This document shows, one piece after another, positions 1 to 20,704 of a stretch of DNA of 20,704 nucleotides. The number at the start of each line of letters is the position of its first letter. The stretch's first letter is position 1. Both the position numbers and the translations under genes were made by a program. The stretch is taken from IMG/VR virus record IMGVR_UViG_3300025648_000110, positions 1-20,704 of that record. One strand, given 5' to 3'. Origin of the DNA: a virus. A model generated the notes under the pieces. It was given only the letters and a program-made list of their open reading frames with translations. It had not been told where the DNA came from and searched no databases.

Positions 1-816
1 AAGCGCACCAAGGGCGCGGCTACCTGCCGTTGCCATACCATGCGGGCTAATTGTTCTGTTTAAAAAATCACCAACATTCTCAACACCACGACGTGCTGCT
101 TGTACTGGAGCACCACGCAAGGACTCCATAAATCCTGGCTTAGCGTTTAATTCTTTGTATGCGTTCTCTACTGCCTGCAGGCGAGACGCACGAAGATGTG
201 CAATACGGCTTACCTCTGCTTGGTTGTGTGCGTTTCTTGCCGCGTCTTCTTGAATTTTTAATGACTCTAGTTCCTTAGCGACATGTTCAGGAACAGAGAA
301 TGGTGTTGCACCACCCTGAATAGATTTCATGCCAGGGAATTGCTTCTCTGCGGCTATTGCCTCCTCTGCAGACTTACGTACACCAGAGTAGTCGCCCGTC
401 TCACCGGTACCATAAAATAAACCCTTACCCTCAGGGTTTACAAACTGGCTACGGCCATAATTTGCGTTAGGGTTGGATGGGTATCCCTCAACAGTAACAC
501 TACCTTGGCGGTTTTTAATTGCCTGAGCTGCAACCTCTGTCGGGCTCTTAAATGTTGGGGGAACCTGAGGAGCTGTGGTGGCCTGTGGCTTTAGACCAGG
601 GATACCGTACTTGTCAAACTCAGATTTTAATCCGGGGCCTAACATAGCACCACCAACAACACCAGCGGTGCCAGCAACAAAACCCGGTGCGGAGTAGTCT
701 ACGCTAGTACCTGGAATATTTGTTGGTTGAGCAGCAGCGGCCTGTGGTTGCTCTTGCTCCGCACGATGACGGAACTCAAACTCTTCCTGCTCTTGAGGTG
801 TCAATTCATCTGCCAT
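1..816 (-). CDS. Probable virion/internal protein, C-terminus cut by window edge
   Basis: Not covered by a complete ORF because it runs off the left edge: 272 codons are open from ATG at 816 to base 1 with no stop. The start overlaps the stop of the upstream gene by one base (TAATG), with AAGG about 8 bases upstream as a ribosome-binding site. The product starts MADELTPQEQEEFEF, is acidic and Gln/Glu-rich for about 30 residues, then has a small-residue stretch around residues 45-70 (FVAGTAGVVGGAMLG) that could insert into a membrane. A predicted helical, charged region follows from about residue 150. I do not recognise the family. As the last gene of a run of four long virion-type proteins, a DNA-ejection or internal virion protein is the best guess, by position only. 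Confidence 0.8.
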   Translation of the reverse strand, partial: MADELTPQEQEEFEFRHRAEQEQPQAAAAQPTNIPGTSVDYSAPGFVAGTAGVVGGAMLGPGLKSEFDKYGIPGLKPQATTAPQVPPTFKSPTEVAAQAIKNRQGSVTVEGYPSNPNANYGRSQFVNPEGKGLFYGTGETGDYSGVRKSAEEAIAAEKQFPGMKSIQGGATPFSVPEHVAKELESLKIQEDAARNAHNQAEVSRIAHLRASRLQAVENAYKELNAKPGFMESLRGAPVQAARRGVENVGDFLNRTISPHGMATAGSRALGAL

Positions 817-2660
817 TATTTAGCCTTTGTTTGTGATGCTTTAAAGTCTTGGTATCTTTTTTCTTTTGCTGCATCCCAACTAGAGCCTGATGCAGAAGGT
901 GTTGCTACACCAGCTTGAATCTTAAAGCCTTCATTGGACTTTAAATCCGCTGGGTTCATGCTTAATATATTTGCCAAGCGGTTATTGTGCTTATCATTTA
1001 ATGCTTGAAACTGATCGCTATCCAAGAAATCACCAAAGTTCATACCTTTATTTTTCTTGTACGCATTATAAACCTCGGCGTCAAATAATGCACGCTCACG
1101 TAATGTAGCGGTTAGTGTTTTTAGTTTACCAATTGGGTCATTAACAGAGCCAACAGCTTTTTGCACCAAACCACGCTCGTTATCCGAAACAGCGCCCTGA
1201 CCTTTAAGGTAGTTTGTGGACCACTCAAGCTCGTTCTGTTTCATAAAGCTCTCTAATTGAGCAAACTTACGGATTGCTTCAGGGCTTGCACCGGACTTAG
1301 CTAAATTCTCTTGTAGCTCCTTAAGACCAATGGAACCAAAGTTACCGGCCTCGATACCGGCCTGCATCTGGCGAACAAAAGCATCTGCCTTAGAGCCTGT
1401 TTGGTACTTGCCAACCATATTTTTAACCTCAGGGTCATCTAATAACCGCATTGTGGCGTCTTGAGTAACCTGACGTGTACCAGCGGACATACCCTGTGTA
1501 CGTAGTGTGTTTTCACCCGCGGCGTACAGTTTACCAGACTCAGTGGCCTGAGACGTAGCACCAGCAATAGGTACCTCTGCGCTCTTAGATTTAAACTCAA
1601 GGTCTTCCTTAGTGCCGGGAGCAAACGGAGAAACAACCCGTTGTGGTGCAGCTGGAGCAGGAGCTACAGGAGCAGGAGCTTGAGGTACAGGGGCAATAGG
1701 AGCTACAGGAGCTACAGGAGCGGGGGGTCTTGTTATTTGAGGCGGTGCTGGTGGCCTAATTGCGGGTATTGCTTGTGGTCCCGCTACAGGGGCTGCAGGG
1801 GCTGCCAAAGGCATAGGTATTTGAGCAGCCGCCGGAGCTGCTGTAGGAGCCATAGGAGCTCCTACAGGCGCACCGCCAGCAACACCAGTTGCTGTACCAA
1901 ATGGTGTGGCCTGTCCAGTACCAGCGGTGCCGCGAACATCATGTGGAACAAAGGCGCCAGGGCCAACGAACTTAGTCAATACTGCAGCTGGGATGAGTTT
2001 AGGATCAACTAGACCGTGCTGTACCATGTATTGTACGTCCTTGATCATATCCGTCTTGTTGGCGTTCTTAGCTAAATATTCTTGAATAGCTTTTTGGGCC
2101 CCAACGGGATCTCTTAATGCCTGATTGCCAATACTTTGACGAAGGGCTGGATCTTCTACCAATCCAAGCATACCTCCCTGTTGGACCATGGATGATCCAG
2201 AGGTGGGTGCGCCTGCGGTAATGTGTGATGGGGGCAATGTGTTTGTAGTACTTGCATTGGTGGGGCTACCAAATAAACTTTCTTGAAGTGCCTTGGTTTG
2301 AGCCATTCCAATTTTAGCCTGTGATAACTGGCTACGCATACCAAAGAGCTCTTGCTCCTGACGGGATTTATCTATTTCACGATTACGTAAACCTTCAGAT
2401 GGCCCAGCGACGCCACCAGACCACCAGGCCTGCGCGTCCTTCATGTTCTCCATGAAGCTACCCTTCTGGGCTTGCTTTTCATCAATAAGTTTTTGCATGT
2501 TGGCCAAGAGCTCTGGGTCCACACCAATAGCACCTTGTGCTGTTGGTAGAGCATATGGTCCGCGGGCTGCAGGGGCCTTGCCATAGGGTACCGCCGCAGC
2601 TTCCGGTGCAACTGCGTCTAATCCGGACTGTACTGATGTATCGCTATCTGGTAGTGCCAT
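816..2660 (-). CDS. Pro/Ala-rich virion-type protein, 614 aa
   Basis: A 614-residue protein starting at ATG 2660, preceded by AAGGAA at a good distance, and ending in a TAATG overlap with the next gene. Three parts are visible: a charged, probably helical N-terminal half (to about residue 230); a linker at about 263-345 made mostly of Pro and Ala in alternating runs such as PVAPVAPIAPVPQAPAP; and a C-terminal part (about 350-614) rich in predicted helices. Such architecture, with two folded ends joined by an extended linker, is common in phage internal or ejection proteins, but no catalytic motif was found and I do not recognise the family. The small ORFs on both strands in the linker region are shadows of its repetitive codons. 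Confidence 0.88.
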   Translation of the reverse strand: MALPDSDTSVQSGLDAVAPEAAAVPYGKAPAARGPYALPTAQGAIGVDPELLANMQKLIDEKQAQKGSFMENMKDAQAWWSGGVAGPSEGLRNREIDKSRQEQELFGMRSQLSQAKIGMAQTKALQESLFGSPTNASTTNTLPPSHITAGAPTSGSSMVQQGGMLGLVEDPALRQSIGNQALRDPVGAQKAIQEYLAKNANKTDMIKDVQYMVQHGLVDPKLIPAAVLTKFVGPGAFVPHDVRGTAGTGQATPFGTATGVAGGAPVGAPMAPTAAPAAAQIPMPLAAPAAPVAGPQAIPAIRPPAPPQITRPPAPVAPVAPIAPVPQAPAPVAPAPAAPQRVVSPFAPGTKEDLEFKSKSAEVPIAGATSQATESGKLYAAGENTLRTQGMSAGTRQVTQDATMRLLDDPEVKNMVGKYQTGSKADAFVRQMQAGIEAGNFGSIGLKELQENLAKSGASPEAIRKFAQLESFMKQNELEWSTNYLKGQGAVSDNERGLVQKAVGSVNDPIGKLKTLTATLRERALFDAEVYNAYKKNKGMNFGDFLDSDQFQALNDKHNNRLANILSMNPADLKSNEGFKIQAGVATPSASGSSWDAAKEKRYQDFKASQTKAK

Positions 2661-2669
2661 AATGATTCC

Positions 2670-3569
2670 TTAAGGGATAGTTCCGTTTGTAGCGTCGTAT
2701 GTTGTATTTGGATCAACAGCGGGAGTACTTGGCGAATTAGCCCAAGACCACAATTGATTTAGTAAACCTGGTTGTACAGCAGCAGTACCTGGGGTTGTCC
2801 CAACACCTGGAACAGCAGCAGATCCAGCACCAAATAATTGGTTAAGTATTCCTGTGTTTGCACCACCACCTAAGGCACTAATCAAACCACCAATTTGGTT
2901 AACAGGAGATAAGTTAGTTGAGTTAGAGACTGTCTGACCTGGGGTTACTGAGGACAAGACATTACCTAGGTTTGTTGCGTTAACGTAAGGTGATGCCTGC
3001 TGGTACTGACCGGTTGTCAATAGATTGTTAATATTTTGTTGACCAACGTTACCAGCTGCAGCACCAGCATTTACACCGGTTGCTTGGTTCTGTAACGCGG
3101 CTTGGTTCTGTGCTGTATTCAGTGTTGCCAAGGCGTTTGCCTTAGAGGTATCAACCGCTGTCTGACCACGTAAGCCACCAAAGTTGCCAGAGCCAATGTT
3201 ACCGGCCTCAACCGGTGCCGTTGTGGTTGGCATTAGTTGGTTCAGTTGTTGGTTCTGTGCCTGAAATAATCCACCTAGTGCAGTGTTTGTATTTGGTGTT
3301 ACATTACCGGAGGCATCTGTGTTCCATGGATTAGCCGCACCACTGGCAATGCTCTGCAGTGTGCCACCGGCCTGTGTGAAGGCGTTGGTTGGTCCAGATA
3401 GTGCATTAACAGCGTTCTGCCCAACGGTCTGCTGTGGCGTCGGTGCACCAGCGTTAGCTGCTTGTGCTTGACTAACAACGTTCTGTTGTGCTGTGTCATA
3501 CCAAGACGGCATTGCCGTTGTCTGTACACCTGTGTTGGAGATTAATCCACTGAGTCCTGTGCTTGCCAT
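2670..3569 (-). CDS. Low-complexity N/Q/A/T-rich virion-type protein, 299 aa
   Basis: A 299-residue protein with very biased composition: Asn, Gln, Ala, Thr and Gly dominate, with almost no charged residues and no Cys. It starts at ATG 3569, sharing one base with the stop of the 1804-residue gene (TAATG), so translation is probably coupled. Residues 20-60 and 120-190 carry Gln/Ala-rich helical-looking segments; the C-terminus (about 220-299) alternates Gly-Ala-rich stretches with single Trp residues (LLNQLWSWANSP). I do not recognise a defined domain. Its place between two other long virion-type proteins suggests an internal/ejection or tail-associated structural protein. No signal peptide is obvious. 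Confidence 0.85.
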   Translation of the reverse strand: MASTGLSGLISNTGVQTTAMPSWYDTAQQNVVSQAQAANAGAPTPQQTVGQNAVNALSGPTNAFTQAGGTLQSIASGAANPWNTDASGNVTPNTNTALGGLFQAQNQQLNQLMPTTTAPVEAGNIGSGNFGGLRGQTAVDTSKANALATLNTAQNQAALQNQATGVNAGAAAGNVGQQNINNLLTTGQYQQASPYVNATNLGNVLSSVTPGQTVSNSTNLSPVNQIGGLISALGGGANTGILNQLFGAGSAAVPGVGTTPGTAAVQPGLLNQLWSWANSPSTPAVDPNTTYDATNGTIP

Positions 3570-6500
3570 TATGCTTTCCTTTTTGCTTCTAAGAGATAGC
3601 CCAATGGGCCTTTTGAGTCTGGTGGTAAATCTTCGGGTTTATTGCTTTGCTTATGTGCGCGAATTGCTTTTAAGAATTGGTCTAAAATTTGAGCACCACT
3701 ATCGTTACTACCGTTGCCTAAACCGGATACCACATCGGCAGGGATCACAAACTCACCATTTGCCAACATCGCTGGTACTGAATCAGATGTGCCGGTACCG
3801 CCACCTTGAACAAAGTGCTGTAGTCCGCCCTCTGAATAAAATTCTGGGTTGTGGCCTTCAATCTCGCCACCCTCGGAGTGACCTGGGGGCATGCCCACTA
3901 ATCGACCACTTAAATCTCCGTATGCGTGGCCTGGTAGACCCATTAAACCAACGGGGCCCTTTGCCTTAACAATGGATGGGTTCATGTGCGGAAACCCTGT
4001 CTGGTTGTAGTTATATGTTGGTGATGGCAACCCACCGCCCTCAGCCATTTTGGCAGGGTTTACCGTCTCAGAAAGGGACTGTATAGGGGACTGGCTGTAC
4101 TGAGTGGCAAACAACGGTGACGCAGTCTCGGTAATTGTGGGCATCCCTAAAAGCTGTGCCTTATGTGCCGCAGCAATGGCAGGTGTTAGATGATCTATCC
4201 CAGTGCTGGTTTGACCAATGGGGTTGTATGTCCCGCCAGTTAAATCTGAGGCTGAGGTACTTCCCCCCGATGCGAATTGTTGTGGCATAATTGCTGGCAT
4301 TGATCCTGCTCCTGTGTTTGGTGTGTATACCATATTTGTCTCTGGTGCTACTGTCTCTTGTGTTGTTGGAAGGCCAACCAATGTGGCTTGTTTACCACCA
4401 CCCAGTGTTCCTACTAGGTTGGTTAATGAGCCCGTTCCGGATTGTAACTGTGGTGCAGTAAAACCATATGACGAGGCACTGTATCCTGTGCCGGTCCCAG
4501 TACCTGTTCCAGTGCCTGAACCACTACCAGATCCCGTGCCAGTTCCAGTGCCTGTTCCTGTGGTACCAGTTCCAGTGCCTGTCGCTCCTGCGCCTGTTCC
4601 TGTTGTTCCGCTACCGGTTCCAGTTGCTGTGCTGCTAATCTTAGAGCCCGTTCCAGCTGCTGTCGAGTTTATTAAAGATCCTGTACTGCTAACTGTTTTG
4701 GAAGACCCATCACTAAATGACGTGGTGATATTTCCTTTACTATCTGTTGTTTGACCAACAGGAACCGCCGAGGTAACCGAACTGGTCCCCGTAGATGTTC
4801 CAGATAAAACCGGAGCTGTTGTTCCGGATCCACCATTACCTGTATAAAAACTATTTAATAAGTTTTGATACACCGTCATAATATCTGATGGGCTGGATGG
4901 GGTGGCTGAAGGTGTTGTAGCTCCGCCAGTGGTTGTAGAACCACCAGTACTAGGTGCTCCAGGTGATCCCGACTCTCCTGTTGCCCCAGCTCCAGCGTTA
5001 CCACCACCTCCGGCAGGACCAATAACTGGTTTAGTTGTCACTGGAGCCGCTGCTACTTTAGCTGCAATTTGGTTAACAATAGCTTTATCAGATGCAGATA
5101 ATTCAGGGTAGTTAACTTGGAGTGCCTTTAAAGCAGCTAATTGCTGATCTGCAGTACCACCGGCCCATAAAGCTGGGGCACTAACATTTCCAGTTGAACC
5201 GGTTCCCCAAATGTTACCCAACATTGCATTTGGGTCTGCATCACCAAAACCATACACCCCAGCAAATTGCTTTAGTGTATTTAGTAGCCCAGGACTTGCC
5301 TTACTAATATCTGGAGCTTGTGTTGGGGTATAATTAGTTCCTGTAACAAGAATATTTAACTTACCAGTGTTATCAACGTAGCTTGTTTTTCCAGCGGCTA
5401 TTGCATTGGCTTCTTGTTGTGAGTTAAACTCATTGATTACAGACTGCGTTTCCGCCATGGCTGTTTGAGGAGTAAACCCTTTTGTTGCAGCTAAAGATTC
5501 GTAATTTTGCTTACTAACAGGATCTAAGGCATTATACGCCTGTACATTTGCAGCTGTTGCAGCGACAGAAACTGGGTCCGCACCAGGTTTAACCATCTGC
5601 GAGTTATAGTACGCAATAGCCGCAGGGTCTGTCAAAGTACTTGGGGTATTAATATTTGTTGGAGCAGTACTTGTACCAAATATTTGACCTAAAGTAGTTG
5701 ACAGTACATCTGCTGTAGTAGTCGGAACATTAGATCTAACCTGCTCAATGTATCCGTTTTGAGCATTTAGATTTAACATACTAGCATTGTTTGCAACGGT
5801 TAGTGCTTGTGTGGTATCCAGCCCTTTACTAATCGCGTTCTCGTATGACGCCTGTTGTGACTGGGTAAGATTATTAATCTGTGAGGCACTTGTAAATGCT
5901 GCGTCTAGTCCAACACCATTTTTTGCATCACTGTAGAATGTTTGTTGTGCTGTAGTACTCAATGCTGAAATCTTTGGTGCGTACGCTAAAGCACTAGCAG
6001 TATCTAATCCAAGATTTGTACCCGATTGGTAATAATCTTGATTTAATGTACTTAGACTGTTTACTCCAGAGGCTGTATTTAATGCAGCCACGCTATTTTT
6101 ACCCTCAGTCAAAGAGTTAAAAAATGAATTTTGTGCAATATCAGAAGCAGAAGTTAAAACTGGAGCACTTGTCAGGGCTTCTCTAGTTGTAAGACCTGTA
6201 TCAAGTACCTTACTAAACATTTCTTGTTGTGAGGTAGTCATTGAGTTTACAGATGAAGCAGAAGCCACTGCTGCGTTTAAATCTGGATTTTCTTGATATG
6301 CCTTACTAAATGCAGCCTGTGCTGTAGTACTAAATTTATTAATTGTCTCATCTGTATGAAGAGCTGCTACAGCAGCATTACTATCTGTTCCAGATTTCAA
6401 CGAGTCAAAGTATGCAGATTTTGCTATATCAGAAGAGCTATTAATGGTTGGTGCCGCAACCAATGCGTCAGATGTAGATACACCAGTATTTGATATCTTG

Positions 6501-8983
6501 CTAAACATACTCTGCTGGCTGTCACTCATCGCATTTACTGATGATGATGTGTTTAACGCCGATGAGTTATTTTGCCCTTCGGACAACGAGTTAAAGTACG
6601 CCTTCTGCGCAATATCAGACTGACTTGATAGCGTAGGCGTTGTTGTCAGTGCATCTCTTATATCTACACCAGAGCTAACAACCTGACTAAATAGGGTCTG
6701 GTCCTTAGCTGCCATTTCATTTACTGAGGCTGATGTACTCAATGCTTCAGTGTTACTAACACCTTGGGCTAAAGACTTAAAGTAAGTTTCTTGGGAGATA
6801 CTTGACTCTCCAGCGATAGTAGGTGCTGCAGATAATGCGTCGGTGGTATTTACACCAGCCGTCAATGCTTTACTAAATACCTCTTGCTGAGTGGAGTTTA
6901 ATCCTGTAAAATCAGAAGTATTAGTAAAGGACTGATTTACAGTTAGTCCCTCTTTAGTTGCCGCATCAAATACTGACTGCTCGTTTGGCGACATCTTATT
7001 GTAGTTCTGCACATCAGTAAAGGCATTAGCAACGGTACCACCCTGCACCATGGATGACGTAACAATGTCTTGCTGTGTTTTATCTAATGCTGCAAAATTT
7101 TGAGCATTTTCCAAAGAGCCACTTACGGCGGTTCCTTGATTCAATGCAGCATTAAATATATGCTGCTGCTGAGAATCTAATGTGGCGTATTCCTGTACGT
7201 TGCTAATTGCTGTACTGACGCTGTTATTTTGCCCGTATGCGGTACTGTATAGTGCTTGCTGCGCTGGTGTTAACGCCGCCACTGTCTGGGCATCTGATAG
7301 TGCTTGTGTGCTACTAATACCATCTTGTAGTGCGTTATTAAATGCGTCTTGGGCCACTGTCGGCATTTTATTAACTTGGTCGGCAATTGCCACCGCAGCA
7401 GATGGTGTATCACCTGACTGAACAAGTGAATTAAATGCCTGCTGTACTGACTCTGGCATATCGCCAACGCGCACAGTAATATCTGTATTTTGTGCGTTAG
7501 CAAAGGCATCAACACGGCTCACACCATTGGCGGTATCTTCATTGTATTGTGCAATAGCCTCTGGGGACACCAGTTTATTAACATTGGTCTGGTCAATAAT
7601 TTGGTTTACTGCTAAGTCTGCCGCGTTTTTAACTAACTCGTTAACAGCCGTTGCTTCATTTGCATTAAGTTCTGCTGTTTGTTGGCCAAGCTGGGTTGTT
7701 AAATTATTCACATCGGTAGATAGGGATTTTGCCGTATCTGCCGCAGTGGTTACTTGATCCACATAGCCTTGGTAAGTTGTTTTTACATCTGACAACTGCG
7801 TCATTGTTTTGCCAAATACATCAACCCCGCTATTATACTGGGCAGCACTTTTATTTAAAGCATCAACCGTTGGCAGTAATAAATTGTACTGTGTGGTTAA
7901 GTTATTTCCTGCAGCAATCCAGGGGGCTATCCAACGGTTGTATGTATACCCGGATGTTGAATTATTAAAATACCATGACGCGGATGAATAGTTATATCCA
8001 GGCTGACTTGCCAACCAGTTTAATCCTGAGGTCCAGTTTGCTTTTGCGCTATCATAGGCGTTTAACGCTGGTGTGTACCCGGTAGCAAACTGACTATCGT
8101 ACTGTGCCTTCTCCGTGGTAAACTGTCCAGCGATAGTGTTTAGGCTATCAAACTCTTGCTGGGCTGTTGCCTCAAGTGGACTAAGTGTCTGGTTGTAATA
8201 GTTTGTTGCTGTTGTCTGTAAAGTATTAGCTTGGGAGACGGCATCTGTTAAGGCAGTTGACTTTGTGGTTAACTGGTTAAAGGTGTCCTTGATTGCCGCG
8301 GAGGCCTGGTTGATGCCCCAGCTTGTTGCTGATAATACACTAGACTGGGCAATAGCATCACCAATGCTTTTTCCACCTAATATTGCCTTTGCCGCCGCGT
8401 TGGAGGCGGTAGCAACTAATGTTGAGCTAAGGCTTCCCTTATCAAACATGGCGCTACCATCGGAGTTCTTAAGTGTTGCTAATTGAGACTGGACCGCGCC
8501 AGACACAGCACCTGCGGCGCCGCTTATTAATATTTGGTCTAGTGACTTCCCACTAAGCGCTGCAGCTGCGGCGGGTGCTGAGGCACTCGTAACAATTGTT
8601 TTTAGTACCGAGGCTGTGGTTCCACTAAATCCATAATCCATTGCGGTGCTGGCGGCTAAATTACCTGCCATATTACCGGCGTTTGCTGCTGCGTATGCTG
8701 ATGCAGCAGACAACGCAATTTGTTGTATGTTGCCACCATTTGCCGCGCTTACCGCTGCGGACGCAATAATTGCCGCTCCGGCTGTATCAGCAAGTGCCAA
8801 ACCCGAAGGCCCCAACATATACGTTAATGCTATGGCCTCAATAAGTGGAAGAGGCTTATTGGTAATCTGCTTAAATGATGAGCCTACCGACGCAGAAAAT
8901 GACCCAACATCAGACACAATTCCTTGTGCAGATTGAGTAATTGAAGTACCAAAGTTTGATAATTCTTTCCCTGGATCAGACAC
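3569..8983 (-). CDS. Giant repeat-containing virion-type protein, 1804 aa (internal/ejection or tape-measure-like)
   Basis: The largest gene here, with a GTG start at 8983 (AAGG lies about 10 bases upstream; the upstream gene's stop is overlapped by 8 bases). Parts in order: residues 1-240, Ala/Gly-rich hydrophobic segments typical of membrane-active phage proteins; about 240-470, helical, Tyr/Asn/Gln-rich; 508-1068, eighteen tandem 31-residue repeats with a degenerate copy before (about 470-500) and another near 1150-1185; about 1319-1500, a Gly/Ser/Thr linker ending in (TG)n; about 1560-1660, a Gly/Thr/Pro-rich part with two GMPTITET-type motifs; and a C-terminal tail containing MLANGEFVIPADVVSGLGNG (1739-1758). 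The last motif resembles the P-A-x-L-x-x-G-E-F-V-I signature seen near the C-terminus of many phage tail and tape-measure-type proteins. Since the phage looks short-tailed, an ejection-conduit role is inferred. No enzyme motif was seen. Confidence 0.9.
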   Translation of the reverse strand: MSDPGKELSNFGTSITQSAQGIVSDVGSFSASVGSSFKQITNKPLPLIEAIALTYMLGPSGLALADTAGAAIIASAAVSAANGGNIQQIALSAASAYAAANAGNMAGNLAASTAMDYGFSGTTASVLKTIVTSASAPAAAAALSGKSLDQILISGAAGAVSGAVQSQLATLKNSDGSAMFDKGSLSSTLVATASNAAAKAILGGKSIGDAIAQSSVLSATSWGINQASAAIKDTFNQLTTKSTALTDAVSQANTLQTTATNYYNQTLSPLEATAQQEFDSLNTIAGQFTTEKAQYDSQFATGYTPALNAYDSAKANWTSGLNWLASQPGYNYSSASWYFNNSTSGYTYNRWIAPWIAAGNNLTTQYNLLLPTVDALNKSAAQYNSGVDVFGKTMTQLSDVKTTYQGYVDQVTTAADTAKSLSTDVNNLTTQLGQQTAELNANEATAVNELVKNAADLAVNQIIDQTNVNKLVSPEAIAQYNEDTANGVSRVDAFANAQNTDITVRVGDMPESVQQAFNSLVQSGDTPSAAVAIADQVNKMPTVAQDAFNNALQDGISSTQALSDAQTVAALTPAQQALYSTAYGQNNSVSTAISNVQEYATLDSQQQHIFNAALNQGTAVSGSLENAQNFAALDKTQQDIVTSSMVQGGTVANAFTDVQNYNKMSPNEQSVFDAATKEGLTVNQSFTNTSDFTGLNSTQQEVFSKALTAGVNTTDALSAAPTIAGESSISQETYFKSLAQGVSNTEALSTSASVNEMAAKDQTLFSQVVSSGVDIRDALTTTPTLSSQSDIAQKAYFNSLSEGQNNSSALNTSSSVNAMSDSQQSMFSKISNTGVSTSDALVAAPTINSSSDIAKSAYFDSLKSGTDSNAAVAALHTDETINKFSTTAQAAFSKAYQENPDLNAAVASASSVNSMTTSQQEMFSKVLDTGLTTREALTSAPVLTSASDIAQNSFFNSLTEGKNSVAALNTASGVNSLSTLNQDYYQSGTNLGLDTASALAYAPKISALSTTAQQTFYSDAKNGVGLDAAFTSASQINNLTQSQQASYENAISKGLDTTQALTVANNASMLNLNAQNGYIEQVRSNVPTTTADVLSTTLGQIFGTSTAPTNINTPSTLTDPAAIAYYNSQMVKPGADPVSVAATAANVQAYNALDPVSKQNYESLAATKGFTPQTAMAETQSVINEFNSQQEANAIAAGKTSYVDNTGKLNILVTGTNYTPTQAPDISKASPGLLNTLKQFAGVYGFGDADPNAMLGNIWGTGSTGNVSAPALWAGGTADQQLAALKALQVNYPELSASDKAIVNQIAAKVAAAPVTTKPVIGPAGGGGNAGAGATGESGSPGAPSTGGSTTTGGATTPSATPSSPSDIMTVYQNLLNSFYTGNGGSGTTAPVLSGTSTGTSSVTSAVPVGQTTDSKGNITTSFSDGSSKTVSSTGSLINSTAAGTGSKISSTATGTGSGTTGTGAGATGTGTGTTGTGTGTGTGSGSGSGTGTGTGTGTGYSASSYGFTAPQLQSGTGSLTNLVGTLGGGKQATLVGLPTTQETVAPETNMVYTPNTGAGSMPAIMPQQFASGGSTSASDLTGGTYNPIGQTSTGIDHLTPAIAAAHKAQLLGMPTITETASPLFATQYSQSPIQSLSETVNPAKMAEGGGLPSPTYNYNQTGFPHMNPSIVKAKGPVGLMGLPGHAYGDLSGRLVGMPPGHSEGGEIEGHNPEFYSEGGLQHFVQGGGTGTSDSVPAMLANGEFVIPADVVSGLGNGSNDSGAQILDQFLKAIRAHKQSNKPEDLPPDSKGPLGYLLEAKRKA
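4484..4624 (-). repeat. Low-complexity (Thr/Ser-Gly)n coding repeat
   Basis: Residues 1454-1500 of the 1804-residue protein are almost only Gly alternating with Thr or Ser. On the plus strand this reads as irregular CCTGTTCCAGTGCC-like 6-bp units, and it creates a long spurious Val-Pro ORF there. It is probably a flexible linker between the repeat rod and the C-terminal part, and is prone to slippage or misassembly. Confidence 0.85.
5780..7462 (-). repeat. 18 tandem 31-residue (93-bp) repeats in the 1804-aa protein
   Basis: Residues 508-1068 split without gaps into eighteen units, seventeen of exactly 31 residues and one of 34. The shared pattern is x-L/M-S/T/P-x-x-Q/A-Q-x-x-F/Y at positions 1-10, small residues at 11-15, G near 17, S/T near 20, A-L/F near 23-24, and V/I/Y then N/A/S at 30-31. 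This fits two short helices separated by a Gly turn, so a helical solenoid or long coiled rod is likely. The copies are well diverged in DNA, so the array is old enough to be under selection at the protein level. Confidence 0.92.
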
Positions 8984-9398
8984 TTATAGACACCTTGTAG
9001 GTCTGATGGTGAACTGGATGCAGTCCGGTATCTTCAATAACCGCATTATACCCTAAATGCTGAATAGCTCTTACTGTTGGTAAATCATCTGTAAATCCAT
9101 ACACAGAAGTAAATCCTGCGGCGTGCATCGCCTTAGCAAACTCTTGTAGATTACGTAAGAAATTCTTTGGTACATCCGCGTTAACAAAAAATATGCGTGC
9201 CTTTTTTGGCTCTTCAATCAAATAGAAAAACAAAGAGTTTCCGTGGCGAATACCACGTACTTGGTTTGTATCTAACAGCTTGTGAACCTGGGCGTACATC
9301 TTTTTCCAGTCTTCACCGGATTTCTTTATCTCTGGGGAGTGCCTAAAGATTTCCTGTTCCGACATGCGGCCAGAAGCATCTGTTAAAGGATGAGACAT
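8976..9398 (-). CDS. Small protein with GNAT-like C-terminus, 140 aa
   Basis: Starts at ATG 9398 directly after the stop of the 49-residue gene (TAAATG) and overlaps the next gene by 8 bases. The first 50 residues are charged and helical. From about residue 55 the pattern strand-strand-helix-strand (LFFYLIEE, ARIFFVNAD, helix 78-93, FTSVYGFTD, then TVRAIQHLGYNAVIED) resembles the C-terminal half of an N-acetyltransferase fold, including the R-A-x-x-x-L-G-Y stretch at 110-117. The acetyl-CoA-binding R/Q-x-x-G-x-G/A loop is not seen, so activity is doubtful. T7-type podoviruses have a small internal virion protein (gp13) between the nozzle and the large ejection proteins, and this gene is in the equivalent place; that link is inference from order only. 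Confidence 0.85.
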   Translation of the reverse strand: MSHPLTDASGRMSEQEIFRHSPEIKKSGEDWKKMYAQVHKLLDTNQVRGIRHGNSLFFYLIEEPKKARIFFVNADVPKNFLRNLQEFAKAMHAAGFTSVYGFTDDLPTVRAIQHLGYNAVIEDTGLHPVHHQTYKVSISV

Positions 9399-9548
9399 TT
9401 ACTCAGTGATATTTTTTACGCGGGCGGCAATTGCTTCCTCTGCAGCTTTTGCAAACACTGGATCAATTTGATCTTTTTGATGCTTAGCTAACATAGCGTC
9501 AGATACCGCTTTGTCGTTCAGGTATTTCATTGTTTGTTGTCCGTGCAT
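9399..9548 (-). CDS. Small helical protein, 49 aa
   Basis: A short ORF starting at ATG 9548, with AAAGGAAA 4-10 bases upstream as ribosome-binding site, ending in TAA immediately before the ATG of the 140-residue gene. The product is MHGQQTMKYLNDKAVSDAML at the start, continues as a charged, Ala/Lys/Glu-rich helix, and ends RVKNITE. It has no signal peptide or Cys. It is the first gene after a promoter-like element and sits at the head of the block encoding internal virion-type proteins. Function is not recognised. The good ribosome-binding site, exact abutment with the next gene and lack of alternative content make it real. Confidence 0.75.
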   Translation of the reverse strand: MHGQQTMKYLNDKAVSDAMLAKHQKDQIDPVFAKAAEEAIAARVKNITE

Positions 9549-9565
9549 GATATTTCCTTTGTGTT

Positions 9566-9589
9566 GATATCTATATCTATATCTATATT
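9566..9589 (-). repeat. Hexamer tandem repeat TATATC (GATATA on coding strand)
   Basis: Four consecutive hexamers on the plus strand: GATATC, TATATC, TATATC, TATATT. The last hexamer overlaps the TATA end of the promoter-like 14-mer, so on the coding strand the 14-mer runs straight into GATATA repeats and forms the 5' leader of the 49-residue gene. Confidence 0.85.
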
Positions 9590-9597
9590 AATGCAAA
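9584..9597 (-). promoter_or_regulatory. Promoter-like 14-mer TTTGCATTAATATA, copy 1
   Basis: Exact copy of a 14-mer present three times in the window, each time in an intergenic gap and in the same orientation as the genes. Here it lies in the largest gap (67 bp), 35 bases ahead of the ATG of the 49-residue gene, and directly follows a hairpin and T tract. Promoter function is inferred from repetition, placement and AT-richness. Confidence 0.6.
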
Positions 9598-9617
9598 AAA
9601 GAGCTACTTTACGCCCT
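9595..9617 (-). terminator. Weak intrinsic terminator candidate after the 90-aa gene
   Basis: On the coding strand AGGGC and GCTCT can form a 5-bp stem (one G-U pair) around an 8-base loop, followed by six T. It starts at the stop codon of the 90-residue gene and runs into the promoter-like 14-mer. The same layout is found at 16354-16375. The stem is short, so termination would be partial. Confidence 0.4.
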
Positions 9618-9888
9618 AAATTGATGGGCCATTGACGATTAAAGTAAACTCTCTGGCCCAGTCCTGCCACGTGGCAAACTCTTTTGGGCTAGGCACTGGG
9701 TACGCCGCAAATACGTGCATCTGTGACATATTCTGTGCTACTGACTGCCAATTTTCTTCGGGGGCAAACATCATTGGTTCTTGGCCGTAGTGAATTGCTA
9801 GGTTACCATTAAAGTCATCCCAGCTCATATAATCTGGCACACACGGGAAGTACTGCTGTATGGTGTTTTTAAGAAGTGGGGTGGTCAA
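9616..9888 (-). CDS. Small conserved-type phage protein, 90 aa, TTG start
   Basis: The start is a TTG at 9888, whose TTGA overlaps the TGA stop of the 721-residue gene; GGAG lies about 10 bases upstream. The only other in-frame Met is residue 21, which would remove a well-formed N-terminus (MTTPLLKNTIQQYFPCVPDY), so TTG is preferred. The product is aromatic-rich (MSWDDFNGNLAIHYG; WQDWAREFTLIVNG), has one Cys and no membrane segment. It looks like a compact soluble protein. I do not recognise a named family. Tight coupling to the nozzle-like gene suggests a tail or virion-assembly role. Confidence 0.82.
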   Translation of the reverse strand: MTTPLLKNTIQQYFPCVPDYMSWDDFNGNLAIHYGQEPMMFAPEENWQSVAQNMSQMHVFAAYPVPSPKEFATWQDWAREFTLIVNGPSI

Positions 9889-12050
9889 GGACGTTCATCT
9901 CCAAACTCAGCCGTGATGAGGTTACGCCCCATCTCGTAGTTGCCATCAATCTCATTAGACTCAAACTTTAACCTTACTAGGCGATGCTCAACGCGAAGGT
10001 CAATCTTACCTGTCTCTTGGTTAAAGTAATATGGCCCAGAGTTTTCCTCAGACTGACCAGAGGCAAACTTACGACCAAGGATGGTCATTGCCATCGTTCC
10101 AGTCTGTAAGAAGTTTGGCTCTACTCGTCGTAGGTGCATACGTCTATTAACACCTTGGAGTGCGTCTTGGCTTGGGTTACCAGTTAACCAACTAATATCG
10201 CTGGTAGTAATGCTGGAGTATATCGCAACCTCGCCATTTAGCGCAATCTCATTAACACCAAACTCATGCTGCCAAATATTAAACCCACCAGTAACATAAA
10301 ATACTTGCTGCCCGGGAAGGACAGTAATTGAGAACGGTGTGCTGCATGTTACTAATGTAACGCCCGGGGTTCCAATGGTAGTATTATAAATGTTCTGACT
10401 GGAAACTATTTGATAGGTTGCGTTAAAGCTATTGCCTGTCGTAAAGGTTACATTATCTCCAGGGCTGAACTGGGGTGTCTGGTCCCCATATAAATAAAAC
10501 TGACTTGCAGTTGGTGCGGCTAGACTAGCTGGGTGTGCAATAACGGTCTGGGCTGCACCATAGATTGTGTTATAGTTCCAGTCGGCCCAGATGGGTGTAG
10601 GAAACAACTCAGTGGTATACCCACATGAGCGTTGAGCACCAGTTGCTTGCCCAGCGTCGTACCATAGCTTATCTTTTACGTTGTAAATGATTGCGTCTGT
10701 GCACTCCGTCGCCGTACCTCTAGGATAAAAGAACCAGATCTCATTGTAGCGTGGGACCTTAGTCGCCCACACCTTTTGACGCTGCTCGTAGTTTAGGTTA
10801 TTAAATAGGTAGTTTATATTTTTATCATTTGGTACTACCGTTACCTGACCATTGTAGGCATAAAACCGGTCAATACCTAACCAGTAGAAGACGCCGTCCA
10901 TCTCCACAACGGAGTTAGAGGACATGATTGAGATCTGGCTGGAAACAATATCATAGTTCCAATAAATTGGAGCTGTTGCTGCTGTAAAGGTAACACGAAT
11001 AAGTGAGTCTGTTGCCCAGAATAAACCCGCGGGTGCGTTAGTACCTCCCCGCATAGGCATACCCTTAACAATCTTGGATGACGACACATTGACCTGGTTG
11101 GCTAATGGGCCGTTCCAGTCATAGAATGTCTGGTCGCCATAGGTTGTACTGACGTTGTTATTGGCAATGTAACCCGCTGAGCCATAGACAAAGATAAATG
11201 GATAAAGCACGCATACACCACCATCAACGCTGATGGGCTTGTATGTTGGCGCGGACCCTGCGCTGTCAGACAGACCAGAGAAGGTCCAGGTGTTTCCAGA
11301 TGTGGGTGTTATGCCACCAACTAATACCTGAGTTGGCACACCATTATCAATATTGGTTAAATTTAAACCTGGGTGAGCAAACACGGATAGCTGGTTGCCT
11401 GATGGGCTGAACTGAGAGTCAAACTGCCAAGTAACCCGATAGTTACCAACGGAAGGATCTGATTGATAATCTAAGTCCCCAGTAAACACAGGCACATTAT
11501 CTATGTATACCGTTGTCGGGGTACCTATGATGGTACCAGTGGATATATTTACTGTAGTGTTTGGTGTGGAGAATACAGAGGTACTTACTGTGTATACGGT
11601 CGGTGTACCTGTCTGGGAAAAGATGATCTTAGTACCCGTTGGAAATACTGTTGTCTGATTTCCAGCGACTACAAATGATGTAGAGGTATTAGACAATAAC
11701 TTAACGTAGCTTGTACCTGGGAGAATTGTGGCCGTAAATGGGCCACTGCCATCTGGCAATGAGAGGCCAGTGGTAAATATATCGAGCTCTTGGTAGTTAC
11801 CAGTGAAGATGTAGTTAACGCCGTTATATGGCTGCACGACCATACCGCGGTAGATGCCAACTAGACTATTAAATATCGTGCGGTAGCCACCAATTTTCTT
11901 AGGGTCCCCACGTTGAAATCTGCACCATACACCATCGGTGTACTGGTCGTTTTGAAACACAGTACCATCTCTTTTAATACCCGCTGGAACAGCTAAGGAA
12001 TAAATCTGAGTATACTGTGTGGTATCCTGTTGCTGATTATCAGCGGCCAT
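9885..12050 (-). CDS. Tail nozzle / packaged-DNA stabilisation-like protein, 721 aa
   Basis: A 721-residue beta-rich protein starting at ATG 12050 (TAATG overlap with the previous stop). The N-terminus contains AGIKRDGTVFQNDQYTDGVW and the C-RFQRG-KKIGGYR stretch typical of podovirus stabilisation proteins annotated after P22 gp10. Around residues 370-470 it has VVEMDGVFYWLGIDRFYAYNG, N-x-L-N-Y-E-Q-R-Q-K and YNEIWFFYPRG, a Tyr/Trp-rich blade-like pattern consistent with the beta-propeller of tail-nozzle proteins (P22 gp10, T7 gp12). Long Ser/Thr/Gly-rich stretches (about 110-260 and 480-600) look like inserted beta domains. Expected role: closing the tail channel and holding packaged DNA. Family placement is from motif memory and gene order. 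Confidence 0.8.
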   Translation of the reverse strand: MAADNQQQDTTQYTQIYSLAVPAGIKRDGTVFQNDQYTDGVWCRFQRGDPKKIGGYRTIFNSLVGIYRGMVVQPYNGVNYIFTGNYQELDIFTTGLSLPDGSGPFTATILPGTSYVKLLSNTSTSFVVAGNQTTVFPTGTKIIFSQTGTPTVYTVSTSVFSTPNTTVNISTGTIIGTPTTVYIDNVPVFTGDLDYQSDPSVGNYRVTWQFDSQFSPSGNQLSVFAHPGLNLTNIDNGVPTQVLVGGITPTSGNTWTFSGLSDSAGSAPTYKPISVDGGVCVLYPFIFVYGSAGYIANNNVSTTYGDQTFYDWNGPLANQVNVSSSKIVKGMPMRGGTNAPAGLFWATDSLIRVTFTAATAPIYWNYDIVSSQISIMSSNSVVEMDGVFYWLGIDRFYAYNGQVTVVPNDKNINYLFNNLNYEQRQKVWATKVPRYNEIWFFYPRGTATECTDAIIYNVKDKLWYDAGQATGAQRSCGYTTELFPTPIWADWNYNTIYGAAQTVIAHPASLAAPTASQFYLYGDQTPQFSPGDNVTFTTGNSFNATYQIVSSQNIYNTTIGTPGVTLVTCSTPFSITVLPGQQVFYVTGGFNIWQHEFGVNEIALNGEVAIYSSITTSDISWLTGNPSQDALQGVNRRMHLRRVEPNFLQTGTMAMTILGRKFASGQSEENSGPYYFNQETGKIDLRVEHRLVRLKFESNEIDGNYEMGRNLITAEFGDERP

Positions 12051-13318
12051 TAGAACGCACCGCCGCTAATGAGTTGTGCTGTCAGCCTCGCGTTTACTGT
12101 TACTAGGGGCTGTGATGGGTTGGTATTATCAATACTAACTAACTGTGTTGAATTTGCTGATAGTCCAAGTATACTGGTACCTACTAGATACATGCCCGTG
12201 TGAGTGTCGTTATTAAACGAAAATGAAGGTAGTCCTGCGGTTCCATTTGTTGCATAAAACAAACCAGTAGAGCCCGTTGTCAGTGGGTATAAGTTTACAC
12301 CATCACTTAACATTGTAACAATACTACCCGCCGTTAATACGAACGGTGGCTGACTTGTGCCTTGATTCTGGAACGTAATGTTATACCCGAGCTGGTTAGT
12401 ATTATTAACCAAAATATAAATCTGGGTAATTGCTGGTAGTGTAACGGCTAGTGTCTGTGTCCGTGTGCCAGACTGCGCAATGTATGTCTGAATAACTGGT
12501 GCAAAGGATACCAGGCTCAGTGTATTACCTACAATGGTATCCACATCGTAGGATGCCGCTGTGAAGGTTACGTTTGGTGCAGTAAGGAAGCCGACAGTAA
12601 TAAATCCATTGCTTGCGGAGTCATACATAATAAACCCAGAGTCGCCAGGGTTTGCAATGATGGATGACTGACCATTGATTAATGATGGGGATACTGGGCT
12701 AATTGTGAGTGAGCCAGAGCCATTATTTCTAAATCCAATGAACCAGCCGGCAGATAGACTGGAAAATATTGGTAAATTAAATGTTCCAGCGCCGCCATTC
12801 CATACAAACGTAGCAGCGCGGCTAAGATCATTAATGACTGGAGAAGATGTAACATCTACTAGGTTTTGAGTGGTGGCTAGTTGCCCACCGACTGTTGTCA
12901 GCCCTGCACCAGCCAATGAGGCCGCGTCGGCGACAGAGGTGCCCGCCGCGAAGGTAACGTTGTTCCAGACACCGGCGGCTGTTGTGTTATCTACGAGGTA
13001 CACATACTTAGAGATACCGACGGGAACAGTAAATGACGCACCACTGGTGTAGTCTGTAACTAAGAAAGAAAAAGCGCCTAAGTTGCGGAATAGGATGTCT
13101 GAGCCCAGTGTTCCCTGATTGCCTTGTGGCAACGCAATGGATAGGCCAGATGTTGATGCTGTACAGTCAATAATACGAGCAGCAACAACCTCGGCACCAT
13201 TGACAGTTGATGGCCAGTTTAGTGTCTGGTTTGTGCTAAAAGGCAGCGCGAGGTATGAGACATCAGTTGGTGTTACAGCTGTCCCTGTGAACGGCGAGAC
13301 GTATACTGGAGTGGTCAT
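12050..13318 (-). CDS. Beta-rich virion/fibre-like protein, 422 aa
   Basis: A 422-residue Thr/Ser/Asn/Gly-rich protein almost free of Lys, typical of phage fibres or decoration proteins. It starts at ATG 13318, three bases after the previous stop (TAATATATG). Repeated short strands of the type TFVWNGGAGTFNLP and FIGFRNNGSGSLTISP suggest stacked beta sheets. The C-terminal 60 residues contain GTAGLPSFSFNNDTHTGMYL (359-378) followed by an L-x-S-A-N-S-T-Q-L-V-S-I-D-N stretch, the module usually found in tail fibres just before a chaperone domain. Here no chaperone domain follows; the protein stops 26 residues later. A tail-associated structural protein or short fibre is likely; receptor binding is not shown. 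Confidence 0.82.
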   Translation of the reverse strand: MTTPVYVSPFTGTAVTPTDVSYLALPFSTNQTLNWPSTVNGAEVVAARIIDCTASTSGLSIALPQGNQGTLGSDILFRNLGAFSFLVTDYTSGASFTVPVGISKYVYLVDNTTAAGVWNNVTFAAGTSVADAASLAGAGLTTVGGQLATTQNLVDVTSSPVINDLSRAATFVWNGGAGTFNLPIFSSLSAGWFIGFRNNGSGSLTISPVSPSLINGQSSIIANPGDSGFIMYDSASNGFITVGFLTAPNVTFTAASYDVDTIVGNTLSLVSFAPVIQTYIAQSGTRTQTLAVTLPAITQIYILVNNTNQLGYNITFQNQGTSQPPFVLTAGSIVTMLSDGVNLYPLTTGSTGLFYATNGTAGLPSFSFNNDTHTGMYLVGTSILGLSANSTQLVSIDNTNPSQPLVTVNARLTAQLISGGAF

Positions 13319-13321
13319 ATA

Positions 13322-13936
13322 TTAAGGCTCTTGAATGGTTGTGTTGCGGTCTATGCGACGTGAATTGTCTTCTTTTTTCAGTGCGCCAACGGCGTCTGTG
13401 TAGAATTGTTTCCACACGGGCAGCTTGTCAATAGCCTTTAAGTAACCCTGTGCTTGCAACAAGGCCCCGTATAACATCGCCTGTGGTGCGATAGCTGTCC
13501 ATAGGTTTTGTTGATTAGAAGAATCTAATGGTTGAACCTCTGCATAGTAAATAATTTCTACAGGATAGCTTGTATCTGGCTGTGGGGCAAAGTTCCAGTT
13601 GCTGTAGTCATAGTCCGCGTAGTATACTGGCTTGCCTGCCGATGACTCAGATAAGTACTGGGCCACATAGTCCTGGCTGCGTAGTAAGACTGGCTGCCCG
13701 TTGACCTTCATAGAGACAGTTTTTCTCCAGCGTGCTGGCTTGTTCAGAACAGTTTGGTTCTGTGCAAGATTGGTCTCTACCACAATCAATTGTAGGTAGG
13801 TCTTAAGCTCTGCAGCAATTGATGACTCTGCCAGCGCAATCAGATTGGGTATCTGCGCAATGAAGTCAGGGTCATTTCGTTCCATGTACTGCTGGATATT
13901 CAGCACAAGGCTGTCGTACGACATTATTACTGACAT
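13322..13936 (-). CDS. Head-tail adaptor-like protein, 204 aa
   Basis: A mainly helical protein. The N-terminal helix pair (SLVLNIQQYMERNDPDFIAQ, IPNLIALAESSIAAELKTYL), the middle KPARWRKTVSM and YYADYDYSNWNFAPQPDTSY segments, and the C-terminal helices (TAIAPQAMLYGALLQAQGYL, WKQFYTDAVGALKKEDNSRR) match the adaptor-type proteins of podoviruses that sit under the portal. ATG 13936 is chosen because GAGG lies 8 bases upstream; this places the start 10 bases inside the homing endonuclease gene. A second in-frame ATG at 13924 (MSYDS) directly follows the endonuclease stop but has no ribosome-binding site at a normal distance, yet could be the ancestral start. Family assignment is from visual similarity. 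Confidence 0.82.
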   Translation of the reverse strand: MSVIMSYDSLVLNIQQYMERNDPDFIAQIPNLIALAESSIAAELKTYLQLIVVETNLAQNQTVLNKPARWRKTVSMKVNGQPVLLRSQDYVAQYLSESSAGKPVYYADYDYSNWNFAPQPDTSYPVEIIYYAEVQPLDSSNQQNLWTAIAPQAMLYGALLQAQGYLKAIDKLPVWKQFYTDAVGALKKEDNSRRIDRNTTIQEP

Positions 13937-14451
13937 TTAATTACCTCGTAACCCCAACGTTTTGGATTCTGCATAACTCTGTTATATGTTGTCATATAGT
14001 TTTTGTTTAAAAATTGTGATAAATCTTTTATTGTATCAAAAACTTTATTTTCAAATTTTATGGTAACTGCCCCCGGGTTGTTTTTTCCAAGCATGTGTTT
14101 TGCGTGTTCTGGACGTTTTTTCCCTAGCAATTTAGCTGCATGATTTGGTCTTTTTTTACCTAAATTACTTGGAGGATTTCCACCACCAACACATATATTC
14201 CAACCTGTTTTTTCTTTATGGCGTAACATATTTTCAATAGTAAAACAGTAGTCCGAATCTGCAATTAATACAATTTCTTTAACTAACATATTCCAGCCAT
14301 ATTTTAAAATTGCGTTTTTTAAATGAGTGTTTGTCTCACCGGAAGCATGTGACTTCCATCTTTCTTCGCAATTTTTAGATACACCAACATAGCCTTGACT
14401 AAATATATCTGTATGGTCTTTGTGGTGTATCCAATATACTGATGTATTCAT
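13927..14451 (-). CDS. Free-standing GIY-YIG homing endonuclease, 174 aa
   Basis: A site-specific DNA endonuclease expected to cut phage genomes lacking the gene and copy itself in. The catalytic domain occupies residues 1-92: V5-Y6-W7 stands for GIY, Y21-V22-G23 for YIG, then R31 (ERWKSH), E73 (TIENML) and N85 (GWN). DNA-binding modules follow: three NUMOD3-like units at 98-126 (LGKKRPNHA, LGKKRPEHAKH, LGKNNP) and a NUMOD1/IENR1-like unit at about 131-160 (FENKVFDTIKDLSQFL). The frame is open further upstream to 14622, but that part is a shadow of the gp4-like gene; the real start is ATG 14451, overlapping its TGA stop as ATGA with no clear ribosome-binding site. The gene is visibly richer in A/T runs than its neighbours, consistent with acquisition. 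Confidence 0.92.
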   Translation of the reverse strand: MNTSVYWIHHKDHTDIFSQGYVGVSKNCEERWKSHASGETNTHLKNAILKYGWNMLVKEIVLIADSDYCFTIENMLRHKEKTGWNICVGGGNPPSNLGKKRPNHAAKLLGKKRPEHAKHMLGKNNPGAVTIKFENKVFDTIKDLSQFLNKNYMTTYNRVMQNPKRWGYEVIKCQ

Positions 14452-15515
14452 CTTGTATAATAGCTGATGTTGGGTTGGAAATAGATAGGTGATTTGTCCC
14501 TGTCTTCCTCGCTGGCTTGTAGGAATGCTTTTTGTGCTTGAGCTTCTAGATATTGAACACGTTGCAAATCTACACCGGGTAGTTGTAAAGACATAGAATG
14601 TGATAATTGTTTTTGAACACAATTAATCCATCGGTCAGGTACGTAAATCTGATTTGTCAAAGATCCTACATCTTGCATTTGAACCTCAACAATTAACTGA
14701 AACATTTGAAACGAGTTATTGGGCACTGGCCAGATGTACATCGAGGGCTCAATGGTCCTATCAAACCAATACTGCAATGAGCGCTGGCTAGGGAACTGTT
14801 TATTTGGGAGATTCCAGTAGTCATCGCGATTTAAACGGGCGAGTGGAATGACTTGCTGGCTCGTAGAGAATACGATTTGACGTATAGAGAACGTAGGTGC
14901 AACCGTTTCACGCAGCCTGTAGTAAAGGTGCGTTGGTGTTGTGGTGATGTTAAAGTAGGCCCACTCTTTATCTGAGAGTGTTGTAGTCGGTAGTTGCTTT
15001 ACTGTTGTCCAAGTGATTCCATCTTCGCTGGTCTCATAGGCAAAGTTATATGTTGTTGTGCCAGTACCTACTGCGTAGCCATTAAACCCAACGTAGTAGA
15101 CAGGCTGTGCTGATTGGTACTGAAGACCAAAATAGTTAGCACCAACTGTGGAGGTAGAAACCAAGGACAGGTTTTGATCAAATACTGCAGGTGAATCTGG
15201 ATTACTAATAGGCAAGTACTCAGAGGCTGCCTGGTTGATAATGTAGACCCAGTTTGATTCTCGTACATCAATCACTGTCTTAGGTAGGACTAACTGTTGC
15301 TGGGCCGTTACGGCGCCAACGAGCATGTTCTCCAACAACCAAAGATTAACACCGAGGTTAGATAGGTTTTGAAGATTGTAAAACAATGCCTGCTTGGCGG
15401 CACCAATAAGCTCCGGGGTCATCTCCTCAGCGGTCTTACCGGCGTCACGAAACGCAAAGGAGATCAGTTGATCAACGTTGACTGTTGTATTTCCAGTGGT
15501 TCCACTGTACGCCAT
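14448..15515 (-). CDS. P22 gp4-like connector/tail accessory protein with discoidin-like insert, 355 aa
   Basis: Starts at ATG 15515, just after the TAA of the 55-residue gene. Residues 10-90 are helical (VNVDQLISFAFRDAGKTAEE, ELIGAAKQALFYNLQNLSNL) and 218-355 contain IPLARLNRDDYWNLPNKQFP, PDRWINCVQKQLSHSMSL and the terminal EEDRDKSPIYFQPNI. These two parts make up the connector-type core known in podoviruses as gp4-like or tail accessory proteins attached below the portal. Between them, about residues 105-216, lies a beta domain (YFGLQYQ, YYVGFNGY, YETSEDGITWTTVKQLPTTT, YYRLRETV, IRQIVF) with the jelly-roll pattern of F5/8-C (discoidin) domains, which often bind glycans. Expected role: head completion and tail attachment, with the insert exposed on the surface. 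Confidence 0.82.
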   Translation of the reverse strand: MAYSGTTGNTTVNVDQLISFAFRDAGKTAEEMTPELIGAAKQALFYNLQNLSNLGVNLWLLENMLVGAVTAQQQLVLPKTVIDVRESNWVYIINQAASEYLPISNPDSPAVFDQNLSLVSTSTVGANYFGLQYQSAQPVYYVGFNGYAVGTGTTTYNFAYETSEDGITWTTVKQLPTTTLSDKEWAYFNITTTPTHLYYRLRETVAPTFSIRQIVFSTSQQVIPLARLNRDDYWNLPNKQFPSQRSLQYWFDRTIEPSMYIWPVPNNSFQMFQLIVEVQMQDVGSLTNQIYVPDRWINCVQKQLSHSMSLQLPGVDLQRVQYLEAQAQKAFLQASEEDRDKSPIYFQPNISYYTR

Positions 15516-15516
15516 A

Positions 15517-15684
15517 TTAACGCCCTCTTCCGGCTGCTCGCTTGGTTACTTTGTTTGGTAATTTGCTTGACGCAGGCCCTGCCTTAATAAACTCCTTGGC
15601 AACCTTCTTAGGGATGCCAAGGGTTGATTTGCCAGCGGCCGCGGCGTACATAGCGCCCTGTTGGGCTTTTGAATTAATTGGCAT
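15517..15684 (-). CDS. Small basic protein, 55 aa (DUF3008-like start)
   Basis: A short gene: ATG at 15684 follows the TAA of the 206-residue gene (TAATATG) and the stop is two bases before the ATG of the gp4-like gene, so it is locked into the operon on both sides. The product begins MPINSKAQQGAMYAAAAGKS, contains LGIPKKVAKEFIKAG and ends in a Lys/Arg-rich tail (KVTKRAAGRGR). The M-P-x-x-S-K-A-Q-Q start resembles the small DUF3008-type proteins found in bacteria and phages. It is strongly basic, so nucleic-acid binding is possible, but function is unknown. I expect it to be conserved next to the connector genes in related phages. Confidence 0.78.
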   Translation of the reverse strand: MPINSKAQQGAMYAAAAGKSTLGIPKKVAKEFIKAGPASSKLPNKVTKRAAGRGR

Positions 15685-15685
15685 A

Positions 15686-16306
15686 TTAGCACTTGCCTTT
15701 TACTTTGCCGCCCTTTTTCTGGGTAGGTACAGGGCCAGCTGGGCTTACACCGCCCGGAGCTTGCATTGCTGGTGCTGGTGCTGGTGCTGGTGCTGGTGCT
15801 GGTGCTGCACCACCTAAACCACCAGCTAGAGCACCTTGTTGTAGTGCACTAGCACCACCTTGGCCTTGCATTAAAGCTGCAGCTTGAGCGGCTTTACGTG
15901 CCTTTACTTTGTCCATTTGGGCCTGAGCGATACGATTCTGCTCTGGTGTTCCCATAACGTTGTTCTTAAGCTGTGTACCAACACCACCAATAGCGTCCAT
16001 GATGCCACCATCAGCTTTTTTAACAATCTTACCACCACACTTGAATTTGCTCACGGTGCCAGTAGCTTTTGCCTTACGGCCCTTTACAGCGGCGCTTGGA
16101 AAGTCTGCGGTTTTACCTGACTCTTTAGACTTGATGTACGGGTCTTTATGACCTGCGGGCTTGCTTTTTTCTTTAGCTACGTCGCTGCCCTTAAAGGCTG
16201 GCTTTGCTACGGCCTTAGATGGTGCTGCAGCCTTTTTGTCGCCGGTTACTGGTGTCTTGACTAGTCCACCAGCTTTGTATCTTGGTAATGTTTTAAAGCC
16301 GTCCAT
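15686..16306 (-). CDS. Basic Lys/Gly/Ala-rich protein, 206 aa
   Basis: Starts at ATG 16306 with AAGGAA 5-10 bases upstream, as the first gene behind promoter-like copy 2. The first 115 residues are very rich in Lys, Ala, Gly and Ser with short basic motifs (TGDKKAAAPSKAVAKPAFKG, KFKCGGKIVKKADGG). A helical stretch follows (about 118-145, PEQNRIAQAQMDKVKARKAA), then a Gly/Ala part, an (Ala-Pro)6 linker and a C-terminal KKGGKVKGKC. The K-x-G-G-K/R-V/I pattern recurs at both ends, each with one Cys. No known domain is recognised. The strong positive charge would suit a protein packed with DNA in the head or a scaffold-like factor, but this is inference. Confidence 0.83.
   Translation of the reverse strand: MDGFKTLPRYKAGGLVKTPVTGDKKAAAPSKAVAKPAFKGSDVAKEKSKPAGHKDPYIKSKESGKTADFPSAAVKGRKAKATGTVSKFKCGGKIVKKADGGIMDAIGGVGTQLKNNVMGTPEQNRIAQAQMDKVKARKAAQAAALMQGQGGASALQQGALAGGLGGAAPAPAPAPAPAPAMQAPGGVSPAGPVPTQKKGGKVKGKC
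15771..15806 (-). repeat. Six perfect GGTGCT hexamers
   Basis: On the plus strand GGTGCT is repeated six times without a mismatch, encoding the Ala-Pro linker in the 206-residue protein. Perfect identity at DNA level indicates recent slippage; changes in copy number would stay in frame. Confidence 0.9.
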
Positions 16307-16342
16307 GGTAATTCCTTGAGTGATTGGTTGAGTAGTCCTACT

Positions 16343-16356
16343 TATATTAATGCAAA
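16343..16356 (-). promoter_or_regulatory. Promoter-like 14-mer TTTGCATTAATATA, copy 2
   Basis: Same 14-mer as at 9584 and 16906, in a 61-bp gap and 36 bases ahead of the ATG of the 206-residue gene. As in copy 1 it is preceded by a short hairpin and T6, and the distance to the start codon is nearly the same (35 and 36 bases). It would drive the connector and tail block. Confidence 0.6.
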
Positions 16357-16375
16357 AAACAGGCTATTTACGCCC
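16354..16375 (-). terminator. Weak intrinsic terminator candidate at the lysozyme stop
   Basis: On the coding strand GGGC and GCCT can pair (4 bp, one G-U) around GTAAATA, followed by G and six T. The stop codon of the lysozyme lies in the loop. The sequence is strongly similar to the one at 9595-9617, including GCGTAAA and TAGC, which argues that the whole block is a functional unit although the stem is weak. Confidence 0.4.
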
Positions 16376-16886
16376 CTAAGAATAGCGCTCTTTCGCGCTT
16401 TCTACGATTTATAAGCACATCTGGTTTGTTCCACATCAGTATGGCGTCAGCTGCACCCTGTAGGTCATTTTCGTTGATCTTCTTGACCACTGTGGATTTC
16501 TTAAAATTTGTCTCACCGATATTAAAGCATAGGCTGTACAGGGCGTCGAATTGACCCTGGGTAAGGCTGACCCTCACCGATCTCTCTACGGCCTCGCTAC
16601 ACCACCTTAAATCGCTTCTCAGAAGCTCTTGTACCTGTTCATCTGTTAGGGTCGCGGTGATGAGGTGCTGCTCGTCGGACTTGATGAGATGCCCAACTCC
16701 GATGGTCCATAGGCCCTTAGAGTCCTTATAGGCCTTGTTACGGGCACCTTCCTCCTTGGTGATAAAGTCTAGTGTGGATTTAGCGATGGCCATGATGTTC
16801 TCTTCAATCTGGGTGTACCTGTCTGTGAAGTGGATCGCTGCAAATATGCCAACTACCCACATCAGTACTACTAATAGCTTTTTCAT
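16368..16886 (-). CDS. Endolysin, GH24 (T4-type) lysozyme with N-terminal membrane segment, 172 aa
   Basis: A muramidase that cleaves the peptidoglycan sugar backbone during lysis. The GH24 catalytic triad is complete with T4 spacing: E46 (KEEGARNKAY), D55 and T61 in WTIGVGH (E-x8-D-x5-T). The core covers about 36-170 and includes LTQGQFDALYSLCFNIG and the C-terminal LINRRKRERALF. Residues 4-18 form a hydrophobic segment after MKK, without a clear AxA cleavage site, so export as a signal-anchor protein is plausible. ATG 16886 is chosen because AAGGAG is 5 bases upstream; a nearer out-of-frame ATG at 16890 is too close to it. An internal ATG (M32, 16793) with GAAGAG upstream could give a soluble form of 141 residues. 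The gene has its own promoter-like 14-mer. Confidence 0.95.
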   Translation of the reverse strand: MKKLLVVLMWVVGIFAAIHFTDRYTQIEENIMAIAKSTLDFITKEEGARNKAYKDSKGLWTIGVGHLIKSDEQHLITATLTDEQVQELLRSDLRWCSEAVERSVRVSLTQGQFDALYSLCFNIGETNFKKSTVVKKINENDLQGAADAILMWNKPDVLINRRKRERALFLGA

Positions 16887-16905
16887 TCATGCTCCTTACT
16901 CTGCA

Positions 16906-16919
16906 TATATTAATGCAAA
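16906..16919 (-). promoter_or_regulatory. Promoter-like 14-mer TTTGCATTAATATA, copy 3
   Basis: Third exact copy, in the 43-bp gap ahead of the lysozyme, only 19 bases from its ATG. Unlike copies 1 and 2 it has no hairpin plus T tract in front. Here the motif continues to TGCA, making a near-palindrome with arms TGCAT and ATGCA. Confidence 0.55.
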
Positions 16920-16929
16920 TTGGGGTTTA

Positions 16930-17340
16930 TTATTTATTTAGCGCGTCGTACTGGTCGTAGCAGGCTGCAAGGCCGGTACGGATAATGTCTGCTCTGGCAG
17001 CTTCCCTGACAAGAAACTCTGCATCGTCGGCATAAAGGGTTGCCCCAGTTCCACACGATCCAGTGCCGGTGGCTTGGGCGCGACTGGGACGGCTACGCAG
17101 CTCGCTAATAGCATCAACGAGCTTAGTATTAATATCACGGATTTGAGCATTCTTTTCACTTTCTATTCTGTCGGCGGACGCTTGGTGCGCTTCTTGGAGC
17201 TTTTGTGTCTCAATAGCCTGTTTGGCTTTGTACGACTGGAAGTCCACATCCCGTAGATGCCAGCCAAACCAAATGCTGCCAAGTAAAATAAGAGCTCCTG
17301 CTGCCAACTTAACATAAGTGAGTGCCGATAGTGGGAACAT
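16930..17340 (-). CDS. Rz-like inner-membrane spanin, 136 aa
   Basis: Expected inner-membrane half of the two-part spanin that fuses inner and outer membranes at the last step of Gram-negative lysis. One N-terminal membrane segment (residues 12-29, LAAGALILLGSIWFGWHL) is followed by a charged coiled coil at about 33-85 (YKAKQAIETQKLQEAHQ, DRIESEKNAQIRDINTKLVD) and a periplasmic tail with two Cys (96 and 127), possibly for disulfide-linked dimers. The start ATG 17340 shares one base with the previous stop (TAATG). A lipoprotein gene in another frame lies wholly inside the 3' half, the hallmark of Rz/Rz1 pairs. Length and topology match Rz proteins; sequence is not close to lambda Rz by eye. 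Confidence 0.87.
   Translation of the reverse strand: MFPLSALTYVKLAAGALILLGSIWFGWHLRDVDFQSYKAKQAIETQKLQEAHQASADRIESEKNAQIRDINTKLVDAISELRSRPSRAQATGTGSCGTGATLYADDAEFLVREAARADIIRTGLAACYDQYDALNK
16938..17159 (-). CDS. Rz1-like outer-membrane spanin lipoprotein, nested in the Rz gene
   Basis: A 73-residue product in a different frame, entirely inside the Rz-like gene and ending 8 bases before its stop. It starts at GTG 17159, or at ATG 17150 three codons later. It has a basic N-terminus, a hydrophobic stretch (SVILILSSLMLLAS) and a lipobox L18-A19-S20-C21; the residue after Cys is Val rather than Asp, which favours outer-membrane sorting. The mature part is short and Pro-rich (VPVAPKPPALD, FMP, KLPEQTLSVPALQP), as in Rz1. 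Lipobox, size, Pro content and position inside Rz together make a chance ORF unlikely. No strong ribosome-binding site is seen. A lipoprotein spanin implies a host with an outer membrane. Confidence 0.82.
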   Translation of the reverse strand: MKRMLKSVILILSSLMLLASCVAVPVAPKPPALDRVELGQPFMPTMQSFLSGKLPEQTLSVPALQPATTSTTR

Positions 17341-17531
17341 TATTGGTCTACGCCTTCTGTAGTTACAAAGCGCAGCGCTGCTACAATGATGCCGATGGCA
17401 ACAAGAATGATACCATAGTATTTCTCATCAATGACGTTTTGTAGGCTGGAGAAGTTATCCATCAGCGCGCCAAAGACAACCAAAGCGAAAGAGAACCACA
17501 TAGTCTTAGACTTGTGGATCTGCTTTCTCAT
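17340..17531 (-). CDS. Putative holin, two membrane segments, 63 aa
   Basis: A small membrane protein with a basic N-terminus (MRKQIHKSK), a first membrane segment at about 11-24 (MWFSFALVVFGALM), a short polar loop with Asp/Glu/Lys, a second segment at about 39-55 (YGIILVAIGIIVAALRF) and a short tail. Two segments and about 60-70 residues are the typical form of class II holins, which open the inner membrane for the endolysin. The start overlaps the previous stop as ATGA, and the stop overlaps the Rz start as TAATG, so it is coupled to both. Holin is inferred from topology and place in the lysis cassette. Confidence 0.8.
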   Translation of the reverse strand: MRKQIHKSKTMWFSFALVVFGALMDNFSSLQNVIDEKYYGIILVAIGIIVAALRFVTTEGVDQ

Positions 17532-17767
17532 TTGTCAGCCTTACCGTCTAGCTTGTCCTCAATCCGGTGTAACGATTTGAGAACTTCATACCATCTGTCA
17601 TTAAAGTCATCTTTGCTGACATAATGGGTTGGAAGCTCTTCGCGCAGCTTGGCCACGTCATTCTTGAGTTCTTGAACCGCGGTCCAAAGCTCCCTACAAA
17701 ACCAGCCCAGCACAGTGCAGGCGGTAGGTAGGATAAAGTTCATCATTGACTGGAAGTCCATTATCAT
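17528..17767 (-). CDS. Small membrane-anchored coiled-coil protein of the lysis cassette, 79 aa
   Basis: Residues 9-24 form one hydrophobic segment (MNFILPTACTVLGWFC), followed by a helical charged part (RELWTAVQELKNDVAKLREE), a short break (LPTHYVSKDDFNDRW) and a second amphipathic helix to the end (VLKSLHRIEDKLDGKADK). This topology of one membrane segment plus a coiled coil is seen in small phage proteins next to holins, including XhlA-type haemolysin-like proteins. It could be a holin partner or antiholin. Two in-frame ATG codons are close (17767 and 17761, MIM); neither has a strong ribosome-binding site, so the first is given but the second is possible. A GC-rich hairpin lies just upstream. 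Confidence 0.78.
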   Translation of the reverse strand: MIMDFQSMMNFILPTACTVLGWFCRELWTAVQELKNDVAKLREELPTHYVSKDDFNDRWYEVLKSLHRIEDKLDGKADK

Positions 17768-17778
17768 TCTTATGTAAG

Positions 17779-17801
17779 TTGGCGGCGGGTTAGGCCGCCA
17801 A
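17779..17801. promoter_or_regulatory. Perfect 8-bp GC-rich hairpin between small genes
   Basis: TTGGCGGC and GCCGCCAA form a perfect 8-bp stem around the 7-base loop GGGTTAG. On the plus strand it is followed by AGG-less GGTTTTTATT, terminator-like for antisense transcription; on the coding strand no T tract follows. It could instead act in the mRNA leader of the 79-residue gene, for example as a processing or stability element. Confidence 0.5.
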
Positions 17802-17806
17802 GGTTT

Positions 17807-18043
17807 TTATTGAAGTACTTCCACTTCGGCTTTTTCAACCGGGGCCGCTAGTGAATCTTCTAGCAACTTGATGAAGGCATTCTTGCCTACATTGAGCTGG
17901 TCAAGGTTAAATGCTGCGCTGCCAATTTTGCGGTCAAGGTCTACGCAATGATTAAACAGCGTTTGTTGCTCTACTGTTAAATCTTCAAAGTTGTAACTTA
18001 CATCATTGATGGTGATTTGAGTTTTTTTCGTGTTTTCGCTCAT
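17807..18043 (-). CDS. Small phage protein, DUF6447-like, 78 aa
   Basis: Starts at ATG 18043 with a good ribosome-binding site (AGGAGA, 5 bases upstream). After a polar start, residues 9-25 (ITINDVSYNFEDLTVEQQT) are followed by a helix-turn-helix pair (LFNHCVDLDRKIGSAAFNLD, AFIKLLEDSLAAP) and an acidic tail. The pattern of I-x-I-N/D-G/D-x-x-Y-x-x-E/D-D-L then two helices resembles short phage proteins grouped as DUF6447, usually found among structural or lysis genes. Function is unknown. It may form a helical dimer. Family recall is uncertain. Confidence 0.78.
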   Translation of the reverse strand: MSENTKKTQITINDVSYNFEDLTVEQQTLFNHCVDLDRKIGSAAFNLDQLNVGKNAFIKLLEDSLAAPVEKAEVEVLQ

Positions 18044-18076
18044 TTCATTCTCCTAGTTGTACTGCGGTTATAAAAC

Positions 18077-18388
18077 TTATGCTGGCAATGTTGTATCTGA
18101 AACCCAAGGTAATCCAGCTTCTTGTACAGAATTCTTTTGTGCTTCAATCTGTGCAGTCAGACTCGCCTCTACTGTATCTTTACCAAGTGACTCTTGTACC
18201 CAGCCAACGACTTCAGCTTCAGTCAAGTCAGCGTAAGGGATATACGCTTTATCTTCTTGTGTGTAGCCTACTGTGCCGTAAGTTGAAGCAGTAAATTCAC
18301 CATCTACTGCGTTTACTGTGTAATGAACAGTAACTACAAAGCCGTCAGAAGTAAGTCTGTCCATCTGTACTATATTCCATGTAAACAT
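18077..18388 (-). CDS. Small conserved-type phage protein next to the tail fibre, 103 aa
   Basis: ATG 18388 shares one base with the stop of the tail-fibre gene (TAATG). Residues 1-48 are strand-rich (MFTWNIVQMDRLTSDGFVVT, VHYTVNAVDGEFTASTYGTV), and 52-85 are helical with an acidic face (IPYADLTEAEVVGWVQESLG, VEASLTAQIEAQKN); the end is GLPWVSDTTLPA. Proteins with this W-x-I-x-x-M-x-x start, DLTE-VVGWV helix and AQIEAQKNP/GLPW end are common immediately after fibre genes in environmental phages (I believe DUF7936, not certain). A tail-fibre assembly or virion-associated role is suggested by coupling to the fibre gene only. Confidence 0.82.
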   Translation of the reverse strand: MFTWNIVQMDRLTSDGFVVTVHYTVNAVDGEFTASTYGTVGYTQEDKAYIPYADLTEAEVVGWVQESLGKDTVEASLTAQIEAQKNSVQEAGLPWVSDTTLPA

Positions 18389-20704
18389 TATTTAGCTCCT
18401 AATTGTGCTTCAAGTGCAGTTACTTTAGCGTTTAGTTCTTGAATAGCTTTAACCAAAAATGGAATCACACCGCTATTATCCATTTGTTGGTAATGAGGTG
18501 TTCCATCTTCGTTTACAGCATCTTTTTCGCCAGTTACGCAATTAGGTAATACGGCTTGTAGTTCGTGAGCAATAAAACCATCATCAGGTCTGCCATCTAC
18601 CCAAGTAAAACTAACTGGATTAAGTGCTTCTACAATATTTAAAGCATTTTGAATTGGTGTTACATCATTTTTTAAACGATAATCTGAAGTTACATTATAA
18701 AGAACACCAGTTGTGCCAGCTTGAGTAATAGAACCAATTTGACTTGAATTATAGGCAAATGTTACATAGTTATATCCGCTAGGAGTAGCATTTGGGTGAC
18801 CAATATTTATTGCGGAAGCACCACCAGGTACACCAAAACAAAAACCATTTGGAATTGAAGAACCAGTTGATGTAGTTCCAATCAATAATTGACCATTAGA
18901 GTCAATACGCATCCGCTCTACAGAAGAAGCACTTTGCCACATAAAATCTGCTAAAGCTGGAGATGTTTGTTTAGCAGTAATAAGACATCCCCAATTTGAA
19001 TCGGAATAAATACTTCCTGCTCCTGTAGTTCCATTTGAGCCAAAAACTAAAGATTGACTTGCTCTTATTGTGCCAGTAACATCTAATTTAACTCCTGGAC
19101 TAGTAGTACCAATTCCAAAATTACCACTACCATCAAAAATACCTCTAGGATTACCCTGACCATCAGATAACACAATGTAGTTATTTGCTGTACGGATGTC
19201 TAGACCGCCTTGATTGCCGTTATAAGCACCAATAATAGTATGGTAATAACCAGTAGTAACATCTCTACCAGCTAAATAACCAAAAAATTGATTAGAACCA
19301 CTTGTAATTGATGAATAACCAGCTTGATAACCAATAAATGTATTATTTGAACATCCAGCAGAAGCAGAATACCCAGCTTGATAACCTACTGCAGTGCTGT
19401 TAGAAGCGGTGGTGTTTGAGTAAAGCGATTGATAACCAAAAGCTGAATTGTTGCTTCCTGTGGTGTTTTGCAATAAAGAAGTAAAACCAAATGCCGCATT
19501 TTGTGAGCCTGTGGTGTTAGAAGCTAATGCACTATAACTAAACGCATCGTTTTGACCGCCAGTAGTATTTGCAGTTAAGGCTTTGTAACCAAAAGCATTT
19601 ATGTTTGCGCCTGTGGTATTTGCGTATGCGGCTTGATAACCTACTGCTGTGTTGTTAGATGCGGTGGTGTTTGAAACTAAAGAACCATAACCAACAGCGG
19701 TGTTGTTTGAGCCAGTAGTAAATTGTAATGCTGTAACACCTATAGCAGTATTACTGTTACCTGCTCCTGAGTTTCCTAATGCTTGACTACCCATTCCCAC
19801 ATTATTAGACCCGGTAGAGAAATATCCTGCCACATGACCAAAAAATGAATTTGCATTTCCTACTGTATTACTAAAACCAGCTTGATAACCAAAGAAGTTA
19901 TTATTAATCCCAGTAGTATTGTTATAACCAGACTGAAAACCCACTGCGGAGCATGAAGATGCGGTGGTGTTTGCGTTTAAAGCAGCGTCACCAAATGCAG
20001 TATTGTAATTACCTGTTGTATTTGTTGCTAATGAAGCACGACCCATTGAGGTATTACTTACACCAGTTGTATTACTTTGTAATGCAAAAATACCAAATGC
20101 CGCATTTCTTGTGCCAGTTGTATTTGCGCCTAATGCAGAAGAACCAAAAGCATCAATAGTTCCTGTTGTATTAGCGTAACCAGCTTGATAACCTACTGCG
20201 GTGTTATTAGATGCGGTAGAATTAAATATTAAAGCATTATGTCCAATAGCTGTGTTGTTTCCACCAGTATTAGATTGGTTTGCACCAACACCAACGCTTA
20301 CATTTGAACCAGTATTAGCAGTTGAGCCAGAGTTTGTACCTATAGAAATATTATTGTTGGCTGTAGTACTTGCGTATCCAGCACCAGAACCAACGGCTAC
20401 ATTGTTTGCACCAGTTGTATTCAATGCTAAAGCACCGCCACCGCCAACAGCAGTATTACTATTAACACTACCACCACCCTTACCAACAGTAAGACCTGAT
20501 ATAGAGGCATCGTTAGCTGTAGTAAGTGTTGTGCCGTTAAATGTAAGGTTAGCAGAACCAGCCAATAAGCCAGAGCTATTGTATTGAACTTGGGTGTTTG
20601 AACCGCCAGCACCACCGATTACAGAAGAGGCTAATACCCATGTCGGAGCAGAACCATTGGACTGCAAAATATAGCCATTAGTACCAATTGCTAATTTAGA
20701 TAAT
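18388..20704 (-). CDS. Tail fibre with adhesin-like repeats and S74 chaperone domain, N-terminus beyond window
   Basis: The reading frame is open to the right edge: before the TTG at 20667 it continues as LSKLAIGTNGYI, a usual fibre linker, so that TTG is not the start and the gene is 5'-truncated by the window. Counting from the TTG, residues 71 to about 470 hold roughly two dozen 17-residue repeats (NTTGxxNxAxGxxALxx and AVGYQAGYxNTT types), like the head repeats of trimeric adhesins. Then come fibre modules (GNFGIGTTSPGVKLDV, GQLLIGTTS) and, from 661 to the end, an S74 intramolecular chaperone: S661-D-Y-R-L-K666 gives the Ser/Lys pair for self-cleavage just before S661, and the end (VKAIQELNAKVTALEAQLG) is a coiled coil. 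It should trimerise, fold, and release the chaperone; it probably binds the host receptor. Confidence 0.93.
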   Translation of the reverse strand, partial: LSKLAIGTNGYILQSNGSAPTWVLASSVIGGAGGSNTQVQYNSSGLLAGSANLTFNGTTLTTANDASISGLTVGKGGGSVNSNTAVGGGGALALNTTGANNVAVGSGAGYASTTANNNISIGTNSGSTANTGSNVSVGVGANQSNTGGNNTAIGHNALIFNSTASNNTAVGYQAGYANTTGTIDAFGSSALGANTTGTRNAAFGIFALQSNTTGVSNTSMGRASLATNTTGNYNTAFGDAALNANTTASSCSAVGFQSGYNNTTGINNNFFGYQAGFSNTVGNANSFFGHVAGYFSTGSNNVGMGSQALGNSGAGNSNTAIGVTALQFTTGSNNTAVGYGSLVSNTTASNNTAVGYQAAYANTTGANINAFGYKALTANTTGGQNDAFSYSALASNTTGSQNAAFGFTSLLQNTTGSNNSAFGYQSLYSNTTASNSTAVGYQAGYSASAGCSNNTFIGYQAGYSSITSGSNQFFGYLAGRDVTTGYYHTIIGAYNGNQGGLDIRTANNYIVLSDGQGNPRGIFDGSGNFGIGTTSPGVKLDVTGTIRASQSLVFGSNGTTGAGSIYSDSNWGCLITAKQTSPALADFMWQSASSVERMRIDSNGQLLIGTTSTGSSIPNGFCFGVPGGASAINIGHPNATPSGYNYVTFAYNSSQIGSITQAGTTGVLYNVTSDYRLKNDVTPIQNALNIVEALNPVSFTWVDGRPDDGFIAHELQAVLPNCVTGEKDAVNEDGTPHYQQMDNSGVIPFLVKAIQELNAKVTALEAQLGAK
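19255..20457 (-). repeat. About 17-residue (51-bp) adhesin-like repeats in the tail fibre
   Basis: The coding sequence is built of about two dozen similar units with NTT-G or NTT-A boundaries about every 17 residues. Some are alike in DNA too: on the plus strand CAGCTTGATAACC recurs many times, and GCGGTGGTGTTTG several times. Such repeats allow in-frame gain or loss by recombination and complicate short-read assembly. Confidence 0.88.

Follow-up and report, generated by a model that had tools for sequence, protein, structure and literature searches.

In short-tailed phages, the rapid evolution of ejection proteins has kept the rules of their construction obscure. In the cited part of a report on phage SU10, five proteins (gp20–24) leave the head on genome release, and gp20 is credited with transglycosylase activity (PMC9509320). 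Ejection proteins also vary widely in size and share little sequence identity, often under 10%, according to the cited part of a review (PMC8954989). The 1804-residue protein considered here, encoded in a 20,704-nucleotide stretch of viral DNA (the window; Table 1), may be a further case, and we put the odds slightly above even (a probability of about 0.55) that it is a virion ejection protein (a pilot or internal protein) of a short-tailed phage, carrying an alpha-solenoid spacer of variable length. The array of 31-residue units that forms this putative spacer is a real, uncatalogued repeat, predicted with confidence to be an alpha-solenoid, of an uncultivated freshwater phage, and is housed in a probable ejection protein.

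The neighboring genes provide the context for this reading. Both the head-to-tail adaptor and the tail nozzle protein match solved podophage proteins, so the phage is probably short-tailed, as a preliminary description of the sequence had supposed. Two small genes separate the nozzle gene from that of the 1804-residue protein, and the one just before the latter (8976–9398, minus strand; 140 aa) is GNAT-like by eye, with no Pfam or PHROGs match. Three or four more genes follow and then, in the near relative L005, the strand switches to a DNA polymerase gene. The same order of adaptor, nozzle and cassette is found in L040, L066, L005, MW202545 and Caulobacter phage RW. In MW202545 and RW, which are distant relatives, the cassette closes with a gene that encodes an SLT transglycosylase domain. 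No transglycosylase or hydrolase was detected in the window lineage’s own cassette; the cassettes of P22 and Sf6 are also described, in the cited part of the review, as being without a peptidoglycan hydrolase (PMC8954989). The last cassette gene of L005 (20645–22336; 563 aa) has no Pfam or PHROGs match and by eye resembles an ADP-ribosyltransferase or a polyvalent protein. Elsewhere in the window, a tail fibre candidate of 771 codons (18388–20703, minus strand) bears a C-terminal S74 chaperone domain (Pfam, 4.7e-12) and many short repeats of the NTTG/NTTA type, and a homing endonuclease gene (13927–14622, minus strand; PHROGs, 8.4e-15) sits between the two neck genes and extends over the 3′ end of a 355-aa structural ORF. 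A 219-aa counterpart of the homing endonuclease, with a GIY-YIG profile match, occupies the same place in L010 (6718–7377).

Table 1. Features of the 1804-residue protein gene and of the genes around it in the window.
Feature	Position	Strand	Basis
Cassette gene truncated at the window edge; 756 aa in L005	1..816	(-)	Cassette order
Cassette gene, 614 aa, no assigned function	816..2660	(-)	Cassette order
Next cassette gene, 299 aa, no assigned function	2670..3569	(-)	Syntenic in L005, L040, L066, MW202545 and phage RW
CDS, 1804 aa, GTG start, stop included	3569..8983	(-)	One reading frame of 1804 codons
Conserved C-terminal domain, residues 1700–1804, tape-measure-like motif TSDSVPAMLANGEFVIPADVV	3572..3886	(-)	Family conservation
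Linker with Gly/Thr-rich tract, residues 1195–1690	3914..5401	(-)	Comparison with L003 and L005
Array of eighteen 31-residue two-helix units (predicted), residues 508–1068	5780..7462	(-)	Periodicity, AlphaFold2, selection
Fourth A/B pair, residues 914–975	6059..6244	(-)	Identity to composite A/B units
34-residue unit, residues 849–882	6338..6439	(-)	Landmark; equal length and place in L121/L226 homologue
Three A/B pairs, residues 694–879	6347..6904	(-)	Identity to composite A/B units
Degenerate nineteenth unit before the array, residues 471–501	7481..7573	(-)	HMM score
Region between N-terminal part and array, residues 236–470	7574..8278	(-)	Alignment
N-terminal Ala/Gly-rich, weakly hydrophobic region, residues 1–235	8279..8983	(-)	GRAVY 0.44
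Tail nozzle protein, 721 residues, upstream	9885..12050	(-)	Profile A5 against solved nozzles, E 1.2e-10 to 1.5e-9
Head-to-tail adaptor, 204 residues	13322..13936	(-)	Pfam SU10_adaptor, 2.9e-20; solved SU10-type adaptor 7z47, 3e-10

The array itself is strikingly regular. As the preliminary description had claimed, residues 508–1068 consist exactly of eighteen units that follow one another without a gap, all of them 31 residues long except for one of 34. The autocorrelation lies far above that of shuffled sequence: self-identity over residues 481–1130 is 0.26 at a lag of 62 and 0.23 at a lag of 31, and 500 shuffles never gave more than 0.139 at any lag. The Q-Q..F/Y, central G and A-L pattern proposed earlier agrees with the column counts over the eighteen units, in which position 2 is L or M, 7 is Q (17/18), 10 is F or Y (17/18), 13–14 are A-L, 17 is G (16/18), 23 is A (16/18), 24 is L, 27 is A and 30 is V or I. 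Between the window and L005, the array shows a dN/dS of 0.056 at a dS of 0.42, indicating purifying selection and hence a constrained protein. Two AlphaFold2 models lend support, as predictions, to the two-helix solenoid unit that had been suggested. The first, of residues 440–1200 (761 residues; 15-row alignment), has a mean pLDDT of 85.5 and a regular helix-loop-helix-loop course across the array, each unit holding two helices of about 12 residues, but its pTM of 0.42 means that the long-range shape is not fixed. The second, of six units (residues 663–848; 18-row alignment), repeats the two-helix pattern with a pLDDT of 96.5 and a pTM of 0.86. As a prediction, an alpha-solenoid of 31-residue helix hairpins is therefore well supported.

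Searches of viral contigs yielded near relatives of the array, and the nozzle and adaptor genes and the conserved C-terminus led to more distant ones. Copy number does vary among them, as had been anticipated. All 18 units occur in the near relatives L002, L003, L004 and L005; the ORF is identical in L002 and has full-length homologues in L003 and L005, and the frame of the L004 homologue is broken near the low-complexity linker (14236–14392), leaving pieces of 1464 and 465 codons, through either a real frameshift or an assembly error. About seven units are present in L172 and L078, three or four in L082, L085, L042 and L196, and two or three in several others. In L121, 18 units are read before the contig ends, and L226, a contig of a different metagenome, shares an exact overlap of 177 residues with it; the joined reading, a two-contig composite, holds 27 units. 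This L121/L226 homologue seems to be without the tape-measure-like C-terminal motif, its terminus reading ...QPLDYLKGRK. The degenerate unit ahead of the array has an HMM score of 8.0 bits in the window, 16.0 in the composite and 19.9 in L172. Beyond these contigs, the repeat region was not matched by any of 50,697 annotated phage records, 72,556 plasmids or about 700 bacterial genomes (from one phylum and one family, in sets that held no positive control), so that on present data only uncultivated phages of this group have the array.

The middle of the array is built as a 62-residue super-repeat, in which units of type A, ending DAL..AP, alternate with units of type B, beginning ..S.IAQ..YF.SL. 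When the window’s units are classed as A or B by sequence identity to their counterparts in the L121/L226 composite, the window has four pairs and the composite nine, with three versus four through the 34-residue unit and one versus five beyond it. The first few and the last three units are kept between the two, whose copy numbers thus differ mainly by 62-residue, four-helix steps. Recent duplication was considered and rejected, the A/B pairs within the window being only 49–58% identical at the DNA level, and the pairs are for the same reason old.

Tandem helical repeats of 30–40 residues are also, in general terms, a feature of TPR, Sel1, ankyrin, PPR, HEAT and TAL effector proteins; none of these matched the array by Pfam, NCBIfam or PDB search, nor did TPR, Sel1, ankyrin or other Pfam helical repeats do so above the curated cut-off. 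Searches of Pfam, NCBIfam and PHROGs returned no meaningful match to the array and PDB sequence searches no natural family, on which grounds a known repeat family was rejected; the earlier statement that the repeat is not TPR, Sel1, ankyrin or another recognized family stands. Weak Pfam matches on relatives, such as DUF6400 or LysM_OapA, fall under the curated cut-offs and do not track the repeat. DUF4214 (PF13946), which occurs in the same gene of 12 of the 47 relatives scanned, has no match above its curated cut-off in the window’s array or in the rest of the protein. TAL-like DNA binding was likewise rejected, since no TAL effector was among the PDB matches and the array is acidic (48 D+E versus 20 K+R), a composition that argues against simple charge-based DNA binding or DNA wrapping.

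The only significant PDB sequence matches of the repeat were the designed alpha-toroids dTor_12x31L (5byo) and dTor_9x31L (4yxz), built like the array from 31-residue helix hairpins with a matching F/Y..AL..G-h pattern. A natural left-handed toroid resembling dTor_12x31L, closed or superhelical and enclosing a pore, was thus attractive at first: profile A4 matched that design at 2.9e-7 and nothing natural, the 440–1200 model matched it in Foldseek (E 2.3e-4), and unit length and loop motif are equal. The idea was weakened by a permutation control, in which dTor units, their 31 positions permuted alike in every copy, scored as high in 3–7 of 1000 cases, so that part of the sequence score reflects the shared period. 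It was weakened further by the poor superposition of the confident six-unit model on dTor_12x31L (Foldseek E 0.035, TM 0.29, rmsd 11.9); no PDB entry reached E 0.001 with this model, and AlphaFold2 may have had the dTor entries in its training. The dTor proteins are designed rather than natural, and their designers wrote that the first-generation geometries resembled nothing seen in nature or among solved structures (PMC8556268). A toroid is accordingly judged extremely improbable. Since the superhelix geometry differs, convergence would be of the unit at most: the predicted models suggest a unit pattern like that of the designs with a packing between units unlike theirs. A search of a viral structure library returned low-similarity helical proteins alone.

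On either side of the array, the protein is less uniform. The N-terminal region is conserved in alignments of relatives and has a best 19-residue hydropathy of 1.62; no strong transmembrane helix was found. The region that follows is, by its sequence character, a probable coiled coil. Past residue 1195, the linkers of L003 and L005 have a different sequence and a Gly/Thr tract of different length, making the array’s downstream boundary mosaic. The C-terminal domain (~105 residues) is common to 94 distinct proteins, with some columns invariant, and the 80 complete members of this family range from 296 to 1912 aa (median 925). Their middles consist of 31-residue units, of DUF4214, of Cys-rich sequence (MW202545) or of little at all, and these comparisons make the array one option among several for the middle of a gene whose C-terminus is fixed. 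Phage RW, which has Caulobacter vibrioides CB15 as its laboratory host, contributes gp066 to the family. In the MW202545 member (L227:19062–20981), the Cys-rich middle is accompanied by a stretch of the C-terminal domain that occurs twice in tandem, and a short member of 373 aa (L127:8052–9170) has a Cys/Pro-rich middle with CEPPxC-type repeats.

Such interchangeable content raises the possibility that the array is passive, evolvable bulk that is kept folded and soluble but does no particular mechanical work, in a protein that enters along with the DNA and might serve, for instance, as an early effector or against restriction. That unrelated sequences occupy the same place in relatives is in keeping with this idea; strong purifying selection on the array, its conserved ends and the orthologous 34-residue landmark unit are not, and we consider it unlikely.

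The C-terminal domain bears on a further alternative. Its TSDSVPAMLANGEFVIPADVV motif region matches several PHROGs tape-measure profiles (best 1.1e-6) over a short stretch of ~40–60 residues, and the likeness to the tape measure proteins of long-tailed phages centers on GTSDSVPAMLANGEFVIPADVV. The protein could conceivably be a tape-measure-like scaffold, with the array as a ruler that sets a dimension of the tail or of a trans-envelope conduit; copy number and total length vary widely, and the annotation of a related phage group includes a tail tape measure protein and lists no internal virion proteins (PMC11053796). The match is nevertheless short, the gene adjoins an adaptor and a nozzle of the short-tail type, and the examined parts of MW202545, a complete relative, carry no annotation of a tail tube gene. 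Most relatives are without the array, some family members being only ~300–400 aa, and such a ruler seems quite unlikely. The length-setting role put forward in the preliminary description is not supported, because near relatives are invariant at exactly 18 units and many family members have no array, and nothing was found to correlate with copy number among relatives. It is more doubtful still that phages tune the reach of a trans-envelope conduit through four-helix (62-residue) modules, with a copy number matched to the thickness or layers of the host envelope, a natural ruler that we regard as distinctly improbable.

An ejection protein is the most economical reading in light of the gene’s position after the adaptor and nozzle, the analogy to SU10 and the review’s account of variability, and it is from locus synteny and homology that we infer a virion ejection role. 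The protein would be the product of the first large gene of an ejection cassette that begins after the nozzle gene, and would be packaged in the virion and leave with the DNA. Its layout would comprise an Ala/Gly-rich N-terminus, a probable helical coil, the alpha-solenoid, a flexible linker and the tape-measure-like C-terminal domain, with the solenoid acting as a structural spacer of variable length between the N-terminal and C-terminal parts. Most likely, the solenoid would be a rod, or a part of the wall, in the structure by which the short tail is prolonged across the host envelope while DNA is ejected. The rod or conduit segment is what we infer: the array would probably work as a rod of adjustable length within the apparatus that drives viral DNA across the host cell wall, and an ejection conduit is plausible. 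The high S, T, N and Q content of the repeats, the Gly/Thr-rich linker and the decoration of tails by phages of such type could instead point to a protein that binds receptors or lies on the surface, its repeats forming a stalk on the outside. This is very unlikely, as the S74-type tail fibre candidate lies elsewhere in the window, the gene follows the nozzle and opens a cassette that has a transglycosylase in relatives, and the N-terminal part is Ala/Gly-rich and hydrophobic.

Read as an ejection protein gene, the locus offers a single place where one end is fixed and the middle is swapped or stretched, in one lineage by means of a countable array of helix hairpins. The natural series of about 2, 4, 7, 18 and 27 units makes the effect of length on DNA delivery directly testable, and the unit is a new, very regular natural alpha-solenoid that comes near designed repeat proteins in length and pattern.

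Compared with the ejection proteins of SU10 (gp20–24), P22 (gp7, gp16 and gp20) and T7 (gp14, gp15 and gp16), the window protein stands apart in several respects. Neither the whole protein nor an N-terminal profile matched any solved or known ejection protein, a weak test because such proteins, in the cited part of the review, often share less than 10% identity (PMC8954989). Tandem 31-residue repeats and a tape-measure-like C-terminus are likewise not mentioned for these proteins in the cited parts of the two sources (PMC9509320, PMC8954989). The likenesses lie in the setting: the phages are short-tailed, in the window’s case probably so, with an adaptor and nozzle of homologous type, a transglycosylase is present in the cassette of distant relatives of the window, and the large variation in size and very low conservation between phages that the cited parts of the same sources describe (PMC9509320, PMC8954989) are shared by SU10, P22, T7 and this locus alike.
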